NCBI GenBank assembly: GCA_947644545.1
Contig: CANRZW010000015.1
Span: 19,242-83,241, forward strand
Direction: 5' to 3'
Length of the DNA stretch: 64,000 bases
Source of the DNA: an uncultured Lachnospiraceae bacterium
GTDB lineage: Bacteria > Bacillota > Clostridia > Lachnospirales > Lachnospiraceae
Part shown: positions 1 through 64,000 of the stretch, one piece after another
Layout: every line of letters starts with the position of its first letter
Numbering within the stretch: position 1 is the stretch's first letter
Made by a program: the position numbers and the translations under genes
The notes under the pieces: generated by a model
Databases searched by the model: none
What the model saw: only the letters and a program-made list of their open reading frames with translations
Told to the model about the DNA's origin: nothing

Positions 1-1
1 G

Positions 2-454
2 GTTGTATTGTCAGGCAGAGATGAGTGTTCCAATCAGTGGAGAAGATTTTTGGAGACTTCCGGTCTATTGCTACGAAAAGATGTTCAGTGGCGGAACAGT
101 TATGTGGCGGTCGTAGATGAGGGTGTAATTAGAATTGATGATAAATCAAATGAGGAACTTAATTTAAATTATGAATTTGTCGTCGGACATTCCAATTATA
201 GTGTAGAATATCTGAATGGCAAATTGAGAGTATGCTGTGATCCATTAAGATACTGTAAAATTAAGATTAAAAGCAGAGGATTTACCGTCTTGTCCGGGAG
301 GGATAGAAGCGAAATCATAGTCGATAATATAGACTATTCTATGAATCGAATCGGTATTAATATGGTAGTAGTCGATAAAGAAACGGGAGAGGTTGTTGAT
401 TCGATCAATATAAATACCTATTCTGATCCGGGATTAAAGATTTGCAGAGTGTAA
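2..454 (+). CDS. 3' end of an unidentified protein with an ILEI-like C-terminal domain (5' truncated by window)
   Basis: The reading frame is open from the first complete codon, so the gene almost certainly begins before the window; the TTG at base 8 used by the ORF track is not a convincing start because no ribosome binding site can be seen. About 150 residues remain, rich in beta-strand-like sequence. The end contains IGINMVVVDKETGEVVDS, which resembles the GINVVVxDxxTGxVxxS motif of the interleukin-like EMT inducer (ILEI/PANDER) fold. That fold is sometimes appended to bacterial sulfatase/LTA-synthase-like and cell-surface polysaccharide proteins. The domain call is pattern recognition only and the function is unknown. 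The gene is more AT-rich than its neighbours to the right. Confidence 0.5.
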   Translation, partial: VVLSGRDECSNQWRRFLETSGLLLRKDVQWRNSYVAVVDEGVIRIDDKSNEELNLNYEFVVGHSNYSVEYLNGKLRVCCDPLRYCKIKIKSRGFTVLSGRDRSEIIVDNIDYSMNRIGINMVVVDKETGEVVDSININTYSDPGLKICRV

Positions 455-811
455 TGTTGGATGAAAGCATAAAGTCTTTCAGCAAAGTATTACTGCTTAG
501 GTATTTGGTGGATAGCCGGTAAAATTTATAGCATAAGCCGCTGGTTCTAATTGTTTTGGATACCCCAATTATTTATGAACAGATGGCTTCATGCTATATT
601 TTATCTTATATAATGAAGATATATGTAACACGGATAGACGTGTTGACTTTGCTTTATTGAACGTGACTAGACAAATCGAAGGGGGTAGTAGTTCTTGGTC
701 GTGTTTTTGTTATAGCATCTATTTATACGTTATTAAGTGTTTCTGGCATGGTGATAAACATGGGGAATCAGTGCGAACACCAAGAATAAAGTTATAAAAA
801 GGAATGAACAA
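455..811. other. AT-rich intergenic stretch, no supported gene
   Basis: This gap follows the truncated gene and holds only one short ORF (591-797), which lacks a ribosome binding site and has no recognisable motif. I see no terminator hairpin with a T-run and no RNA gene. Composition is clearly more AT-rich than the operons to the right. Confidence 0.4.
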
Positions 812-840
812 TTGACAAATAATCGATACTTTATTATGAT
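812..840 (+). promoter_or_regulatory. Strong sigma-A-type promoter
   Basis: TTGACA at 812-817 and TATGAT at 835-840 are separated by exactly 17 bases. The promoter points toward the remnant at 887-1021 and the EEP-family gene at 1053. Transcription from it would cross the remnant first. Confidence 0.6.
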
Positions 841-886
841 AATTTTAGCAGAAATACTATGAAATGTGTAATTCTTTATATTCAGA

Positions 887-1021
887 GAGAATGGAGCTGC
901 AGGAAGCCAGCGGTCGGAGGTGTTGGGTATTCTGCTGGAGCAGGGACGGACGGAGGATCTGCGTCGTTCGTTGGAAGATACAGAATATCAGCGGGAGTTA
1001 TTCCATGAATTTGGATTATAG
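887..1021 (+). pseudogene. C-terminal gene remnant without a start
   Basis: This frame reads about 44 codons ending RSLEDTEYQRELFHEFGL before a TAG. It has protein-like composition but no start codon or ribosome binding site, and the sequence before it is AT-rich non-coding DNA. It looks like the 3' tail of a gene whose 5' part was deleted. The sequence LLEQGRTEDLRRSLED resembles tails of Rpn/PD-(D/E)xK transposase-like proteins of clostridia, but that family assignment is weak. Confidence 0.4.
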
Positions 1022-1052
1022 AAATAGGTATCAAAAGTAGTGAGGGGACAAT

Positions 1053-2255
1053 ATGAAAAAAGCAGTAAAATGGATCGCCGCAGTCTTTATCATCATGGTG
1101 TTAGCGCTTATCGGCTACGTGATCTATGTTTTTGCCGCCTATGACCGTCTTCCGGACAGGATGACATTGGAAGTTTACAAAAGTGACAATACGAATGGGG
1201 ATAATGGAGCGAGGGGTATGACTTCCGGCAGCGATGCGGATCCTGCTGCGGCGACGAAGAATGAGGAGCCTGATGAGGGAAAACTGTACAGCATCATGTC
1301 CTACAATATCGGCTTCGGCGCGTACCTGCCTGAATACAGCTTCTTTATGGACGGGGGCAGATCTTCCTGGGGGAAGGACGCGGACAGTGTGACGGCGGCG
1401 GTCTGTGGTGCAGCGGATGTTATCAGCGATGCCGATCCGGACTTTGCGCTTCTGCAGGAGGTGGACCGGAACGGGACGCGTTCATACTATATTGATGAAC
1501 TGGAACTGTTGAACCAGTTCATGGAAGCATATTATTATACTTATGCGCAGAATTATGATTCGCCTTATCTTTTCTTCCCGCCCTGGGAGCCGCATGGCGC
1601 CAATAAGGCCGGTTTGGTAACGTATTCCAGGGAGGAGATCACAGAGGCGGTCAGAAGGAGTCTTCCCATATCGGAATCCTTCTCCAAATTTGTGGATCTC
1701 GATCGCTGCTATTCCGTCTCACGGATCCCCTTGGCAGAGCTTTCGGGAGAAACGACGATGGGAGAGCAGCAGGAGGCCTTCGCAGCAAATGACATTGCCT
1801 CAAGTGCGGAGGGCAGAATGCTCTGCCTCTACAACATGCATATGTCCGCCTACGGCAGCAGCGACGAGATCCGCGCAGGACAGCTGGCCATGCTTTATGA
1901 GGATATGACGGCGGACTACAGGGCGGGCAATTACGTGATTTGCGGTGGAGACTTTAATCATAACCTGAAAACAGAAACTGCAAAGAATGCACCGGAGTGG
2001 GCTTATCCGTTTCCAAGGGAGAGTCTGCCGGATGGATTCCGGATGGCCATAGACGATGGCTGGGATGCAGAAGATACGGTTCACAATACCTGTCGCAGCG
2101 CCAATGAGCCTTATGACGAGGAGACTACTTATACAGTGACGCTGGACGGGTTCATCGTCTCGGATAATGTGGTCGTGAGATCGTACAGGCATGTGGATAC
2201 CGGTTATGCTTATTCGGATCATGATCCGGTGCTCATGGAATTTGCCTTAAAGTAG
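1053..2255 (+). CDS. Membrane-anchored endonuclease/exonuclease/phosphatase (EEP) family protein
   Basis: The 400-residue protein starts with one transmembrane helix (about residues 7-29), followed by a charged, low-complexity linker to residue 75 and then an EEP catalytic domain. Visible motifs are MSYNIGFGAY (82-91), the metal-binding glutamate in LLQEVDRN (133-140), GGDFNHN (298-304) and the C-terminal SDHDPVLMEF. These are the hallmarks of DNase I/exonuclease III-like hydrolases, which also include sphingomyelinases and inositol phosphatases, so the substrate is open. The N-terminal anchor places the catalytic domain outside the membrane. GAGGGG lies just before the ATG. The gene is monocistronic, with a terminator 30 bp downstream. 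Confidence 0.8.
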   Translation: MKKAVKWIAAVFIIMVLALIGYVIYVFAAYDRLPDRMTLEVYKSDNTNGDNGARGMTSGSDADPAAATKNEEPDEGKLYSIMSYNIGFGAYLPEYSFFMDGGRSSWGKDADSVTAAVCGAADVISDADPDFALLQEVDRNGTRSYYIDELELLNQFMEAYYYTYAQNYDSPYLFFPPWEPHGANKAGLVTYSREEITEAVRRSLPISESFSKFVDLDRCYSVSRIPLAELSGETTMGEQQEAFAANDIASSAEGRMLCLYNMHMSAYGSSDEIRAGQLAMLYEDMTADYRAGNYVICGGDFNHNLKTETAKNAPEWAYPFPRESLPDGFRMAIDDGWDAEDTVHNTCRSANEPYDEETTYTVTLDGFIVSDNVVVRSYRHVDTGYAYSDHDPVLMEFALK

Positions 2256-2286
2256 TAATAAAGCGGTAATAAAGTGGTAAAAGATA

Positions 2287-2331
2287 AGACGGCAGTTCGC
2301 AACAGGTATGCGGGATCTGCCGTCTCTTTTT
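2287..2331 (+). terminator. Rho-independent terminator after the EEP gene
   Basis: A 9-bp perfect stem, AGACGGCAG paired with CTGCCGTCT, is followed by CTTTTTAT. It closes the EEP transcript just before the convergent nucleoside-transporter operon. Confidence 0.75.
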
Positions 2332-2429
2332 ATCATATAGAATTAGGATGCCAAAAGGTGTTCCTTTAAATGTTGCATGTGCATTGTGTACTTTCAGAGT
2401 GCAAAAGGCACCATTTTTACGCTGTTTTG

Positions 2430-3389
2430 TTACCTCGCGCCCTTATCATAGATCTCGCCCAGAGCCTTTGGCGAATGATTCTTCTTACTGAAAAAGATCA
2501 ACATCAGCAGTGTGAGTACGTAAGGCAGCACCATTACCAGGTCCTGATAGCTGCTGGGCATTTCCAGTACTTTTACCAGCTCATAGCCGCCGGAGCGGGC
2601 GAAGCCAAACAACAGGCAGGCGCCCAGTGTGGGCATGATCTTCCAGTTGCCGAAGATCAGCGCGGCGATGGCCAGATAGCCGTAGCCGGAATAAATATTG
2701 GAAGAAAAGTTAGCGGAGATCGAATAGGCAAAACAGATGCCGCCAAGACCGGACAGCGCGCCGGAAGCCATAACGGCGATCAGGCGTACGCGGCTTACTT
2801 CGATACCGGCCGCATCCACCGCATGTGGATTGTCGCCGCAGGCGCGCAGATGCAGGCCGAATCTGGTCTTGTACAGGATGTACCAGGCGATGACGGCGAT
2901 CAGCGCAATGACGATCTCGAAGGGGTAGAGGTTTGTAAATACCGCACCCAGCACGGGAATCCTGGAAAGTCCGGGCACCGTGATACGGGCCGATACGCCC
3001 AGCACGAACTTATTGGAAGCGGCGCCGAAGATGCTGGCGTTGATCTGTTTGGTCAGAAATTCGGTCAGCGCCATAGCCAGGATATTGATGACAACGCCGC
3101 TGATCACCTGGTTGGCTTTGAATTTGATACAGAGCATGGCATGCAGCAGAGAAAAAAGCATACCGCCCAGGAAGGCAAAGAGCATCGCCAGATAGAAGGG
3201 AACCGGCGAGTTGCCTGCAAAATATTGTGCGATACAGACCGCAAACAATGCGCCGCAGAAGGCGCCGAAACCCTGCAGTCCTTCGATTGCCAGATTGGTG
3301 ATGCCGCTCCGCTCACAATAGATACCGCCGATCGCCATGATGAACAGCGGAAGTGCGAAGGATAGGCCGTCTATGATAATCGTGTTCAT
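2430..3389 (-). CDS. Nucleoside-type ABC transporter permease (second permease)
   Basis: This 319-residue, highly hydrophobic protein belongs to the BPD_transp_2 permease family used by BMP-type nucleoside importers (NupQ/RnsD-like). It begins with MNTIIIDGLSFALPLFIMAI and carries the family's EGLQGFGAF-type and GALSGLGGICF loop sequences. It is the last gene of a four-gene minus-strand operon: binding lipoprotein, ATPase, permease, permease. It pairs with the 379-residue permease upstream (55-bp gap) to form the membrane channel. Purine nucleosides are the probable substrate from operon type; the sequence does not settle it. GGAGG-like sequence precedes the ATG. Confidence 0.85.
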   Translation of the reverse strand: MNTIIIDGLSFALPLFIMAIGGIYCERSGITNLAIEGLQGFGAFCGALFAVCIAQYFAGNSPVPFYLAMLFAFLGGMLFSLLHAMLCIKFKANQVISGVVINILAMALTEFLTKQINASIFGAASNKFVLGVSARITVPGLSRIPVLGAVFTNLYPFEIVIALIAVIAWYILYKTRFGLHLRACGDNPHAVDAAGIEVSRVRLIAVMASGALSGLGGICFAYSISANFSSNIYSGYGYLAIAALIFGNWKIMPTLGACLLFGFARSGGYELVKVLEMPSSYQDLVMVLPYVLTLLMLIFFSKKNHSPKALGEIYDKGAR

Positions 3390-3444
3390 TGATAATCCTC
3401 CATTTCAAAGTACTTTATGGAATCCGTCCGTTTCGGATCTGTGA

Positions 3445-4584
3445 TCAGTTGTTCCGGTCATCTTTCCAGCGGTTCACTTTATATCTAACATAAGCGCCGC
3501 AGGCGGAGAACAGCAGGATGATTCCGGTTATGGCGGAGGCGATCTCTGCCTGGACGCCGGAAGTGGAACTCATATAGGTGCTGCCCTTCGAGATCACCGT
3601 GATCAGGAAGGAAGAGAAGATGATGCCGATCGGGGAGCTGTTGCCAAGCAGGGCCACGGCGATAGCGTCATAGCCGGTGCTGACCAGTACCTTGGGCTGT
3701 ATGGAAGCAAAATAACCGAGGTAATAGGTAACGCCTGCCAATCCGGCAAAACCGCCGGAAAGCATCATGGCCAGTACACGGGTACGCCCCACCTGGATAC
3801 CGGCGTATTCCGCGGCACGGATGCTGCTGCCCACTGCCTTGATCTCAAATCCGAGCGTCGTCCTATTCATGACAAAAGCGGTAACGGCAATGCCGATAAC
3901 AGCCACCAGAATGCCTAACGGGATATCCATCTTATAGTCGCCGATCACTACATCCACCAGGGTCAGCCGGCCGGCCTGTCCTACATTTTTGGACTGTCGG
4001 CTGACCGGGTCCACATAGAAGGTGTTGATGAGGAAGCTGACCACGTTTTGGAAGATATAGTTGAACATGATCGTGGATACAACCTCGTTGATGTTAAAAC
4101 GGTGCTTTAAGTAACCAACCGACGCGCCGGCCAGCGCGCCGATGACAAAACCGATCAGGATGACCAGGGGTTTGGCAATCACGGCCGGCAGGTCAGAGTA
4201 ACCGATGAGAATGGTGGCCGTGAAACCGGCGGCCAGCATCTGTCCCGAGACACCGATATTGAAGAGGCCTGCCTTCAGGGCGATCAGGACCGCCAGAGCC
4301 GCAAACAGCATCGGGGTCAGGGCATTTAGGAAACTGGTAAAGTCCGTGATCATGCCTTTGTGTCCGGCATAGGAGGCTTTGGGCGCCAGGCCGGAACCCT
4401 GCAGGAGGTTATAGTAGGCCTGCAGCGGATTTTTGCCCAGAAGGGCGATCACCAGGATACCGAAGAGCAGGCTGAGCAGGATCGTAAAGACAGGGATCAT
4501 ATAGTGCTGCCTTTTCTCATGCCCGATGGTCTGTAAGACTAATTTATGTAGGAAGTTATTCTTATTTTTCATCGTATCTGTCAT
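3445..4584 (-). CDS. Nucleoside-type ABC transporter permease (first permease)
   Basis: The 379-residue integral membrane protein is the NupP/RnsC-like partner of the next gene. A cytosolic N-terminus (about 30 residues) is followed by around ten hydrophobic segments; LKAGLFNIGVSGQMLAAG and MMLSGGFAGLAGVTYYLG are characteristic of the family. A second ATG four codons inside (MKNKNN) is possible, because GGAAAGG sits only one base before the first. The protein should dimerise with the downstream permease and be energised by the tandem ATPase encoded upstream. Confidence 0.85.
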   Translation of the reverse strand: MTDTMKNKNNFLHKLVLQTIGHEKRQHYMIPVFTILLSLLFGILVIALLGKNPLQAYYNLLQGSGLAPKASYAGHKGMITDFTSFLNALTPMLFAALAVLIALKAGLFNIGVSGQMLAAGFTATILIGYSDLPAVIAKPLVILIGFVIGALAGASVGYLKHRFNINEVVSTIMFNYIFQNVVSFLINTFYVDPVSRQSKNVGQAGRLTLVDVVIGDYKMDIPLGILVAVIGIAVTAFVMNRTTLGFEIKAVGSSIRAAEYAGIQVGRTRVLAMMLSGGFAGLAGVTYYLGYFASIQPKVLVSTGYDAIAVALLGNSSPIGIIFSSFLITVISKGSTYMSSTSGVQAEIASAITGIILLFSACGAYVRYKVNRWKDDRNN

Positions 4585-4648
4585 ACCTTTCCATATCTGT
4601 CTGCATTCCCGTATTTACCGGGTAGTTGTGCAACCAGGGATCGGGGGA

Positions 4649-6187
4649 TCATTTGTGCTTTCCGCCGACGCCCATCATAAACTCTCCGACTTCAGTCGGT
4701 GTGAGGGTTCTGGCGTCCGCGATCTTCTGGATCACGCCGTTGTAGATGACGCCGATGGTGTCCGCCAGATTCATGACCTCGTCCAGCTCCAGAGAGATCA
4801 GGAGGATGGCCTTGCCCTTGTTCCGCTCATCCACGATCTGTTTGTGGATGTTCTCGATGGCGCCGATATCCAGGCCGCGGGTGGGCTGGACGAAGATGGT
4901 GAGAGAGGAATCCAGCTCGATCTCCCGGGCAATAATGGCCTTCTGCTGGTTGCCGCCGCTCATGGAACGAACGATAGTGTCATTGCCCTGGCTGCTCCTG
5001 ATATCATATTTGTCGATCAAGGTTTCGCCGTACTTCGTGAATTGCTCCGAATGCACCACGCCTTTTTTGGAAAAAGGCTCGTTGAAATAACTCTTCAGGG
5101 CCAGATTGTCAGACAGGGTGAAATCCATCACCAATCCTACGTTATGGCGGTCCTCCGGGATATAGGAGATACCGGCCAGATTCCGCCTGCGAATGGAATA
5201 GGAAGTAATGTCTGCGCCGTTTAAGGTCACTTTACCGCCGGAGGGCTTTATCAGTCCGGCGATGGCGTCGGCCAGTTCGATCTGCCCGTTGCCGGAGACG
5301 CCGGCAACCACGAAGATCTCTCCCTCTCTGACGGAGAAGGATACATCCTTTACGACCTCATACTTGTCCTCGTTCTTTACGGTCAGATGTTCTACGCGCA
5401 GGACTTCTTTGCCGAACCTGGGTTCCGGCTTGTCCACGGTGAAGCTGACCTCACGGCCTACCATCAGATTGGCCATGGTCTTCGTGTCTGTCTTTGCCAC
5501 ATCCAATACATCGATCAGCCTGCCGCGGCAGAGAATGGCGCAGCGATCCGCGATTTTCTTGATCTCCTCAAGCTTATGGGTGATCAGAATGATGGTCTTG
5601 CCGTCGTCCCGCAGACTGCGGATGATCTCCAGCAGGAATTCGATCTCCTGGGGAGTCAGCACAGCGGTAGGCTCGTCGAAGATGAGGATCTCCGCTTCCC
5701 GGTAGAGCATCTTAAGGATCTCTACGCGCTGCTGCATGGAGACATTGATCTGTTCGATCACTTTCGTGGGATCCACCTCCAGGCCGAACTTGCGGGAGAG
5801 CTCCAGAATATCCCTGTTTGCCTGTTTCAGGTTCACGGAAGGGAAAAGTCCCAGAGTCTTCTTTACGGGTTCCATTCCCATAATGATATTCTCGGCGATT
5901 GTGTAGTTGCTGACCAGTTTAAAATGTTGGTGTACCATACCGATATTCAGTTTTGTCGCGTGGTTGGGAGACTGAATCTTCACTTTTTCGCCGCGGATGA
6001 TGATTTCGCCTTCGTCCGGCTCATACATACCGAAAAGCATACTCATCAAAGTGGACTTGCCGGCGCCGTTTTCGCCCAGAAGGGCGTAGATCTCCCCCTT
6101 TTTGATCTGGATGGACACGTCGTCGTTGGCAATGATCCCGGGAAAACGCTTCGTGATATGATTCATCTCAATAATATAATCTGACAT
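4649..6187 (-). CDS. Nucleoside-type ABC transporter, tandem ATP-binding protein
   Basis: The protein of about 512 residues holds two nucleotide-binding domains in one chain, as in the RbsA/NupO group. Domain 1 has a full Walker A, GENGAGKST, and Walker B LIFDEPTAVLTP. Its signature NVSMQQRVEI departs from LSGGQ, as is normal here. In domain 2 the P-loop is replaced by GVSGNGQIE without the lysine, while SGGNQQK is intact, so one ATP site is probably weak or inactive, as in the family. The ORF track starts 20 codons upstream; I prefer the ATG at 6187 (MSDYIIEMNHITKRFPG) because it matches the family N-terminus. An attenuator precedes it. Confidence 0.88.
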   Translation of the reverse strand: MSDYIIEMNHITKRFPGIIANDDVSIQIKKGEIYALLGENGAGKSTLMSMLFGMYEPDEGEIIIRGEKVKIQSPNHATKLNIGMVHQHFKLVSNYTIAENIIMGMEPVKKTLGLFPSVNLKQANRDILELSRKFGLEVDPTKVIEQINVSMQQRVEILKMLYREAEILIFDEPTAVLTPQEIEFLLEIIRSLRDDGKTIILITHKLEEIKKIADRCAILCRGRLIDVLDVAKTDTKTMANLMVGREVSFTVDKPEPRFGKEVLRVEHLTVKNEDKYEVVKDVSFSVREGEIFVVAGVSGNGQIELADAIAGLIKPSGGKVTLNGADITSYSIRRRNLAGISYIPEDRHNVGLVMDFTLSDNLALKSYFNEPFSKKGVVHSEQFTKYGETLIDKYDIRSSQGNDTIVRSMSGGNQQKAIIAREIELDSSLTIFVQPTRGLDIGAIENIHKQIVDERNKGKAILLISLELDEVMNLADTIGVIYNGVIQKIADARTLTPTEVGEFMMGVGGKHK

Positions 6188-6248
6188 GCGCTGCCCTCGC
6201 TTTAGATTGATAAAAATAGAAATCACTATACTTATAGAATACGGCAAA

Positions 6249-6285
6249 ATAAAAAAGGCCGCAAGAGAAAACCTCTTGCAGCCTT
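6249..6285 (-). terminator. Intercistronic attenuator between binding protein and ATPase genes
   Basis: On the minus strand AAGGCTGCAAGAGG can pair with CTCTTGCGGCCTT, followed by a run of T. It lies between the lipoprotein gene and its ATPase. Such hairpins usually let the binding protein be made in excess over the membrane components; that role is inferred. Confidence 0.75.
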
Positions 6286-6337
6286 AATATTTTTGTGGAA
6301 TTCCTGCGATTTAGCTGCGTGGCAGTTAAATCATCGT

Positions 6338-7594
6338 CTACCAGGTAAAGTCTTCCGGAGTTACACCGTTAAAGTTTGCTGCCGGAACGATCGTACCGCC
6401 CTTAACCTGCTCGTAAGCAGCGTCGATCTTGGAGATGGTCTCAGCGGACAGCTGGCATCTGCCGTCTTCCTTCACATAGCCTGTGGAATCCGTGTCAGCC
6501 TGCAGCACTACGTTAGCGCCCTTGAAGCTGCCGTCTACGATGGAATTTAAGGAACGCTCTACGTTCAGGTGCATTACCTTCAGTGCGGATGTCAGCACTA
6601 CGTTGGCGTCGCCGTTAGCACCGTCATCGTACTGGTCTACGTCGCAGCCGATGAACTTAACGCCTTCAGCTTCTTTCACTGCTGTCAGGACACCGTTGCC
6701 GGATGCGCCTGCTGCAACGAATACAACGTCTACACCTTCAGCGATCAGTGCATTGCCGACTACCTTGCCGGTTGCCTCGTCAGCGAAGGAACCGATATAG
6801 TTACCGCCTACGTCTGCGCCGGTCACGTCCGTACCTGCATAAGAAGCAAGCTCTACGATCTCCACATTAAGACCTTCGGTCTCGTTGGCATATTTAACGC
6901 CGCACTCGAAACCGTACTGGTAGTTAACGTTGGAAGGATAAGCGATACCGTTGACAACAGCCACCTTGCCGGATGCTGTCTCAAGAGCGGCTGCCATACC
7001 TGCGAAGAAGCCGGACTCCTGCTCGGCAAACTGCATCGCATAGATATTGTCTACTGTCACTTCGTTGCCCTCAGCATCGGACGGGAAGGAGTCTACCAGA
7101 ATAAAGTCAACATCCGGGTTCTCCTCGGCGATTGTAGCGATACCGGCGAACTGGAAACCGCAACAAACGATTACGTCGTAATCCGCCACGATATCAGCCA
7201 CTGCCTGTACGGCTGCCGTAACGTCACCGGTGGTCTCCTGTACCGGTGTAACGGTGCAGTCGGGATGACTCTCGATAAAGGTCAGGATACCGTTGTAGTT
7301 ATCTTCGTTGAAAGAACCGTCGTCTACGCCGGAAGGACTGCTGACGATGGCGATCTTAAGCGCTGCCGCGTCAGTGCTTTCTTCTGTTCCGGCTGTTTCT
7401 TCTGCCGCGTCAGTCTCGGTCTCGGCTGCGTCAGTCTCTGCTTCCGCTTCCGGTGCGGCAGCTTCCTCTGGTGTCTCGGTTGTCTCTTCTGTTGCCGTAT
7501 CCTCTGCAGCGGGCTGTGTGTTATCACTGCCGCAGCCGAATAAGGAAAGAACCATAACAGAAGAAAGGATCATTGCTAAAACTTTCTTTTTCAT
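6338..7594 (-). CDS. BMP-family nucleoside-binding lipoprotein
   Basis: The mature protein is a periplasmic-type binding protein of the BMP/PnrA/NupN family tethered by lipid. The signal peptide MKKKVLAMILSSVMVLSLFGC ends in a lipobox with Cys21. A very acidic Ala/Glu/Thr linker of about 50 residues follows. The BMP domain carries DDGSFNEDNYNGI near its start, CCGFQFAG, and QFAEQESGFFAGMAA. The linker is unusually long. I chose the ATG at 7594 rather than the ORF-track start because GAGAGGAG lies directly upstream and the lipobox spacing is right. It is the first gene of the operon; the nucleoside substrate is inferred from family. Confidence 0.88.
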   Translation of the reverse strand: MKKKVLAMILSSVMVLSLFGCGSDNTQPAAEDTATEETTETPEEAAAPEAEAETDAAETETDAAEETAGTEESTDAAALKIAIVSSPSGVDDGSFNEDNYNGILTFIESHPDCTVTPVQETTGDVTAAVQAVADIVADYDVIVCCGFQFAGIATIAEENPDVDFILVDSFPSDAEGNEVTVDNIYAMQFAEQESGFFAGMAAALETASGKVAVVNGIAYPSNVNYQYGFECGVKYANETEGLNVEIVELASYAGTDVTGADVGGNYIGSFADEATGKVVGNALIAEGVDVVFVAAGASGNGVLTAVKEAEGVKFIGCDVDQYDDGANGDANVVLTSALKVMHLNVERSLNSIVDGSFKGANVVLQADTDSTGYVKEDGRCQLSAETISKIDAAYEQVKGGTIVPAANFNGVTPEDFTW

Positions 7595-7736
7595 AAATAA
7601 TTCTCCTCTCTGTGGTAAAAAATCGTCCTTACGCATGTGACAGATACATGCAGGACATTTGTCTACATCCGTTAATATAGCACTACAAGGGCAGAAAAGC
7701 AATTCCCTTTTTCCTAAAATTCCTGTGAAGTACTAT

Positions 7737-7792
7737 GAAAGTCTTCGACTTTCAAAGCATGGATGGCCATGCGGCCCGCTAGGCGGCAGGCT
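7737..7792. repeat. Cluster of short inverted repeats
   Basis: Three small palindromes follow one another: GAAAGTC-ttc-GACTTTC (7737-7753), GCATGG-atgg-CCATGC (7757-7772) and CCGC-tag-GCGG. They lie in the spacer between the divergent nucleoside operon and the exporter operon. None is followed by a T-run, so they are not typical terminators. Confidence 0.45.
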
Positions 7793-7832
7793 GAGCATGA
7801 TGGGAGTTTACTGTGAAAATTCTGTGAAGTCT

Positions 7833-7861
7833 TTGACAATATTTTTTATTTGTTGAATAAT
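7833..7861 (+). promoter_or_regulatory. Promoter for the ABC exporter operon
   Basis: TTGACA (7833-7838) and AATAAT (7856-7861) are 17 bases apart, about 75 bp before the first exporter ATG. Confidence 0.6.
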
Positions 7862-7936
7862 AGTTTAGGATAAACATTTTACATGGAAAGACATGGAAAG
7901 GAATAAGACAAAAAGAAAGGAGCTTAGTACGATATT

Positions 7937-9688
7937 ATGATCAAAACACTTGCGGCGCAGATCAAAGAATTTAAGAAAGCATCTGCCCTGACGCCGGTCT
8001 TTATGGTCCTGGAGGTAGTCTTCGAGATGCTGATTCCGCTGATGATGGCCTCCATCATAGATGACGGTGTGGAGGCAGGAAACATGCGCCATATCTATTA
8101 TGTAGGCGCCTTTATGGTAGGAGCGGCGCTGTGCGGGCTGCTGTGCGGTATCATGGGCGGTAAGTTCGGGGCCAGGGCCTCCACGGGATTTGCCCGCAAT
8201 CTGCGGCAGGCGATGTTTGAAAACATTCAGACATTCTCCTTTTCCAATCTGGATAAATTCAGTACGGCCGGGCTGGTGACCAGGCTGACTACGGACGTGA
8301 CGAATATTCAGATGGCATATCAGATGTTATTGCGCATCTGCTTCCGGGCGCCCATCAGCATGATCTGTGCCATGTCCATGGCTTATATGATCAATGCCAG
8401 ACTGGCCACGGTCTATCTGATAGCGCTTGTCCTGTTGGCCTTCGTTCTTTTTTTCATTATAAAAAGAGCGATGAAATATTTCCAGATGGCGTTTCCGAAG
8501 TACGACGAGCTGAATGCCTCCGTGCAGGAGAACGTCAGCGCCATTCGCGTGGTGAAGGCTTATGTGAGGGAGGACTATGAGACCTCCAAATTAAAAAAGG
8601 CCAGTCAGGCCATCTACGACATCTTTCTCAAGGCGGAGAAAAATGTCGTTCTGAACATGCCGGTGATGCAGTTTACGGTCTACACCTGTATCCTGTTGAT
8701 CAGCTGGATGGGGGCGAAGATGATTGTACAGAGCGAGCTGACGACCGGTGAGCTGATGAGTCTGATGGCCTACTGTATGAACATCCTGATGAGCCTGATG
8801 ATGGTAGCCATGATCTTTGTCATGATGAGTATGAGTATCGCCAGCGCCAGACGTATCAGTGAAGTATTGAATGAAAAGAGCGACCTGGCGAATCCCGCCG
8901 ATCCGATCTATGAAGTGCCCTCCGGAGACATCGAGTTCCGGGATGTGAACTTCTCTTATTATCATGATGAGAACAATACGGTCCTGCATGATATCAGTCT
9001 GAAGATCAGGGCCGGTGAGACGGTAGGAATCCTGGGCGGTACGGGAAGCTCTAAGACCAGTCTGGTCAATCTGATCAGCCGGCTGTATGATGTGACGACG
9101 GGGGCTGTTTATGTAGGAGGCCATGACGTGCGGGAGTATGACATGGACAGCCTGCGCAATCAGGTGTCCGTGGTGCTGCAGAAGAACGTGCTGTTCTCGG
9201 GAACGATCCTGGAGAACCTGCGCTGGGGCAATCCCGATGCCAGTGAGGAGGAATGCCGGCGGGTGTGCCGGCTGGCCTGTGCGGATGAGTTCGTGGAGAA
9301 GATGCCGAAGGGATACCATACGTACATAGAACAGGGCGGTTCCAACGTGTCCGGCGGACAGAAACAGCGGTTGTGTATCGCCAGGGCGCTGCTCAAGAAA
9401 CCGAAGGTACTGATCTTGGACGACAGTACCAGCGCCGTGGATACGGCTACGGATGCGAAGATACGCAGGGCTTTCGCGGAGGAGATTCCGGAAACTACGA
9501 AGCTGATCATTGCACAGCGGGTATCCAGCGTCGAACATGCGGATCACATCATTGTCATGGAGGAAGGCCGTATCGACGGCTATGGCACACACGAAGAGCT
9601 GCTGCGGGATAATGAGATCTACCGCGAAGTATATGAGTCCCAGACCGGCGGCAGCGGTGATTTTGATGAAAAGGAGGGGGATGCGTAA
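7937..9688 (+). CDS. ABC exporter subunit with degenerate ATP site (heterodimer half 1)
   Basis: The 583-residue half-transporter has a six-helix membrane domain (about 1-310) fused to a nucleotide-binding domain. Walker A reads GGTGSSKTS, with Ser where Gly is usual. Walker B reads LILDDSTSAVD, where Asp replaces the catalytic Glu. The signature VSGGQKQR is intact. This pattern marks the non-catalytic half of BmrC/LmrC-type heterodimeric drug or peptide exporters. Its stop overlaps the next start (TAATG), so the two are translationally coupled and surely partners. AAAGGAG lies about 15 bases before the ATG, a longer gap than usual. The substrate cannot be told from sequence. Confidence 0.88.
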   Translation: MIKTLAAQIKEFKKASALTPVFMVLEVVFEMLIPLMMASIIDDGVEAGNMRHIYYVGAFMVGAALCGLLCGIMGGKFGARASTGFARNLRQAMFENIQTFSFSNLDKFSTAGLVTRLTTDVTNIQMAYQMLLRICFRAPISMICAMSMAYMINARLATVYLIALVLLAFVLFFIIKRAMKYFQMAFPKYDELNASVQENVSAIRVVKAYVREDYETSKLKKASQAIYDIFLKAEKNVVLNMPVMQFTVYTCILLISWMGAKMIVQSELTTGELMSLMAYCMNILMSLMMVAMIFVMMSMSIASARRISEVLNEKSDLANPADPIYEVPSGDIEFRDVNFSYYHDENNTVLHDISLKIRAGETVGILGGTGSSKTSLVNLISRLYDVTTGAVYVGGHDVREYDMDSLRNQVSVVLQKNVLFSGTILENLRWGNPDASEEECRRVCRLACADEFVEKMPKGYHTYIEQGGSNVSGGQKQRLCIARALLKKPKVLILDDSTSAVDTATDAKIRRAFAEEIPETTKLIIAQRVSSVEHADHIIVMEEGRIDGYGTHEELLRDNEIYREVYESQTGGSGDFDEKEGDA

Positions 9689-11589
9689 TGCCGGGACCGA
9701 TGAGAGGCAGAATGGACGGACATAAGAAGATAGAGAATCCGGGTAAAATCTTTAAGAGATTGATGAAATATGTGATGAAAAGTTACGGGCTGCATCTGGT
9801 TATTGTGGCAGCGCTGATCCTGATCAGCGTGTTGGCTAATGTGCAGGGGACGATGTTTATTCAGAGCCTGATCGACGACTATATCCAGCCCATGCTGACG
9901 ACGGAGGTGGCGGATTATCAGCCGCTGGCAATGGCGATCCTGCGGGTAGCGGGCTTCTATGCCATCGGCGTGGCGGCAGCCTATATTTATAACCGGCTCA
10001 TGATCAATGTGACGCAGGGGGTTCTGCGGAATCTGAGAAATGATCTGTTCTCCCATATGGAGACGCTGCCCATCAAATATTTTGATACCCATTCTCATGG
10101 GGATATCATGTCCATCTATACCAATGATACGGAGACGATCAGACAGATGGTCAGCCAGAGTATGCCGCAGGTGTTCAACAGTGCAATCACCGTTGTCAGC
10201 GTCTTTATCAGCATGGTTGTCTTAAGCGTGCCGCTGACGATTGTGACCCTTGTGATGGTGGCGGTCATGTTAGTGGTGACAGCCAAGACGGCCGGAATCA
10301 GCGGGCGGTATTTCCTGCAGCAGCAGAGAGATATCGGTAAGGTAAATGGTTTTATTGAGGAAATGATGGAAGGGCAGAAGGTGGTGAAAGTCTTCTGTCA
10401 TGAGGAGGAGAATATCCGGCAATTCCGTGAATTGAATGATAATCTCTATCACAGTGCGGATAAGGCCAATTATCTGGTCAATATCGTGGGTCCGGTGAAC
10501 ATGCAGCTTGGTAATGTGAGTTACGTTGTCTGCGCGATCGTGGGCGGCGCGCTGGCACTCTCCGGAATCACCGGCCTGTCGCTGGGATCGCTGGCCAGCT
10601 TCCTGACGTTCAACAAGAGCTTTAATATGCCGATCAACCAGATCAGCCAGCAATTGAATGCGATTGTGATGGCCATGGCCGGTGCGGAGCGTATCTTCAA
10701 GCTGTTGGATGAAGAGCCGGAGACGGATGACGGCTATGTGACGCTTGTTCATGTGAAAGAGGAGAACGGCAGACTGGCAGAGAGCAGCTCACGTACCGGG
10801 CGCTGGGCATGGCGGCATGAGCACCAGGCGGATCACTCCGTGGATTATGTGGAGCTGAAAGGTGATGTGGTGTTTGACGGCGTCGATTTTGGCTACAATG
10901 ACGAGAAGATCGTGCTGCATGACGTGGAGCTTTTTGCCACACCGGGACAGAAGATTGCCTTCGTGGGTTCTACCGGAGCCGGCAAGACCACGATCACCAA
11001 TCTGATCAACCGTTTCTATGATATTCAGGACGGTAAGATCCGCTATGACGGCATCAATGTGAATAAGATTAAGAAGGCGGACCTGCGGCGCTCTCTCGGT
11101 ATCGTGCTGCAGGACACTCATCTTTTTACAGGCACGGTTATGGATAACATTCGTTATGGTAAGTTGGACGCCACGGATGAGGAGGTCATTGCGGCGGCGA
11201 AGCTGGCCAATGCGGACGGCTTTATCAGGCATTTGCCGGAGGGGTATGACACGGTGCTGACAGGGGACGGCGCCAACTTAAGCCAGGGACAGAGACAGCT
11301 TCTGGCCATCGCCAGAGCAGCCATCGCCGATCCGCCGGTGTTGATCTTAGATGAGGCCACCAGTTCCATTGATACCAGAACGGAGCGTATCGTGCAGGAC
11401 GGTATGGATAAGCTGATGAAGGGCCGGACCACGTTTGTGATCGCCCACAGGCTTTCCACCGTCAAGAATTCCGACTGCATCATGGTGTTGGAGCAGGGAA
11501 GGATCATAGAGCGCGGCACCCACGACCAGCTGATCGAGGAACAGGGGAAATACTATCAGCTGTATACGGGGAATGCGATTGCGACGTGA
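9688..11589 (+). CDS. ABC exporter subunit with catalytic ATP site (heterodimer half 2)
   Basis: This 633-residue half-transporter is the BmrD/LmrD-like partner. It has an N-terminal extension of about 30 residues, six membrane helices, and a nucleotide-binding domain with canonical Walker A GSTGAGKTT and Walker B LILDEATSSID including the catalytic Glu. The signature is NLSQGQRQ, with Gln in place of the first Gly, as is common in this subunit type. A 35-residue charged insertion (around 355-390) separates the membrane and ATPase domains. The start overlaps the preceding stop by one base. Confidence 0.88.
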   Translation: MPGPMRGRMDGHKKIENPGKIFKRLMKYVMKSYGLHLVIVAALILISVLANVQGTMFIQSLIDDYIQPMLTTEVADYQPLAMAILRVAGFYAIGVAAAYIYNRLMINVTQGVLRNLRNDLFSHMETLPIKYFDTHSHGDIMSIYTNDTETIRQMVSQSMPQVFNSAITVVSVFISMVVLSVPLTIVTLVMVAVMLVVTAKTAGISGRYFLQQQRDIGKVNGFIEEMMEGQKVVKVFCHEEENIRQFRELNDNLYHSADKANYLVNIVGPVNMQLGNVSYVVCAIVGGALALSGITGLSLGSLASFLTFNKSFNMPINQISQQLNAIVMAMAGAERIFKLLDEEPETDDGYVTLVHVKEENGRLAESSSRTGRWAWRHEHQADHSVDYVELKGDVVFDGVDFGYNDEKIVLHDVELFATPGQKIAFVGSTGAGKTTITNLINRFYDIQDGKIRYDGINVNKIKKADLRRSLGIVLQDTHLFTGTVMDNIRYGKLDATDEEVIAAAKLANADGFIRHLPEGYDTVLTGDGANLSQGQRQLLAIARAAIADPPVLILDEATSSIDTRTERIVQDGMDKLMKGRTTFVIAHRLSTVKNSDCIMVLEQGRIIERGTHDQLIEEQGKYYQLYTGNAIAT

Positions 11590-11620
11590 CGGCCGGATTA
11601 CAGGCACGGAGGTTTCCTTT

Positions 11621-12697
11621 ATGAAGAAAGGTAAGAAACTTTTATTTTGGCTGTCTGCATTATTGCTGACAGCCGTGATCAGTATTCCTCTGCTGGGGAA
11701 CCTATCCGGGGAGACTTTGGTGCAGGCTTCAGGCCGGCAGGGGAAGAAGGGGGCACAGGCGACAGAGCTCACGGTTCATTATCTGGATGTCGGGCAGGGA
11801 GATTGTATCCTGGTGGAGTGCGACGGCGAAGCTATGCTGATTGACGCCGGGGACAACGACCAGGGTACGAAGATCCAGAACTATCTCATGAAGCAGGGTG
11901 TGAAGGAACTGAAATATGCCGTGGGCACCCACCCGGATGCGGACCATATCGGCGGTCTGGATGTGATCCTCTATAAATTTGACTGCGGTAAGGTGATGAT
12001 GCCGGATATGACAAAGGATACCGCGGCCTACCGGGATGTAGTGGACACGATGAAACAGCGGGGGTATCAGAACAGCTTGCCGGAGCCAGGAGACAGTTTC
12101 AGACTTGGCAGCGCCGTGTGTACGGTATTAGGGCCGGTGGACAGCTATGAAGATGCCAACAATAACTCGATCGTGTTGAAGATCGAACATGGAGACAACA
12201 GTTTCCTCTTTATGGGAGATGCGGAGGAGGCGGCGGAAGCCGATCTTATAGAAAGCGGCAGGGATATGGCGGCAGATGTGCTGAAAGTGGGACATCACGG
12301 CAGCCATTCCTCGTCTTCTAAGGAGTTCCTGGAGGCGGCGGATCCGTCCTATGCGGTGATCAGCTGTGGGGAGGACAACAGTTATGGGCATCCCCATGCG
12401 GAAACCCTCAACAATCTGCGGGCCATGGGCGTGGAGGTGTTTCGGAGCGATGAGCAGGGCACGATCCTGGCGGTATCCGACGGCAGCAAGATCACATGGA
12501 ACAGTGCACCTTCCGACAGCTGGAAGGCAGGGGAAGCGTCGGCTGCAGGCAGTTATATAGGGAATAAGAATAACGGTAAGCTGCACAGGGCCGGCTGTAA
12601 TTCTCTTCCCATGGAGAAAAACCAGGTGTTATTTTCTACCAGGGAAGAGGCCGTGACAGCCGGTTATGATGACCCGTGTAAGAGATGTAATCCGTAG
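11621..12697 (+). CDS. Secreted ComEC/Rec2-like metallo-beta-lactamase-fold hydrolase
   Basis: The 358-residue protein has a signal or anchor helix (about 6-28) and a metallo-beta-lactamase domain of the type found at the C-terminus of ComEC: YLDVGQGDCILVE, LIDAGDN, the metal-binding GTHPDADHIGG, GDAEEAAE and KVGHHGSHSSS. A C-terminal tail carries HRAGCNSL and DPCKRCNP, resembling the Ada-type cysteine/zinc-binding tail seen on some secreted nucleases. Stand-alone relatives are extracellular; nuclease or phosphodiesterase activity is plausible but unproven. I chose the ATG at 11621 because GGAGG precedes it and it begins the signal peptide. It lies 31 bp after the exporter and may share its transcript. 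Confidence 0.8.
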   Translation: MKKGKKLLFWLSALLLTAVISIPLLGNLSGETLVQASGRQGKKGAQATELTVHYLDVGQGDCILVECDGEAMLIDAGDNDQGTKIQNYLMKQGVKELKYAVGTHPDADHIGGLDVILYKFDCGKVMMPDMTKDTAAYRDVVDTMKQRGYQNSLPEPGDSFRLGSAVCTVLGPVDSYEDANNNSIVLKIEHGDNSFLFMGDAEEAAEADLIESGRDMAADVLKVGHHGSHSSSSKEFLEAADPSYAVISCGEDNSYGHPHAETLNNLRAMGVEVFRSDEQGTILAVSDGSKITWNSAPSDSWKAGEASAAGSYIGNKNNGKLHRAGCNSLPMEKNQVLFSTREEAVTAGYDDPCKRCNP

Positions 12698-12711
12698 AGT
12701 CTGCCAGGTTC

Positions 12712-13956
12712 TTACATGGATCTGCGGCAGTAAGTCCTCACGGTCAGCCAGAGAAAGAGCGGAATCTCCAGCGCCGGAACGGCGAGCAGCAGCCAGGGCG
12801 TCCACACCGAGAGCGGGCCGGCTTTCAGAAATTCAAAGTCGGTCAGGGCATACAGGAAGGCGTTGTTGCCGCCAAGAGCACCGGAAGGCAGCAGGACCCG
12901 CAGATAGGACCCGAGTATGCCGCCGATCAGCATATAGAAAAGCGTCGGCAGGAGTGCGAAGGCGATGGTCAGTCCGGTAGCGATCGTGGTATTCCTGCAC
13001 GCGGCGGACAGGAAGAGCGTGAAGCAGATGCTGGCAAGCAATGTGATGAATCCGCTCAGCATGATAAGATTCTGCAGCTCTCCTACATTCAGATCAAGCA
13101 GGCTAACCACGGAAAACAGGATCTGCATGGAGGTCTGTCGGCATTCCCAGCCAAACAGGCTGTTGGAGATGATCTGGAAGAGGAACATGCAGGGGATAAA
13201 AGCAGCGATCCCGATGCTCAGGGCAGCGAGGATCTTGACGAGCGCAAGCCTTTTTCTGCCATGTCTTGTGCTGCGCAGGATATCGTCTGCTCCGGTCTGG
13301 TATTCACAGCAGAAAAGAGGGGCGGTGATCATCATGCACAGAAACATAAGCAGGAAAAGATACATGCCTTCGTATTCGGTCATGTTGCTGCCATAGCCGG
13401 GATAGTAGTAAAATGGCATCTTTACCTTTTCATACATCCGTACGGCGGTCCGCTGTGCCTGGGGATTGTCTTTCTGTTCCATCCGCATCAGGTCGGCGAT
13501 ATGACTCTGGCAGCGGTCATAGAAGGCCAGGGCATCTTCGGCGGAGATATCCGTATATTCCGGGGCCAGTCCGCTGACCGGATCTGCCATGGCTTCATGC
13601 AGCCTTTGCAGCAGAGGCCGCCAGGGATAGATTTCCTGTACTTTCAGGGTCAGAGGGAAGTCCTCGTTATAGAAATCACCGTAGATCTCCAGATTTTTGT
13701 GGTAGTAAGAGAGTCCCTCGGCCAGTTTCTGCGGGGTTACTTCTCCGGCGGAGGGCGCTTCCATCTGCTTCTTCCGGGCAAGCGCTTCCGGTCCTTCTAT
13801 CGTGATCTTTCTTCCGTTTTCTTCATAGGTATAGCGTTCATAAGTGACCGGTACCCAGGCCATGAAAGCTGACAGCGCCAGCGTTGCCGCCAGAAACAGA
13901 AGGGTGCTGCGGGTTCTTAGAATACGTTTCATTTCTTGTCTGTATAATTTCCACAT
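12712..13956 (-). CDS. ABC-2-type transporter permease
   Basis: The protein of about 414 residues has one N-terminal helix, a long extracytoplasmic region (about 45-200) and a block of five or six helices, the architecture of ABC-2 permeases. It is the last gene of a minus-strand operon with its ATPase, an unknown membrane protein and an ECF sigma factor. I prefer the inner ATG (MWKLYRQE, 13956) because GGAG sits seven bases upstream, inside the longer ORF start used by the track (13968). The export substrate is unknown; such permeases often give resistance to, or export, peptides and drugs. It converges with the ComEC-like gene, 14 bp away. Confidence 0.78.
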   Translation of the reverse strand: MWKLYRQEMKRILRTRSTLLFLAATLALSAFMAWVPVTYERYTYEENGRKITIEGPEALARKKQMEAPSAGEVTPQKLAEGLSYYHKNLEIYGDFYNEDFPLTLKVQEIYPWRPLLQRLHEAMADPVSGLAPEYTDISAEDALAFYDRCQSHIADLMRMEQKDNPQAQRTAVRMYEKVKMPFYYYPGYGSNMTEYEGMYLFLLMFLCMMITAPLFCCEYQTGADDILRSTRHGRKRLALVKILAALSIGIAAFIPCMFLFQIISNSLFGWECRQTSMQILFSVVSLLDLNVGELQNLIMLSGFITLLASICFTLFLSAACRNTTIATGLTIAFALLPTLFYMLIGGILGSYLRVLLPSGALGGNNAFLYALTDFEFLKAGPLSVWTPWLLLAVPALEIPLFLWLTVRTYCRRSM

Positions 13957-14057
13957 AGTTTTCTCCATTAAAAATTTTAATTTTCAATCTTGCTATCCTT
14001 TCATAGTACTGTCCTTGTCATCTGCCCTTGCCAGGGGAAGCTGCGTATGTCTTTGGA

Positions 14058-14101
14058 AATTGTGTTCTCGTTCTCAGCGTAAAGCGCTTCGGCGTGGAGG
14101 T
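14058..14101. repeat. Dispersed stem-loop element, partial copy
   Basis: The core CTCAGCGTAAAGCGCTTCGG (14073-14092) is found again with one mismatch at 42497-42516, and the flanks also align. It contains the palindrome AGCG-taaa-gCGCT. It lies between the ATPase and permease genes of the sigma/ABC operon, where the 175-bp gap has no gene. Confidence 0.5.
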
Positions 14102-14130
14102 AAAGATGACTTGGAGAGATTCAGGCCGCG

Positions 14131-15009
14131 TTACCGCCTGGGAAACAGTTCCAGATACAGGTCTTCCAGACGGGGCTCCTGCGGCCTTGCCTGGGGGATA
14201 TCGTCCGGATTTCCCAGATAGCGGAGGGAAACGCTGCCGTCGGCTTCATTGCGCACATTGACTACCTGGACTTTCTGTTCCCAGCGGCTTAAGTCATGAG
14301 GATTGATGGCGGCCTCGAAGACCTTTCCCTCCATCTGTACCACCAGTTCCTGTGTCGAGCCGGTCTGCAGGATGGAGCCGTTCTTCATGATCGCGTTTCT
14401 GGTCGCGATATATTCGATATCGGACACGATATGGGTGGAGATCAGGACGATCCTGTTGTGGGCAAATTCTGACAGCAGATTACGAAAACGGACGCGTTCG
14501 CCAGGATCCAGGCCGCTGGTAGGCTCATCGAGCACAAGAAATTCGGGATCGTTTAAAAGCGCCTGTCCAATGCCGACACGCCGCTTCATGCCGCCGGAAA
14601 GCCTGGTGATTCTTTTCCTGCGCACCTCTTCCAGTGACAGACGGGTTAACAGCTCGTCAATCTTTAGGCGTGCCTGTTTGTCGGTCAGACCTTTCAGGGC
14701 AGCGATATATTCCAGATACTGCTGTACGGTAAATTCCGGATAGAAGCCGAACTCCTGGGGCAGATAGCCGATCACATCCCGGTAGGCGTCGCCCAGATCG
14801 TCAATCGATACGCCGTCATAGCAGATCCGGCCGCAGGTGGGCTTCATGATACCGCAGATCATGCGCATTAAAGTAGTCTTGCCGGAACCGTTAGCGCCCA
14901 GCAGCCCCCATACACCGGGCCCAAGCTGCAGGCTGATGTCGTCTACGGCCGTCTTCCTGTTCTTTCTTTCTTTGAATTGTTTGGATACATGTTCCAATGT
15001 GAGTTCCAT
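14131..15009 (-). CDS. ABC-2-type transporter ATP-binding protein
   Basis: The 292-residue ATPase is complete: Walker A GANGSGKTT (about 36-44), Q-loop GYLPQEFGFYPE, signature RLSGGMKRRVGIGQ, Walker B LVLDEPTSGLDP, and H-loop ISTHIVSDIE. A C-terminal extension of about 70 residues follows, common in drug/bacteriocin-type exporters. AGGAGG precedes the ATG at a normal distance. It should energise the permease encoded 175 bp downstream; the stem-loop repeat between the two genes may affect relative expression. Confidence 0.88.
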   Translation of the reverse strand: MELTLEHVSKQFKERKNRKTAVDDISLQLGPGVWGLLGANGSGKTTLMRMICGIMKPTCGRICYDGVSIDDLGDAYRDVIGYLPQEFGFYPEFTVQQYLEYIAALKGLTDKQARLKIDELLTRLSLEEVRRKRITRLSGGMKRRVGIGQALLNDPEFLVLDEPTSGLDPGERVRFRNLLSEFAHNRIVLISTHIVSDIEYIATRNAIMKNGSILQTGSTQELVVQMEGKVFEAAINPHDLSRWEQKVQVVNVRNEADGSVSLRYLGNPDDIPQARPQEPRLEDLYLELFPRR

Positions 15010-15088
15010 AAATACCTCCTGTTATGTTATATTACGTCATGCGCTATATTGCGCTAGCTTCTGTTGAAGATAATGCTGCGTTCTGCGT

Positions 15089-15862
15089 TCAGAACATCGT
15101 TTCCGTGCAGCCTGTGATCCACAGCTTTCTGTATTCGTGGCACAGAATGCCAAGGCAGAGCAGGGCGTACAGACACCAGAACAAGGGCCTGCCATGCAAA
15201 GAAGCATGCCTGTACCAGTCCAGGATCCGGCTCATCAATAGAGTCGTGGCGGCGGCCAGCAGAACGGCCCGTCGTTCAAATCCGGACGGCGTTGTGCGGA
15301 TCCACAGCATCAGGCAGGTGGCGGTGGTGGTCAGAAACGGGATCACGAGAGAAATAAATATGACTGAACCGGTCAAACCATATTGCCATACGATGACTGC
15401 CAGCACGGTCAGCATTGTCAGATCTCCGATTCCGATAAAAAGAAGCTGTGCGGCCAAACTTCCCCTGACGGAGAAGCGGGTTGACTGCTCCAGTTCCAGC
15501 ATCCGGTATCGGGAGGATCTTCTAAGAAGCGGAACGGCGCTCAGGACTACGATTCCGCTGCAATAGCAGAGAAATTTCGGCAGGGTGTCGGCAAACCACT
15601 CCAGGGCGGTATCTTTGTACAGACAGAAGAAAGCGGTACAGAGTGCAGCCAGTACCATGCCCTGTAAGAACCAGATCTTCCAGACGAAAAATCCAAGCTG
15701 TTTCCGGATCAGACCGCCGAGGGAGAGGGAAGAACTGCGCCTGGCAGCAGCATCGGCGCACAGAGAAATCCGGGCGCGCCTTTTGGTGTCCTCCATATGG
15801 GGACCGTAGGCTATGTTTCTTTCCACCGCGAGAAAGGTGTTCCATTGTTCCGTGTTTTTCAT
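15089..15862 (-). CDS. Uncharacterised membrane protein in sigma factor/ABC operon
   Basis: The family is not recognised. The protein of about 257 residues has a soluble N-terminus (about 1-55, containing MKNTEQWNTFLAVERNIA) followed by six or seven hydrophobic segments. It sits between an ECF sigma gene (51 bp upstream) and an ABC-2 ATPase gene (79 bp downstream). By position it could be an anti-sigma factor or an accessory component of the exporter; there is no zinc-binding anti-sigma motif. I chose the ATG at 15862 because GGAG precedes it; the ORF-track start at 15916 overlaps the sigma gene and has no such site. Confidence 0.65.
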   Translation of the reverse strand: MKNTEQWNTFLAVERNIAYGPHMEDTKRRARISLCADAAARRSSSLSLGGLIRKQLGFFVWKIWFLQGMVLAALCTAFFCLYKDTALEWFADTLPKFLCYCSGIVVLSAVPLLRRSSRYRMLELEQSTRFSVRGSLAAQLLFIGIGDLTMLTVLAVIVWQYGLTGSVIFISLVIPFLTTTATCLMLWIRTTPSGFERRAVLLAAATTLLMSRILDWYRHASLHGRPLFWCLYALLCLGILCHEYRKLWITGCTETMF

Positions 15863-15912
15863 AAAATCTCCATTCTGCCGGGTGCTTTGCGGCGGTGTTA
15901 TGGTTAGTGAAA

Positions 15913-16434
15913 TCAATCTTCCAGATATGTCCGCATCTTTTTCACTGCTCTGCTGAGTTTCGTCTGCACGGTGCGCAGCGGTTGTCCGGTAACGGCGGCG
16001 ATTTCCCGCAGGGTCAGTTCTTGTCCATAGCGCAGCAGGATCAGTTCCCGCTGGTCATCTTGCAGTTTGGTAAAGACTGTGGCCAGAAGCTGTCGGTCCT
16101 CGGCCGCCTGGTAACCGGATTCCGTACGGCAGATAACGTGGTTTGGTTCCTCGGGAAACGGTTCCGACGGCAGAAGGCGCCGCCGGAGGTCAGTGCAGGT
16201 ATTGGCAGCGATCCGGTAGAGGAAGGCTTTGAACTGCCCTCTGTGTTCATAGCGGCCGATAAACCGCACCAGTTTCAGGAAGGTTTCCTGGGCTGCATCC
16301 TGCGCACTCTCCGCATCCGGCATATGCCACAGGCAATAGCGGAGAATGGCAGGGTAATACAGTTCAATCAGTTCGTCCAGACATTCCTGTCTGCCCTTTT
16401 GAATCTGTCTGATCAGTTCCTCTTCGCGTGTCAA
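15913..16434 (-). CDS. ECF-type RNA polymerase sigma factor
   Basis: The 173-residue protein has sigma region 2 (about 20-90, with YYPAILRYCLWHMPDAESAQ and AFLYRIAANTCTDL) and region 4 (about 115-170, LQDDQRELILLRYGQELT and a helix-turn-helix ending TVQTKLSRAVKKM), with no region 3. This is the extracytoplasmic-function class. It heads an operon with an unknown membrane protein and an ABC-2 exporter, so it probably controls that operon in response to envelope or antibiotic stress. A TATAAT-like -10 lies on the minus strand near 16514-16519, without a clear -35. Confidence 0.87.
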   Translation of the reverse strand: MTREEELIRQIQKGRQECLDELIELYYPAILRYCLWHMPDAESAQDAAQETFLKLVRFIGRYEHRGQFKAFLYRIAANTCTDLRRRLLPSEPFPEEPNHVICRTESGYQAAEDRQLLATVFTKLQDDQRELILLRYGQELTLREIAAVTGQPLRTVQTKLSRAVKKMRTYLED

Positions 16435-16589
16435 AGTGATATCCTGCCTTCCTGTGGTCTGTATTGAGATCTTACCTGCTGCACCGACCGGGGTGTTTTC
16501 CTGGTCTTTGCTTATTATAACGTGGGGCTGACGGCATATGATTCAGAAAGGTGAAAATTTTGTTCGCGAGAGCTTTTTGGTATTTGGAA

Positions 16590-16618
16590 TTGAAATCTTT
16601 CTTAATTAATAGTAAAAT
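16590..16618 (+). promoter_or_regulatory. Promoter of the OFA transporter gene
   Basis: TTGAAA (16590-16595), 17-base spacer, TAAAAT (16613-16618). It stands about 43 bp before the ATG, in the spacer shared with the divergent sigma-factor gene. Confidence 0.55.
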
Positions 16619-16660
16619 AGATAAAAGATTTTAAAGACGAAAGAGAGGATAGAGTTCAAC

Positions 16661-17965
16661 ATGAAAAAGAATCAAAACAAATGGATCTGTGCCGCGATCC
16701 CGGCGCTTCTGCTCCATTGCAGTATCGGTACGGTTTACTGCTGGTCGATCTTCAGTCAGGAGATAGCGGATTACATCGGGTTCTCCAAGGGCGCGACGGA
16801 ATGGGCATTCAGTTTCGCGATCTTCTTCCTGGGCATGTCGGCGGCATTCCTGGGTAATGTGGTGGAGAAAGACATCCACAAGTCATCCCTGATCGCTGCG
16901 ATCTGTTTCGCGGCAGGTATGGCAGGTACCGGATTTTTCATCTATTACGGTGGACAGCATCAGCAGAGTCCGCTGGCGCTTATCGGTATCTACATATGTT
17001 ACGGTTTTATTATGGGTATCGGTCTTGGAACCGGTTACCTGTCTCCGGTTAAGACGCTTATGCTCTGGTTTGAGGACAGGAAGGGTCTTGCGACCGGACT
17101 GGCAGTGGCAGGTTTTGGTGCGGCGAAGGCGATTGCCAGCCCCATCATGCAGGCTATGCTGGAGAACCTGGGAGAGGGCGGTATCTATAAGATGTTCCTG
17201 ATCCTGGCTGTGGTATACTTTGTGATGATGTTCACGGGCCATATCTTATTAAAGAAACCTGCAGGCTGGCATGAGCCGCAGAAGAAGGAGAAGGGTCAGA
17301 GCATCATGGCTGTGATCAAGACCAGACCGGTAGCCAACTATATCGGTATCTGGCTGATGTTTTATATCAATATTACCTGCGGTCTGGCATTGATTTCACA
17401 GGAGAAGATGATCGTGAAATGTATCGGACTGGCAGGCGCGGTCGGCGTGATCTCTACGGTTTCCGCAGTCTTCAATGCGGGCGGACGTCTTGGATTCTCC
17501 GCCTGGGCAGATACTATGAAGGACAGAAATACCATCTACAAGCTGATCTTCGTGCTTTCCATCATCTTTACCGCACTGGTAATGGTGACAGGCGGTATCA
17601 GGAACGGACAGGGCAACATGCTTCTGGTAGTGCTTGTACTGGGATTGATCTTCGTGGTCAACGCAGGTTACGGCGGCGGTTTCTCGAATGTGCCGACCCT
17701 GCTCTCTGATCATTACGGCATGGGCAGCATCAGTGCACTGCACGGTATCACGCTTTCGGCGTGGGCTTTTGCAGGACTTACCGGTAACCAGGTGGCGAAC
17801 CTGATCGTGAACAGCACGGGTGAATTTATGCAGGATTCTCACGGCAACAGCATCAATCCGGTTGGGTATCAGAACGTGCTGTATCTGACGATCGTGCTCT
17901 ACATCGTGGCGCTGCTGATCAGTTTATTTATGGTACGGCCGTTAAATAAGGACGCGAAGAAGTAA
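16661..17965 (+). CDS. OFA-family MFS transporter (oxalate/formate antiporter-like)
   Basis: The 434-residue protein has twelve predicted helices. The start ALLLHCSIGTVYCWSIFSQ and the segment LSPVKTLMLWFEDRKGLATG are typical of the OFA subfamily of the major facilitator superfamily, whose known members exchange oxalate/formate or move other small monocarboxylates. Substrate assignment needs experiment; no oxalate-degrading gene is nearby. The gene is monocistronic, with its own promoter and a strong terminator. GAGAGGA lies about 12 bases before the ATG. Confidence 0.82.
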   Translation: MKKNQNKWICAAIPALLLHCSIGTVYCWSIFSQEIADYIGFSKGATEWAFSFAIFFLGMSAAFLGNVVEKDIHKSSLIAAICFAAGMAGTGFFIYYGGQHQQSPLALIGIYICYGFIMGIGLGTGYLSPVKTLMLWFEDRKGLATGLAVAGFGAAKAIASPIMQAMLENLGEGGIYKMFLILAVVYFVMMFTGHILLKKPAGWHEPQKKEKGQSIMAVIKTRPVANYIGIWLMFYINITCGLALISQEKMIVKCIGLAGAVGVISTVSAVFNAGGRLGFSAWADTMKDRNTIYKLIFVLSIIFTALVMVTGGIRNGQGNMLLVVLVLGLIFVVNAGYGGGFSNVPTLLSDHYGMGSISALHGITLSAWAFAGLTGNQVANLIVNSTGEFMQDSHGNSINPVGYQNVLYLTIVLYIVALLISLFMVRPLNKDAKK

Positions 17966-18028
17966 GGAAGCAGCAGGCAGAATCATAGTGACAGTAAGTT
18001 CATAATAATTAAGAAATAAGTGGAAAAT

Positions 18029-18072
18029 CGCTCCATGGCTGATCGCTGAATCGTGCCGTGGAGTGGTTTTTT
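18029..18072 (+). terminator. Terminator of the OFA transporter gene
   Basis: CGCTCCATGGC pairs with GCCGTGGAGTG (11 bp with G-U pairs), followed by TTTTTT. Confidence 0.8.
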
Positions 18073-18078
18073 GCATTC

Positions 18079-18107
18079 TTGACCAATCGGGGATAAAGTA
18101 CTATGAT
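18079..18107 (+). promoter_or_regulatory. Promoter of the cobalamin-riboswitch operon
   Basis: TTGACC (18079-18084), 17-base spacer, TATGAT (18102-18107), immediately downstream of the OFA terminator and upstream of the riboswitch. Confidence 0.65.
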
Positions 18108-18320
18108 AAGGAAGAATCTGTTCGGGGAAACAGGTGGGAATCCTGTACGAGCCCGTCGCCGTGAGACACGCGAGCGTAAATAGTATCTGCCTGACCGGAG
18201 GCCACGAACCGGGACAAGCCATTGAAGAAGAGCGGCTGCGCTCCTTCGAGAAGGCCGGCAGCATATCTGTGTCAAGTCGAAATATCCGGACAGAGGAAAT
18301 TCTCCATTACCGTAATATCG
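18108..18320 (+). ncRNA. Cobalamin (B12) riboswitch
   Basis: The leader contains the conserved aptamer core GGGGAAACAGGTGGGAATCC followed by TGTACGAGCCCGTCGCCG, matching the GGGAA / GGTG / A / CC / GCCCG pattern. CGGG can pair with CCCG and CAGG with CCTG as expected for the core helices. Further on, GCCTGACCGGAGGCC resembles the second conserved block (GCCAGGAGACC). There is no obvious T-run terminator before the gene, so control may act on translation; this is inferred. The ends are approximate. Adenosyl- versus methyl-cobalamin preference cannot be told. Confidence 0.83.
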
Positions 18321-18409
18321 GTACGACCGCGAGGTCCGGTCAGAAGGGGAAGAATCCAGCCGGGAAGAACAGAGGTTTTCCGGCATCATAAAACAAAGGA
18401 GAGAAGAAC

Positions 18410-18874
18410 ATGCAGATGAAACACAACAGGAAAGTATTGACGTGCATCCTTTGTATGGCGCTTATTGTGGCTATGGCGTTTAGTACAGTTGGTTGTAATG
18501 GCAGTAAGAATGGTGAGGCGGCATCCGGCGCGGAAGGTACGGAGGCTGGTGCAGACGTGCAGCGGGAAGGCGGCGAGCTGGGAGAAGGCAGTATGGAATT
18601 TGCCCTGACGGTGACAGACAAGGACGGCAATGAGACTCGATTTCAGATCCACACGGATAAGAAGACCGTGGGAGAAGCGCTGCAGGAGCTTAACCTGATC
18701 GACGGTGAAGAAGGGGAGTACGGTCTTTTCGTGAAAACGGTGAACGGTATTACCGCTGATTATGATACGGACGGCGTCTACTGGGCCTTCTATGTCAACG
18801 ATGAGTATGCGACATCGGGGGTTGATGTTACGGAGATTACAGAAGGGGACAGCTATGCCCTTAAAGTGGAGTAA
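18410..18874 (+). CDS. DUF4430-domain lipoprotein, probable cobalamin-binding
   Basis: The 154-residue protein has a lipoprotein signal ending STVGC (Cys about 29) and a short acidic linker. A DUF4430 domain (about 62-154) follows, with GEALQELNLIDGEEGEYGLF, DGVYWAFYVNDEYA and a final YALKVE. This domain is related to the C-terminal domain of animal B12 carriers (transcobalamin/intrinsic factor). The riboswitch upstream and the ECF S component downstream support a role in capturing corrinoids at the cell surface. That role is inferred from context. GGAGAGAAGAAC precedes the ATG. Confidence 0.8.
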   Translation: MQMKHNRKVLTCILCMALIVAMAFSTVGCNGSKNGEAASGAEGTEAGADVQREGGELGEGSMEFALTVTDKDGNETRFQIHTDKKTVGEALQELNLIDGEEGEYGLFVKTVNGITADYDTDGVYWAFYVNDEYATSGVDVTEITEGDSYALKVE

Positions 18875-19499
18875 GGCGGGAAGCGCTTCTGGGACTTGTG
18901 CCAATGGCATTTCGACAGGAAGTGCGGAATCGGATCTTGGGGAATGCCGGAGTACAGGGCATTCTCCAGACAGGGATAAGAAGGACAGCGCAAGGCTCAC
19001 AACCCGCGAACTCACGATCTTTGCCATGCTGGGGGCAGTGATGTATGCCTCCAAGATGTTGCTGGAGGTGCTGCCTAACGTGCATCTTCTGGGGACGTTT
19101 GTTGTGGCGTTTACCGTGGTTTACCGGAAGAAGGCGCTGTATCCGATCTATCTTTATGTGCTCTTAAACGGTATTTTCAGCGGATTTGCCACATGGTGGG
19201 TTCCCTATCTGTATGTATGGACAATCCTGTGGGCAGCGGTCATGCTTCTGCCGCGTCATATGTCGAAGAAGAGGCAGCCGTTTGTCTATATGGCGGTGTG
19301 CGCGGCGCATGGATTCTTGTTTGGCACGCTGTATGCTCCGGCACAGGCGATTCTGTTCGGACTGAACTTCAAAGGGATGATCGCCTGGATCATAGCGGGG
19401 CTGCCCTGGGACTTTGTGCATGGGGTGAGCAATTTCTTCTGCGGTATCCTGATTGTGCCGGTCATATCGCTTATGCGGTTTGCGGAAAACAGGACTTAA
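18855..19499 (+). CDS. ECF-type transporter S component, probable cobalamin or precursor specificity
   Basis: The roughly 214-residue protein has a polar N-terminal tail of about 50 residues and then five or six hydrophobic segments, starting LTTRELTIFAMLGAVMYASK. This matches the small membrane substrate-binding subunits of energy-coupling-factor transporters. Shared control by the B12 riboswitch suggests corrinoid transport (CblT/CbrT-like). No ATPase or EcfT gene is adjacent, so it would use a shared ECF module elsewhere. I chose the ATG at 18855, which overlaps the preceding gene by 20 bases, because GAAGGGGA lies just upstream; the longer ORF-track start has no such support. Confidence 0.75.
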   Translation: MPLKWSKAGSASGTCANGISTGSAESDLGECRSTGHSPDRDKKDSARLTTRELTIFAMLGAVMYASKMLLEVLPNVHLLGTFVVAFTVVYRKKALYPIYLYVLLNGIFSGFATWWVPYLYVWTILWAAVMLLPRHMSKKRQPFVYMAVCAAHGFLFGTLYAPAQAILFGLNFKGMIAWIIAGLPWDFVHGVSNFFCGILIVPVISLMRFAENRT

Positions 19500-19543
19500 T
19501 GGGAGATGAGGCGCGCATCCGGCAGCGATGAGGAGGAAGCAGT

Positions 19544-21394
19544 ATGTGGAAAGTACAGATGAGAAGAGCAGGGATCGCGCTTATGCATTGGATGCGGACA
19601 TGGAATATCTTCAACCGCTTATTCGTCATGTTTATCTTTGTCACATTGCTGCCTATGATCGTGACAGGAGTGTGGTCGTACCATAAGAGCAGCGGAGTGA
19701 TTCAGGAAAAGGTTTTTGTGTCTGTCAACGAGGTGATGAACCAGCTGAGCAGTAATGTGGACAAGAAGATTGAGAAGGTACGTAACGACAGCATCGAGAT
19801 CAGCTATATGTCGGAGATACAGGATGTATTGTCCAATTACGAGGAATATAACAGCCGGATGCTCAACAGCGCCAAAGTGAATATCACCCAGATGATGAGC
19901 AGCAAATATGTATTTGACAATATTGTATCCGGTATCACTTTGTATACGCCGGATCATCAGCGTGTGAATGTATACGGAGATTATATCCACAATATTATCC
20001 TTGACGGGGAAATATTGGACTCCTTCCTGGGGGAATGCCATGAGAACGACGGAAAATGTGTATTTCTGGCGGTGAACGGAGAGGATGCCAGGTACAGGGG
20101 GAGAGGAAATAAAGCAAGCGGCGAGATCGTGATCGGAAAGATGGTCAAGGAGACACAGAGCGGAGAAGAGATCGGCTATATGGTCATGCAGGTAAATGAA
20201 AGTAATTTCTCCGACATCTATAAAGCGATCAATCAGGAAATACGCGGAGAAACCTTTATTGTAGATGCGGACGGCATTGTCATATCGTCCGCAGGAGACT
20301 ATGCGGTGGTGGGTGAGGCCTACCCTTACGCGGAGGTTTTGCAGACCGTGGACGGGGCAGAGGGGGAAAGAACAGAGACTGTGACGATTCATGGGGAAAA
20401 GATGGTACCGTTGTGTCATAAACTGGAGGAGAATGACTGGCGGGTCTTTTTTCTTATTCCGCAGAAATATATGCAGGCAGATCTTAAATCTGTGTTTTTC
20501 AGTTCGCTTGGCGGAGCGATGGCGGGCCTGATTCTGGGAATCGGGTTCGCATTTCTTTTTTCTTACAGTATCTTATGTCCCATGAATGAGACAATTCGCG
20601 GGATAGAGGAATTTGAGAAGGGGAATCTTAAGATTACGCTGGAGGAAACGGGCAACGATGAGATTACCCTGCTGGTGAGGCAGTTCAATAAGATGGCCAG
20701 GGAGATCAACGGTCTGATGGAGCGGGTCAAGAGCAATGAGAAGCAGAAGAGAAAACTGGAAATCCAGGCGCTCCAGGCGCAGATTAACCCGCATTTCCTG
20801 TCTAACACACTGAATACCGTATCCTATATCGCCAGGATGAAAAAGGAGGAAACCATCGAGATCCTGGTAAACGCTATTATCGGATTATTGTGTGCCAGCA
20901 TGAAAAATGACGACAGCCTGCACACTGTGGAGGAGGAGATCAGTCTGATCAGGAACTATATCATTGTCCAGGATTACCGGCTTTTGGGGAAATTTGCAGT
21001 GGATATCCAGATTGAAGACGAGATCAGATCCTGTGTCATCCCTCGATTTATCTTGCAGCCGGTGGTGGAGAATTCCATCATTCATGGCATAGAGCCGGCC
21101 AACAGGAGGGGGATGATCTCCATCAAGGGATCCTGCCGGGAGGATCAGATCTGCTTTACGATCACGGACAATGGTGTCGGGATTGAAAAGGGGCAGATTG
21201 AAAAGATCATCGGTGAACCCAGGAACCGGCAAAAACTCAGATTCAGTGGAATTGGGATCGGGAATGTAGACAGAAGGATCAAGTTGATGATGGGGGAAGA
21301 GTACGGGCTGACGATAAAAAGCGAGAAGAATATTTTTACTACCGTGGAGATTCGCCTGCCGATGATCAGAAGGGAGGAAACACGGGATGTATAA
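19544..21394 (+). CDS. YesM-type sensor histidine kinase
   Basis: The 616-residue kinase has two transmembrane helices (about 24-45 and 325-350) enclosing an extracellular sensor domain of around 280 residues. A HAMP linker follows, then a His_kinase domain with the phospho-acceptor in LQAQINPHFLSNTLN, and an ATPase domain with VVENSIIHGIEP and TDNGVGIEKG. This architecture is that of sugar-sensing YesM/LytS-like kinases. It overlaps the response-regulator gene by 8 bases and precedes a sugar ABC importer that the pair most likely controls. GAGGAGGAAGC precedes the ATG. Confidence 0.88.
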   Translation: MWKVQMRRAGIALMHWMRTWNIFNRLFVMFIFVTLLPMIVTGVWSYHKSSGVIQEKVFVSVNEVMNQLSSNVDKKIEKVRNDSIEISYMSEIQDVLSNYEEYNSRMLNSAKVNITQMMSSKYVFDNIVSGITLYTPDHQRVNVYGDYIHNIILDGEILDSFLGECHENDGKCVFLAVNGEDARYRGRGNKASGEIVIGKMVKETQSGEEIGYMVMQVNESNFSDIYKAINQEIRGETFIVDADGIVISSAGDYAVVGEAYPYAEVLQTVDGAEGERTETVTIHGEKMVPLCHKLEENDWRVFFLIPQKYMQADLKSVFFSSLGGAMAGLILGIGFAFLFSYSILCPMNETIRGIEEFEKGNLKITLEETGNDEITLLVRQFNKMAREINGLMERVKSNEKQKRKLEIQALQAQINPHFLSNTLNTVSYIARMKKEETIEILVNAIIGLLCASMKNDDSLHTVEEEISLIRNYIIVQDYRLLGKFAVDIQIEDEIRSCVIPRFILQPVVENSIIHGIEPANRRGMISIKGSCREDQICFTITDNGVGIEKGQIEKIIGEPRNRQKLRFSGIGIGNVDRRIKLMMGEEYGLTIKSEKNIFTTVEIRLPMIRREETRDV

Positions 21395-22919
21395 GGTTTT
21401 GTTAGTTGATGATGATCCCATTATCCTGCTGCAGTTACGGCGTATGATTCCCTGGGAGAGGCTTTCCTGTGAACTGGCGGCAGAAGCGGCCAACGGAAAA
21501 GAGGCCGTCGAGGCTGTCGAGCAGTACCGGCCGGATATTGTGATAACGGATATCAGTATGCCGGGAATTGATGGAATGGAGCTGATCGGCTATATCAATC
21601 GTTACAGAGAGCGGATGCAGGTGATTGCCATCAGCGCGTTTGACAACTTTGATTATGTGAGGAGAAGCCTGAAAGGAGGCGCCGGCGATTATCTGTTAAA
21701 GCATCATTTGACGGAGGAGGTACTGGAAAATGCCATCTCCACAGCCATTGCCGCCTTGCAGGTGGAAGGACAGGAACGCAATTATTCCATACAGGAAAAG
21801 AGGGAGCATCTGATCTATCTTCTTTTGCATGACCGTCATTCTCAGAGCCGGGAGGAATTGAAGGAACTGCATATGGAATGGCTGCAGGATCCTCTTGTGA
21901 TGATCCTTGGCAGAGTGGATATGGAGAAAATAGCAGTCAACGATGAGGCGCTGCGGATTCTTATAGATGAAACAATCAAATATTATCGGGACTATCTGGT
22001 GATCCAGCTGGAAAAATGGCATTATCTCATTCTGCTGAGCGCCCAGAATAAGGAATCGCAGGAAATCTCGGCAATCGCGGAGCAGATCCGGCGGAATGTG
22101 AAGCGCTTTTACGATGCAGACATGTCCTTTGTGGTGTCCAGACGCATGGAACAATGTGAAAACATCGGAGATGTGATCAATAAGGCCAGGGAGATTCAGA
22201 AGGAACGGGATTTTCACGGGGAAAAAGGCTTTATTGCTTTTATGGAGGAGCAGGTTGGCGGGGAAATTTTCAGATGGAGCATCGGACAGGAGGAAAGGCT
22301 GATGAAGAGCCTGGAGGCCGGTGAAGATGTGGACGGCCTCTTTGATGAGCTTTTCACGCAGTTGGAGGAGCAGGCCTATTCCAAGAGCCAGATGCAGGTA
22401 TTCTATGTGGAGATTATGACCTGTCTCGTCCGAAAACTGGAGGAGCATGGGCTGGAGGAAGAACGGGTTTTCGGGAAGGAAAATCCGTATGAAGAGTATT
22501 TTCGGATTGATACATTTAAGGAGCTGAAAGCGTATTTGAAGGATAAATTCTGTCTGCTGCAGGAGGAGATCAGAAGAGTGGGAAAGCTTTCCTCTTACAG
22601 CGGGATTGTCCAGGATACCATTGCCTATATAGAAGCCCATTATCGGAAGAAGATATCTTTGTCCGTGATCGCGGAAGAACTGGCGGTAAGCCCTTCTTAT
22701 TTGAGCCGTACCTTCAAAAAGGGAACGGGAATGACGTTGGTGAATTACATCAACAGAGTGCGTATGGACAGGGCGAAGGAGTTGATGAACCAGGGACGGT
22801 TCTCTTTGAATGAAATTGCCTGTGAGGTGGGAATCTATAATTATAATTATTTTTACATGCTGTTTAAGGAAATTCATGGAATAACACCGTCAGATTATAC
22901 AAAAAATATGGGAGGATGA
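21387..22919 (+). CDS. YesN-type response regulator with AraC DNA-binding domain
   Basis: The 510-residue regulator has a receiver domain (about 1-120; acidic pocket DDD near the start, phospho-acceptor in IVITDISMPG). A long central region of about 280 residues follows, then a C-terminal AraC/XylS double helix-turn-helix (about 405-505: LSVIAEELAVSPSYLSRTFK and YNYNYFYMLFKEIHGITPSD). It is the partner of the preceding kinase. Its target is probably the promoter just downstream that drives the sugar-binding protein. Confidence 0.88.
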   Translation: MYKVLLVDDDPIILLQLRRMIPWERLSCELAAEAANGKEAVEAVEQYRPDIVITDISMPGIDGMELIGYINRYRERMQVIAISAFDNFDYVRRSLKGGAGDYLLKHHLTEEVLENAISTAIAALQVEGQERNYSIQEKREHLIYLLLHDRHSQSREELKELHMEWLQDPLVMILGRVDMEKIAVNDEALRILIDETIKYYRDYLVIQLEKWHYLILLSAQNKESQEISAIAEQIRRNVKRFYDADMSFVVSRRMEQCENIGDVINKAREIQKERDFHGEKGFIAFMEEQVGGEIFRWSIGQEERLMKSLEAGEDVDGLFDELFTQLEEQAYSKSQMQVFYVEIMTCLVRKLEEHGLEEERVFGKENPYEEYFRIDTFKELKAYLKDKFCLLQEEIRRVGKLSSYSGIVQDTIAYIEAHYRKKISLSVIAEELAVSPSYLSRTFKKGTGMTLVNYINRVRMDRAKELMNQGRFSLNEIACEVGIYNYNYFYMLFKEIHGITPSDYTKNMGG

Positions 22920-22964
22920 AGCAAAAACAGGCAAAATAGTTAGAAAATAGGATAAAATCCTTAA

Positions 22965-22993
22965 TGGAGTGAACGAGATGCTGCTTTTATAAT
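22965..22993 (+). promoter_or_regulatory. Activator-type promoter of the sugar ABC operon
   Basis: TATAAT (22988-22993) has only a poor -35, TGGAGT, 17 bases upstream. A weak -35 fits dependence on the YesN-like activator. The spacer 22920-23036 holds no gene. Confidence 0.4.
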
Positions 22994-23036
22994 AGAGTTA
23001 CTGAAATATTTACATACGAAAGCGGAGGAAAAAAGT

Positions 23037-24440
23037 ATGAAAAGAAAAATGGCAGCACTTTTACTGAGCAGCATACTGGCAGCATCTCTCCTTGGCGGCT
23101 GTGGAGGAACTTCATCGGAGCCTGCTGCGGACGACCAGGCATCTGTCCCGTCAGAGGAACCTGTCCAGGCAGGGAAGGAAGAGATGCCGGCGGAAACTCA
23201 GGAGGATGGGGAAACGACCCAGGCCACAGGGGAGGCAACCCAGTTAACTTTCTGGACTTATGTGGAACAGCATACGGAGTTTATGCAGGATGCCGTGACG
23301 GTATGGAACGAGAAGCATCCTGACGAGCCAATTGCATTATCCACGGAAACCTATCCGGTAGATGATATGCACAGCAAGCTTCTGATCACTTTGCAGTCCG
23401 GGGACGGCGCTCCGGATATTGTGGATGTAAACGTGGCCAGGTTCAGCGATTTCATGCAGGGGGATACGGAAGTATTCGTTCCCTTAAATGATATTATTGA
23501 GCCGGAAAAGGAGAGTTTCCTGGAACCCGTGCTGGATATCTACAAATATAACGGCAATTATTACGGGATCGAGTATCACGTAGGCGCGCCGATTATGTTC
23601 TATAACACGGAAATTCTCGATCAGGCGGGCGTTAAGGCAGAAGACATCGTTACCTGGGATGATCTGCACGAAGCCGGTAAGAAGGTGCTGGAAGCTACCG
23701 GAAAGCCCATCATTACATTTGAGGTGAATGATTCCTGGAGCTATTACATCATGGCAGGAGAGAAGAAGGGCGATTATTTCGACGAAAACGGTAACTGCAT
23801 CATCAACAGCAAGGAAAATGCGGAAGTGCTGGAGTTCATGCTGAGTATGATCGAAGACGGAACGGCAGTGACTACGCCCGGCGGCGGTTTCCATACCGAG
23901 GAGTACTATGGCTATATGTCCCAGGGCGGCGCGGCATCGATGTTGGAATGCCTGTGGTATATGGGACGGTTTACCGATTATATGCCGGAACTGTCAGGGA
24001 AGATTCAGGTAGCGGCTCCTCCGGTATGGGATGAGAACAGCGTGTATCCGGTATTCGGCGGAACGGGCACCAGTGTCACCACGCAGTGCGAACATCCGGA
24101 TCTGGCGTCACGCTTCCTGGCAGAGGCCAAGATCAGTGTGGAAGGTGCGGAGAAGATTTGGAATGTTCTGGGCTTTGACCCGCTCAGATGGGATATCTGG
24201 GAATCGGATGCCATGAAGGCACAGAACAAATATACCGATTATTTCGGAAGCGATATCTTTGACGTGGTGCTTGGCATGAAGGATCAATTTCATCCGAGTA
24301 ACATTACGGCATCTCCGCAATTCTCTCTGGCCAATTCCCTGGTAGCTACGGACATTATGTTCCGTGTGCTCAACGAACAGAGCGCTACGCCGCAGGAAGC
24401 TTTGGATAATGCGGCGGCAGAGATTGAGAGTGCACAGTAA
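23037..24440 (+). CDS. Sugar ABC transporter substrate-binding lipoprotein (family 1)
   Basis: The 467-residue lipoprotein has signal peptide MKRKMAALLLSSILAASLLGG with lipobox LGGC (Cys about 22) and an acidic linker to about residue 62. A type-1 carbohydrate-binding fold follows, with LTFWTYVEQHTEF, the QSGDGAPDIVDVNVARF loop and FGGTGTSVTTQCEHPDLASRF. It supplies the substrate to the two permeases encoded downstream. No ATPase lies here, so a shared MsmK-type ATPase elsewhere is expected. The sugar is unknown. GGAGG precedes the start. Confidence 0.87.
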   Translation: MKRKMAALLLSSILAASLLGGCGGTSSEPAADDQASVPSEEPVQAGKEEMPAETQEDGETTQATGEATQLTFWTYVEQHTEFMQDAVTVWNEKHPDEPIALSTETYPVDDMHSKLLITLQSGDGAPDIVDVNVARFSDFMQGDTEVFVPLNDIIEPEKESFLEPVLDIYKYNGNYYGIEYHVGAPIMFYNTEILDQAGVKAEDIVTWDDLHEAGKKVLEATGKPIITFEVNDSWSYYIMAGEKKGDYFDENGNCIINSKENAEVLEFMLSMIEDGTAVTTPGGGFHTEEYYGYMSQGGAASMLECLWYMGRFTDYMPELSGKIQVAAPPVWDENSVYPVFGGTGTSVTTQCEHPDLASRFLAEAKISVEGAEKIWNVLGFDPLRWDIWESDAMKAQNKYTDYFGSDIFDVVLGMKDQFHPSNITASPQFSLANSLVATDIMFRVLNEQSATPQEALDNAAAEIESAQ

Positions 24441-24493
24441 ACGTCAATCATACGCAGCCTAAAACACGAAAGACAGACGGAAATGAATAAACA

Positions 24494-24537
24494 GGCGCCT
24501 GCGAGCAGGGAGAACCTGACCGGCAGGCGCCGTCTTT
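24494..24537 (+). terminator. Intercistronic hairpin between binding protein and permeases
   Basis: GGCGCCTGC (24494-24502) pairs perfectly with GCAGGCGCC (24523-24531), followed by GTCTTTA. The T-run is short, so it is probably a partial terminator or mRNA-stabilising loop that sets binding protein above permeases. Confidence 0.6.
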
Positions 24538-24582
24538 ATGCATGATCCCGGCCGTGTAGATCACGGCATGGAGGTAGGGAAT

Positions 24583-25479
24583 ATGAAGAAAAAAAGATTG
24601 ATTACACAGAAAACGGCGCCCTATTTCTTTTGTGCCCCCTTTCTGATCTCCTTTTTCCTGTTTTTGTTATATCCGATGATCAATATGGTGTATACGAGCT
24701 TTCACAAACTGGAGGGAATCAGTAAATATCGATATGTAGGAATGGCAAATTATGAGCGCCTTATGACGGATACACACATCAAGGCAGCAATCTGTAACAG
24801 TCTGGGTTTCACGGTGGGAATCATTGTGGTCAATGTGACGCTGGCGCTTTTCCTGGCGGTACTGCTGAATCAGAAACTAACGCCTTGCCGGAATGCGTTT
24901 CGGACGGCGATCTATATACCGGCCCTGACGTCCATTATTGTGGCAGGTATCTTTTTCAGGCTGTTCTTCGGCAGCAATACGGATACTCCGCTCAACACGT
25001 TGATGCGCTTTTTCGGGGCCGGGCCGAAGGAATGGCTCTATGATACGGCGCTTACGGGGATTGTTGCCCTGGTTTTCACCTCTACCTGGCGCTGGCTGGG
25101 AACAAATATCCTGTATTTTCTCTCGGCGCTTCAGACGATTCCGCCGGAGCTGTACGACGCGGCGTATGTGGACGGCGCATCCGCATGGCAGAGGTTTTGG
25201 CATGTGACGCTGCCGGGGGTAAAGCCTATTCTGATCTTTGTGGTGACGATACTTACTTATGGAGGCCTGCGGATGTTCGGGGAGAGCTATGTACTCTGGC
25301 CCGGCAGTAAGACGCCGGGGGATATTGGCCTGACGATCGTGCTTTATATTTACCGCACTGCGTTTGGGCAGTTCGATATGGGATATGCATCGGCCATGTC
25401 CGTGGCGCTCTTTGTATTTTTGATGATCCTGAATGCCCTTTATATTAAGTTTTTCAGGATCGGAAAGAAGGAGGGGTGA
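24583..25479 (+). CDS. Sugar ABC transporter permease (MalF-like)
   Basis: This permease of about 298 residues with six helices has the inner-membrane component loop LQTIPPELYDAAYVDGASAW, the EAA motif of carbohydrate-uptake permeases. The short cytosolic N-terminus MKKKRLITQKTAPYFFCAPF is typical of MalF/UgpA-like subunits. I use the ATG at 24583 because GGAGG precedes it; the ORF-track start 15 codons earlier has no ribosome binding site. It pairs with the next permease six bases downstream. Confidence 0.86.
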   Translation: MKKKRLITQKTAPYFFCAPFLISFFLFLLYPMINMVYTSFHKLEGISKYRYVGMANYERLMTDTHIKAAICNSLGFTVGIIVVNVTLALFLAVLLNQKLTPCRNAFRTAIYIPALTSIIVAGIFFRLFFGSNTDTPLNTLMRFFGAGPKEWLYDTALTGIVALVFTSTWRWLGTNILYFLSALQTIPPELYDAAYVDGASAWQRFWHVTLPGVKPILIFVVTILTYGGLRMFGESYVLWPGSKTPGDIGLTIVLYIYRTAFGQFDMGYASAMSVALFVFLMILNALYIKFFRIGKKEG

Positions 25480-25485
25480 CAGGTA

Positions 25486-26331
25486 ATGAAGAGAACGAGA
25501 AACAGGATGTATCAAGTCTGTGTGGTGTTTTTCCTTTTGATCATGGCCGTGATCTGTCTGGCGCCTTTCGTCTATCTGGTTGTCACGTCCTTCGTAACGG
25601 ACATGAGCCTGGTATTCAAGAACGGGATTGCCTTAAAAATCACGCCCGATATGCTGGGAGCGGGCAATTATTCCATGCTGCGGACAGACGATAACGGCTT
25701 GTATTTTTCCTGGTTTAAGAACAGTATCCTGATCACGATGCTCTTTACGGTTATGTCCATTACGCTGTCATCCATGGTGGGATATGGGGTGGCAATGTAT
25801 GATTTTAAGGGCAAAAAGATCATACTGGTCATGATCCTGAGCACCATGATGATACCGGTGGAAACGTTGATGATTCCTCTTTATAACGAAATGAGTCAGT
25901 TTAATCTGCTCAATTCCTATCTGGGGGTTGTGCTGCCCTTCGCCGTTTCGGGATTCACGATTTATTTCTTTCTGCAGTACGGGCAGTCTCTGTCGTCGGA
26001 ATATATGGACGCGGCGAGGATAGACGGATGCGGGGAGATCAGGATCTTCTTAAATATCATGGGGCCTTTGATGAAGCCTGCTTTTACTTCCATGATTATC
26101 CTGCAGGCTACCACTGCCTGGAATGATTTCCTCTGGCCCCTGATCGTCATGTCCAAGAACGTGAACTTCACATTGACCGTGGGACTGCAGACGTATCTGT
26201 CACCCTATGGCAACAATTATAACCTGTTGTTTGCCGGAGCGGTGGTATCTGTTATCCCGATTATGATATTGTTCTTCCTGTGTCAGAAATTATTTATGGA
26301 AGGTATGATCATGGGAGGCATCAAGGGCTAG
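25486..26331 (+). CDS. Sugar ABC transporter permease (MalG-like)
   Basis: The 281-residue partner permease carries the EAA loop SSEYMDAARIDGCGEIRIFL and ends LFMEGMIMGGIKG, a C-terminus very common in MalG-type subunits. Six helices are visible. AAGGAGGGG precedes the ATG, overlapping the end of the upstream gene's message. Together with that gene it forms the translocation pore for the sugar captured by the lipoprotein. Confidence 0.87.
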   Translation: MKRTRNRMYQVCVVFFLLIMAVICLAPFVYLVVTSFVTDMSLVFKNGIALKITPDMLGAGNYSMLRTDDNGLYFSWFKNSILITMLFTVMSITLSSMVGYGVAMYDFKGKKIILVMILSTMMIPVETLMIPLYNEMSQFNLLNSYLGVVLPFAVSGFTIYFFLQYGQSLSSEYMDAARIDGCGEIRIFLNIMGPLMKPAFTSMIILQATTAWNDFLWPLIVMSKNVNFTLTVGLQTYLSPYGNNYNLLFAGAVVSVIPIMILFFLCQKLFMEGMIMGGIKG

Positions 26332-26354
26332 AGGGCGGTCTGCCGGCGGTTGAA

Positions 26355-26435
26355 CAGAAGGAGAAGCAGGAGAAGGAGAAGCAGGAGAAGCACGAAAAGA
26401 AGAAGCAGGAGAAGCACGAGAAGAAGCAGGAGGAA
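26355..26435 (+). repeat. Purine-only GA-rich imperfect tandem repeat
   Basis: The stretch consists almost wholly of G and A with occasional C, built from variants of GAAGCAGGAGAAG and GAAGCACGAGAAG. It lies between the MalG-like permease and the creatininase-family gene. In the ORF track it is read as Arg/Ser repeats, in another frame as Lys/Glu/Gln repeats; both look like by-products of the repeat. Confidence 0.6.
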
Positions 26436-26442
26436 AGGGAGT

Positions 26443-27237
26443 ATGGGTACAAGTAGGGAAGTGAGGTTTCATTATCTGCGGCCGGATCAATGGAGAGAAA
26501 GAAGGGAGTCCTGTCCGGTGGCTTATATTCCACTGGGTACACTGGAATGGCACGGGCTGCATAATCCCATGGGAGCGGATGGTCTGCAGGCCGAGGAAAT
26601 TGCGCTGCGCTGTGCGGCGTCCGGAGGCGTGGTTTTTCCCACGGTCTATTATGGAGAGAGCAGAGTGAATTCCCTGCTGGAAACAGATCCGAAGTACCGG
26701 GAAGGGATCGCGCAGCGTTTGGGAATCGACAGCGCTCTTTTCGGAGAGGACAGATTTCCTTATTCGGGCATGGAGCAGATCAGCCATTATCAACAGCACT
26801 TGATGCATATTATGGCGGAGGCGGCTTCCTATGGTTTTGAGCTGGCAGTGTTTGTGGCAGGCCATTACCCGCTGATCGAACATGCGAGGAGTGCGGTGCT
26901 CCTATATAACCAATGGGCATACGATAAGAAGTGGAAGAGGATTGCGGGCATGGCAGTGGCGGACTTTCAATTGCTGCGTGGAAAATATGATCCGGCGGGA
27001 GATCATGCAGGCGGCTGGGAAACTTCCCATCTTCTGGCTTCCGCTCCTGACACTGTGGATTTGTCTCTGGCCACACCGGAATCTGTCTATGGCGTTATGT
27101 CCGTAAGAAGGCCGGATGAGTCCACGGCCGAGTTTGGAGAGGAAATCTATGAGGCGGCGGTGGAGGAAATCCGGAAGCGGGTGGAGGACTGGAAACAGAA
27201 TCCGGAGCAGTATCTGTGCCACGGAATGAGGATCTGA
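26443..27237 (+). CDS. Creatininase-family metal-dependent amidohydrolase
   Basis: The roughly 264-residue protein shows the creatininase/ArfB pattern: IPLGTLEWHGLHNPMGADGL near residue 28 supplies Glu, His and Asp metal ligands, VAGHYPLIEHA is the second histidine block, and GDHAGGWETS carries the late Glu/His motif. Members open cyclic amides such as creatinine or formamidopyrimidines. As the last gene of a YesMN-controlled sugar ABC operon it may act on an imported glycoside or amide, but its substrate is unknown. I start at 26443 (GGAAAGGGAG upstream); the ORF-track version adds 31 artificial Arg/Ser residues from the GA repeat. Confidence 0.8.
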   Translation: MGTSREVRFHYLRPDQWRERRESCPVAYIPLGTLEWHGLHNPMGADGLQAEEIALRCAASGGVVFPTVYYGESRVNSLLETDPKYREGIAQRLGIDSALFGEDRFPYSGMEQISHYQQHLMHIMAEAASYGFELAVFVAGHYPLIEHARSAVLLYNQWAYDKKWKRIAGMAVADFQLLRGKYDPAGDHAGGWETSHLLASAPDTVDLSLATPESVYGVMSVRRPDESTAEFGEEIYEAAVEEIRKRVEDWKQNPEQYLCHGMRI

Positions 27238-27298
27238 CCCGAGTCGGTCGACGTTGTTTGCAGGTCAGTTTATTTGGGGTGTTCTTCTTTGGAAAAGA

Positions 27299-27307
27299 TG
27301 TTATAAT
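27299..27307 (+). promoter_or_regulatory. Extended -10 promoter element of the cls gene
   Basis: TG-T-TATAAT lies about 50 bp before the cls start. No good -35 is present, consistent with an extended -10 promoter. Confidence 0.5.
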
Positions 27308-27355
27308 AGCAGGAAAGTATTAGAGACATTCATTTTTTACGAAAGAAGGATCACC

Positions 27356-28933
27356 ATGTCGATCGATTATAAGAACAAAGGACTTACCCTGTTGAAAAAG
27401 GGGCAAAGCGGTATGATCCACGCCGTATTCAGTCGTTTTGGACTGATCTTATTAATGCTGGCTGCGCAGGTTTCAATCCTGTTTGGTATTTTTGAATGGT
27501 TTCGGGGCGTGATCCCGCATATTTTTGGCGGTACGGTGCTGTTGACCTTCGTGATTGTGGTCTATCTGTTGAATAACCGGATCAATCCTACGGCCAAGAT
27601 TACATGGTTGATTGTGATTCTCCTGCTGCCGGTGTTCGGCGTGCTGCTGTTTGTGTACACCCAGAGTGATCTGGGACACCGGGTCTTAAAGGAGTGGGCC
27701 AATAAGGTGATTTCGGATACGAAGACCTGTATTCGGCAGGACGAGGACGTGGCAAAGCGTTTTGCCGGGGAGAATGGCGGTGCGGCGGCGCTGGCTCACT
27801 ATATTGGCCGCAGCGGCTGCCACCCGGTGTATGACCGGTCGGAAGTTACTTATTTTTCGCTGGGCGAGGATAAGTTTGATGCGATGCTGCAGGAGCTTGC
27901 GGCGGCGAAGCATTTTATCTTTATGGAATATTTTATCGTGAGCGAAGGGATCATGTGGGGCAGGGTGTTGGAGATTCTGGCACAGAAAGCCGCGGAGGGA
28001 GTGGACGTGCGCGTGATGTACGACGGCACCTGCGAGTTTGCGCTGCTGCCGCATGATTATCCGAAGCGTCTGCGGAAGCTGGGGATCAAGTGCAAGATTT
28101 TCGCGCCGGTGTCACCGTTTGTCTCCACGCATTATAATTACCGGGATCATCGGAAGATCCTGGTGATCGACGGGCATACTGCCTTTAACGGCGGAGTCAA
28201 TCTGGCGGATGAATATATTAACCAGAAGATGAAGTTCGGGCATTGGAAGGATACGGCCGTTATGGTCAAGGGGGAGGCGGTGAGGAGCTTTACCCTGATG
28301 TTTCTGCAGATGTGGGGGATGGATGGCGGAAAGGCCGAGTTTGAGACTTTCCTGAAATATTCCACGCAGCCGGTGCAGGGGGCAAAGGGGTATGTGATCC
28401 CTTACGGAGACCGCCCGCTGGACGAGGACCAGGTGGGGGAGCGGGTGTATATGGATATCCTGAACCGGGCGCTTAAGTATGTGCATATCATGACGCCCTA
28501 CCTGATTCTGGACGGGGAGATGGAGACGGCGCTTAAGTTTGCGGCGGAAAGAGGGGTGGAGGTGGCAGTGCTTCTGCCGGGAATCCCGGACAAGCGGATT
28601 CCCTATGCACTGGCCAAGACCCATTATGCGTCCCTGCTTGAGTCGGGCGTGAAGATCTTCGAGTATACGCCCGGGTTTGTCCATGCGAAGGTGTTTGTCA
28701 GTGACGACAGGGAGGCGGTGGTAGGAACCATTAACCTGGATTACCGCAGCCTGTATCATCATTTTGAATGTGCCACTTATATGTACGGGACGGACTGTAT
28801 CCCGGCGATCGAGGCGGATTTCCAGAGTACGCTCAGGCAGTGCAGGCAGGTGACGAAGGAGACTGCGCGGCATGAGCGTTGGACGATGAAGCTGCTGGGA
28901 AGCCTGATGAAGGTGGCGGCGCCGCTGTTGTGA
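27356..28933 (+). CDS. cls: Cardiolipin synthase
   Basis: The roughly 525-residue protein has two N-terminal membrane helices (about 22-42 and 50-70), then a phospholipase-D domain with two HKD motifs: H265/K267/D272 in DHRKILVIDG with FNGGVN, and H443/K445/D450 in VHAKVFVSDD with GTINLDYRS. It condenses two phosphatidylglycerols to cardiolipin at the membrane. Length and layout are normal for clostridial cls. I start at 27356 (MSIDYK) because GAAGGA lies seven bases upstream; the ORF-track start is 34 codons longer and includes the promoter region. Monocistronic. Confidence 0.92.
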   Translation: MSIDYKNKGLTLLKKGQSGMIHAVFSRFGLILLMLAAQVSILFGIFEWFRGVIPHIFGGTVLLTFVIVVYLLNNRINPTAKITWLIVILLLPVFGVLLFVYTQSDLGHRVLKEWANKVISDTKTCIRQDEDVAKRFAGENGGAAALAHYIGRSGCHPVYDRSEVTYFSLGEDKFDAMLQELAAAKHFIFMEYFIVSEGIMWGRVLEILAQKAAEGVDVRVMYDGTCEFALLPHDYPKRLRKLGIKCKIFAPVSPFVSTHYNYRDHRKILVIDGHTAFNGGVNLADEYINQKMKFGHWKDTAVMVKGEAVRSFTLMFLQMWGMDGGKAEFETFLKYSTQPVQGAKGYVIPYGDRPLDEDQVGERVYMDILNRALKYVHIMTPYLILDGEMETALKFAAERGVEVAVLLPGIPDKRIPYALAKTHYASLLESGVKIFEYTPGFVHAKVFVSDDREAVVGTINLDYRSLYHHFECATYMYGTDCIPAIEADFQSTLRQCRQVTKETARHERWTMKLLGSLMKVAAPLL

Positions 28934-28985
28934 TCCGGATACGGGGCGCGGAAGGAAGGTCAAAAGGGTGTTGAGGATAAGGAAA

Positions 28986-29018
28986 GGCGTATCATGAAAT
29001 CGTGGTACGTCTTTTTTT
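28986..29018 (+). terminator. Terminator of cls
   Basis: GGCGTATCATG pairs with CGTGGTACGTC (11 bp with G-U pairs), loop AAAT, followed by seven T. It lies between the convergent cls and treR genes. Confidence 0.8.
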
Positions 29019-29037
29019 GTGGCATCACGTCGGGTGA

Positions 29038-29769
29038 TCAGACGGATCTTCTGACGGCATTGTCATAAAAACGGAAGTAATCCGGGCGGTGTCTTGACTG
29101 GGTATATTCAAACATCACGCCGTCACTGTTGTAGGTCTGGCTGCTGACCACAGCCATGCAATTATAATCTTCGGCGTTCATGTTCAGATATTTTTCATCA
29201 ATCTGCGTCATCTTTTCGACCGTCATGATCCGTTTGCTGTTCACGATCGTCATCTGCAGCGTGTCTTCCAGATATTGGTAGATGGAGTTTTCGGCGATCT
29301 CTTTGGTGAGGCCGGGAGTGGCTTCTTTCAAAAAGTAATTATGGTTCAGGATCAGCGGGATATCGTCAAGATAATGGAGACGCTGGATATAATAGATCTC
29401 TGTTCCGACGGGAAAGCCCGTGCTTTGGGCCTGTTTCCTGTTGACTGCGAACTCGGTAAACAGAAGGACGCTTGTATGGGGATGGTGGCCGTTTCGGATG
29501 GCGGATTCCCGAAAGCTCTCGATCTCTCCGATGGTGAAGGCGGTCTGTGATATGGGCTGGTAGATATTGCGGACGCCCTTACCCTGCATGGTCTGCACAT
29601 AGCCATCGGTTACCAAGCGGCCGACAGCCCGGCGCAGGGTATTGCGGGAGCAGCCATAAGTCTGGATCAGGGTGTTTTCCGAAGGCAAAAGTTCCTGGTA
29701 GGCGAAAACATCGGTTTCGATTTTCTGTTTCAGATCCTTATAGATCGTTTCGTAGATTGCTTTTGGCAT
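29038..29769 (-). CDS. treR: GntR-family trehalose operon repressor (TreR)
   Basis: The 243-residue regulator has an N-terminal winged helix (about 1-72: LPSENTLIQTYGCSRNTLRR, then YVQTMQGKGV) and a C-terminal UTRA effector domain (about 90-240, with GTEIYYIQRLHYLDDIPLIL and SIYQYLEDTL). This is the HutC/TreR branch of GntR. It is divergent from the trehalose PTS gene, and three TGTTTAAACA operators lie between them. By analogy it should be released by trehalose 6-phosphate. Confidence 0.87.
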   Translation of the reverse strand: MPKAIYETIYKDLKQKIETDVFAYQELLPSENTLIQTYGCSRNTLRRAVGRLVTDGYVQTMQGKGVRNIYQPISQTAFTIGEIESFRESAIRNGHHPHTSVLLFTEFAVNRKQAQSTGFPVGTEIYYIQRLHYLDDIPLILNHNYFLKEATPGLTKEIAENSIYQYLEDTLQMTIVNSKRIMTVEKMTQIDEKYLNMNAEDYNCMAVVSSQTYNSDGVMFEYTQSRHRPDYFRFYDNAVRRSV

Positions 29770-29886
29770 GATGATCCGGTTCCTTTCTCGTCATGCACAT
29801 CCTTTGGCGGATGGCGCAGGCGGCAGTTTTGTTTGCTGTTTGCTATAGTTATATTATAAAAATGGCAAATATAAAAGTCAACAACT

Positions 29887-29966
29887 TGTTTAAACAAATA
29901 TTTCCAAAAGGTGTTGACATGTTTAAACAAGTGTGTTATAACAGAATCATCAAACATGTTTAAACA
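29887..29966. promoter_or_regulatory. Three TreR operators (TGTTTAAACA)
   Basis: Perfect 10-bp palindromes TGTTTAAACA occur at 29887-29896, 29920-29929 and 29957-29966, centres 33 and 37 bp apart. The middle one lies inside the treP promoter spacer and the third just past its -10. The two right-hand sites share the longer form CATGTTTAAACAAGT. Confidence 0.85.
29914..29942 (+). promoter_or_regulatory. treP promoter
   Basis: TTGACA (29914-29919), 17-base spacer, TATAAC (29937-29942). The spacer is largely occupied by the second TreR operator, so bound repressor would block RNA polymerase directly. Confidence 0.8.
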
Positions 29967-30039
29967 AGTTTAGAGCAAACGGACAGGAACAGGGACGCAC
30001 ATTTGTTGTGTGGAATCAAAGAAGGCGGAGGAAGCGAAT

Positions 30040-31746
30040 ATGGGAAAATATGCAGAAGACGCAAGGCAGCTGCTGCAGCTGGTAGGCGGCAAAGAAAATA
30101 TCGCAGCGGTTTCGCATTGTATGACGAGAATGCGTTTTGCGCTGGCAGAGCCGGGCAAGGCGGATGTGAAAGCGATCGAGGCCATGAAGGTGGTGAAGGG
30201 AAGCTTCACCCAGTCGGGGCAGTTTCAGGTTATTATCGGTAATACGGTAGCCGATTTTTACAATGATTTTGTGAAAGAGGCGGGAATAGAGGGCGTATCT
30301 AAGGATGCGGTAAAGGAGGCGGCAAAGAAAAACCAGAATGTGCTGCAGCGGGTGATCACGGCGCTGGCAGAGATCTTCGCACCGCTGATCCCGGCAATCA
30401 TCACAGGCGGCCTGATCCTCGGTTTCAGAAATTGTATCGACAGTCTGTACCTATTTGAAAACGGAACAAAGACATTATGTGACATCAGCCGGTTTTGGGC
30501 AGGGATAGACGGTTTCCTCTGGCTGATCGGGGAGGCGGTCTTCCATATGCTTCCGGTAGGCATCTGTTGGTCGGTGACCAGGAAGATGGGCACAACGCAG
30601 ATGCTGGGGATCGTCCTTGGCCTGACACTGGTGTCCGGGCAGTTGTTGAATGCCTATGCGGTCGCAGGGACAGCGGCGGCGGATATTCCGAAGTGGAATT
30701 TCGGCAGCTTTCAGGTCAATATGATCGGGTATCAGGGACAGGTCATTCCGGCGATTCTGGCGGCATTTACATTGGTGTATCTGGAGAAATTCTTCCGCAG
30801 GATCACGCCCCAGGTCATTTCCATGATCGTGGTTCCCTTCTGCAGTCTGTTATTGTCGGTGATCGCGGCGCATTTTATCTTGGGTCCGGTTGGCTGGAAG
30901 ATCGGGGCGGCGGTTTCGGCACTGGTATTTGCCGGTATAACAGGAAGCTTTAAGGTTGTGTTTGGCGTGATCTTCGGTGTTGTCTATGCGCCGCTTGTGA
31001 TCACGGGGCTGCACCATATGTCGAATGCCATCGACTTACAGCTGATTGCGGATTACGGCGGAACCATGCTGTGGCCGATGATCGCCTTATCCAATATCGC
31101 ACAGGGTTCGGCAGTCCTTGGCATGATCTGGCTGCAGAGAAAAGATCCGGAAGCGCAGGAAGTCAATATTCCGGCCTGTATCTCCTGTTATCTCGGCGTC
31201 ACGGAACCGGCTATTTTCGGGGTTAATTTAAAAAAGGGATTTCCGTTCGTCTGCGGCATGATCGGATCCGGGATCGCAGCGGTAGTCTGTGTAGCCACAG
31301 GAACCACGGCGAATGCGATCGGTGTCGGCGGCCTTCCGGGAATCCTGTCCATTCAGCCGCAGTTTATGGCTTCCTTCGCGATCTGTACGGTGATCGCGCT
31401 TGCAGTGCCGTTCTTCCTGACCGTGGTTGTGGGAAAGAGGCGTCTGCAGGCGGAGCAGGGAAGTGAGAGCATAGAGCAGGGAAACGAGAGCGCAGAGCAG
31501 ACGAAATTAACCGCCTTTTTATCAGGTAAGGCGATTTCCCTGGCCGAAGTGGGAGACGGCGTTTTCTCAGAGGGAGTCATGGGGGACGGTATGGCAATCC
31601 TTCCGGAAGGTGAGATCCTGTATGCGCCGGCAGATGCCGAGGTGGCAGTGGTGATGGCCGAGTCCCGGCATGCCTGCGGGCTTAGGCTGGCAAACGGTAT
31701 GGAAGTGTTGCTGCATATCGGTATTGATACCGTGAATATGGATTGA
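30040..31746 (+). CDS. treP: Trehalose PTS permease EIIBC with truncated EIIA domain
   Basis: The protein imports trehalose and phosphorylates it to trehalose 6-phosphate. Domain order: EIIB (about 1-90, active Cys27 in SHCMTRMRF), EIIC membrane domain (about 105-455, TGLHHMSNAIDLQL and PACISCYLGVTEPAIFGVNL), Glu/Gln-rich linker, then EIIA from about 505. Translation stops at TGA (31744-31746) after residue 568, just past the EIIA motif LLHIGIDTVNMD. The same frame continues for 71 more codons with good EIIA sequence, so the natural protein would be about 639 residues. The EIIA histidines are retained but most of the following beta-sandwich is lost. I start at 30040 (GGAGGAAGC upstream). Confidence 0.85.
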   Translation: MGKYAEDARQLLQLVGGKENIAAVSHCMTRMRFALAEPGKADVKAIEAMKVVKGSFTQSGQFQVIIGNTVADFYNDFVKEAGIEGVSKDAVKEAAKKNQNVLQRVITALAEIFAPLIPAIITGGLILGFRNCIDSLYLFENGTKTLCDISRFWAGIDGFLWLIGEAVFHMLPVGICWSVTRKMGTTQMLGIVLGLTLVSGQLLNAYAVAGTAAADIPKWNFGSFQVNMIGYQGQVIPAILAAFTLVYLEKFFRRITPQVISMIVVPFCSLLLSVIAAHFILGPVGWKIGAAVSALVFAGITGSFKVVFGVIFGVVYAPLVITGLHHMSNAIDLQLIADYGGTMLWPMIALSNIAQGSAVLGMIWLQRKDPEAQEVNIPACISCYLGVTEPAIFGVNLKKGFPFVCGMIGSGIAAVVCVATGTTANAIGVGGLPGILSIQPQFMASFAICTVIALAVPFFLTVVVGKRRLQAEQGSESIEQGNESAEQTKLTAFLSGKAISLAEVGDGVFSEGVMGDGMAILPEGEILYAPADAEVAVVMAESRHACGLRLANGMEVLLHIGIDTVNMD

Positions 31747-31959
31747 GACGGATTTGAATATCTGGTGCGTGAAGGAGAGAAGGTCAGCGCCGGCACACCG
31801 CTGATCCGGTTTGACAGAGACAAGATCAGGGCGGCAGGGCATCCGGATGTGACGGTGTGTGTCGTCACCGAGGAGGGAAGCGCACGGGATCTTCAATTCC
31901 ATACGGGAATGCAGGTCAGGGAAAAGGAGTCGATCGTGGCAAGTTTCAGGAACCGGTAG
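31747..31959 (+). pseudogene. treP: In-frame 3' remainder of treP (EIIA C-terminal part)
   Basis: Directly after the TGA, in the same frame, the sequence continues DGFEYLVREGEKVSAGTPLI and AAGHPDVTVC, then ends at TAG. This is the C-terminal half of a glucose-class EIIA domain. Comparison with the usual V-x-L-N-G-E-G-F motif suggests the stop replaces a Gly codon (GGA to TGA). It could be a true nonsense mutation, a sequencing error, or a readthrough site. Confidence 0.75.
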
Positions 31960-32027
31960 GATGGTATAGCCGGAACCGCGCATTTGCTGCCGGGGGCAGA
32001 CAGAAAGCATACGGCATAAGGAAAGGA

Positions 32028-33731
32028 ATGGAAAGCAGGATGACGGACTTTAGCAATAAAGTAGTGTATCAGATCTACCCGAAATCATTTCGGGATACGA
32101 ACGGGGATGGTTTTGGCGACATCCCCGGCGTGATCGAGAAATTAGAGTATCTGCAGGAACTGGGGGTGGATTATCTGTGGCTGACGCCGTTTTTTATCTC
32201 GCCGCAGAGAGACAACGGGTATGATGTGGCGGATTATCGGAAGATCGATCCGCAGTTTGGAACGATGGCGGATCTGGAAGAACTGATCAGGCAGAGCAAA
32301 GAGCGGGGCATGGGCATTATGCTGGATATGGTGTTTAACCATACTTCCACTCAGCATGAATGGTTTCAAAAAGCCCTGGCGGGAGATGAGAAATACCAGA
32401 AGTATTATATTTTCAAAGAAGGAACGCCGGATCGTGCGCCCACCAACTGGCAGTCAAAGTTTGGCGGCTCCGCATGGGAGTATGTTCCGGATCTGGGGAA
32501 ATGGTATCTTCGGCTGTTTGACGTGACGCAGGCTGACTTAAACTGGGATAATCCGGAGGTCCGGGAGGAGCTGAAAGAGATTCTCCGGTTCTGGAAGGAT
32601 AAAGGCATCCAGGGATTCCGTTTTGATGTGATCAATCTGGTTTCCAAACCGGAACGGATGGAAGACGATCAGGAAGGAGACGGAAGGCGGTTTTACAGTG
32701 ACGGTCCCCATATTCATGAATATCTGAAAGAACTGGTCAGGGATTCAGGAATCGAGGATTTCGTGACGGTGGGGGAGATGTCCTCCACATCGCTTGCACA
32801 TTGTATCCGATATTCCGCGCCGCAGGAAAAGGAGCTTTCCATGTGCTTCAATTTCCATCACCTGAAAGTGGATTATAAGGACGGGGATAAGTGGGCGGTC
32901 ATGAAGGCGGACTATCGGAAATTGAAGGAACTCTTTGTGGACTGGCAGCTGGGAATGCAGGAAGGGGGTGGCTGGAATGCGCTCTTTTGGTGCAACCATG
33001 ACCAGCCCCGGATCGTAAGCAGGCTGGGAGAAGAAGGTTCTTATTGGCAGGCATCGGCGAAAATGCTGGCAGGCATGATTCACTTGATGCGTGGAACGCC
33101 GTATCTCTATCAGGGGGAGGAGATCGGGATGCAAAACGCCCATTATTCTTCCATAGAGCAGTACCGGGATGTGGAGAGCCTGAATTATTATCGGATCTTG
33201 TTGGAGCGGGGCAGGACGAAGGAAGAGGCGCTGGCAATCCTGGCGGCCAGATCCCGGGATAACGGCAGAACGCCCATGCAGTGGAGCAAAGAACGATATG
33301 GCGGCTTCACGGAGGCGGAACCATGGATCCCCATGTCCGCCGCCTTTCGTAGCGAGAGCACGGTGGAAGCACAGCGGCGGGACGCAGACTCCATTCTTTC
33401 CTTTTATAAGAAGCTGATTGCCATGCGGAAGCAATGTGAAGTGATCGCGAAGGGCCGGATCTCGTTCGTGGAGACAGGGTCGGATCTGGTGATGGCCTAC
33501 CTGAGAACGCTGGGAGAACAGCAGATTGTTGTGATCTGTAATCTCGACAGAGAGGGGCAGGACATACGCCTGGACGACGCGTGGCACAGCTATCCGGTGT
33601 TGCTTGGAAATTATAAGGACGTAGAAAAGGGTACGGCTCCGGGGAAAGGGAGATATCGTCTAAGACCTTATGAGTTTCTTGTCCTTGGGAATATAAAGTT
33701 TCAGGATGCATCGCGGCAGCTATTTCCATGA
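32028..33731 (+). CDS. treA: Trehalose-6-phosphate hydrolase (GH13)
   Basis: The roughly 567-residue enzyme splits trehalose 6-phosphate to glucose and glucose 6-phosphate in the cytoplasm. It is an alpha-amylase-family barrel: VVYQIYPKSFRDTNGDGFGD at the start, DMVFNHTS, nucleophile Asp200 in GFRFDVIN, acid/base Glu250 in VGEMSS, and Asp325 in NHDQPR. The insert with Q-S-K-F-G-G is typical of TreC/TreA and oligo-1,6-glucosidases; the PTS gene upstream decides for trehalose. AAGGA lies five bases before the ATG at 32028; an inner ATG at 32040 (MTDFSNK) is the alternative. The ORF-track start is far too long. Confidence 0.9.
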   Translation: MESRMTDFSNKVVYQIYPKSFRDTNGDGFGDIPGVIEKLEYLQELGVDYLWLTPFFISPQRDNGYDVADYRKIDPQFGTMADLEELIRQSKERGMGIMLDMVFNHTSTQHEWFQKALAGDEKYQKYYIFKEGTPDRAPTNWQSKFGGSAWEYVPDLGKWYLRLFDVTQADLNWDNPEVREELKEILRFWKDKGIQGFRFDVINLVSKPERMEDDQEGDGRRFYSDGPHIHEYLKELVRDSGIEDFVTVGEMSSTSLAHCIRYSAPQEKELSMCFNFHHLKVDYKDGDKWAVMKADYRKLKELFVDWQLGMQEGGGWNALFWCNHDQPRIVSRLGEEGSYWQASAKMLAGMIHLMRGTPYLYQGEEIGMQNAHYSSIEQYRDVESLNYYRILLERGRTKEEALAILAARSRDNGRTPMQWSKERYGGFTEAEPWIPMSAAFRSESTVEAQRRDADSILSFYKKLIAMRKQCEVIAKGRISFVETGSDLVMAYLRTLGEQQIVVICNLDREGQDIRLDDAWHSYPVLLGNYKDVEKGTAPGKGRYRLRPYEFLVLGNIKFQDASRQLFP

Positions 33732-33799
33732 CAGGATAAAAGTGATAAGATAAAGATAAGATTGTAGTAAAGGGGATTTCATGGGAGGATAGACCGTGT

Positions 33800-34525
33800 A
33801 TGTACAGTGCGGATAACATGAGCAGGAAACCGTTGGGAGCCAGGACCGAGGATGAGCTGATGAAGTATATTCTGCAGGAGCCGGTGGAGCCGGGGCAGAA
33901 GATCCCGAATGAATTCGAGCTGGCACAACGGTTCGGAGTGGGCCGCAGCACGATTCGGGAAGCGGTGAAGGGGCTGGTCTCCCGGGGAATACTGGAAGTG
34001 CGCAGAGGCTCCGGCACCTATGTGATCAATACCAATTCCATTGACATGGATCCGCTGGGATTCGGCAAGATAGAGGACAAGTACAAGCTGGCGCTGGATC
34101 TGTTCGAGGTACGGCTGATGATCGAACCGGAGATTGCAGCCCTGGCCAGCAGGAATGCGTCGGCGGAGGAGATGAGGACGCTGAAACGGCTGTGTGACGA
34201 GACGGAACAGCTGTATCGGAGCAGCCGCAACCATATCAGCAAGGATATCGAGTTCCACACCTGCATTGCCCATTGCAGTAAGAATCAGGTGGTGGAGACG
34301 CTGATCCCGGTCATCAATACGGCAGTCTATACTTTCGCCAATCTGACCCATCATATGCTGATGGAGGAGACGTTGAAGACTCATCGGGCGGTGACGGATG
34401 CGGTGTTGAAACGGGATGCGGTGGGCGCCAGATGTGCGATGATGATGCATCTGACCTATAACAGGCAGGCGATTATGAAGATCATAGAGGAGAGAGAAGG
34501 CAGGGTGATGCCTGGGCACAACTGA
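33800..34525 (+). CDS. FadR-type GntR regulator of the sugar-acid operon
   Basis: The 241-residue regulator has an N-terminal winged helix (about 15-80: PNEFELAQRFGVGRSTIREA, then LEVRRGSGTYV) and a C-terminal helical FCD domain (about 100-230) with histidine/aspartate residues that usually bind a metal and an acid ligand. Family members respond to gluconate, galactonate or KDG-type acids. It stands just upstream of gntP, dehydratase, eda and kinase genes, and ACATCAGATGT-type sites flank their promoter. It therefore most likely represses that operon. GGGAGGA lies about 11 bases before the ATG. Confidence 0.83.
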   Translation: MYSADNMSRKPLGARTEDELMKYILQEPVEPGQKIPNEFELAQRFGVGRSTIREAVKGLVSRGILEVRRGSGTYVINTNSIDMDPLGFGKIEDKYKLALDLFEVRLMIEPEIAALASRNASAEEMRTLKRLCDETEQLYRSSRNHISKDIEFHTCIAHCSKNQVVETLIPVINTAVYTFANLTHHMLMEETLKTHRAVTDAVLKRDAVGARCAMMMHLTYNRQAIMKIIEEREGRVMPGHN

Positions 34526-34645
34526 AAGCGCCGCGGGAGGTTCTGACGAAAGGAGAGCGTCAGCAGGAGCCTGTTTCGGCGAATACGTCAGATGACTTTG
34601 GACCTGCAGCATACGACTGAAAAAATGCAATAGCAATAATACACA

Positions 34646-34686
34646 AAAGATGAGGGGGAGAGACAGGCACTCCTCATCATTTTTTG
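34646..34686 (+). terminator. Terminator of the GntR gene
   Basis: GATGAGG pairs with CCTCATC across a loop of about 16 bases and is followed by ATTTTTTG. The loop is long, so the call is moderate. Confidence 0.5.
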
Positions 34687-34710
34687 TGCAGAAAAGAGAA
34701 AAGAAAATAA

Positions 34711-34725
34711 ATACATCAGATGTAT
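34711..34725. promoter_or_regulatory. GntR operator, upstream site
   Basis: ATACATCAGATGTAT is a near-perfect palindrome that touches the -35 of the gntP promoter. A partial third copy, ACGTCAGATGA, lies at 34585-34595 just past the regulator gene. Confidence 0.65.
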
Positions 34726-34753
34726 TGAAGGAAAAATGGTGTAATTATATAAT
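34725..34753 (+). promoter_or_regulatory. gntP operon promoter
   Basis: TTGAAG (34725-34730), 17-base spacer, TATAAT (34748-34753). The expected transcript start is near 34760, leaving a 130-base leader. Confidence 0.65.
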
Positions 34754-34772
34754 TTAACCACAATAACATAAG

Positions 34773-34783
34773 ACGTCAGATGT
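34773..34783. promoter_or_regulatory. GntR operator, downstream site
   Basis: ACGTCAGATGT, within the broader inverted repeat ATAACAT-N10-ATGTTAT, lies about 15 bases past the expected transcript start. With the upstream site it brackets the promoter. Confidence 0.6.
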
Positions 34784-34887
34784 TATAGAGGAAGTCAGGA
34801 AGCGTAAAGAAACAAGTAAGAGTTGCGGCAGGAAAACCATCGGAAGAGCTGCTGCGAAGAAGGAGAAGAGAAAGAGGAGGTTTTATC

Positions 34888-36246
34888 ATGGCTGGTGAAG
34901 CAATGGCATTGAACCCGACCAGGCTGGTGATCGCGGCGGTTCTGGGGCTTGCAGTATTACTTTTGTTGATCATTAAATTTAAGGTACAGGCGATGGTTTC
35001 CATTCTGGTGGGGGCGATCGTGATCGGACTCGGGGCGGGGATGCCCTTCGAGAATATTGTGACGGCGGTAAACGACGGTATCGGTAATACGTTAAAGGGA
35101 ATCGCACTGTTGGTAGGACTTGGCTCCATGTTCGGAGCGATCCTGGAGGCCTCGGGAGGAGCACAGACGCTGGCAGTCAGCATGGTCCGGTGGTTCGGGG
35201 ACAAGAAGGCAGCCTGGGCGCTGGGGATTACGGGTCTGGTCATTGCGATGCCGGTGTTCTTCGATGCGGGTCTGATTATCCTGATCCCGCTGGCGTTCTC
35301 TCTGGCAAAAAGAACGAACCGTTCGTCACTGTTCTATGCGATTCCGCTGCTGGCAGGTCTGGCGGTAGGTCATGCATTCATTCCGCCGACGCCGGGACCG
35401 GTGCTGGTGGCGACCATGTTAAATGTGGAACTGGGATGGGTTATCATGGTAGGTGTTCTGTGCGGTATCGTGGCAATGGTGATCGCCGGGCCTGTATGGG
35501 GTTCGATCTGCGGTAATAAGTACATGGTTCCGGTGCCGGAGCATGTGGCAAACCAGGCGGATTTCGATGAGTCGAAGCTGCCGAAGTTCTGGACGATCGT
35601 AGGAATCATCCTGATTCCGCTGGTGTTGATCATTCTGGATTCCGTAGCAGGAGTCGTACCGGCATTGAGCGGCCTGGCGCCGATCTTCGGCTTCCTGGGA
35701 GAGCCTTTTGTGGCATTGTTGATTGCAACGATCGCGGCGATGTTGATTCTTGGATTAAAACACGGTTATAAGATGGAAGAGCTGGAAAAGATCATGACGA
35801 AGTCTCTGGAGCCTACCGGACTGATCCTGTTAGTAACGGCCTGCGGCGGTGTGCTGCGGTATATGCTGCAGTATTCGGGTCTGGGTGATCTGATCGGTAA
35901 CGCGGTGTCTTCGGCGAACCTGCCGATCGTGGTGGTGGCGTTTATCGTGGCGGCATTGGTTCGGATCTGTGTAGGTTCTGCAACGGTGGCGATGACGATG
36001 GCAGCGGGTATCATCGCGGCAATGCCGGGAATCGTAGATCTGTCACCTCTATATCTGGCCTGCACGACTGCAGCCGTGGCCGGCGGTGCAACGGTATGTT
36101 CCCACTTCAATGACTCCGGGTTCTGGCTGGTGAAGTCACTGGTGGGGATGGATGAAAAGACGACGCTTAAGACATGGACGATCATGGAAACGCTGGTGGG
36201 CGGAACCGGATTTGTGGTGGCGCTTGTGATTTCGTTCTTTGCATAA
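34888..36246 (+). CDS. gntP: GntP-family gluconate/sugar-acid:H+ symporter
   Basis: The 452-residue permease has 12-14 hydrophobic segments. AFIPPTPGPVLVA (about 167-180), LGSMFGAILEASGGAQTL and the C-terminal SHFNDSGFWLVK are signature sequences of the GntP family, which takes up gluconate, glycerate or related acids with protons. The dehydratase, KDPG aldolase and sugar kinase encoded downstream complete a route from the imported acid to central metabolism. Gluconate is the leading candidate; other aldonates remain possible. GAGGAGG lies eight bases before the ATG. Confidence 0.88.
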   Translation: MAGEAMALNPTRLVIAAVLGLAVLLLLIIKFKVQAMVSILVGAIVIGLGAGMPFENIVTAVNDGIGNTLKGIALLVGLGSMFGAILEASGGAQTLAVSMVRWFGDKKAAWALGITGLVIAMPVFFDAGLIILIPLAFSLAKRTNRSSLFYAIPLLAGLAVGHAFIPPTPGPVLVATMLNVELGWVIMVGVLCGIVAMVIAGPVWGSICGNKYMVPVPEHVANQADFDESKLPKFWTIVGIILIPLVLIILDSVAGVVPALSGLAPIFGFLGEPFVALLIATIAAMLILGLKHGYKMEELEKIMTKSLEPTGLILLVTACGGVLRYMLQYSGLGDLIGNAVSSANLPIVVVAFIVAALVRICVGSATVAMTMAAGIIAAMPGIVDLSPLYLACTTAAVAGGATVCSHFNDSGFWLVKSLVGMDEKTTLKTWTIMETLVGGTGFVVALVISFFA

Positions 36247-36336
36247 CGTGAAGAGATTTTCTAAGGCATCTTTAAAACGCTGCCTAAGAAAATCTAAAAC
36301 TTCACGTTGGAGAATGCCTGAAATACGGCATTCTCC
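36246..36336 (+). repeat. Two adjacent long inverted repeats after gntP
   Basis: The first (36246-36307) pairs ACGTGAAG-AGATTTTCTaAGGCA with TGCCTtAGAAAATCT-(AAAA)-CTTCACGT. The second (36309-36336) is a perfect 10-bp stem, GGAGAATGCC with GGCATTCTCC. Neither ends in a T-run. They occupy the 197-bp spacer before the dehydratase gene and may shape processing or partial termination of the operon mRNA. Confidence 0.65.
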
Positions 36337-36443
36337 GCATGGTCTTGTATGAAGGGGATTGGTATTAAGAAGTACTTCGATCTTGTGTGAAGAATAAATA
36401 AAGGTAATAGCTGACGGAGCAATGGGAAAGGAGAAGAAGGGGT

Positions 36444-38189
36444 ATGGAATTAAAGAGTCAGGAAATGCGTAAGCTGGCACCGGAATTGGATCCGCTGCGG
36501 ATCGGAACGGGATGGAAACCGGAGGATCTTGAGAAGGTACAGGTGATGATCGAGAGCACTTACGGCGACAGCCATCCGGGCAGCGGGCATCTGAATCTGT
36601 TGGTGGAAGAAGTGCGTAAGGGCGTCGAGGAAGCCGGCGGGTATGGCGCAAGATATTATTGTACGGATATTTGTGACGGCGAGAGCCAGGGGACGGACGG
36701 TATCAATTACAGCCTGGTGAGCCGGGAGATGATCGCCAATATGATCGAGATCCATGCAGGCGCTACGCCTTTCGACGCGGCAGTCTATCTGGCAAGCTGT
36801 GACAAGGGGATGCCGGGCAATCTGATGGGGCTGGCAAGAGCGGATGTGCCCTGTGTGGTAGTGCCGGGCGGTACGATGAATGCGGGGCCGGAGATGCTTA
36901 CGTTAGAGCAGCTTGGCATGTACAGCGCCAAATTCCAGCGGGGCGAGATTGATGAGGAAAAGTTAAACTGGGCGAAGTGTAATGCCTGTCCCAGCTGCGG
37001 GGCCTGCTCCTTTATCGGTACGGCGTCTACGATGCAGATCATGGCGGAGGCGCTGGGACTTGCACTGCCGGGCAGTGCGCTGATGCCGGCTACCAGTCCC
37101 GACCTGCTTAAGTTTGCCAGAGAGGCGGGAGCGCAGGCGGTGAAACTGGCGACCATGCCGGGGATGCGGCCAAGCGAGATGATCACCATGGACAGCTTCG
37201 AGAATGCAATCCTGGTGCATGCGGCCGTGTCCGGCAGCACCAACTGTCTGCTGCATATTCCGGCGATCGCGCATGAATTCGGGCTGGAGGTTACGGGAGA
37301 TACTTTTGACAGACTGCACAGGAATGCCAGATATCTTCTGGATGTGCGGCCGGCAGGACGTTGGCCGGCGGAGTGTTTCTACTATGCGGGCGGCGTGCCG
37401 GCGATCATGGAAGAGATACGGGAGTATCTGCATCTGGACGTGATGACCGTGACGGGTAAGACGCTGGGAGAGAACTTGGATGAGTTGAAGCAAAACGGCT
37501 TCTATGAGCGGTGTGAGAAGTGGCTGCAGGAGTTTAATGAGCGGTATCATGTATCGTTGACCAGGGAAGATATTATAAGGCCTTTTGATCAGGCGCTTGG
37601 AACGGACGGCAGTATCGCCATCCTGCGGGGCAATCTGGCGCCGGAGGGGGCTGTGATCAAGCATACAGCCTGTCCGAAGGAGATGTTTAAGGCGGTTCTT
37701 CGGGCCAGACCTTTTGACAGTGAGGAAGAATGTCTGGATGCGGTCCTGAAGCATAAGGTGCAAAAGGGAGACGCTGTATTTATCCGGTATGAGGGACCGA
37801 AAGGCAGCGGTATGCCGGAGATGTTCTACACCTCGGAGGCGATCAGCAGCGATAAGGAGCTGGGAAAAAGCATTGCACTGATCACGGATGGCCGTTTCTC
37901 CGGAGCGTCTACAGGGCCGGTGATCGGACATTGCAGCCCGGAAGCGGTGGATTGTGGGCCGATCGCGCTGGTGGAAGAAGGGGATCTGATCGAGATCGAT
38001 GTGGAAGAACGGAAGTTGAATATCATCGGAATTGCAGGGGAACACAGGACGATGGAAGAAGTGGCGGCGGTTCTGGAGGAGAGAAGGAAGAATTGGAAGC
38101 CCAGAGAACCTAAGTATAAGAGAGGGGTTCTGAGGATGTTCAGCGAACACGCGGCAAGCCCGATGAAAGGGGCATATTTGGATATCTAA
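36444..38189 (+). CDS. IlvD/Edd-family sugar-acid dehydratase
   Basis: The 581-residue protein belongs to the iron-sulfur dehydratases that include dihydroxy-acid dehydratase, phosphogluconate dehydratase and aldonate dehydratases. Cluster-ligand regions are visible: CDKGMPGNLMG (about 114) and CNACPSCGACSFIGTASTMQ (about 175). The C-terminal part has LITDGRFSGASTGPVIGHCSPEA. The neighbouring genes (GntP permease, kinase, KDPG aldolase) point to an aldonate, probably gluconate, as substrate, giving 2-keto-3-deoxygluconate. Branched-chain synthesis (true IlvD) is unlikely here. AAGGAG precedes the ATG. Confidence 0.82.
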   Translation: MELKSQEMRKLAPELDPLRIGTGWKPEDLEKVQVMIESTYGDSHPGSGHLNLLVEEVRKGVEEAGGYGARYYCTDICDGESQGTDGINYSLVSREMIANMIEIHAGATPFDAAVYLASCDKGMPGNLMGLARADVPCVVVPGGTMNAGPEMLTLEQLGMYSAKFQRGEIDEEKLNWAKCNACPSCGACSFIGTASTMQIMAEALGLALPGSALMPATSPDLLKFAREAGAQAVKLATMPGMRPSEMITMDSFENAILVHAAVSGSTNCLLHIPAIAHEFGLEVTGDTFDRLHRNARYLLDVRPAGRWPAECFYYAGGVPAIMEEIREYLHLDVMTVTGKTLGENLDELKQNGFYERCEKWLQEFNERYHVSLTREDIIRPFDQALGTDGSIAILRGNLAPEGAVIKHTACPKEMFKAVLRARPFDSEEECLDAVLKHKVQKGDAVFIRYEGPKGSGMPEMFYTSEAISSDKELGKSIALITDGRFSGASTGPVIGHCSPEAVDCGPIALVEEGDLIEIDVEERKLNIIGIAGEHRTMEEVAAVLEERRKNWKPREPKYKRGVLRMFSEHAASPMKGAYLDI

Positions 38190-38212
38190 TAACAGGAAGA
38201 GGAGATGGATGT

Positions 38213-38851
38213 ATGAAGACGATAGCAGAACGGTTTCATGAATATGGAGTAGTGCCGGTGGTGGTTTTAGAGGAAGCGAAAGATGCGCTGCCGTTGGCAA
38301 AAGCGCTTGTGGAGGGTGGTCTGCCCTGTGCGGAAGTGACATTCCGCACGGAGGCGGCGGAGGAATCCATCCGTCTGATGAGTGAGGCGTATCCGGAGAT
38401 GTTAGTCGGAGCAGGAACGGTTCTGACGACCCGGCAGGTGGACCGCGCGGCAGCCGCAGGAGCGAAGTTTATCGTAAGTCCCGGTTTTGATCCGGAGATT
38501 GTGGACTATTGTCTGGAGAAAAAGATTCCGGTATTCCCGGGATGTATCACGCCTTCCGAGGTGGCGCAGGCAGTGAAGCGCGGTCTGCAGGTGGTGAAGT
38601 TCTTCCCGGCGGAGCAGGCCGGCGGTGTGGCGATGATCAAGGCGATGGCGGCGCCCTATACGATGGTGAAGTTCATGCCCACAGGCGGCATCAGTGCAAA
38701 GAACCTGAAAGATTATCTTAGTTTCGGCAAGATCCTGTGCTGCGGCGGCAGCTGGATGGTGAAGGGGGATATGATACGAAACGGCGAATTTGATAAGATC
38801 CGGGAACTGACGAAGGAAGCCGTGGAGCTGGCGGCATCGATCCGCGGATAG
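38213..38851 (+). CDS. eda: KDPG/KHG aldolase
   Basis: The 212-residue class I aldolase splits 2-keto-3-deoxy-6-phosphogluconate into pyruvate and glyceraldehyde 3-phosphate. Visible motifs are AEVTFRTEAAEESI with the catalytic Glu, VGAGTVLTTRQVDRA, the Schiff-base lysine in VVKFFPAEQAGG (about 140) and the phosphate-binding FMPTGGISAKN. Length and order match the family. It follows the dehydratase by 23 bases and is followed by a tandem-repeat spacer and the kinase gene. Confidence 0.92.
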   Translation: MKTIAERFHEYGVVPVVVLEEAKDALPLAKALVEGGLPCAEVTFRTEAAEESIRLMSEAYPEMLVGAGTVLTTRQVDRAAAAGAKFIVSPGFDPEIVDYCLEKKIPVFPGCITPSEVAQAVKRGLQVVKFFPAEQAGGVAMIKAMAAPYTMVKFMPTGGISAKNLKDYLSFGKILCCGGSWMVKGDMIRNGEFDKIRELTKEAVELAASIRG

Positions 38852-38890
38852 CAGGAGGCTGACAGGTAAGCAGGCGGATGCGGCGGTATA

Positions 38891-38980
38891 TGGCCGGGAT
38901 AAGGCACATAGTTGGTAAAGGACGCATGGCCGGTAAGTGGCACATAGCCAGGAATGGGTATATAGCCGGTAAAGGGCGCA
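38891..38980 (+). repeat. Five tandem 18-bp repeats
   Basis: Five consecutive units, each exactly 18 bp, match the consensus TAGCCGGTAAAGGGCACA with variation. They fill most of the spacer between eda and the kinase gene. As 18 is a multiple of three the repeats stay open in frame and could encode a 43-residue peptide (38890-39021, MAGIRHIVGKGR...), but there is no good ribosome binding site. Confidence 0.75.
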
Positions 38981-39011
38981 CGGTTGATCAGATATGGAAA
39001 AGGAGAACAAG

Positions 39012-40109
39012 ATGGAACTGAATTTGAGACCAGAAAAGGAATGCAGATATGATGCGGTGTCGTTGGGTGAGGTAATGCTGCGGCTGGATCCGGGCGAGGG
39101 ACGGATTCGGACTGCCAGAAGCTTCCGGGCCTGGGAGGGCGGCGGAGAATACAATGTTGTCCGGGGACTGCGCAGATGCTTCGGATTAAAAACGGGTGTT
39201 ATTACAGCTTTTGCGGATAATGAGGTCGGAATGTTAATGGAAGACTTTATTCTGCAGGGCGGCGTGGATACTTCACTGATCAAGTGGATGAAGACGGACG
39301 GGATCGGCAGGACCTGCCGGAACGGATTGAATTTTACAGAACGCGGCTTTGGCATCCGCGGGGCGGTAGGGTGCTCTGACCGTGCGAATACGGCGATCTC
39401 CAAGGCGACACCGGAGGATTTTGATTTTGAATATATCTTCGGAGAGCTGGGGGTGCGCTGGCTGCATACGGGCGGTATCTATGCGGCGCTGTCCGAGCAG
39501 TCCTGTGAGACGGTACTGGCTGCGATCAAGACAGCCAAGAAATACGGAACCGTGATTTCTTATGACCTGAATTACCGGCCTTCCATGTGGAGCGCGATCG
39601 GTGGTCTTGCCAAGGCGCAGGAGGTCAATAAGGAGATTGCGAAGTATGTGGATGTGATGATCGGCAATGAGGAAGATTTCACGGCCTGTCTCGGATTCGA
39701 GATCGAAGGAAACGATGAGAACCTCAAGGAACTGAATCTGGACGGTTATAAGAAGATGATCAATCATGCGGCGCAGGTTTATCCGAATTTCAAGGTGGTT
39801 GCCACTACGCTGCGCGAGGTAAAGACGGCTACGGTGAACGACTGGAGCGCCATCTGCTGGGCGGACGGTGAGATCTACAAGGCGAAGGACTACAAGGGAC
39901 TGGAGATCATGGACCGTGTGGGCGGCGGAGATTCCTTTGCGTCCGGTCTGATCTATGGTCTGATGACCACGGGAGACGCGGAACTGGCGGTCAACTATGG
40001 TGCGGCGCATGGCGCACTGGCCATGACGACGCCGGGTGATACCACGATGGCCAGCCGGAAGGAAGTAGAGGCGATCATGGGCGGCGCAGGCGCACGTGTG
40101 CAGAGATAA
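39012..40109 (+). CDS. kdgK: PfkB-family sugar kinase, probable 2-keto-3-deoxygluconate kinase
   Basis: The roughly 365-residue ribokinase-family enzyme has the N-terminal SLGEVMLRLDPGEGRIRTAR, a substrate loop GGGEYNV, TISYDLNYRPSMW-like core sequence, and the C-terminal anion-hole/catalytic motif DRVGGGDSFASGLIYG. In this operon it should phosphorylate the KDG made by the dehydratase, giving KDPG for Eda; together they form a semi-phosphorylative Entner-Doudoroff route. Fructose-type specificity cannot be excluded from sequence. I start at 39012 because AAGGAG lies six bases upstream; the ORF-track start at 38994 would place that site inside the gene. Confidence 0.82.
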   Translation: MELNLRPEKECRYDAVSLGEVMLRLDPGEGRIRTARSFRAWEGGGEYNVVRGLRRCFGLKTGVITAFADNEVGMLMEDFILQGGVDTSLIKWMKTDGIGRTCRNGLNFTERGFGIRGAVGCSDRANTAISKATPEDFDFEYIFGELGVRWLHTGGIYAALSEQSCETVLAAIKTAKKYGTVISYDLNYRPSMWSAIGGLAKAQEVNKEIAKYVDVMIGNEEDFTACLGFEIEGNDENLKELNLDGYKKMINHAAQVYPNFKVVATTLREVKTATVNDWSAICWADGEIYKAKDYKGLEIMDRVGGGDSFASGLIYGLMTTGDAELAVNYGAAHGALAMTTPGDTTMASRKEVEAIMGGAGARVQR

Positions 40110-40160
40110 CAAGTGTTCTGTGTTCCTGAAAAAGCGATAGGAAGTGAAAGTGACAGATAT

Positions 40161-40232
40161 AATAGTGGAAACATAAACGGCGGGCACTGTCTTGGAAGAT
40201 AATGGGACAGTGCCCGTTGTGATTGTGGACTG
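40161..40232. repeat. 72-bp structured repeat, copy 1
   Basis: It matches 44691-44762 with seven mismatches. The centre forms an 11-bp perfect stem, CGGGCACTGTC with GACAGTGCCCG, around a 14-base loop. It lies 50 bp after the kinase gene. No T-run follows. Confidence 0.8.
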
Positions 40233-40247
40233 TGGCGGGTGATCGTG

Positions 40248-40363
40248 ATTCCCTCATGTTTTTGCGAGATGACGATTTTATTCCCACATATTTTTTGTGT
40301 TTATATTAATATAATTCCCTCATTTTTTGTGAATTCTATTGAGGAATTCCCTCATTTTTTTGT
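40248..40363. repeat. Four phased direct repeats, ATTCCCTCATTTTTTGT
   Basis: Copies begin at 40248, 40280, 40314 and 40346, so the period is 32-34 bp, about three helical turns. The second copy reads ATTCCCACATATTTTTTGTG. The spacers of 14-15 bases differ. They occupy the whole region before the DUF4143 ATPase gene and could be regulator-binding sites. Confidence 0.7.
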
Positions 40364-40432
40364 ATTACCTTGTATTTTTCGAGAAAATGGCATATACTGA
40401 TAAGGGGAAAAGAAGAAAGAGTGAGGGCGGTC

Positions 40433-41767
40433 ATGGTTTATTTGAAACGAAAAATAGATACATTTCTGATGAAGTGGAAGAACGATCCGATGAGGAAGCC
40501 GTTGGTGGTCAAGGGGCCGCGGCAGGTCGGGAAGACGGAGTCTATCAGAAGATTCGGGGAGCAGAACTATGAGTGCATGGTAGAGATCAACTTTGTGGAA
40601 GAACCGAAGTACAGGATGATCACGGCTGACGGCTACAGGACGGCGGATCTGATCCGAAATATTTCTCGCATGGATCCGACGAAGAAATTTATAGAAGGGA
40701 AAACGCTGCTCTTTTTTGATGAACTGCAGGAGTTTCCGGAGATTGTTACGGCGCTCAAATTTTTTGCACAGGACGGAAGATTTGATGTTATATGCAGTGG
40801 TTCCTTGTTGGGTATCCATTATGGAAGGATAGAGAGTAACAGTGTGGGATATAAGACGGATTATACTATGTACTCTCTTGATTTCGAGGAATTTCTGTGG
40901 GCGAAAGGGTATGAAGAGAGTATTGCGGACGAGCTTCTGGATTATATGTGGGAGGAAAAGCCGTTTAGCGAGGTGCAGATGTCCGTCTACAGCGGTCATT
41001 TTCTGGATTATTGTATTCTGGGCGGGATGCCAGCCGTGGTCAGAGAGTATATCATAAAGGACAGCTTTGAGGGGTCGCTGGCGATCCAGAGACAGCTTCT
41101 GACGGATTACGAGGAGGATGTGCGCAAGTATGCGCAAGGAGTGGATCAGACGAGGATCCTCAATGTGTTCCGGCAGATTCCGGTGCAGCTTTCGAAGGAT
41201 AATAAGAAGTTCCAGATCTCGAAAGTGGTGTCCGGCGCCAGGTTTAAGGATTACCGGGGCTGTATCGAGTGGCTGGCAGATGCGGGAATCATCAATGTCT
41301 GTTACTGTATGCATTTTCCGGAGCTTCCGCTGAAAGGAAATTTTGACGAGACGAAGTACAAGATCTATTTTTCGGACAGCGGACTGCTTGTGGCCATGCT
41401 GGATGAGGAAGCTCAGGAGGATTTGCGGGCGAACCGGAATCTGGGTGTCTACAAAGGGGCGCTGTATGAGAATATAGTTGGTGAAGCGCTGGTGAAAAGC
41501 GGATATGGGCTTTACTATTATAAGCGCGAGGATTCTACGCTGGAGGAAGACTTCTTCGTCCGGACGGCAAAAGAACTGATCCCTGTGGAGGTGAAGGCCA
41601 CGAACGGCCGGGCGAAGTCATTGCGGACGCTGATCAGAGGAGAGAAGTATGAGGACATCCGTTACGGGATAAAGTTTACGGGTGGAAATGTGGGGTATGA
41701 TGATCAGATTTATACCTTTCCGTACTTCTGTGCGTTTCTGTTGAAGCGGTATCTGAAAGGCAGGTAA
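40433..41767 (+). CDS. AAA_14/DUF4143 ATP-binding protein
   Basis: The roughly 444-residue protein has Walker A VVKGPRQVGKTES (about 24-36), Walker B TLLFFDELQEFPEI, an arginine/sensor region SGSLLGIHYGR, and a C-terminal DUF4143 domain ending in a nuclease-like strand, EEDFFVRTAKELIPVEVKA. This architecture is abundant in anaerobes, often in several copies per genome; its role is not established, though the C-terminus resembles PD-(D/E)xK folds. I start at the ATG 40433 (GAGGGCGG upstream); the ORF-track TTG start overlaps the T-rich repeats. The gene stands alone in a repeat-rich region, which suggests horizontal movement. Confidence 0.85.
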   Translation: MVYLKRKIDTFLMKWKNDPMRKPLVVKGPRQVGKTESIRRFGEQNYECMVEINFVEEPKYRMITADGYRTADLIRNISRMDPTKKFIEGKTLLFFDELQEFPEIVTALKFFAQDGRFDVICSGSLLGIHYGRIESNSVGYKTDYTMYSLDFEEFLWAKGYEESIADELLDYMWEEKPFSEVQMSVYSGHFLDYCILGGMPAVVREYIIKDSFEGSLAIQRQLLTDYEEDVRKYAQGVDQTRILNVFRQIPVQLSKDNKKFQISKVVSGARFKDYRGCIEWLADAGIINVCYCMHFPELPLKGNFDETKYKIYFSDSGLLVAMLDEEAQEDLRANRNLGVYKGALYENIVGEALVKSGYGLYYYKREDSTLEEDFFVRTAKELIPVEVKATNGRAKSLRTLIRGEKYEDIRYGIKFTGGNVGYDDQIYTFPYFCAFLLKRYLKGR

Positions 41768-41782
41768 GACTGATGTTAGGAA

Positions 41783-41884
41783 GCAAGGCATAATGCACTG
41801 AAAAAGGTTAATGAAGAGTTGATCCAGATGTACTGGAGAAACAAGTTGAACGATAAAGATGCAGAATCAGAAATCTCACATTAG
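41783..41884 (+). pseudogene. Remnant of a DUF1016 (YhcG-like) nuclease gene
   Basis: The frame reads ARHNALKKVNEELIQMYW, a clear match to the N-terminal consensus of DUF1016/PDDEXK-type proteins, then diverges and stops at TAG. There is no start, and the gene body is gone. Further protein-like but broken sequence follows to about 42020. Confidence 0.55.
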
Positions 41885-42024
41885 GATTTTGGAAGAGAGG
41901 CAGCCAAAAGCTCCCCAATTTATTGTGTTCTGTAGAAAAGCATTATTGGAAGAGGAGGAAAGCCGGGGCAGCAGACCTTCTGGAGATTATGAAGCAGCGG
42001 AAGCCTGGGAAGGTATAAGGATTT

Positions 42025-42060
42025 AAACACACTTAAGCACAGCTTTAGGTGTGTTTTTCT
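42025..42060 (+). terminator. Terminator after the DUF1016 remnant
   Basis: AAACACAC-(TTAAGC) pairs with (GCTTTA)-GGTGTGTTT, followed by TTCTTT. It outlasts the gene it presumably served. Confidence 0.7.
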
Positions 42061-42369
42061 TTAAATATTTCTGTTTCAGTATTTTTGCATGCAAAGATTA
42101 GCCCGGAACCAATATCCCAAAAGAGATATATTTTGATATATAGACAAAAAATATACAGCGGTACAGAAGCAGTTTCAATAAATTCAAGACAGTAACGATC
42201 AACAATCAAACCCGGAAGGGAGTGCTGAAAACTCTCCTGCCAGGATTTTCAATACCCGTCAAAAAAATTGCCGGGAACCTTTTTGGCCCCTGGGTGGTCA
42301 TAATATACAGAAGCCGGTAAAATTAACGTTGATGTTATATTCTGCAGAATAAGGTCCGGTGGATCACAA

Positions 42370-42516
42370 GATTGAATAAATTCTCTGATGAGCAATTTAT
42401 TCAATCAAGAATTTGTGCCGAAGCGTCACAAATTCTGTTGATCGCAGAACAGAATCGGAGTATTCCTTCGGAAAACTCCTAAATTCTGCTCGCGGCCTCA
42501 GCGTAAAACGCTTCGG
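42370..42516 (+). repeat. Array of five consecutive stem-loops before the sigma operon
   Basis: In order: GATTGAATAAATT/AATTTATTCAATC (42370-42406), GAATTTGTG/CACAAATTC (42409-42435), ATTCTGTT/AACAGAAT (42432-42455), GGAGTaTTCC/GGAAaACTCC (42457-42479) and AGCGTaaaACGCT (42500-42512). The last lies in the dispersed 20-mer also found at 14073. The array ends about 40 bp before the sigma-factor ATG, so it would form most of its leader if transcription starts upstream. Confidence 0.75.
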
Positions 42517-42558
42517 AATAGAGGAAAAATCCAAAACCAGAAAGGGGGAGACAGGCCA

Positions 42559-43023
42559 ATGAAGGAGGAAGTGTTTGAGCAGCGGATCCGGGAATACACA
42601 CCGAATATGTACAGGCTTGCCTACGGTATTTTACAAAACCATGAGGACGCACAGGATGCCGTGGGCGAGACAGTACTGAGAGCCTTTGAAAAAATACATA
42701 CGTTGCGCCGTCCCGAATGCTTCCGGGCGTGGCTGATGCAGATTACGGCAAATGAGGCGAAAAAAATCTATGTCGGAAACAAGCGGAGGATTCCGCAGGA
42801 GAATATGGAAGAGCTCATGCCGGCCTTCCGGGACGATTATCACGAGCTTTGGGATGTGGTGATGGGATTGGAAATGGTTTACCGGGAGGCGATTCTGCTC
42901 TATTTCTATGAGAGTCTTTCCATCCGGGAGATCGCAAAGGCGCTTCATGTTCCGGAAGGTACGGTAAAATCCCGGCTTTCCAGAGGAAAGAGTCTGCTGC
43001 GTGAGAAGCTGTCGGATATATGA
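42559..43023 (+). CDS. ECF-type RNA polymerase sigma factor
   Basis: The 154-residue protein contains sigma region 2 (about 8-75: YTPNMYRLAYGILQNHEDAQ and CFRAWLMQITANEAKKIYV) and region 4 (about 95-150: YREAILLYFYESLSIREIAK and VPEGTVKSRLSRGKSLLREK), with no region 3. AAGGGGGAG precedes the ATG. The next gene, 42 bp downstream, encodes a membrane protein that probably acts as its anti-sigma or sensor. This is a different sigma factor from the one at 15.9 kb. Confidence 0.88.
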   Translation: MKEEVFEQRIREYTPNMYRLAYGILQNHEDAQDAVGETVLRAFEKIHTLRRPECFRAWLMQITANEAKKIYVGNKRRIPQENMEELMPAFRDDYHELWDVVMGLEMVYREAILLYFYESLSIREIAKALHVPEGTVKSRLSRGKSLLREKLSDI

Positions 43024-43065
43024 TGTATGTAGAAGGTTTTTGATGCAAAAGGAGGTTCGGACCAT

Positions 43066-44655
43066 ATGAAAAATAAAGCAGATCAGTTGGAGCGGGATTT
43101 ATTCCGCATGGCAGAGCGGGAGCAAATGATACTGCCGGAGACAGTAGATAAAGTGGTTGATGATAAGCTTTCCCAAATACACAGGTCAAAGTCCAGGGGC
43201 AGAATGACGTGGAAAAGGGCGGTGATTCTGGCGGCGGCGCTTGTGGCTATGTGTTCCCTGACCGTGACGGCAGCGGTGGGAGCCCTGCAGCGGCGTATGG
43301 AAGCCATGAACGAACGGGAGATGGAGGACTATTTTGTACAGATTTATACCAGCAGGCTGGGAGCGGATAATTACAGCCGTCCGCTGACAGACACGGAGCA
43401 GGAGCGCATGGGCAGTCTGCGCACCTCCTATGAGGAGGAAGCGGTATTTCCCGAAAAGATCCTGACCATGATTTCCTCCCCGGACGAATATAAGGGAAAA
43501 GGCGTGGCCTTTTACAAGGATACGTCCACCTTTTTTCTTCCGGAAGAGACCATGAGCGACGAGGAGCTTCTCGAGGTGATTGATTTCGTGTATAAGCGGG
43601 ATTACAGTCTGCAGGCCATGAATCAGAAGATTGAGGAGGGAGAAATTCCCTTCCCGGAACAGCAGATTGCGAAGGAGGAAGCGGCAGGGGAGGAAGAGAC
43701 GGCGAAGGGTAAGGATACGCTCCAAAATCCAGGGCAGGAGCTGACGATTCCCTATACGGGAGATCTGGAATTTCAGTATATTGCGTCGGGGCAGGACTGT
43801 ATTTTCCTGGCAGGAGAGAGCAGTATCCACAGGATGGAGATCGGAAGCAGTGACTCCGAGCCGTTCTTTGACGACTTTGAAACGGAAACCTATGTAAACG
43901 CAATGTACGAGGATAAAAAGGGAAATCTTTATCTGGGCCTGTATGCGCGCATGGATGACGGTGATGACAACGCTTACAGCGGGATAACGGTAGGGGGAGT
44001 GCGCTACAAGACATGGCTCTGGATTCTGAATGCGGACAGGGAGATACTCCGGAAGGTGGACATTTCCTTCCTGCTGGAACAGGAATATGGAGTGCAGTGC
44101 CGTATGATAACGAGAATTGTTGTGGATGAGCAGGGCTATGTCTATGTCCGGGCGGCATTTTTGGGGGATGTGCTTCTCCTTATCCTGGATGAACAGGGGA
44201 ATTATATCAGGAGCGTTACCTCCAAGGAATTTAATTGCCATGACCTGGGCGGGCTCGGAATCGGAAAGGACGGCAGGGTCTATACCCAGATACAGACGAA
44301 GGACCGCATGGGGATCGCCTCCGTTGATCCGGAAAAAGGCGCTCTGGATGAAATCTATATGGACATCGTGCCGGCGGGAACGATCATGCTGGATATCGTT
44401 GCAGCGGGGGCTGACACGGATTTTGTGTTCTGGGGATATGACGGTATCTTCACCTATAATCTGGGAGAAGACAAGGCAGTCAATGTATTGCCCGCCTATG
44501 AGGCACCCTGTAACTGGGAAGGCGTGATGCATTGCGCCCTTCCCGACGGCAGAATCGTGTTTGCGGACTGTTCGCAGTACCGCAATGAAGGGGGCAAAAT
44601 GAAAAGAGTTCCGGAGAACATCACTTTTTACTACAAATCCACTTTAACCGATTAG
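43066..44655 (+). CDS. Membrane-anchored sensor-like protein paired with sigma factor
   Basis: The family is not firmly recognised. The 529-residue protein has a cytosolic N-terminus (about 1-50), a single transmembrane helix (about 53-73, RAVILAAALVAMCSLTVTAA) and an extracytoplasmic part. Residues 75-230 are helical and acidic; residues 235-529 contain repeated strand-turn units such as DGRVYTQIQTKDRMGIASVD and WGYDGIFTYNL, suggesting a beta-propeller. The layout (short cytosolic domain, one helix, outer propeller) suits an anti-sigma factor that senses an outside signal. The N-terminus lacks the zinc-binding motif of classical anti-sigma proteins. GGAGG precedes the ATG. Confidence 0.7.
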   Translation: MKNKADQLERDLFRMAEREQMILPETVDKVVDDKLSQIHRSKSRGRMTWKRAVILAAALVAMCSLTVTAAVGALQRRMEAMNEREMEDYFVQIYTSRLGADNYSRPLTDTEQERMGSLRTSYEEEAVFPEKILTMISSPDEYKGKGVAFYKDTSTFFLPEETMSDEELLEVIDFVYKRDYSLQAMNQKIEEGEIPFPEQQIAKEEAAGEEETAKGKDTLQNPGQELTIPYTGDLEFQYIASGQDCIFLAGESSIHRMEIGSSDSEPFFDDFETETYVNAMYEDKKGNLYLGLYARMDDGDDNAYSGITVGGVRYKTWLWILNADREILRKVDISFLLEQEYGVQCRMITRIVVDEQGYVYVRAAFLGDVLLLILDEQGNYIRSVTSKEFNCHDLGGLGIGKDGRVYTQIQTKDRMGIASVDPEKGALDEIYMDIVPAGTIMLDIVAAGADTDFVFWGYDGIFTYNLGEDKAVNVLPAYEAPCNWEGVMHCALPDGRIVFADCSQYRNEGGKMKRVPENITFYYKSTLTD

Positions 44656-44690
44656 GATCTCTTGTAAACAACAGATATAATAACAGGTGT

Positions 44691-44762
44691 AATAGTGGAA
44701 ACATAAGCGGCAGGCACTGTCTTGGAAAGTAACAGGACAGTGCCTGTTGTGATTGTGGACTG
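44691..44762. repeat. 72-bp structured repeat, copy 2
   Basis: The stem is CAGGCACTGTC with GACAGTGCCTG. Relative to copy 1 the second base pair has changed from G-C to A-T on both sides, so pairing is kept. It lies 36 bp after the sensor-like gene. Confidence 0.8.
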
Positions 44763-44793
44763 CGTTGGCCGGATCTAAGATAAGGGCGGATCG

Positions 44794-44845
44794 TTACAGG
44801 AAAGGGCTACAGGAAGGGGTTACAGGAAGAGGTTTCAGAAATGAG
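44794..44845 (+). repeat. 13-bp tandem repeat, about four units
   Basis: TTACAGGAAAGGG, CTACAGGAAGGGG and TTACAGGAAGAGG follow one another, then a decayed TTTCAGAAATGAG. No gene covers it. Confidence 0.65.
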
Positions 44846-44928
44846 ACTTCTTTTTTGTGTATTTTTAATGAAAACCCGGTCCGGATTTTGGTGCAAGTGA
44901 TGAAAGTACAGGATTTAGTGAAAATCTC

Positions 44929-44957
44929 TTGACAAATTGGAGGTCAGAAAATAAAAT
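44929..44957 (+). promoter_or_regulatory. Promoter of the dehydrogenase/GPH operon
   Basis: TTGACA (44929-44934), 17-base spacer, TAAAAT (44952-44957), about 140 bp before the dehydrogenase ATG. Confidence 0.65.
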
Positions 44958-45098
44958 TAGATACATAATAAAACTATTTAATAAAGTAATAAATAAAGTA
45001 GAAATCGAAAAAGGGGGCAGAGAAAAAATTCAGGAAGAGATGGATTGATACAGCGGAATAGCAATAGATAAATGCAAAGAAAAATGGAGGAGACAGTC

Positions 45099-46148
45099 AT
45101 GGAAGGAAAAATGAAAGTAGCGGTAATGCTGGGGATTGGCAAGATGGGATTTGAGGAAAGGGATATCCCGAAAGCAAAAGACAATGAGGTGCTTGTCAAG
45201 TTGGAATATGTGGGAATCTGCGGCAGTGACCTGCATTATTACGAGACGGGGGCGATTGGTGACTATGTGGTAAAGCCGCCCTTTGTACTTGGCCATGAAC
45301 CGGGTGGAACGGTTGTGGAAGTAGGAAAGGATGTGAAGCATCTGAAAGTCGGTGACAGGGTTGCACTGGAACCGGGTAAGACATGCGGCCACTGTGAATT
45401 CTGTAAAACAGGGAATTACAATCTGTGCCCGGACGTGGTGTTTTTCGCAACGCCGCCGGTGGACGGGGTATTTCAGGAATATGTGGCTCACGAAGCGGAT
45501 CTTTGCTTTAAGCTGCCGGATCATGTAAGCACCATGGAGGGTGCATTGATTGAGCCTCTGGCAGTGGGTTTCCATGCAGCAATGCAGGGCGGCGCAAGAG
45601 CAGGACAGACAGCGGTTGTCATGGGGGCAGGCTGTATCGGTCTGGTGACAATGATGGCATTAAAGGCAATGGGCGTGTCAAAGGTATACGTGGTGGATAT
45701 CATGGAAAAACGGCTCCGGAAAGCGTTGGAGCTGGGGGCAGACGGGGTAATTGACGCCAGCCGTACAGATGCAGTGGAAGAAGTGAAGAAACTGACGGAG
45801 GGCAGAGGATGCGACCTGGCAATAGAAACGGCAGGCACACAGGTGACAACGGTACAGACGATACATATGACGAAGAAGGGTGCAACAATCGTGCTGGTGG
45901 GATACAGCAAGAGTGGGGAAATGACGCTGCCTGTGAGCCTTGCGCTGGATAAGGAACTGACCTTCAAGACGGTGTTCCGTTACCGCCATATCTATCCCAT
46001 GGCGATTGAGGCTGTTGCGGCAGGGAAGGTAAACCTGAAAGGCATTGTGACGGATGTCTTCGGGCTTGATGAGGCACAGAAAGCCATGGACTATAGCGTG
46101 AACAATAAAGCGGATATTGTGAAAGCAGTGATACGCATTGCGGAGTAG
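45099..46148 (+). CDS. Zinc-dependent polyol dehydrogenase (sorbitol/xylitol dehydrogenase-like)
   Basis: The roughly 349-residue medium-chain dehydrogenase oxidises a sugar alcohol with NAD(P). The catalytic zinc site starts at Cys41 in [11 protein letters not shown], with [12 protein letters not shown] supplying His/Glu. Four structural-zinc cysteines lie in [15 protein letters not shown], and the cofactor fold shows [31 protein letters not shown] is typical of sorbitol/xylitol dehydrogenases. The GPH symporter downstream probably brings in the substrate or its glycoside. I start at 45099, eight bases after GGAGG; the ORF-track start lies before that site. Confidence 0.87.
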
Positions 46149-46167
46149 TTGGTGTGAGATAGACGAA

Positions 46168-46202
46168 ACCCTGGAAACTGCGTACCGGATCGTTTCCAGG
46201 GT
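46168..46202 (+). repeat. Intercistronic stem-loop
   Basis: ACCCTGGAAAC and GTTTCCAGGGT form a perfect 11-bp stem with a 13-base loop between the dehydrogenase and GPH genes. There is no T-run; a stabilising or processing role is likely. Confidence 0.65.
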
Positions 46203-46244
46203 ATCTGTATGAGGGTTTGGAATCAACAGGTAAGGAGGATTGTA

Positions 46245-47621
46245 ATGGAGCAGAAGAATACAGATATAAAAGTGCCATTGATCAGTAAGATTGCCTATGG
46301 CATGGGGGATGTAGGATGTAATTTCAGCTGGATGTTTGTAGGAAATTTCCTGATGATATTTTATACGGATGTTTTCGGGATAGGGATGAGTGCAGTTGCA
46401 GGATTGATGCTGTTCTCGAGGTTCTGGGATGCGATTAATGATCCCGTAATCGGCGGTTTGAGCGACAAGACGCATACGAGGTGGGGAAGATACCGTCCCT
46501 GGCTGTTAATCGCCGCACCGTTGACCGCTCTTGTATTGATACTGACTTTCTGGGCGCATCCGGATTGGTCATCTACAGTAAAGATTGTGTACATGGCAGT
46601 TACCTACTGCATTCTGGTATTGGGTTACACCTGTGTCAACATCCCTTACGGAACTTTGTGTGGTGCCATGACACAGAATATTGAAGAGCGGGCGAAGATT
46701 AACACATTCCGTTCCGTCAGTGCGATGATTGCCATCGGTATTATCAACATCATAACGGTTCCCCTGATCGCAGCGCTTGGAAAGGGAAATGACAAGAGGG
46801 GATATCTCCTGATTGCGGTCATATACGGGTGTATTTTTGCAGCATGTCACATCTTCTGTTTTGCGAAGACCAAAGAGGTTGTGGAGGTGCCGGAAAAGGA
46901 AAAAACGCCTTTGAAAGTACAGTTGTCCGCTGTTGTGAAAAACAGGCCGTACTTAATTGCAGTGGCCGGGCAGTTCCTGTTCGGGGTGACGCTTTATGGA
47001 AGAAATGCGGATGCGCTCTACTACTTTACCTATGTGGAAGGGAATCAGGCATTATTCAGTACTTACTCTCTTTTTATTATCATCCCGTCTATCATCGGCG
47101 CGGCCTGCTTCCCGCTGGTGTTCCGTCTGACAAACAATAAAGGGCGGTCAGCTTCCATATTTGCGCTGCTTACAGGGCTTAGTATGTTTTGTATGTACTT
47201 TTTTACGGTTGGAAAATCACCCGTTCCGTTTTATCTGTTTTCCTGTCTGGCACAGTTTTTCTTTTCCGGGTTTAACACAGCGATTTATGCAATCGTACCG
47301 GACTGTGTGGAGTATGGGGAATGGAAGACGGGGCTGCGTAATGATGGTTTCCAGTATGCGTTCATTTCTTTAGGAAATAAGATTGGAATGGCGATCGGCA
47401 CTTCTGTACTGGCAGGTGTTCTGGGCAGCTTCGGATATGTAGCGAATGAACAGCAGAATCCGGCAGTGCTGGCTGTGATCAAACATTCTTTTACCACGGT
47501 TCCCGGCGTGCTGTGGATCGTAACTGCGGCAGTTTTATTTTTCTACCGCCTGAATAAGAAAGCTTATAACAAGATCGTGCTGGAGATTCAGGAAAGAAAG
47601 GAGAGTGGCAGGAATGTGTGA
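46245..47621 (+). CDS. GPH-family sugar:cation symporter
   Basis: The roughly 458-residue protein has twelve helices and the glycoside-pentoside-hexuronide symporter hallmarks: KIAYGMGDVGCNFSW at the start, FSRFWDAINDPVIGGLSDKT with the conserved Asp residues, and TRWGRYRPWLL. Relatives (MelB, XynB-type) move melibiose, xylosides or hexuronides with H+ or Na+. The substrate here is not determinable. AAGGAGGA lies six bases before the ATG at 46245, so the ORF-track start is too long. Its 3' end overlaps the HPr-like gene by 8 bases, so the two are probably translationally coupled. Confidence 0.87.
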   Translation: MEQKNTDIKVPLISKIAYGMGDVGCNFSWMFVGNFLMIFYTDVFGIGMSAVAGLMLFSRFWDAINDPVIGGLSDKTHTRWGRYRPWLLIAAPLTALVLILTFWAHPDWSSTVKIVYMAVTYCILVLGYTCVNIPYGTLCGAMTQNIEERAKINTFRSVSAMIAIGIINIITVPLIAALGKGNDKRGYLLIAVIYGCIFAACHIFCFAKTKEVVEVPEKEKTPLKVQLSAVVKNRPYLIAVAGQFLFGVTLYGRNADALYYFTYVEGNQALFSTYSLFIIIPSIIGAACFPLVFRLTNNKGRSASIFALLTGLSMFCMYFFTVGKSPVPFYLFSCLAQFFFSGFNTAIYAIVPDCVEYGEWKTGLRNDGFQYAFISLGNKIGMAIGTSVLAGVLGSFGYVANEQQNPAVLAVIKHSFTTVPGVLWIVTAAVLFFYRLNKKAYNKIVLEIQERKESGRNV

Positions 47622-47880
47622 TGTAGCTGCATTGGGAGAATTAGAACCTACAAGATCCTTTGAAATCCTGCTTGGTTCTGTAGATAAGGTAAAAGCATTT
47701 GTCAATGATATGAGCAGAATAGAGGGTGATGCATTCCTCTGTGTGGGAAAGTATGTGATTGATGCAAAATCGATCATGGGAATTTTCAGTTTAGAGCTGT
47801 CAAAGCCATTGCGGCTTGAGATCGAGAACTGGAAAGAGGAATATATGGCAACTCTGGAAAAGTATTTGAATCATGAATAG
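47614..47880 (+). CDS. HPr/Crh-like small protein lacking the catalytic histidine
   Basis: The roughly 88-residue protein aligns by eye to the PTS phosphocarrier HPr: GSVDKVKAFVNDMSRIEGDA corresponds to the first helix, and VIDAKSIMGIFSLEL to the regulatory-serine segment (KSIMGxxSL around Ser46). The residues where HPr has the phosphorylatable His15 (LHARPA) read PTRSFEILL, with no histidine. This resembles Crh, which is phosphorylated only on Ser46 and serves in carbon catabolite control. The C-terminal RLEIENWKEEYMATLEKYL is longer and more charged than usual. It overlaps the GPH symporter gene. AAAGGAGAG precedes the ATG. Confidence 0.7.
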   Translation: MCDVAALGELEPTRSFEILLGSVDKVKAFVNDMSRIEGDAFLCVGKYVIDAKSIMGIFSLELSKPLRLEIENWKEEYMATLEKYLNHE

Positions 47881-47893
47881 CCTGTCGGAAGAT

Positions 47894-47940
47894 ACAGGTA
47901 TGGCAGCAGTCAGGCAGCTGTCATACCTGTTTTCTTTTCA
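47894..47940 (+). terminator. Terminator of the dehydrogenase/GPH/HPr-like operon
   Basis: ACAGGTATGGCAGC pairs with the complementary GCTGTCATACCTGT (one mismatch), followed by TTTCTTTTC. Confidence 0.85.
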
Positions 47941-48231
47941 ATAATATATCCTCCGCCAAGACCGCTTGTAAGTTGATGATTTTATAGGTTAGAATAAATA
48001 AAACCTCTCTTTTGCTCTTTCATTGAATGGTATAGGCTGTTTAACTTTTTTGTCTATGGATACTTATCTGTTTGTAACCAGATTGTAATATCTGTTGTCT
48101 ATGATGAAGATACGGAGCTGAGTTTCAATGCTTTCTATCCTGTTTCTACAGGAAAGCGTTCCGGACATTGCGAGGCTGCGAAGTAAGTTTACTTTTTTGT
48201 GGCAAATTAAAGACAAGGAGAAGCAGGCAGT
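47941..48231. other. Intergenic leader region before the FtsX-type ABC operon
   Basis: No gene is seen. A weak hairpin TCCTGT-ttct-ACAGGA lies near 48140, and TTGTAA-type repeats (TTTGTAACCAGATTGTAATA) near 48075 could be response-regulator sites. I see no convincing -35/-10 pair. Confidence 0.3.
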
Positions 48232-48915
48232 ATGGATATTTTAAAGGCGGTACATCTTAAGAAGTATTACGGAAGCGGGGAGAATCTGGTAAAGGCGGTG
48301 GACGATGTCAGTTTCGGCATTGAGAAGGGCAGCTTCACGGCGATCGTGGGGACGTCTGGCAGCGGCAAGACAACGCTGCTGAATCTGATCGGGGGACTGG
48401 ACTTTGTGGATGCGGGGGAGGTCATCATAGACGGACACTCAATCATGGAGATGTCGAAGGAAGAGCTGACGGTGTTTCGGCGTCGGAATATCGGTTTTGT
48501 CTTCCAGAATTACAATCTGATATCGGTACAGAATGTGTATAAAAATATCGTGCTTCCCATCCGGCTGGACGGCAGGAAACCGGATCGGGATTATATCGCG
48601 CAGATCTGTGGACAGCTGGGGATCGAAGGGAAAATGGACCGGTATCCCAATCAGCTTTCCGGCGGACAGCAGCAGAGGGTGTCCATCGCCAGAGCCATTG
48701 CGGCCAAGCCGGCGGTGCTGCTGGCGGATGAACCGACCGGCAACCTGGATACCAGAACGAGCACGGAGGTGATGGGATTGTTGAAGATGACTTCCAGGGA
48801 ATTCAACCAGACGATCATTATGATCACGCACGATGATGCTATCGCACAGCTGGCGGATCGGGTGATCCATATCGAGGACGGTAAGCTGGTGAGAGAGCAG
48901 GAGGTGCAGGCATGA
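48232..48915 (+). CDS. ABC transporter ATP-binding protein (MacB/BceA-like)
   Basis: The 227-residue ATPase is of the LolD/MacB/BceA class: Walker A VGTSGSGKTTLL (about 39-50), Q-loop FVFQNYNLISV, signature QLSGGQQQRVSIAR, Walker B LLADEPTGNLD, H-loop MITHD. It overlaps the FtsX-domain permease gene by 4 bases (ATGA) and forms a transporter with it. A two-component system follows 50 bp after the permease, as in antimicrobial-peptide sensing/detoxification modules. AAGGAG lies about 11 bases before the ATG. Confidence 0.9.
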   Translation: MDILKAVHLKKYYGSGENLVKAVDDVSFGIEKGSFTAIVGTSGSGKTTLLNLIGGLDFVDAGEVIIDGHSIMEMSKEELTVFRRRNIGFVFQNYNLISVQNVYKNIVLPIRLDGRKPDRDYIAQICGQLGIEGKMDRYPNQLSGGQQQRVSIARAIAAKPAVLLADEPTGNLDTRTSTEVMGLLKMTSREFNQTIIMITHDDAIAQLADRVIHIEDGKLVREQEVQA

Positions 48916-51479
48916 GCATGATGTTCAGGAATTCCGACCAGAAGCTGGAAAAAGAGCTGGCTGCTGACGACTACAGAGCGCATCCGGTGCGCAACAGGCT
49001 GGCGGTGCTGGCAGTGGCGCTGACGGCGCTGCTCATCGTTGTTATTTTTACGGTGGGGATCGGTTATATGACGGCCATGACACGTTATATGGGGGCATCC
49101 CCGGGGCCGGGTACGGACAGCGCCATGATCTATGGTGACGAGGAGATTCTGGAGCGGGCAAAAAAGTTGCCGCAGGTGGACTGGGCGGCTTACGCCAAGC
49201 GGTGCAGTGCAAGCTATCTGCACAATCAGGAATTTTCCGGTGTGGATGTGCGGTTGTTTGCGGCGGACGAAGTGCATTATGAGAAAAATATGGTGGATCT
49301 GATCGCCGGCAGGTATCCGGAGAGCGGGGATGAGATTCTGCTGTCCGATACCATGTCGGAGCGTCTGGGGCTGGCGAAACAGTTAAACGTCACCTATGAC
49401 CTCGTAGTGCTGGTGGAGGGAGAAGGCGAAGGGCAGCAGACGGAAAAAGTGATTCCCATGACGGTGTGCGGGTATTATAAGAATCCGCTGCGCGGCGTCG
49501 CGGATATCTATGAGGAGATCTACACGGGAAAAGCCTTTATCGAGAAGCACAATCCGGGACTGATCAAGGGGTATGACCAGATCTATGTGAAGCTGAACAA
49601 TTTGAATCCCTTGAAGCTGGGGACGGACAAGCATGAGAAGCTGACAGAAGTGAATGAGCAGGCGGCAGGCAACGGCATTCAGTACAAGGCCAGTGATCTG
49701 TCCTATGCGGCCCTGGCCCCGATCATACTGCTTCTGCTGTGTGTGATGTTCTGTGGATACTTTTTTATCTATAATATATTTGACATCTCGATCGAGAATG
49801 ATATACGGTTCTACGGGGAATTAAAGACCATCGGCATGACAAGGCAGCAGCTTAAGCGGATGCTGTTGTGGCAGATGAACAGGGTTTCCTTAATAGGCAT
49901 TGTGCTGGGAGGCATGATCGGATACGGCATCGGACGGATGGCAGCGGGTGCGGTTATGGACGCTTTTGCGGAAGGCATTTCCTCTTTCTATAAGCCGGCT
50001 GGTTTCGTACAGGTGTTTGCGCTGGGAGCGGTGTTTTCCTGGATTACGGTGCTTGTCAGTACCATGAAGCCTTTTCGGATCGCCAGCACGATCTCCCCTG
50101 TGGAGGCGGCCAGATACCGCGGCAGGAAGAAAAAGGGCGTTTTCTCGGTTATCTCTTTTGCCTTAAGCGGTGTTCTGTTTCTGGTGGTGTATACAATCTC
50201 TATGGGGTATTCGGTGGAGGTGCATACGGCGGAGCACAACGGCACGGATTTCCGAATAGTGCAGAAAACGGTCAAATTCGGGTCGGAGGAGCCTTATCAG
50301 CCTGTCAGTGACGAGCTGGTGCGAAAGATCAGGGAGCAGGAGTTTGTGGAAGATTTCCGGGTTACCTATGTGGCCAGGACGAAGCCGGACTGGTTGATTT
50401 TCGGGGGCGGTTATTATTATGATGTATCGCGGGGAGAGATTGCAGGAGAAGGGGAGCTGGCCCGTGACAGACAGGCGTATGTGGACAGCATGGAACAGAA
50501 ATGGGGCGTGGATCCCTGGCGCAGCCTTCCCGGAAAGAACGAGAGAGACAATTATCCGGTCAGCGTCGCGGGTATGGATGCGGCGTATCTTGACCATGAA
50601 AGTCAATATTTTACCGTGCTGGAAGGGGAGTTTGACGCCGAACGGTTTGCACAGGGCGGTTATCTGATCTACAACCGTTCCCTCTATGTCAATGATATGG
50701 AGCAGAGCGAGGGCATGGCGTATCAGGTACATGCAGGCGACCGGGTGTCGGTCACGTTCTTTGACAGTGCGGCAGATCGTTACGTGGAGCAGGAATTTAC
50801 GGTGATGGCCTTGGTGACGAGCCATAATATCTATGGCACGGATAATATGGGGGAAGTCAATATCTGGCTGACGGATGAGGCATTTCAGGAGATTTATTCG
50901 AATTACGGGGAGCTGATCGGGAACGTCTGCTTTAATGCATCCGGTAAAAGGCAGGACGGGACGGCGCTTTCCGACAAGGAACAGTATGAGATCATTGCCG
51001 GGCTTGTAGAGGAAGACGGGAATCTGCAGCTTTCGCTTGACTCCGCTTATATGACCCGGGTACGGAATACGGAAACGAAGCGGAGCATGACGGCTTTCGG
51101 TATCCTGCTGGCGGTGATCGTGGGATTGATCGGTGTAGCCAATATGGTGAATACGGTAACTACGGATGTGATGGCCAGGAAGGTGGAATATGCGGCCATG
51201 CAGTCCATCGGGATGACGGGGCGGCAGATGAAGCGGGATATTTTCGAGAAGTACGCCGTGCTTGTCGCCACAGCGCTGGGACTGGCGACCGTGGCGGGAG
51301 CGGCGCTGGCCTATAAGGTCGGGGCGCAGCCGGGATTTAATTTTTCGGTCATTGCGTTTGTGCAGGCGCTTATGATCTTTGTGGTGATCTCGGCCGGGCT
51401 GTGCGTGGTGATGGCGCAGGTGCTGACCTGGGGGATGAACAGGAGGTCGATTGTGGAGAGGCTGCGGGAAGTGGTGTAG
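48912..51479 (+). CDS. FtsX-domain ABC transporter permease
   Basis: The 855-residue protein has an N-terminal helix (about 30-55), an outer domain of about 200 residues, and a helix block (about 268-400, FGYFFIYNIFDI-type). A second large outer domain (about 440-740) and a closing three-helix FtsX block (about 740-850, LLAVIVGLIGVANMVNTVTT) complete it. This duplicated arrangement differs from BceB (about 650 residues, one large loop) and suggests a MacB-like or lipoprotein-type mechanotransmitter. With the adjacent ATPase and two-component system it is probably a peptide-antibiotic response transporter; substrate unknown. Confidence 0.83.
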   Translation: MSMMFRNSDQKLEKELAADDYRAHPVRNRLAVLAVALTALLIVVIFTVGIGYMTAMTRYMGASPGPGTDSAMIYGDEEILERAKKLPQVDWAAYAKRCSASYLHNQEFSGVDVRLFAADEVHYEKNMVDLIAGRYPESGDEILLSDTMSERLGLAKQLNVTYDLVVLVEGEGEGQQTEKVIPMTVCGYYKNPLRGVADIYEEIYTGKAFIEKHNPGLIKGYDQIYVKLNNLNPLKLGTDKHEKLTEVNEQAAGNGIQYKASDLSYAALAPIILLLLCVMFCGYFFIYNIFDISIENDIRFYGELKTIGMTRQQLKRMLLWQMNRVSLIGIVLGGMIGYGIGRMAAGAVMDAFAEGISSFYKPAGFVQVFALGAVFSWITVLVSTMKPFRIASTISPVEAARYRGRKKKGVFSVISFALSGVLFLVVYTISMGYSVEVHTAEHNGTDFRIVQKTVKFGSEEPYQPVSDELVRKIREQEFVEDFRVTYVARTKPDWLIFGGGYYYDVSRGEIAGEGELARDRQAYVDSMEQKWGVDPWRSLPGKNERDNYPVSVAGMDAAYLDHESQYFTVLEGEFDAERFAQGGYLIYNRSLYVNDMEQSEGMAYQVHAGDRVSVTFFDSAADRYVEQEFTVMALVTSHNIYGTDNMGEVNIWLTDEAFQEIYSNYGELIGNVCFNASGKRQDGTALSDKEQYEIIAGLVEEDGNLQLSLDSAYMTRVRNTETKRSMTAFGILLAVIVGLIGVANMVNTVTTDVMARKVEYAAMQSIGMTGRQMKRDIFEKYAVLVATALGLATVAGAALAYKVGAQPGFNFSVIAFVQALMIFVVISAGLCVVMAQVLTWGMNRRSIVERLREVV

Positions 51480-51532
51480 AGGTATAAGGGGGCTGCGATA
51501 TGATTGTAATTTGAGAAGGAAAGGGCAAATGA

Positions 51533-52222
51533 GTGGGGATGGAGAAGCGGATTTTGGTTATTGAGGATGATCGGGCGTTGAATGAGGGGATTGCGTTTGC
51601 ACTGCGGCGGGAGGGGTATCTGACGAGGAGCGCCTATAGTCTGCGGGAAGCGAGGGAGAAGCTGGAAGAACAGATGAACCTGATTCTGTTGGATATCAAT
51701 CTGCCGGACGGGGACGGCAGAGAGTTTCTGGGAAGTGTGCTGGCCGGGCAGCCGGCGCCGGTGCTTCTGCTGACAGCCAGAGACACGGAGGAAGATATGC
51801 TGCAGGGGTTCCGGGCAGGGTGTGATGATTATATCACGAAGCCTTTTTCCATGCCGGTGCTGCTTATGAAGATCGCGGCGGTATTAAAGCGCAGTGAGGG
51901 CGTGTCGCGGCAGATCTATGTGAATGGTGAACTGTTGTATGATTTTGAGAACAAGACATTGACCAGGCGGGGAGAGCAGGTAGAGCTTACGGCGTTAGAG
52001 TGCAGGCTGACGGAGCTTTTTCTTCGCAACAGGGGTATCGTGCTGACGAGAGAACGGATCCTGGAACGGATCTGGGATGCGGATGAGCGGTTTGTGGAGA
52101 GCAGGACGCTCAATGTGACGATCCGCAGGCTGCGCATGAAGGTGGAGGAGAATCCGGAGGAGCCGATTTATATCAAAACAGTGTTTGGTTTGGGGTATAA
52201 GTGGGAGGATGGACAGAAATGA
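51533..52222 (+). CDS. OmpR-type response regulator
   Basis: The 229-residue regulator has a receiver domain (about 1-115; acidic pair in LVIEDDRAL, phospho-acceptor in LILLDINLPDGDG, Thr in LLLTARD, Lys in ITKPFSMP) and a winged helix of the OmpR/PhoB type (about 130-228: LTALECRLTELFLRN and VTIRRLRMKVEENP). GGAAAGGG lies seven bases before the GTG at 51533; the ATG two codons later is equally plausible. It overlaps the kinase gene by 4 bases and probably controls the ABC transporter encoded upstream. Confidence 0.88.
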   Translation: MGMEKRILVIEDDRALNEGIAFALRREGYLTRSAYSLREAREKLEEQMNLILLDINLPDGDGREFLGSVLAGQPAPVLLLTARDTEEDMLQGFRAGCDDYITKPFSMPVLLMKIAAVLKRSEGVSRQIYVNGELLYDFENKTLTRRGEQVELTALECRLTELFLRNRGIVLTRERILERIWDADERFVESRTLNVTIRRLRMKVEENPEEPIYIKTVFGLGYKWEDGQK

Positions 52223-53253
52223 ACAAGCGGTATAAGAGTAACGGTACAGACGGTATATGGATAGGCGGTATGGGCGTGATGCTCATACTGCTTTTCCTGT
52301 TCAGCGAGCTTTCCTGCAGACGGCCGGCTTACGGCACATGGCTGATCATCCTGTATGGGGTGGTGAATCTGGCGGTGTTCGCAGGGGTATATCTGTTGAT
52401 CGAGAGGCGGGTGGACGGGAAGCTCTATGCGTTCAGTGAAATGATGGAAGAGCTGATGGACGGCAGAGTTACGATCGCCTTTCCGGTGACGGAGGATACG
52501 ATTCTGTCCAGAATGCAGGGGCAGTTATTGCGGCTCTATGACATTCTGTGCTCTTATGAGGAGCGGGAGCGGCAGTTTCGCGGGCAGCTTAATGAGAATA
52601 TCGGGGATCTGGTGCATCAATTAAATACGCCGATCACGAATATCTTGATGTATGTGGGATTTCTGGAACGGGATGATTTGACGGCGGATGAGAAGGGAAG
52701 ATTTCTTGCCTGTCTGGAGGAGCAGACGAAGAAGCTTACCTGGCTGGGGGAGAGCTTTTCTAAGGTGTCGAGACTGGAGACGGGGATTATTCGCCTGAAA
52801 CCGGAATGGCAGAGTCTGGAAACGATTCTTTTGCAGGCGGTGGGACAGGTGATGGAGAAGGCGAAGAGCCGGGGGATGGAGATTGATTTGTCTGGCAGGG
52901 TAAAAAGTCAGGTGATGGCGGACGCGAAATGGACGGCGGAGGCTGTCTTTAATGTGCTGGATAACGCGGTGAAGTATGGGGATGCGGGCAGCAGGATCGA
53001 GATGGAAGTGATGGAACTGACAAATTATGTAGGGGTGGCAGTGCGGAGCAGTGGGGTTCGGATTGCACCGGAAGAATATCACAAGTTATTTAAACGGTTT
53101 TACAGAGGCAGGGAGGTCGGAGAAAGAGAAGGCGTCGGGCTGGGATTGTATATTACGAGGAAGATTGTGGAGGAAGAAGGGGGTTACATCAAGGTGGGCA
53201 GGACGGCGGATGAGAGAACGGAATTTGTGCTGCTGTTTCCGGCTGGAAAATAG
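52219..53253 (+). CDS. Sensor histidine kinase, short intramembrane-sensing type
   Basis: The roughly 344-residue kinase has two close transmembrane helices (about 14-33 and 41-62) with almost no outer loop, like BceS-type kinases that read the state of a partner ABC transporter. The H-box is GDLVHQLNTPITNILMY; the ATPase domain shows VFNVLDNAVKYGD, KLFKRFYRG and GVGLGLYITRKIV. The start at 52219 overlaps the regulator stop (ATGA) with GGGAGGA upstream; the longer ORF-track start is unlikely. It forms a two-component system with the preceding gene. Confidence 0.87.
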   Translation: MNKRYKSNGTDGIWIGGMGVMLILLFLFSELSCRRPAYGTWLIILYGVVNLAVFAGVYLLIERRVDGKLYAFSEMMEELMDGRVTIAFPVTEDTILSRMQGQLLRLYDILCSYEERERQFRGQLNENIGDLVHQLNTPITNILMYVGFLERDDLTADEKGRFLACLEEQTKKLTWLGESFSKVSRLETGIIRLKPEWQSLETILLQAVGQVMEKAKSRGMEIDLSGRVKSQVMADAKWTAEAVFNVLDNAVKYGDAGSRIEMEVMELTNYVGVAVRSSGVRIAPEEYHKLFKRFYRGREVGEREGVGLGLYITRKIVEEEGGYIKVGRTADERTEFVLLFPAGK

Positions 53254-53297
53254 GCGCGGCTGAGAAAGAAAGGTAATTTGCAGGGGAATTTCGGCTG

Positions 53298-53306
53298 TGC
53301 TATAAT
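53298..53306 (+). promoter_or_regulatory. Extended -10 promoter element
   Basis: TG-C-TATAAT at 53298-53306 lies about 65 bp before the small membrane protein gene. No matching -35 is evident. Confidence 0.45.
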
Positions 53307-53372
53307 TGGCTTAGAAATTGGGTTGTGCTATGCAGGTGGGTGATGGCTGTTATGCGAAAGGAGGAGGGGAAC

Positions 53373-53585
53373 GTGAAGAATGCGAACAGGATGTACGCTG
53401 CACAGGGGGTGGTTTTACCCTGGATTACCTTGATCTTGCTGGTCGGCGTTTCCACTTATTATTGTGAGCTTTTTTGGCTGAGGATAGTCTGTATTTTGGT
53501 CGCAATATGGAATGGAAGCGTTATGCTCAGGCTGGCGAAGGAAGTTTTACGGATGAGTAAGGAGAAGGCGGAAGAGAGCGCCTGA
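53373..53585 (+). CDS. Small two-helix membrane protein
   Basis: The family is not recognised. From the GTG at 53373 (AAAGGAGG eight bases upstream) the product has about 70 residues, with two hydrophobic segments (about 9-28 and 31-50) and a charged C-terminus, KEVLRMSKEKAEESA. The ORF track uses a start 16 codons earlier without a ribosome binding site. It follows the histidine kinase gene but has its own extended -10 promoter, so a link with that system is only positional. Confidence 0.6.
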   Translation: MKNANRMYAAQGVVLPWITLILLVGVSTYYCELFWLRIVCILVAIWNGSVMLRLAKEVLRMSKEKAEESA

Positions 53586-53668
53586 CGGATTCGGTTTGCC
53601 GGGAAGGAGATGGGCGTTTCTGATTCGGACTCAAAAAGTCAAGATTGTGTAATTTTCCACCAAAATAA

Positions 53669-53700
53669 TGGAAGTGTTTCCCAAAACAGGGATATATAAT
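53669..53700 (+). promoter_or_regulatory. Candidate operator and -10 of the GH31 gene
   Basis: TGGAAGTGTTTCCC (53669-53682) is an imperfect palindrome that weakly resembles a CcpA cre box. TATAAT follows at 53695-53700. No standard -35 is present, so the palindrome may be the site of an activator or repressor. Confidence 0.35.
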
Positions 53701-53743
53701 GTATTTATTATGAAAGTTGTGAAGAATGACAGGAGGAAAAGAC

Positions 53744-55831
53744 ATGATTCAGAAGTATGTATACGGGAAACCATTTACAACAGAGGCCGTAGTGGAAGAA
53801 GTGGCAGTGGCGGCAGGTGCGCCGGCTTATGGCAGCATTGAGGCAGAGCAGGGATTTCGCTTTACCTACAAGATGGAGGAGAATGATATCGTGTATGGCC
53901 TTGGGGAGGCCAACAGGGGATTGAACAAGCGGGGCTACTGCTATACCAGTGACTGTACGGATGATCCGAACCACACGGAAGACAAGCGTTCCTTATATGG
54001 TGCGCATAACTTTATTGTCGTGGCAGGCAGGGAGACATTCGGACTGTTTTTCGATTATCCGTCAGAGATCACTTTTGATATCGGATACACGAAGACAGAT
54101 ACATTACAGGTGTCATGTGAAGATGCGGATCTGAACCTGTTTGTGATCGACGGGGATTCTCCCTATGATATTGTGAAGCAGTTCCGCAGCATCATCGGCA
54201 GAAGCTATATCCCGCCCAAGTATGCATTTGGTTTCGGGCAGAGCCGCTGGGGATATAAGACGAAGGAGGACTTCCGCAGTGTGGTGGATGGACACCGGGC
54301 AAACGGTGTGCCGCTTGATATGGTCTATATGGATATCGACTATATGCAGAGCTTCAAAGACTTTACGCTGCATGAAGAGAATTTCCAGGATTTCCCGGCC
54401 TTTGTGCAGGAGATGAAAGACAGGAATATCCGTCTGATTCCGATCATCGACGCGGGTGTGAAGGTGGAAAAGGGATATGACATCTATGAGGAGGGCGTGC
54501 AGAACCGTTACTTCTGCCAGCGTGAGGACGGCAGCGATTTCGTGGCGGCGGTATGGCCGGGGGATACGCATTTCCCGGATGTGCTGAATGAGGAGGCACG
54601 GAAATGGTTTGGCGATAAGTATCGCCTTCTGACCGACCAGGGCATTGAGGGCTTCTGGAACGACATGAATGAACCGGCGATCTTCTATTCCAAAGAGGGT
54701 CTGGCGGAGTTGAAGGATATGCTGAAAGATTTCCTGGAGAACGAGAATGGCGGCGGTATCACAGCCGGGGAGATGGCGGCAGATAACAGGAATAAAGGGG
54801 AAACTGATAAGGAAACCGCGGCAGAAGGCGCTAAGAAACGCTTTACCGGACCGTCCGTATGGCCGTTGATGTGGAAACTTGGCAGTTTGGCCAACAGTAA
54901 GGAAGATTACAGGCGTTTTTATCATAATACGAAGGACGGGCGGGTGCGCCATGACAAGGTACACAATCTGTTCGGCTACTATATGACGAGGGCGGCAGGA
55001 GAAGCCTTCGAGCGGATCGATCCGGACAAGAGATTCCTGATGTTTTCCCGTTCTTCCTATATCGGTATGCACCGCTTTGGCGGTATTTGGACCGGGGACA
55101 ATAAGTCCTGGTGGTCTCATATTCTGCTGAACCTGAAAATGTTGCCGTCCTTAAATATGTGCGGGTTCCTGTATACCGGTGCGGATCTGGGCGGATTTGG
55201 CGCCGATACGACGTTAGACATGCTGCTGCGCTGGCTGGCGCTGGGGGTATTTACACCGTTGATGCGTAACCATGCGGCACAGGGAACGAGAGAACAGGAG
55301 TGTTACCAGTTCGAGAACATCGAGGATTTCCGGCATGTGATCGGTGTGCGTTACCGTCTGATTCCGTATCTGTACAGCGAGTATATGAAGGCTGCATTAA
55401 ATAACGACTTGTATTTTAAACCGTTGGCTTTCGTCTATCCGGAAGATGCCATGGCCGTGCAGGTGGAAGACCAGATGATGCTGGGGGATGAGATCATGAT
55501 CGCGCCTGTCTATACCCAGAATGCGAAGGGGCGTTATGTGTATCTGCCGGAGGAGATGAAATTCGTCAAGTTCCTGCCGGACGGCACGATCTATGAGGAG
55601 GTCCTTGGGAAGGGACACCATTATGTGGAGATCGCCTTAAATGAAGTGCCGCTATTTATCCGCAGCGGTAAGTGCATACCGCTGGCGGAAGCAGCCGAGT
55701 GTGTAGAGGCCCTTGACACGGAGCATATGACGATGCTTGGATTTGCAGGGGCAGAGTATAGGCTGTATGAGGATGACGGCGTGAGCAAGGCGTACCAGAA
55801 GCCGGAAGCATATCGGAAACTGGTGATGTAG
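53744..55831 (+). CDS. GH31 alpha-glucosidase/alpha-xylosidase family enzyme
   Basis: The roughly 695-residue cytoplasmic glycosidase belongs to GH31. The N-terminal sandwich contains YGLGEANRGLNKRG; the barrel has FGFGQSRWGYK and YMDIDYMQSFKDFTLHEENF. The nucleophile is Asp307 in GFWNDMNEPAIF and the acid/base Asp452 in WTGDNKSWW; MRNHAAQGTREQECY is also typical. About 25 low-complexity residues (around 340-365, NGGG...NRNKGETDKE) are inserted in the barrel after the nucleophile strand. Alpha-glucosidase is most likely; alpha-xylosidase or another alpha-glycosidase is possible. AGGAGG precedes the ATG at 53744. It is monocistronic, with no transporter beside it. Confidence 0.88.
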   Translation: MIQKYVYGKPFTTEAVVEEVAVAAGAPAYGSIEAEQGFRFTYKMEENDIVYGLGEANRGLNKRGYCYTSDCTDDPNHTEDKRSLYGAHNFIVVAGRETFGLFFDYPSEITFDIGYTKTDTLQVSCEDADLNLFVIDGDSPYDIVKQFRSIIGRSYIPPKYAFGFGQSRWGYKTKEDFRSVVDGHRANGVPLDMVYMDIDYMQSFKDFTLHEENFQDFPAFVQEMKDRNIRLIPIIDAGVKVEKGYDIYEEGVQNRYFCQREDGSDFVAAVWPGDTHFPDVLNEEARKWFGDKYRLLTDQGIEGFWNDMNEPAIFYSKEGLAELKDMLKDFLENENGGGITAGEMAADNRNKGETDKETAAEGAKKRFTGPSVWPLMWKLGSLANSKEDYRRFYHNTKDGRVRHDKVHNLFGYYMTRAAGEAFERIDPDKRFLMFSRSSYIGMHRFGGIWTGDNKSWWSHILLNLKMLPSLNMCGFLYTGADLGGFGADTTLDMLLRWLALGVFTPLMRNHAAQGTREQECYQFENIEDFRHVIGVRYRLIPYLYSEYMKAALNNDLYFKPLAFVYPEDAMAVQVEDQMMLGDEIMIAPVYTQNAKGRYVYLPEEMKFVKFLPDGTIYEEVLGKGHHYVEIALNEVPLFIRSGKCIPLAEAAECVEALDTEHMTMLGFAGAEYRLYEDDGVSKAYQKPEAYRKLVM

Positions 55832-55844
55832 AAGAAGAGGATTG

Positions 55845-57185
55845 TCAGTTACTTCTGCGGTCATAATGATACTTCTTCCGCTTGCCGACCAGGAACAGCA
55901 CAGCTGTAATAACGGCCGCTATCTCTGCCGCCACGATGGAGATCCAGATACCGTCCAGACCCAGGATAAGGGGCAGGAGCAGCACGGCAAGAATCTGGAA
56001 GACCAGCGTCCGCAGAAAAGAGATCAGCGCGGAGGTAAGACCGTCTCCCAGGGCGGTAAAGAAGGCGGAACCGAAGATGGCAAATCCCGCGAACAGGAAC
56101 GAAAAGGCGAAGATACAAAATCCGCGCAGCGTCATGGCAAGCAGGGATTTGTCATATCCGACAAACAGCAGGGCGAGCGGCCGTGCCAGGATCCGGGCGG
56201 CCAGGAACATCAGAATTGCAAATACACCTGTTATGACAAAGCTCTTCTTTAGTAATCCGCTTAGTTCATTATAATTTCCCGCACCGCTGTGATAGCCGAT
56301 CACCGGAGAGACACCTACGGAGAAACCGATAAAGGCGGCCAGGAAGATCAGATTGACATACATCAGGACGCCATAGGCGGCAATGCCGTCTTCCCCGGCG
56401 TATTGCAGCAGCTGGATATTATACAGCATACTGACGAGGGAAGTGGAAATATTGCTCATCAGCTCTGAGGAACCGTTGATGCATACTTTAAGCAGCGCCA
56501 TGCTGTCGAAGCGGGCCTTTGTCAGACGGAGCAGGCTGGTGTTGGGGCGGGCAAAATAGAGAACGGGGAGCAGGCCGCCGACACACTGGCCGATCGCGGT
56601 AGCTGCGGCCGCACCCTGCAGGCCCCAATGGAATACAATGATAAAAAGAGCATCCAGCAGGGCATTGGTCAGTCCGGCTGCGATCGTGACATAAAGGCCC
56701 AGCTTCGGCTTCTCCGCCGTGGCAAACAGGCACTGGAATTCATATTGGAGGATATAGGCGGAGACTGCGGGAAGAATGATCTTCCCATAGGTGATGCAGT
56801 CTTCGAGCATCTGTCCTTTGGCGCCCAGCAGGGATAAAAGAGGGCGCAAAAATAACAGCCCTAATCCTGTCAAAACGATGCCGCAGGCTATGGAGATATA
56901 GATCAGCATGGAAAAGAGCTGATCGGCCTTCTCCTTATGGCCGGCGCCCATGGTGATGGCGATCAGGGCGCCGCCGCCGGTGCCGAACATGAAACCTGCA
57001 CAGCCCAGGATCATCAGGACGGGCATAATAAAATTGACGGCTGTGAAGGCCGTCTTTCCCACGAAATTGGAGACGAAGAAGCCGTCAACCACGCCGTAGA
57101 TCGAGGTGAAGATCAACATGATGATAGAAGGCATGGTAAAACGTAACAGTCGTTTGTAATCGAAATGGTCTGATAATTGTATCAT
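55845..57185 (-). CDS. MATE-family efflux transporter (MepA-like)
   Basis: The roughly 446-residue protein has twelve helices. LRFTMPSIIMLIFTSIYGVVDGFF and the loop FGTGGGALIAITMGAG are typical of the MepA/NorM-like MATE group, which extrudes cationic drugs in exchange for Na+ or H+. It follows a marR gene on the same strand by 66 bases, a common pairing in which MarR represses its own operon. I start at 57185 (AAAGGAG upstream, ATG); the ORF-track start is a TTG that overlaps that site. Confidence 0.87.
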   Translation of the reverse strand: MIQLSDHFDYKRLLRFTMPSIIMLIFTSIYGVVDGFFVSNFVGKTAFTAVNFIMPVLMILGCAGFMFGTGGGALIAITMGAGHKEKADQLFSMLIYISIACGIVLTGLGLLFLRPLLSLLGAKGQMLEDCITYGKIILPAVSAYILQYEFQCLFATAEKPKLGLYVTIAAGLTNALLDALFIIVFHWGLQGAAAATAIGQCVGGLLPVLYFARPNTSLLRLTKARFDSMALLKVCINGSSELMSNISTSLVSMLYNIQLLQYAGEDGIAAYGVLMYVNLIFLAAFIGFSVGVSPVIGYHSGAGNYNELSGLLKKSFVITGVFAILMFLAARILARPLALLFVGYDKSLLAMTLRGFCIFAFSFLFAGFAIFGSAFFTALGDGLTSALISFLRTLVFQILAVLLLPLILGLDGIWISIVAAEIAAVITAVLFLVGKRKKYHYDRRSN

Positions 57186-57251
57186 TGGTATGGTTACTCC
57201 TTTCAAGAATTATGGTATTGTTCTGGCGATTCTGCAGGCAGTTATTCAACC

Positions 57252-57692
57252 TTAAGTCAGTTTGCGTGCCATGGCGCGCAGATCATGCAGATAGTTTTCT
57301 GTCAAAGCAATGTATTGCTCCATATCTTCCGCCGGCCAGGAGGCAAAGATAGCGTTTTCAAGCGCCAGAATCTGGCCGGCGGTCTTCTGCGCCATCCGTT
57401 TTCCGGATTGGGTCAGGCAGACATTCTTATTCCTCGGGCCAAGCGGCTCTAAATAAATAATACCCTCACTTTCCAGCTTGCGCAGGGAGGAATTGATGGT
57501 CTGTTTGCTGAGACCGGTGAGTCGACAGATCTTCTGCAGCGGACAGTCGGTGCCGTTATCACAGATGGTATAGAGGATCCTCATTACACTGTCTGACAGC
57601 CCCAGCTTCGTGGACATCTCGTGATAGGTGGCGTCAATTTCCCCGACCAGATAGTTATAACGCTTCAGATTGTTTGAAAAGTTGTCAGACAT
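57252..57692 (-). CDS. MarR-family transcriptional regulator
   Basis: The 146-residue protein is a winged-helix MarR: the DNA-binding core lies at about 50-100 (CPLQKICRLTGLSKQTINSS, followed by the wing YLEPLGPRNKNVCLTQSGKR), flanked by dimerisation helices. It stands between two MATE genes. Two mirror-image palindromic operators overlap its own promoter in the spacer to the plus-strand MATE gene. It probably represses its own operon, and perhaps the divergent one, until a drug or metabolite binds. Confidence 0.88.
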   Translation of the reverse strand: MSDNFSNNLKRYNYLVGEIDATYHEMSTKLGLSDSVMRILYTICDNGTDCPLQKICRLTGLSKQTINSSLRKLESEGIIYLEPLGPRNKNVCLTQSGKRMAQKTAGQILALENAIFASWPAEDMEQYIALTENYLHDLRAMARKLT

Positions 57693-57725
57693 ATTTGTTT
57701 TCTCCTGTAGGGCAGTGTTCTTTTA

Positions 57726-57769
57726 GTACGAAATCGTACCAATGTAGCTATCATAGTACGATTTCGTAC
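57726..57769. promoter_or_regulatory. Pair of MarR operators
   Basis: GTACGAAATCGTAC (57726-57739) and GTACGATTTCGTAC (57756-57769) are palindromic and are exact reverse complements of each other, centres 30 bp apart. With flanks (TTTAGTACG... / ...CGTACTAAA) they form one 48-bp mirror structure. Confidence 0.85.
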
Positions 57770-57778
57770 TAAAGTCAA
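57750..57778 (-). promoter_or_regulatory. marR-MATE operon promoter
   Basis: On the minus strand TTGACT (57778-57773) and TATGAT (57755-57750) are 17 bases apart. The right-hand operator exactly fills the spacer; the left-hand one covers the early transcribed region. Confidence 0.8.
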
Positions 57779-57894
57779 GCAGGAAATAAGCATGGATTGT
57801 AAAAGATGCCCCGTAGGGCTGCCGACTTGCTTCCTGATGGAAAATCGTGGTAAGATAAGAGAAAAATAAAATGAATCTTGGAGATGATGGAATT

Positions 57895-59244
57895 ATGCAG
57901 TCAACTGATTTTTCTAAAGGAAAGGTCTGGCAGAATATCGTGGCGCAGGCCATACCGCTGATTATGGCGCAACTGGTGCAGCTTCTTTATAATGTGGTAG
58001 ACCGTATCTATATCGGACATCTGCCGGGGGCGGACAGCATGGCCCTGACAGGAATCGGTCTGGTGTTTCCGCTGACCACGCTGATCGCGGCCTTTACCTT
58101 TCTTTTCGGGACGGGCGGTACGCCGCTTTTTTCGATCGCCAGAGGAGCGGGGCAGGAAGAGCGGGCGGGGAAGATATTAGGCAATACATTTTCGCTGCTG
58201 CTTGGGACATCGATTATACTGTTTCTGCTCTGTTATGTGCTTCGCAGGCCGGTGCTCTATCTGTTTGGCGCAAGCGACGCTTCTTATTTGTATGCGGATG
58301 CTTATCTGCGGATCTATCTGTTAGGGACTCCTTTTACCATGTTGGCCACAGGGCTGAACGGTTTCATCAACGCGCAGGGATTCCCGCGGATGGGAATGCT
58401 GACGACGCTGATCGGTGCAGTGCTGAATCTGGCGCTGGATCCGCTCTTCATCTTCGGCTTACATATGGGAGTGGGCGGCGCGGCGCTGGCAACGGTGCTG
58501 AGTCAGGCCGTTTCCTGTATCTGGGTGCTGCTGTTTCTGACGGGGAAGAGGGCGCTGCTCCCTGTTAAGAAGAAGAACCTGCGGATAGACGGCAGGCTGG
58601 CGGGGGAGATTATGGCGTTGGGGATGTCCGGCTTTATCATGCAGGGGACCAACTGTCTGGTGCAGGTGGTATGCAATGCGACGTTAAAGACTTACGGCGG
58701 TGACCTTTATGTGGGAATCATGACGGTGATCAACTCTGCCAGGGAGATTCTGTCTCTGCCGGTCAGCGGCATCACCAACGGCGCGCAGCCCGTGCTGGGG
58801 TATAATTACGGGGCGAAGAAGTATGACAAGGTCCGGCAGGGCATTCGTTTTACGACGATTCTGGGTGTTCTGTATACCATGCTGGCATGGCTTTTGGTGA
58901 TCTTAAGTCCGCATCTGCTGTTGACCATATTTACGGAGGACGGAGCGATGATCGAGGCCGGCGTGGGTGCGCTGCGGTTATATTTTTTCGGGTTTTTCTT
59001 TATGTCTTTCCAGTTTTTGGGACAGGCGGCGTTTACTGCGCTCGGCTATTCCCGCCATGCGATCTTTTTCTCCCTGCTGCGCAAGGCGGTGATCGTTGCG
59101 CCGCTTACGCTGCTTCTGCCTAAGCTGGGACTCGGCGTGAACGGGGTATTTCTGGCGGAGCCGATTTCCAATGCCATAGGAGGGCTGGCCTGCTTTGTGA
59201 CGATGTATTTTGCACTTTACCGGAAATTGAGAGCGGATACGTAG
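57895..59244 (+). CDS. MATE-family efflux transporter
   Basis: The roughly 449-residue, twelve-helix transporter starts STDFSKGKVWQNIVAQAIPL and carries LLYNVVDRIYIGHLPG, then FGTGGTPLFSIARGAG and NGAQPVLGYNYGAKKYDKV, typical of DinF/NorM-like MATE proteins. It is a different subgroup from the MepA-like gene on the other side of marR. The ATG at 57895 is preceded by a weak GGA; the ORF-track start at 57871 is an alternative. A weak promoter (TTGCTT, 18 bases, TAAGAT) lies upstream; MarR control of this side is possible but not certain. Confidence 0.86.
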   Translation: MQSTDFSKGKVWQNIVAQAIPLIMAQLVQLLYNVVDRIYIGHLPGADSMALTGIGLVFPLTTLIAAFTFLFGTGGTPLFSIARGAGQEERAGKILGNTFSLLLGTSIILFLLCYVLRRPVLYLFGASDASYLYADAYLRIYLLGTPFTMLATGLNGFINAQGFPRMGMLTTLIGAVLNLALDPLFIFGLHMGVGGAALATVLSQAVSCIWVLLFLTGKRALLPVKKKNLRIDGRLAGEIMALGMSGFIMQGTNCLVQVVCNATLKTYGGDLYVGIMTVINSAREILSLPVSGITNGAQPVLGYNYGAKKYDKVRQGIRFTTILGVLYTMLAWLLVILSPHLLLTIFTEDGAMIEAGVGALRLYFFGFFFMSFQFLGQAAFTALGYSRHAIFFSLLRKAVIVAPLTLLLPKLGLGVNGVFLAEPISNAIGGLACFVTMYFALYRKLRADT

Positions 59245-59356
59245 TAAGAGGCGGATGTTTTGACAGGGCGGAAGCATGGCTTCAACAGACAAGGCGTGTA
59301 TGCCTTTGTCAATTGCAGGCAGAAATGGAAACAACAGGATAAGGGTTTGAATCAGA

Positions 59357-59390
59357 GGGATCGGGGAAGTTATTTTCCGGTCCCTTTTCT
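59357..59390 (+). terminator. Terminator after the plus-strand MATE gene
   Basis: GGGATCGGGGAA and TTCCGGTCCC form an imperfect stem followed by TTTTCTT. The region 59245-59356 before it holds no gene that I can support. Confidence 0.6.
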
Positions 59391-59413
59391 TAATGGCCGC
59401 ACCGGATTCTTTT

Positions 59414-59442
59414 TTGAACTTCTCAATTGGCGACGCTATGAT
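59414..59442 (+). promoter_or_regulatory. Promoter of the small RHH-like gene
   Basis: TTGAAC (59414-59419), 17-base spacer, TATGAT (59437-59442), about 50 bp before the ATG. Confidence 0.65.
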
Positions 59443-59492
59443 GTATAGTGGCGCTCGAAATCTAACTTGCATCTTGATAAGGAGGTTGAAAA

Positions 59493-59705
59493 ATGGTTAA
59501 TGAAGGTCAGAGCAGCAATGATAAAAGCGAAGATTTGAGGGAAGATTTCACATTCCAATTGACAGATCCCATGTTATATGACAGACTGCGTACCCTGTCG
59601 GCTGAATATTCTGTATCCAGCCAGATGTTGATCAATGTGGCTGTGAAGCGTCTGATCAATGAGATTGATTTTGTAAGAAGTCTGCGCACCGGCAGGCCGA
59701 AATAG
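59493..59705 (+). CDS. Small ribbon-helix-helix-like protein
   Basis: The 70-residue protein has an acidic start, then DFTFQLTDPMLYDRLRTLSA and SVSSQMLINVAVKRLINEID. This strand-helix-helix pattern resembles CopG/Arc-type DNA-binding proteins, though the match is loose. AAGGAGG stands seven bases before the ATG and a good promoter lies upstream, so the gene is real. It converges with the XRE regulator gene, with only 9 bp between the stops. No toxin gene is adjacent, so an antitoxin role has no support. Confidence 0.65.
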   Translation: MVNEGQSSNDKSEDLREDFTFQLTDPMLYDRLRTLSAEYSVSSQMLINVAVKRLINEIDFVRSLRTGRPK

Positions 59706-59714
59706 AAGGATCTG

Positions 59715-60050
59715 CTACATATCATCTTTCTCAAAGTAGGAAAAGATCGTGCGCAATACATTGATTGCCATCTGCTTGCGTTCTAACGGCTGACAGTCAA
59801 TGATCTGCTTAAACTGTTCTACTATGTTGGAATTATTGTCAATTACGGAATCGGCAAGCATGTAATCGACGGTGACGCCAAGTCTGTTAACAAGCCTCAC
59901 GAGAGTATCCAGCGTGAGGCTTCTCTCACCACGCTCGATCGCGCCCATGTAGGTGTCCGATATATTGATATCTTCTGCGAGTTCAGCCTGTGTAAGGCCT
60001 AAACGCTGGCGTTCTTCCCGTATTCTTTTACCCAACCTCTTATAGTCCAT
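59715..60050 (-). CDS. XRE-family helix-turn-helix regulator
   Basis: The 111-residue protein has a Cro/CI-type helix-turn-helix (about 5-62: IREERQRLGLTQAELAEDIN and YMGAIERGERSLTLDTLVRL), with DYMLAD at the domain end. A C-terminal helix region of about 45 residues follows, perhaps for dimerisation. It is divergent from the glycosyltransferase operon. A perfect CTAATA-gggg-TATTAG inverted repeat lies in the 161-bp spacer between them and is a likely binding site. Confidence 0.85.
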   Translation of the reverse strand: MDYKRLGKRIREERQRLGLTQAELAEDINISDTYMGAIERGERSLTLDTLVRLVNRLGVTVDYMLADSVIDNNSNIVEQFKQIIDCQPLERKQMAINVLRTIFSYFEKDDM

Positions 60051-60100
60051 GTCATCACCTCACGTTTATTTTACAGGGAAAGGATAAATAGAAGAAACAT

Positions 60101-60139
60101 CTAATAGGGGTATTAGTATTGACTAAATGGGGTATCCTA
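60101..60139. promoter_or_regulatory. Candidate XRE operator pair
   Basis: CTAATAGGGGTATTAG (60101-60116) is a perfect inverted repeat with a GGGG centre. A related, decayed copy, CTAAATGGGGTATCCTA (60123-60139), follows 22 bp later and overlaps the promoter spacer. Confidence 0.55.
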
Positions 60140-60148
60140 TGCTATATT
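60119..60148 (+). promoter_or_regulatory. Promoter of the glycosyltransferase operon
   Basis: TTGACT (60119-60124), 18-base spacer, TATATT (60143-60148). The spacer holds the second candidate XRE site. Confidence 0.55.
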
Positions 60149-60211
60149 TGACAGAAACATGCAAAATTTTCGTGAAAAGAAAGTGGACGAGAGACGAAAG
60201 AGGAAGCACGG

Positions 60212-60943
60212 ATGGAAAAGACGGTTATTGTGATGCCTGTCGCAAATGAAGAGGAATCGATGGCACAGATCCTGGAGGAAGTTTTGCGGCTGCCCTATGA
60301 TTCCCTGTACTTATATGTAGTGATGGACGGTTATTCCAGAGACAGGACAGCGGACATTGTAAAAGGGTATGAGGAGAAGACAGGCGGAAGAATCCGCTAT
60401 ATCTATCATGAAAAGTCATACGGTGTGATCAGCTGTTATTTGGAAGGATTCAGGCGCGCCCTGGAGGACGGTGCGGGTTGGATCATAGAGATGGATGGCG
60501 GAGGAAGCCATCAGCCTTCCGAGCTGCCGGAATTTCTTGACAAATTGGAGCAGGGCTATGAATGCGTCTGGGGTTCCAGATTCATGAAGGGTGGAGAGGT
60601 CATTCATGATCCGATCTACAGGAGAATCCTGAGCAGGGGTGGAACAGTGCTGGCTAATCTGGTGCTGGGTACGAGATTACAGGATATGACAAGCGGATTT
60701 GAGGGATTCCAGCGTAGGGTGCTGGAGGAAATGGAGCTTGGTAAGTTTCTGTCTACAGGGCATATGTATCAGACGGAGATGCGATATTATTGCAGAAACA
60801 GGAAAACGGTCGAGGTCCCGATCCACTATACAGGTTCCAAGTCAGGGCTTCATGCAGGTACGGTGCTGGAAGCGCTGCGGATATTATTTCAGTTAAAAAG
60901 GCATGAGGCCGTGATCTTCAGGCAGACGGGGAAGAAACCGTGA
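60212..60943 (+). CDS. Family 2 glycosyltransferase
   Basis: The 243-residue soluble enzyme starts TVIVMPVANEEESMAQILEE, a GT-A fold opening. Further on it has YVVMDGYSRDRTADIV, the metal-binding EMDGGGSHQPSELP (Asp in place of the usual DxD second position) and VWGSRFMKGGEV. This matches dolichol-phosphate mannose synthase-like enzymes, which charge a lipid carrier with a sugar. The next two genes encode large membrane proteins of GT-C type that would use such a lipid-linked sugar. No membrane helix is present. GAGGAAGC precedes the ATG. Confidence 0.85.
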   Translation: MEKTVIVMPVANEEESMAQILEEVLRLPYDSLYLYVVMDGYSRDRTADIVKGYEEKTGGRIRYIYHEKSYGVISCYLEGFRRALEDGAGWIIEMDGGGSHQPSELPEFLDKLEQGYECVWGSRFMKGGEVIHDPIYRRILSRGGTVLANLVLGTRLQDMTSGFEGFQRRVLEEMELGKFLSTGHMYQTEMRYYCRNRKTVEVPIHYTGSKSGLHAGTVLEALRILFQLKRHEAVIFRQTGKKP

Positions 60944-60976
60944 AGCCTGAAAGGCTGTGAGATACGAGGGGATAAA

Positions 60977-62410
60977 ATGAGAGAGAAAATAGAAAATTAT
61001 TTTTGCAGTGATAAGGCGCCAAGGATCTGGGAATGGATCGTTCTGGCAGTTCTGATCGGGATTCCGTTCCTAAGCTACTATTATGGGGATACCATGTCGA
61101 TCGTGAACTATGAAGCTAACTTTATGGGGGCGATCATTCATTATGATGGCTGGACCTCATACTATGAGTATATCAAATATCTGGTGGAAAATGATCCGTT
61201 TGGATTCGGTATACATACTTACGCTTATGCCACCTATGATTTTCCGATGTATATCGTGCTGGGAATATGGGGGATTCCACTGTGGATTCTCTTTAGTGCG
61301 AAGGGACTTGATGTCAATGCCTCCTATCCTGCCAGGATCTATGGCAAATCCGTGTTGCTGGCAGCCCTTGTGATCAGCGCCGTTCTGATCTATTCCATCT
61401 GCAGGGAAATTAAGGTGTCTGAACAACATGCCAGATGGGGCGCTTTTTTGTTCGCGTCTTCCATGTGTGTTTTCACGGCAATCGGGCTCAATGGCCAGAC
61501 GGATATTCTGGGCATTCCTTTTATCCTGCTTGGAATAAGAGCCTATATTAGACAGCGGAGGGTGCGGTTCCTTGTCTGGTTCATGGTGGCGGTGATGTTT
61601 AAGATGTATGCCTTCTTTATCTTTGCCCCACTGCTGTTGTTAGCGGAGAAGAAAGTGTGGAAGATCGGCCTCTCTGTGGCGTCGGTCTGGGGATTGAAGG
61701 TGGTTCAGGCAGTCATCTTTGATCCGCAGTCTCCGTCGATGCTGATCAAGCAGCAGTTTGAGAATGATATCTATAACCGTCTGACGGTCAACAGGCTGCC
61801 CTTCGTCAATGGGGATGCGCCGATCGTTCTCCTTATGATCTGCATTCTCTGCATCTATTGTTATCTGCATGAGGAGATAGAGAAGGAGGAGGAATTATAT
61901 AAATACGCGGTCTGGATTCCGATGGCGGCGATGATCGGTCTGTTTATTTCCTTTGAAAGTTCTTCTTATTGGTACCTTCATCTCTGTCCTTATCTATCGA
62001 TCATGCTGGTATATAATACGTCGGAGATGAAACATAACGTCCTGTTTGAGACATGTGGCTTGATTGCGATCACGTTGTCGAATTACGGAAGCCGTCCGTG
62101 GGCCTTTGAGATCTACGGATGTCATGAAATGCTGCTGGAGAGATTCCTGGGTGATTACAATGCAGTGCCCGAGGTATATACGCTGGAGGCGTTTGCCCAC
62201 AGAGTGTCCATCGTCAAGTATGTGGGTGCCTTGAATGTCCTGTTTGTCGTTCTGCTTTTGACCATTGTATGGCTGAATATGCCGGATAAGATCGATTACC
62301 GAAAGGACAGGCCGGTAAAGGGGTATGCGTATGCAAGATTGTTGGCAAATGTGGCGGTGGCATTCATTCCGCTGTTCCTGTTTGCCTATAATCTGATTTT
62401 TTTGAAATGA
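60977..62410 (+). CDS. Multi-helix membrane protein, probable GT-C glycosyltransferase
   Basis: The 477-residue protein has ten to twelve hydrophobic segments. The first outer loop after helix 1 contains NYEANFMGAIIHYDGWTSYY; acidic residues there often mark the active site of GT-C enzymes. FTAIGLNGQTDILGIPFILL and FMVAVMFKMYAFFIFAPLLL resemble DUF2029/GT87-like mannosyltransferases. It lies 33 bp after the GT2 gene. Together they suggest synthesis and transfer of a lipid-linked sugar to an envelope polymer; acceptor and sugar are unknown. GAGGGG precedes the ATG. Confidence 0.7.
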   Translation: MREKIENYFCSDKAPRIWEWIVLAVLIGIPFLSYYYGDTMSIVNYEANFMGAIIHYDGWTSYYEYIKYLVENDPFGFGIHTYAYATYDFPMYIVLGIWGIPLWILFSAKGLDVNASYPARIYGKSVLLAALVISAVLIYSICREIKVSEQHARWGAFLFASSMCVFTAIGLNGQTDILGIPFILLGIRAYIRQRRVRFLVWFMVAVMFKMYAFFIFAPLLLLAEKKVWKIGLSVASVWGLKVVQAVIFDPQSPSMLIKQQFENDIYNRLTVNRLPFVNGDAPIVLLMICILCIYCYLHEEIEKEEELYKYAVWIPMAAMIGLFISFESSSYWYLHLCPYLSIMLVYNTSEMKHNVLFETCGLIAITLSNYGSRPWAFEIYGCHEMLLERFLGDYNAVPEVYTLEAFAHRVSIVKYVGALNVLFVVLLLTIVWLNMPDKIDYRKDRPVKGYAYARLLANVAVAFIPLFLFAYNLIFLK

Positions 62411-62428
62411 AGATCGAGGTAAAGTTTG

Positions 62429-64000
62429 ATGAGTGAGAGGGTTCATGGAAAACCGATCGTATTTGCAATGACGCTTCTGGTGGTTTTGTCTTCCGCACCC
62501 GTATTGAGCTTTTATCTGAGCGGCGGCGGTGATCTGCAGTTTCATTTATGCAGGATCGAAGCCATCAGGCAGGCGCTTCTTGCGGGACAGTTCCCGGTCA
62601 GGCTTCCCGGTTACTGGAATAACGGCTATGGCTATGCATCGTCGGTTCTTTACGGAGAAGTGTTTCTCTATTTTCCGGCTATATTAAGGATTGTTGGCTT
62701 TTCTGCGCAGAGCGCGTATAAACTGTATCTATTGTCGGTCAATCTGTTTACCTGTCTGTCGGCATATTACTGTCTGAGGAAGATCTGTGGGGAGCGGTTG
62801 TCCGCACTGGTAGGAACGGCAGTCTACATGCTTGCACCGTACAGGCTGTCCACGCTGCATCTGCGCGCGGCGGTGGGCGAATATACGGCAATGGCGTTTC
62901 TGCCAATCATCATTTACGGCGCCTGGCTGATCTATACGGAGGAAGAAGACAAGCGGGAGGAGGGGCACAAGGGCTGTCTCGGATGGCTGTGGCTGCTTAT
63001 TGGTTTCTCGGGCGTGATCCAATCTCATGTGATCAGCACTTTTATGGCAGGGCTTTTTATGGCTGTGGTCTGTTTGATCAAGATCAGGATAACGCTGCGA
63101 AGGACAGTGCTATTGCAGTTTGTGAAGGCGGCGGCAGGCACGGTCCTGGTAAACCTGTGGTTCCTGCTTCCGTTCCTGGACTACATGCAGTTTGAATATA
63201 ATGTGAGCGGACTGGGGATACACAGCAGAGGCAGATTTACGTCCCATGCGGTATTTCTAAGCCAGTTAATCTCCTTCTTTCCACAGGGCGAGGGGGCGTC
63301 CATCGTAACAGGAAAGCTGTGGGGCACCGATTACGGAATGGAGATGTCCTATACGCTTGGGGGAGGCATGATGCTGGCTCTCGCCCTGTATGTCGTTTAT
63401 CGCATCTGTCATAAAAGAGAAGGCATAAAGACGGCCGTCTGGAAGATGGCCGATCTGCAGACGGGGCTTTGTATACTGGCCGTTTTTATGGCGACAACGT
63501 GGTTTCCCTGGGACTTCATACAGCAGAGAAGTGATCTGACGGCATGGGTTACGGGGAGCATTCAGTTTCCCTGGCGGTTCCTGACGATAGCCTCCGTGAC
63601 AGGGGCGTTTTTAACGGCAATTTTAATCCGTGAGCTGAGGCGCAGTCCGGGGAAGGAGTTTTTCTACGGAGCGGTCCTTTCGATCGGGCTTCTTACGGTC
63701 CTGTCGGCAAATTTCTTCTTACAGGATTATGAGAAGAAAAGCGAGAAGGATTATATCACTGGCTATGATATTGAAAGTACGTGGCTTGGATGTGCGGAGT
63801 ATCTGCCGGCAGGAATAGATGCGACGACGTTGGACGGCGCATCGTACCAGGCGGGAGAAGGGCTTGTGGTTCAGGCATTCGGGAGAAAAGAGGGGATTGT
63901 GGAACTGACTTGCAGTAATGCAGGAGGGGAAGAAACCTATGTGGATTTTGAGTTTCCCCATTTTTTGAAACGTCATGTTCCACAATCAGCTATTTTAAAG
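62429..64000 (+). CDS. Large membrane protein, PTPS-related/YfhO-like (3' truncated by window)
   Basis: This ORF is absent from the supplied track because it has no stop in the window; it stays open for 524 codons to the last base. It starts MSERVHGKPIVFAMTLLVVL with a weak ribosome binding site (GAGGTAAAG). After the first helix comes GGGDLQFHLCRIEAIRQALL followed by GQFPVRLPGYWNNGYGYASS, the signature of the 6-pyruvoyl-tetrahydropterin-synthase-related membrane family, which despite its name looks like GT-C glycosyltransferases. About nine hydrophobic segments precede an outer domain (from around 440). It is the third gene of the glycosyltransferase operon. Confidence 0.8.
   Translation, partial: MSERVHGKPIVFAMTLLVVLSSAPVLSFYLSGGGDLQFHLCRIEAIRQALLAGQFPVRLPGYWNNGYGYASSVLYGEVFLYFPAILRIVGFSAQSAYKLYLLSVNLFTCLSAYYCLRKICGERLSALVGTAVYMLAPYRLSTLHLRAAVGEYTAMAFLPIIIYGAWLIYTEEEDKREEGHKGCLGWLWLLIGFSGVIQSHVISTFMAGLFMAVVCLIKIRITLRRTVLLQFVKAAAGTVLVNLWFLLPFLDYMQFEYNVSGLGIHSRGRFTSHAVFLSQLISFFPQGEGASIVTGKLWGTDYGMEMSYTLGGGMMLALALYVVYRICHKREGIKTAVWKMADLQTGLCILAVFMATTWFPWDFIQQRSDLTAWVTGSIQFPWRFLTIASVTGAFLTAILIRELRRSPGKEFFYGAVLSIGLLTVLSANFFLQDYEKKSEKDYITGYDIESTWLGCAEYLPAGIDATTLDGASYQAGEGLVVQAFGRKEGIVELTCSNAGGEETYVDFEFPHFLKRHVPQSAILK

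Follow-up and report, generated by a model that had tools for sequence, protein, structure and literature searches.

Discussions of HPr kinase (HprK), a sensor of fructose-1,6-bisphosphate, ATP and phosphate, usually name two substrates, HPr and Crh. Phosphocarrier HPr, the product of ptsH, is recognised by His15 within the motif G-[IL]-H-A-R-P. Crh of Bacillus subtilis shares the HPr fold, has no phosphorylatable His15 and carries the Ser46 segment as NAKSIMG; only His15 is swapped in Crh, the loop with Arg17-Pro18 being kept, and the protein, whose gene lies beside rapZ-yvcK-whiA, acts with CcpA. His15 of HPr itself contributes to the contact with CcpA (PMC3526391). In multiphosphoryl transfer proteins of the FPr/FruB type (EIIA-HPr; fructose EII with a C-terminal HPr, as on C67 of the genome analysed here), HPr is joined to a protein that acts in fructose metabolism, keeps its histidine and passes phosphate to PTS domains. 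HPr fusions of the EI/EIIA type are described in PMC2405797, in passages that mention no fusion to a PfkB kinase. HPr signals also act on sugar symporters: as cited in PMC3526391, lactose/galactose permeases are controlled by HPr(Ser-P) in Lactobacillus brevis and by HPr(His-P) in Streptococcus thermophilus.

We analysed a 64,000-nucleotide stretch of DNA, referred to as the window, from an uncultured Lachnospiraceae bacterium (assembly GCA_947644545.1, contig CANRZW010000015.1, positions 19,242 to 83,241). One of its open reading frames, running from an ATG through its stop codon and encoding MCDVAALGELEPTRSFEILLGSVDKVKAFVNDMSRIEGDAFLCVGKYVIDAKSIMGIFSLELSKPLRLEIENWKEEYMATLEKYLNHE, shares 8 bp with the end of a GPH symporter gene (Table 1). 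A preliminary description had read the product as an HPr-like protein without the catalytic histidine, a Crh analogue coupled to the symporter and serving regulation rather than phosphotransfer. Similarity to HPr is weak yet exceeds chance: Pfam PTS-HPr (PF00381) matched with E = 0.0016 and 18.9 bits, below the curated 23-bit cut-off that relatives of the same kind pass (L111, 23.6 bits; own core A, 25.4 bits), the NCBIfam Crh/HPr model NF010354 matched with E = 9e-6, and the top matches of a PDB sequence search were all Crh. The AlphaFold2 model, built on a 61-sequence alignment, reached pLDDT 87.7 and pTM 0.78 with disorder confined to residues 1–8, and its first 39 Foldseek matches in the PDB were all HPr or Crh (probability 0.98–1.00, TM 0.50–0.69); the open-faced beta-sandwich of the model places the protein in the HPr superfamily. 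The structural part of the preliminary description was thus borne out, as were the absence of a catalytic histidine at site 15, where the loop is three residues shorter, and the conservation of the Ser46 segment, intact as DAKSIMG with the serine at residue 53. Compared with the ptsH product, the fold and the Ser46 region are shared, whereas the phosphocarrier site is gone.

Table 1. Features of the dehydrogenase-symporter unit and of the HPr-like reading frame, in window positions.
Feature	Position	Strand	Basis or remark
Candidate promoter TTGACA-17-TAAAAT, upstream of dehydrogenase gene	44929..44957	+	consensus match only, 11/12
Zinc-dependent polyol (sorbitol/idonate-type) dehydrogenase, first gene of unit	45072..46148	+	ADH_N, ADH_zinc_N
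GPH-family sugar:cation symporter, 458 aa	46245..47621	+	MFS_2 1.7e-93; TIGR00792 377 bits (cut-off 231)
HPr-like ORF, 88 aa	47614..47880	+	very probable deletion derivative of fructokinase-HPr-like fusion
Remnant of fructokinase 5′ end, MCDVAALGEL (intact form MYDVVALGEL)	47614..47643	+	alignment to L010
HPr-like domain proper	47653..47877	+	84% aa identity to fusion domains of G009/G023
Codon of Ser46-equivalent serine (window residue 53), predicted HprK target	47770..47772	+	Ser in 125/125 distinct family members
Hairpin and T-run directly 3′ of HPr-like ORF, likely intrinsic terminator	47893..47940	+	folding vs shuffles

The dehydrogenase, the symporter and the free HPr-like module appear, from gene order and signals, to be co-transcribed, the HPr-like gene being the last in the unit; a dehydrogenase orthologue also lies upstream at L062 and L063. 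The promoter scan of the region returned 9 promoter-like sites against 5.9 expected in shuffles. The terminal hairpin was missed by a simple terminator scan and came from folding against shuffles, in which its stability (-28 kcal/mol, z -7.6) was equalled in 0 of 200 cases. Directly upstream of the unit, at 42559-44655, are a sigma-70-family (ECF-like) factor and then its 529-aa membrane-anchored partner, both named from sequence alone. On the other side, 48232-53253 encodes an ABC ATPase, a large FtsX-like permease, a response regulator and a histidine kinase, a set that looks like a Bce-type module for sensing of and resistance to peptide antibiotics; these names likewise come from the sequence alone.

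Within the genus, the nearest relatives of the window domain (77–85% identity) sit in 422-residue open frames. The fusion protein encoded there, of about 402 aa, consists of an N-terminal PfkB fructokinase and a C-terminal HPr-like domain and follows the same symporter. Once 84,980 species genomes had been scanned, the count of fusion loci rose to 11, in different assemblies, with PfkB always first and the HPr-like domain always last; the carriers' labels are Lachnospiraceae, Clostridia, Eubacterium or Roseburia, many of them bear names of metagenome bins, and the isolate Lachnospiraceae bacterium A2 is among them. The symporter precedes the fusion in 10 of the 11 loci, L108 having no intact symporter upstream, and the L107 locus is broken at its 5′ end. 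PfkB domain scores in the fusions range from 176.8 to 189.3 bits with an invariant GAGD motif, and the linker is the least conserved part. The N-terminal domain resembles PfkB fructokinases of the ScrK/FrcK type in its DTTGAGD motif, and fructokinases were the best Foldseek matches of the fusion model; this AlphaFold2 model is poor (pLDDT 60), so no contact between the domains can be read from it. Unlike the fusion, the genus's other close fructokinases (54–62% identical) all stop where its HPr-like domain starts. It also differs from FPr/FruB: its HPr-like domain lacks the histidine loop and is attached to a PfkB kinase that depends on ATP. No relative was found in a scan of viral contigs with the fusion protein. 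A 631-aa frame containing an HPr-like domain at L122 was rejected as a further fusion, being mostly an antisense frame across adjacent genes.

Aligned to one fusion locus (L010), the window DNA is 89% identical up to 47642 and 88% identical from 47653, and between these positions it misses 945 bp, or about 315 kinase codons. The window protein therefore starts as the fructokinase and then continues with the linker and the HPr-like domain, the first ~10 kinase codons being joined in frame to that domain. These codons are all that is left of PfkB, whereas the upstream symporter, the identity of the C-terminal domain and the position nested among fusion carriers are those of a fusion locus. On this alignment the ORF is very probably a deletion derivative of the fructokinase-HPr-like fusion. 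The junction shows no convincing microhomology, and a genome search found no intact fusion elsewhere in the source genome. Its other fructokinase (57%), in a GH32 operon on contig C16, presumably covers the lost kinase function. Since the ORF derives from the fusion, its overlap with the symporter gene would go back to the beginning of the kinase gene since lost; the overlap within one gene unit is real, as described earlier, and this descent accounts for it. That the organism still has the kinase domain and only the assembly lost it seems highly improbable: the assembly is a draft of 83 contigs, but the junction lies inside a contig of 83 kb, neither breakpoint carries a repeat, the reading frame is kept across it, and the independent assembly of L104 has a similar kinase-less ORF that trees place separately (AU p 9e-7).

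The HPr-like domain belongs to a large, order-level family that is little described in the literature. Of 397 sampled Lachnospiraceae genomes, 384 carry the family; it also occurs in 17 of the order's 24 other families and, among sampled genomes from the rest of the phylum, in 1 of 119. Three residues around His15 are missing from all 125 distinct sequences, none of which has a histidine at the site, and in the window family Asp-Lys stands at positions 17/18 instead of Arg-Pro. Ala44-Lys45-Ser46-Ile47 is invariant in 125/125 sequences while other columns vary, an invariance perhaps slightly overstated because this motif was part of the search model, although most loci came from whole-protein searches. 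Going by these residues, family members would be unable to take phosphate at His15 and retain an invariant Ser46 segment. An invariant HprK site in proteins that have lost the phosphocarrier loop speaks for a signal module whose output depends on phosphorylation of the serine, in keeping with the earlier suggestion of regulation rather than phosphotransfer, and we consider the loop-less domain a probable HprK substrate; without Arg17 and the loop, however, docking of HprK might be weaker.

In the protein tree, the fusion domain falls in a 17-row subfamily clade (SH-aLRT 99) with the motif W-[KR]-[ED]-E-Y, and the window protein shares its shortened His loop, its DAKSI segment and its place in the clade. 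Stand-alone members of this subfamily lie beside ptsI (L113), beside beta-phosphoglucomutase (L116), which is likewise the neighbour at L153, and at L154. The source genome encodes five His-less HPr-like proteins, namely the window protein, one on C1, two on C13 (one after feoB, the other at 15.5 kb) and one on C12. Our literature search, with subscription literature outside its scope, returned nothing on HPr Ser46 in Lachnospiraceae or on a PfkB-HPr fusion.

Several other loop-less genes were observed. First, the C1 gene (L056:7466-7696; G000:C1:271465-271692) lies between mtaB-like and thiI genes and has relatives in nearly all Lachnospiraceae genomes sampled; the literature search found no described function for it. 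Second, one of two paralogues, at L057:13806-14045 and L057:6033-6248, directly follows feoA-feoB (iron transport), an adjacency hinting at roles outside sugar uptake. Third, in a Eubacteriales bin, a loop-less Ser46-type gene (L113:2983-3210) directly follows ptsH-ptsI, and that ptsH also lacks Ser46.

A gene for HprK, on whose presence the preliminary description depended, was found in the source genome (244 bits), and 47 of the 52 genomes examined have HprK. It is encoded in every one of the 27 complete genomes with an HPr-like protein, and the HPr-like protein is likewise missing from the two nearly complete genomes that have no HprK, a co-occurrence that is suggestive only (about p 0.07, Fisher, in a deliberately chosen sample). 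In the source genome, ptsH beside ptsI (G000:C19:301-555; L066, L182) keeps His15 and has Lys at position 46. Among sampled relatives, in a tabulation that also took in loci L183-L211, ptsH has His15 in 25/25 cases and Ser46 in 1/25 (Lys 14, Arg 9, Ala 1); HPr from a ptsH without Ser46 should therefore not be an HprK substrate. Crh of sampled relatives, with L235 left out as a false pattern match, shows the reverse, His15 in 0/25 (Glu 22, Asp 2, Gln 1) and Ser46 in 25/25. At the level of these residues, His15 and Ser46 are thus partitioned, ptsH almost always having the former without the latter, and the pattern of ptsH is also the opposite of that in the window protein.

These results bear on the proposal that the window protein is a Crh analogue, phosphorylated on Ser46 and acting as a cofactor of CcpA. 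The Crh matches in the PDB, the conserved Ser46 segment and the presence of hprK agree with it, but the source genome has a separate, true Crh (C31; GLEARP...NAKSIMG, with Glu15, Arg17 and Ser46), encoded downstream of hprK in an hprK-ROK-murB-rapZ-whiA cluster, and the same pattern recurs in 25/25 sampled relatives. The window protein has the Ser46 site of Crh without its Arg17 loop, which is deleted along with His15 throughout the window family, and without the hprK/rapZ/whiA neighbourhood; moreover, none of the LacI proteins of the source genome exceeds the cut-off of the CcpA model (best 184 of 442 bits). We give this role very little credence, and in this respect the preliminary description does not hold.

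Two further kinase-less forms occur in other species: L104, whose ORF begins MFDVAALGELVEPKTAKSFDI, and L111 (locus G477/L096), in another genus, where a stand-alone HPr-like gene directly follows the same symporter with no kinase and with no kinase remnant at its start. That L111 represents a pre-fusion state appears disfavoured, solely by its nested tree position (95/94). In a DNA tree of symporter plus domain, the window, L104 and L111 lie among fusion carriers at three places, and their union in one clade was rejected (p 6e-51), as was a clade of the window and L104 (AU test, p 9e-7). A single deletion shared by the window and L104, which have V5A in common and a near-identical breakpoint, was rejected by the latter test; because of the one shared substitution and nearly the same breakpoint, transfer of the short allele between them is possible.

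Selection was assessed from private changes per branch in the 70-codon domain. The window branch has 5 nonsynonymous and 7 synonymous changes, a ratio of 0.21 (p = 0.008 vs neutrality), and intact fusions have ratios of 0–0.29; L104 (10:3, ratio 0.95) and L111 (17:6, ratio 0.81) look relaxed. Constraint on the window branch is no proof of present function, because the branch spans time before the deletion. Several species show decay of the dehydrogenase-symporter-fusion locus, with a broken kinase frame in L101, an internal deletion in the symporter of L103 and a truncated dehydrogenase in L096; in L112 an HPr-like fragment without a start is left. A functionless stump of a gene under loss, its frame not yet decayed, is accordingly a serious prospect for the window ORF, falling a little short of an even chance. 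The near-neutral kinase-less forms and the debris at L101 and L112 agree with such an origin, but nonsynonymous changes are depleted on the window branch, and the ORF keeps its start codon, frame and Ser46 segment with a stable terminator directly after it. Whether it is still functional in the source genome we rate at about even.

If functional, the free protein might, by analogy, be phosphorylated on its serine and then bind and inhibit the co-translated GPH symporter, a form of local inducer exclusion. The overlap of the two genes, the arrangement at L111 and the inhibition of lactose/H+ symport by HPr(Ser-P) in L. brevis, as cited in PMC3526391 (its references 38 and 39), are consistent with this. 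However, descent from the kinase gene explains the overlap, L111 evolves as if relaxed, and other family members adjoin unrelated genes (thiI/mtaB, feoB, ptsI, beta-phosphoglucomutase), so that partnership with the symporter is not general; the permeases of L. brevis and S. thermophilus, in turn, are controlled by bona fide HPr, and their genes are not accompanied by one for a dedicated loop-less HPr protein. We regard this mechanism as unlikely.

HprK is activated by fructose-1,6-bisphosphate and reversed by phosphate (PMC12034463). In the mechanism we propose, HprK would phosphorylate the Ser46-equivalent serine, and a local partner would receive this energy signal through the domain. The fusion's own fructokinase would be that partner, subject to feedback or feed-forward by glycolytic state; with the operon leading from polyol to fructose and on to fructose-6-phosphate, the regulated step would act on sorbitol-derived fructose. 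In the window, where the kinase is gone, the free domain would be produced alongside the symporter and could, as a small protein, report the state of HprK in trans, acting on the symporter or on other HprK clients or competing for HprK; alternatively, it may be a recent relic. Most likely, and with moderate confidence, the domain evolved as a switch for fructokinase control, set through phosphorylation by HprK, and the window copy is a freed version of it, perhaps a relic. More tentatively, the jobs of HPr may be split in these bacteria, with His15 in ptsH and Ser46 in Crh and the loop-less family, the fructokinase fusion being under direct HprK control in cis through serine phosphorylation and the domain repeatedly set free as a stand-alone regulator, the window copy among them.

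The family and the fructokinase fusion are worth following more than the window ORF itself, and the fusion offers a simple, purifiable system for asking whether HprK can act in cis on a metabolic enzyme. In a large gut family, almost all genomes have at least one further predicted HprK substrate without phosphocarrier function, five in the source genome. With these additional predicted substrates, and with a phosphocarrier HPr that almost always lacks the serine, expectations for carbon-catabolite signalling in dominant gut Firmicutes would be altered.
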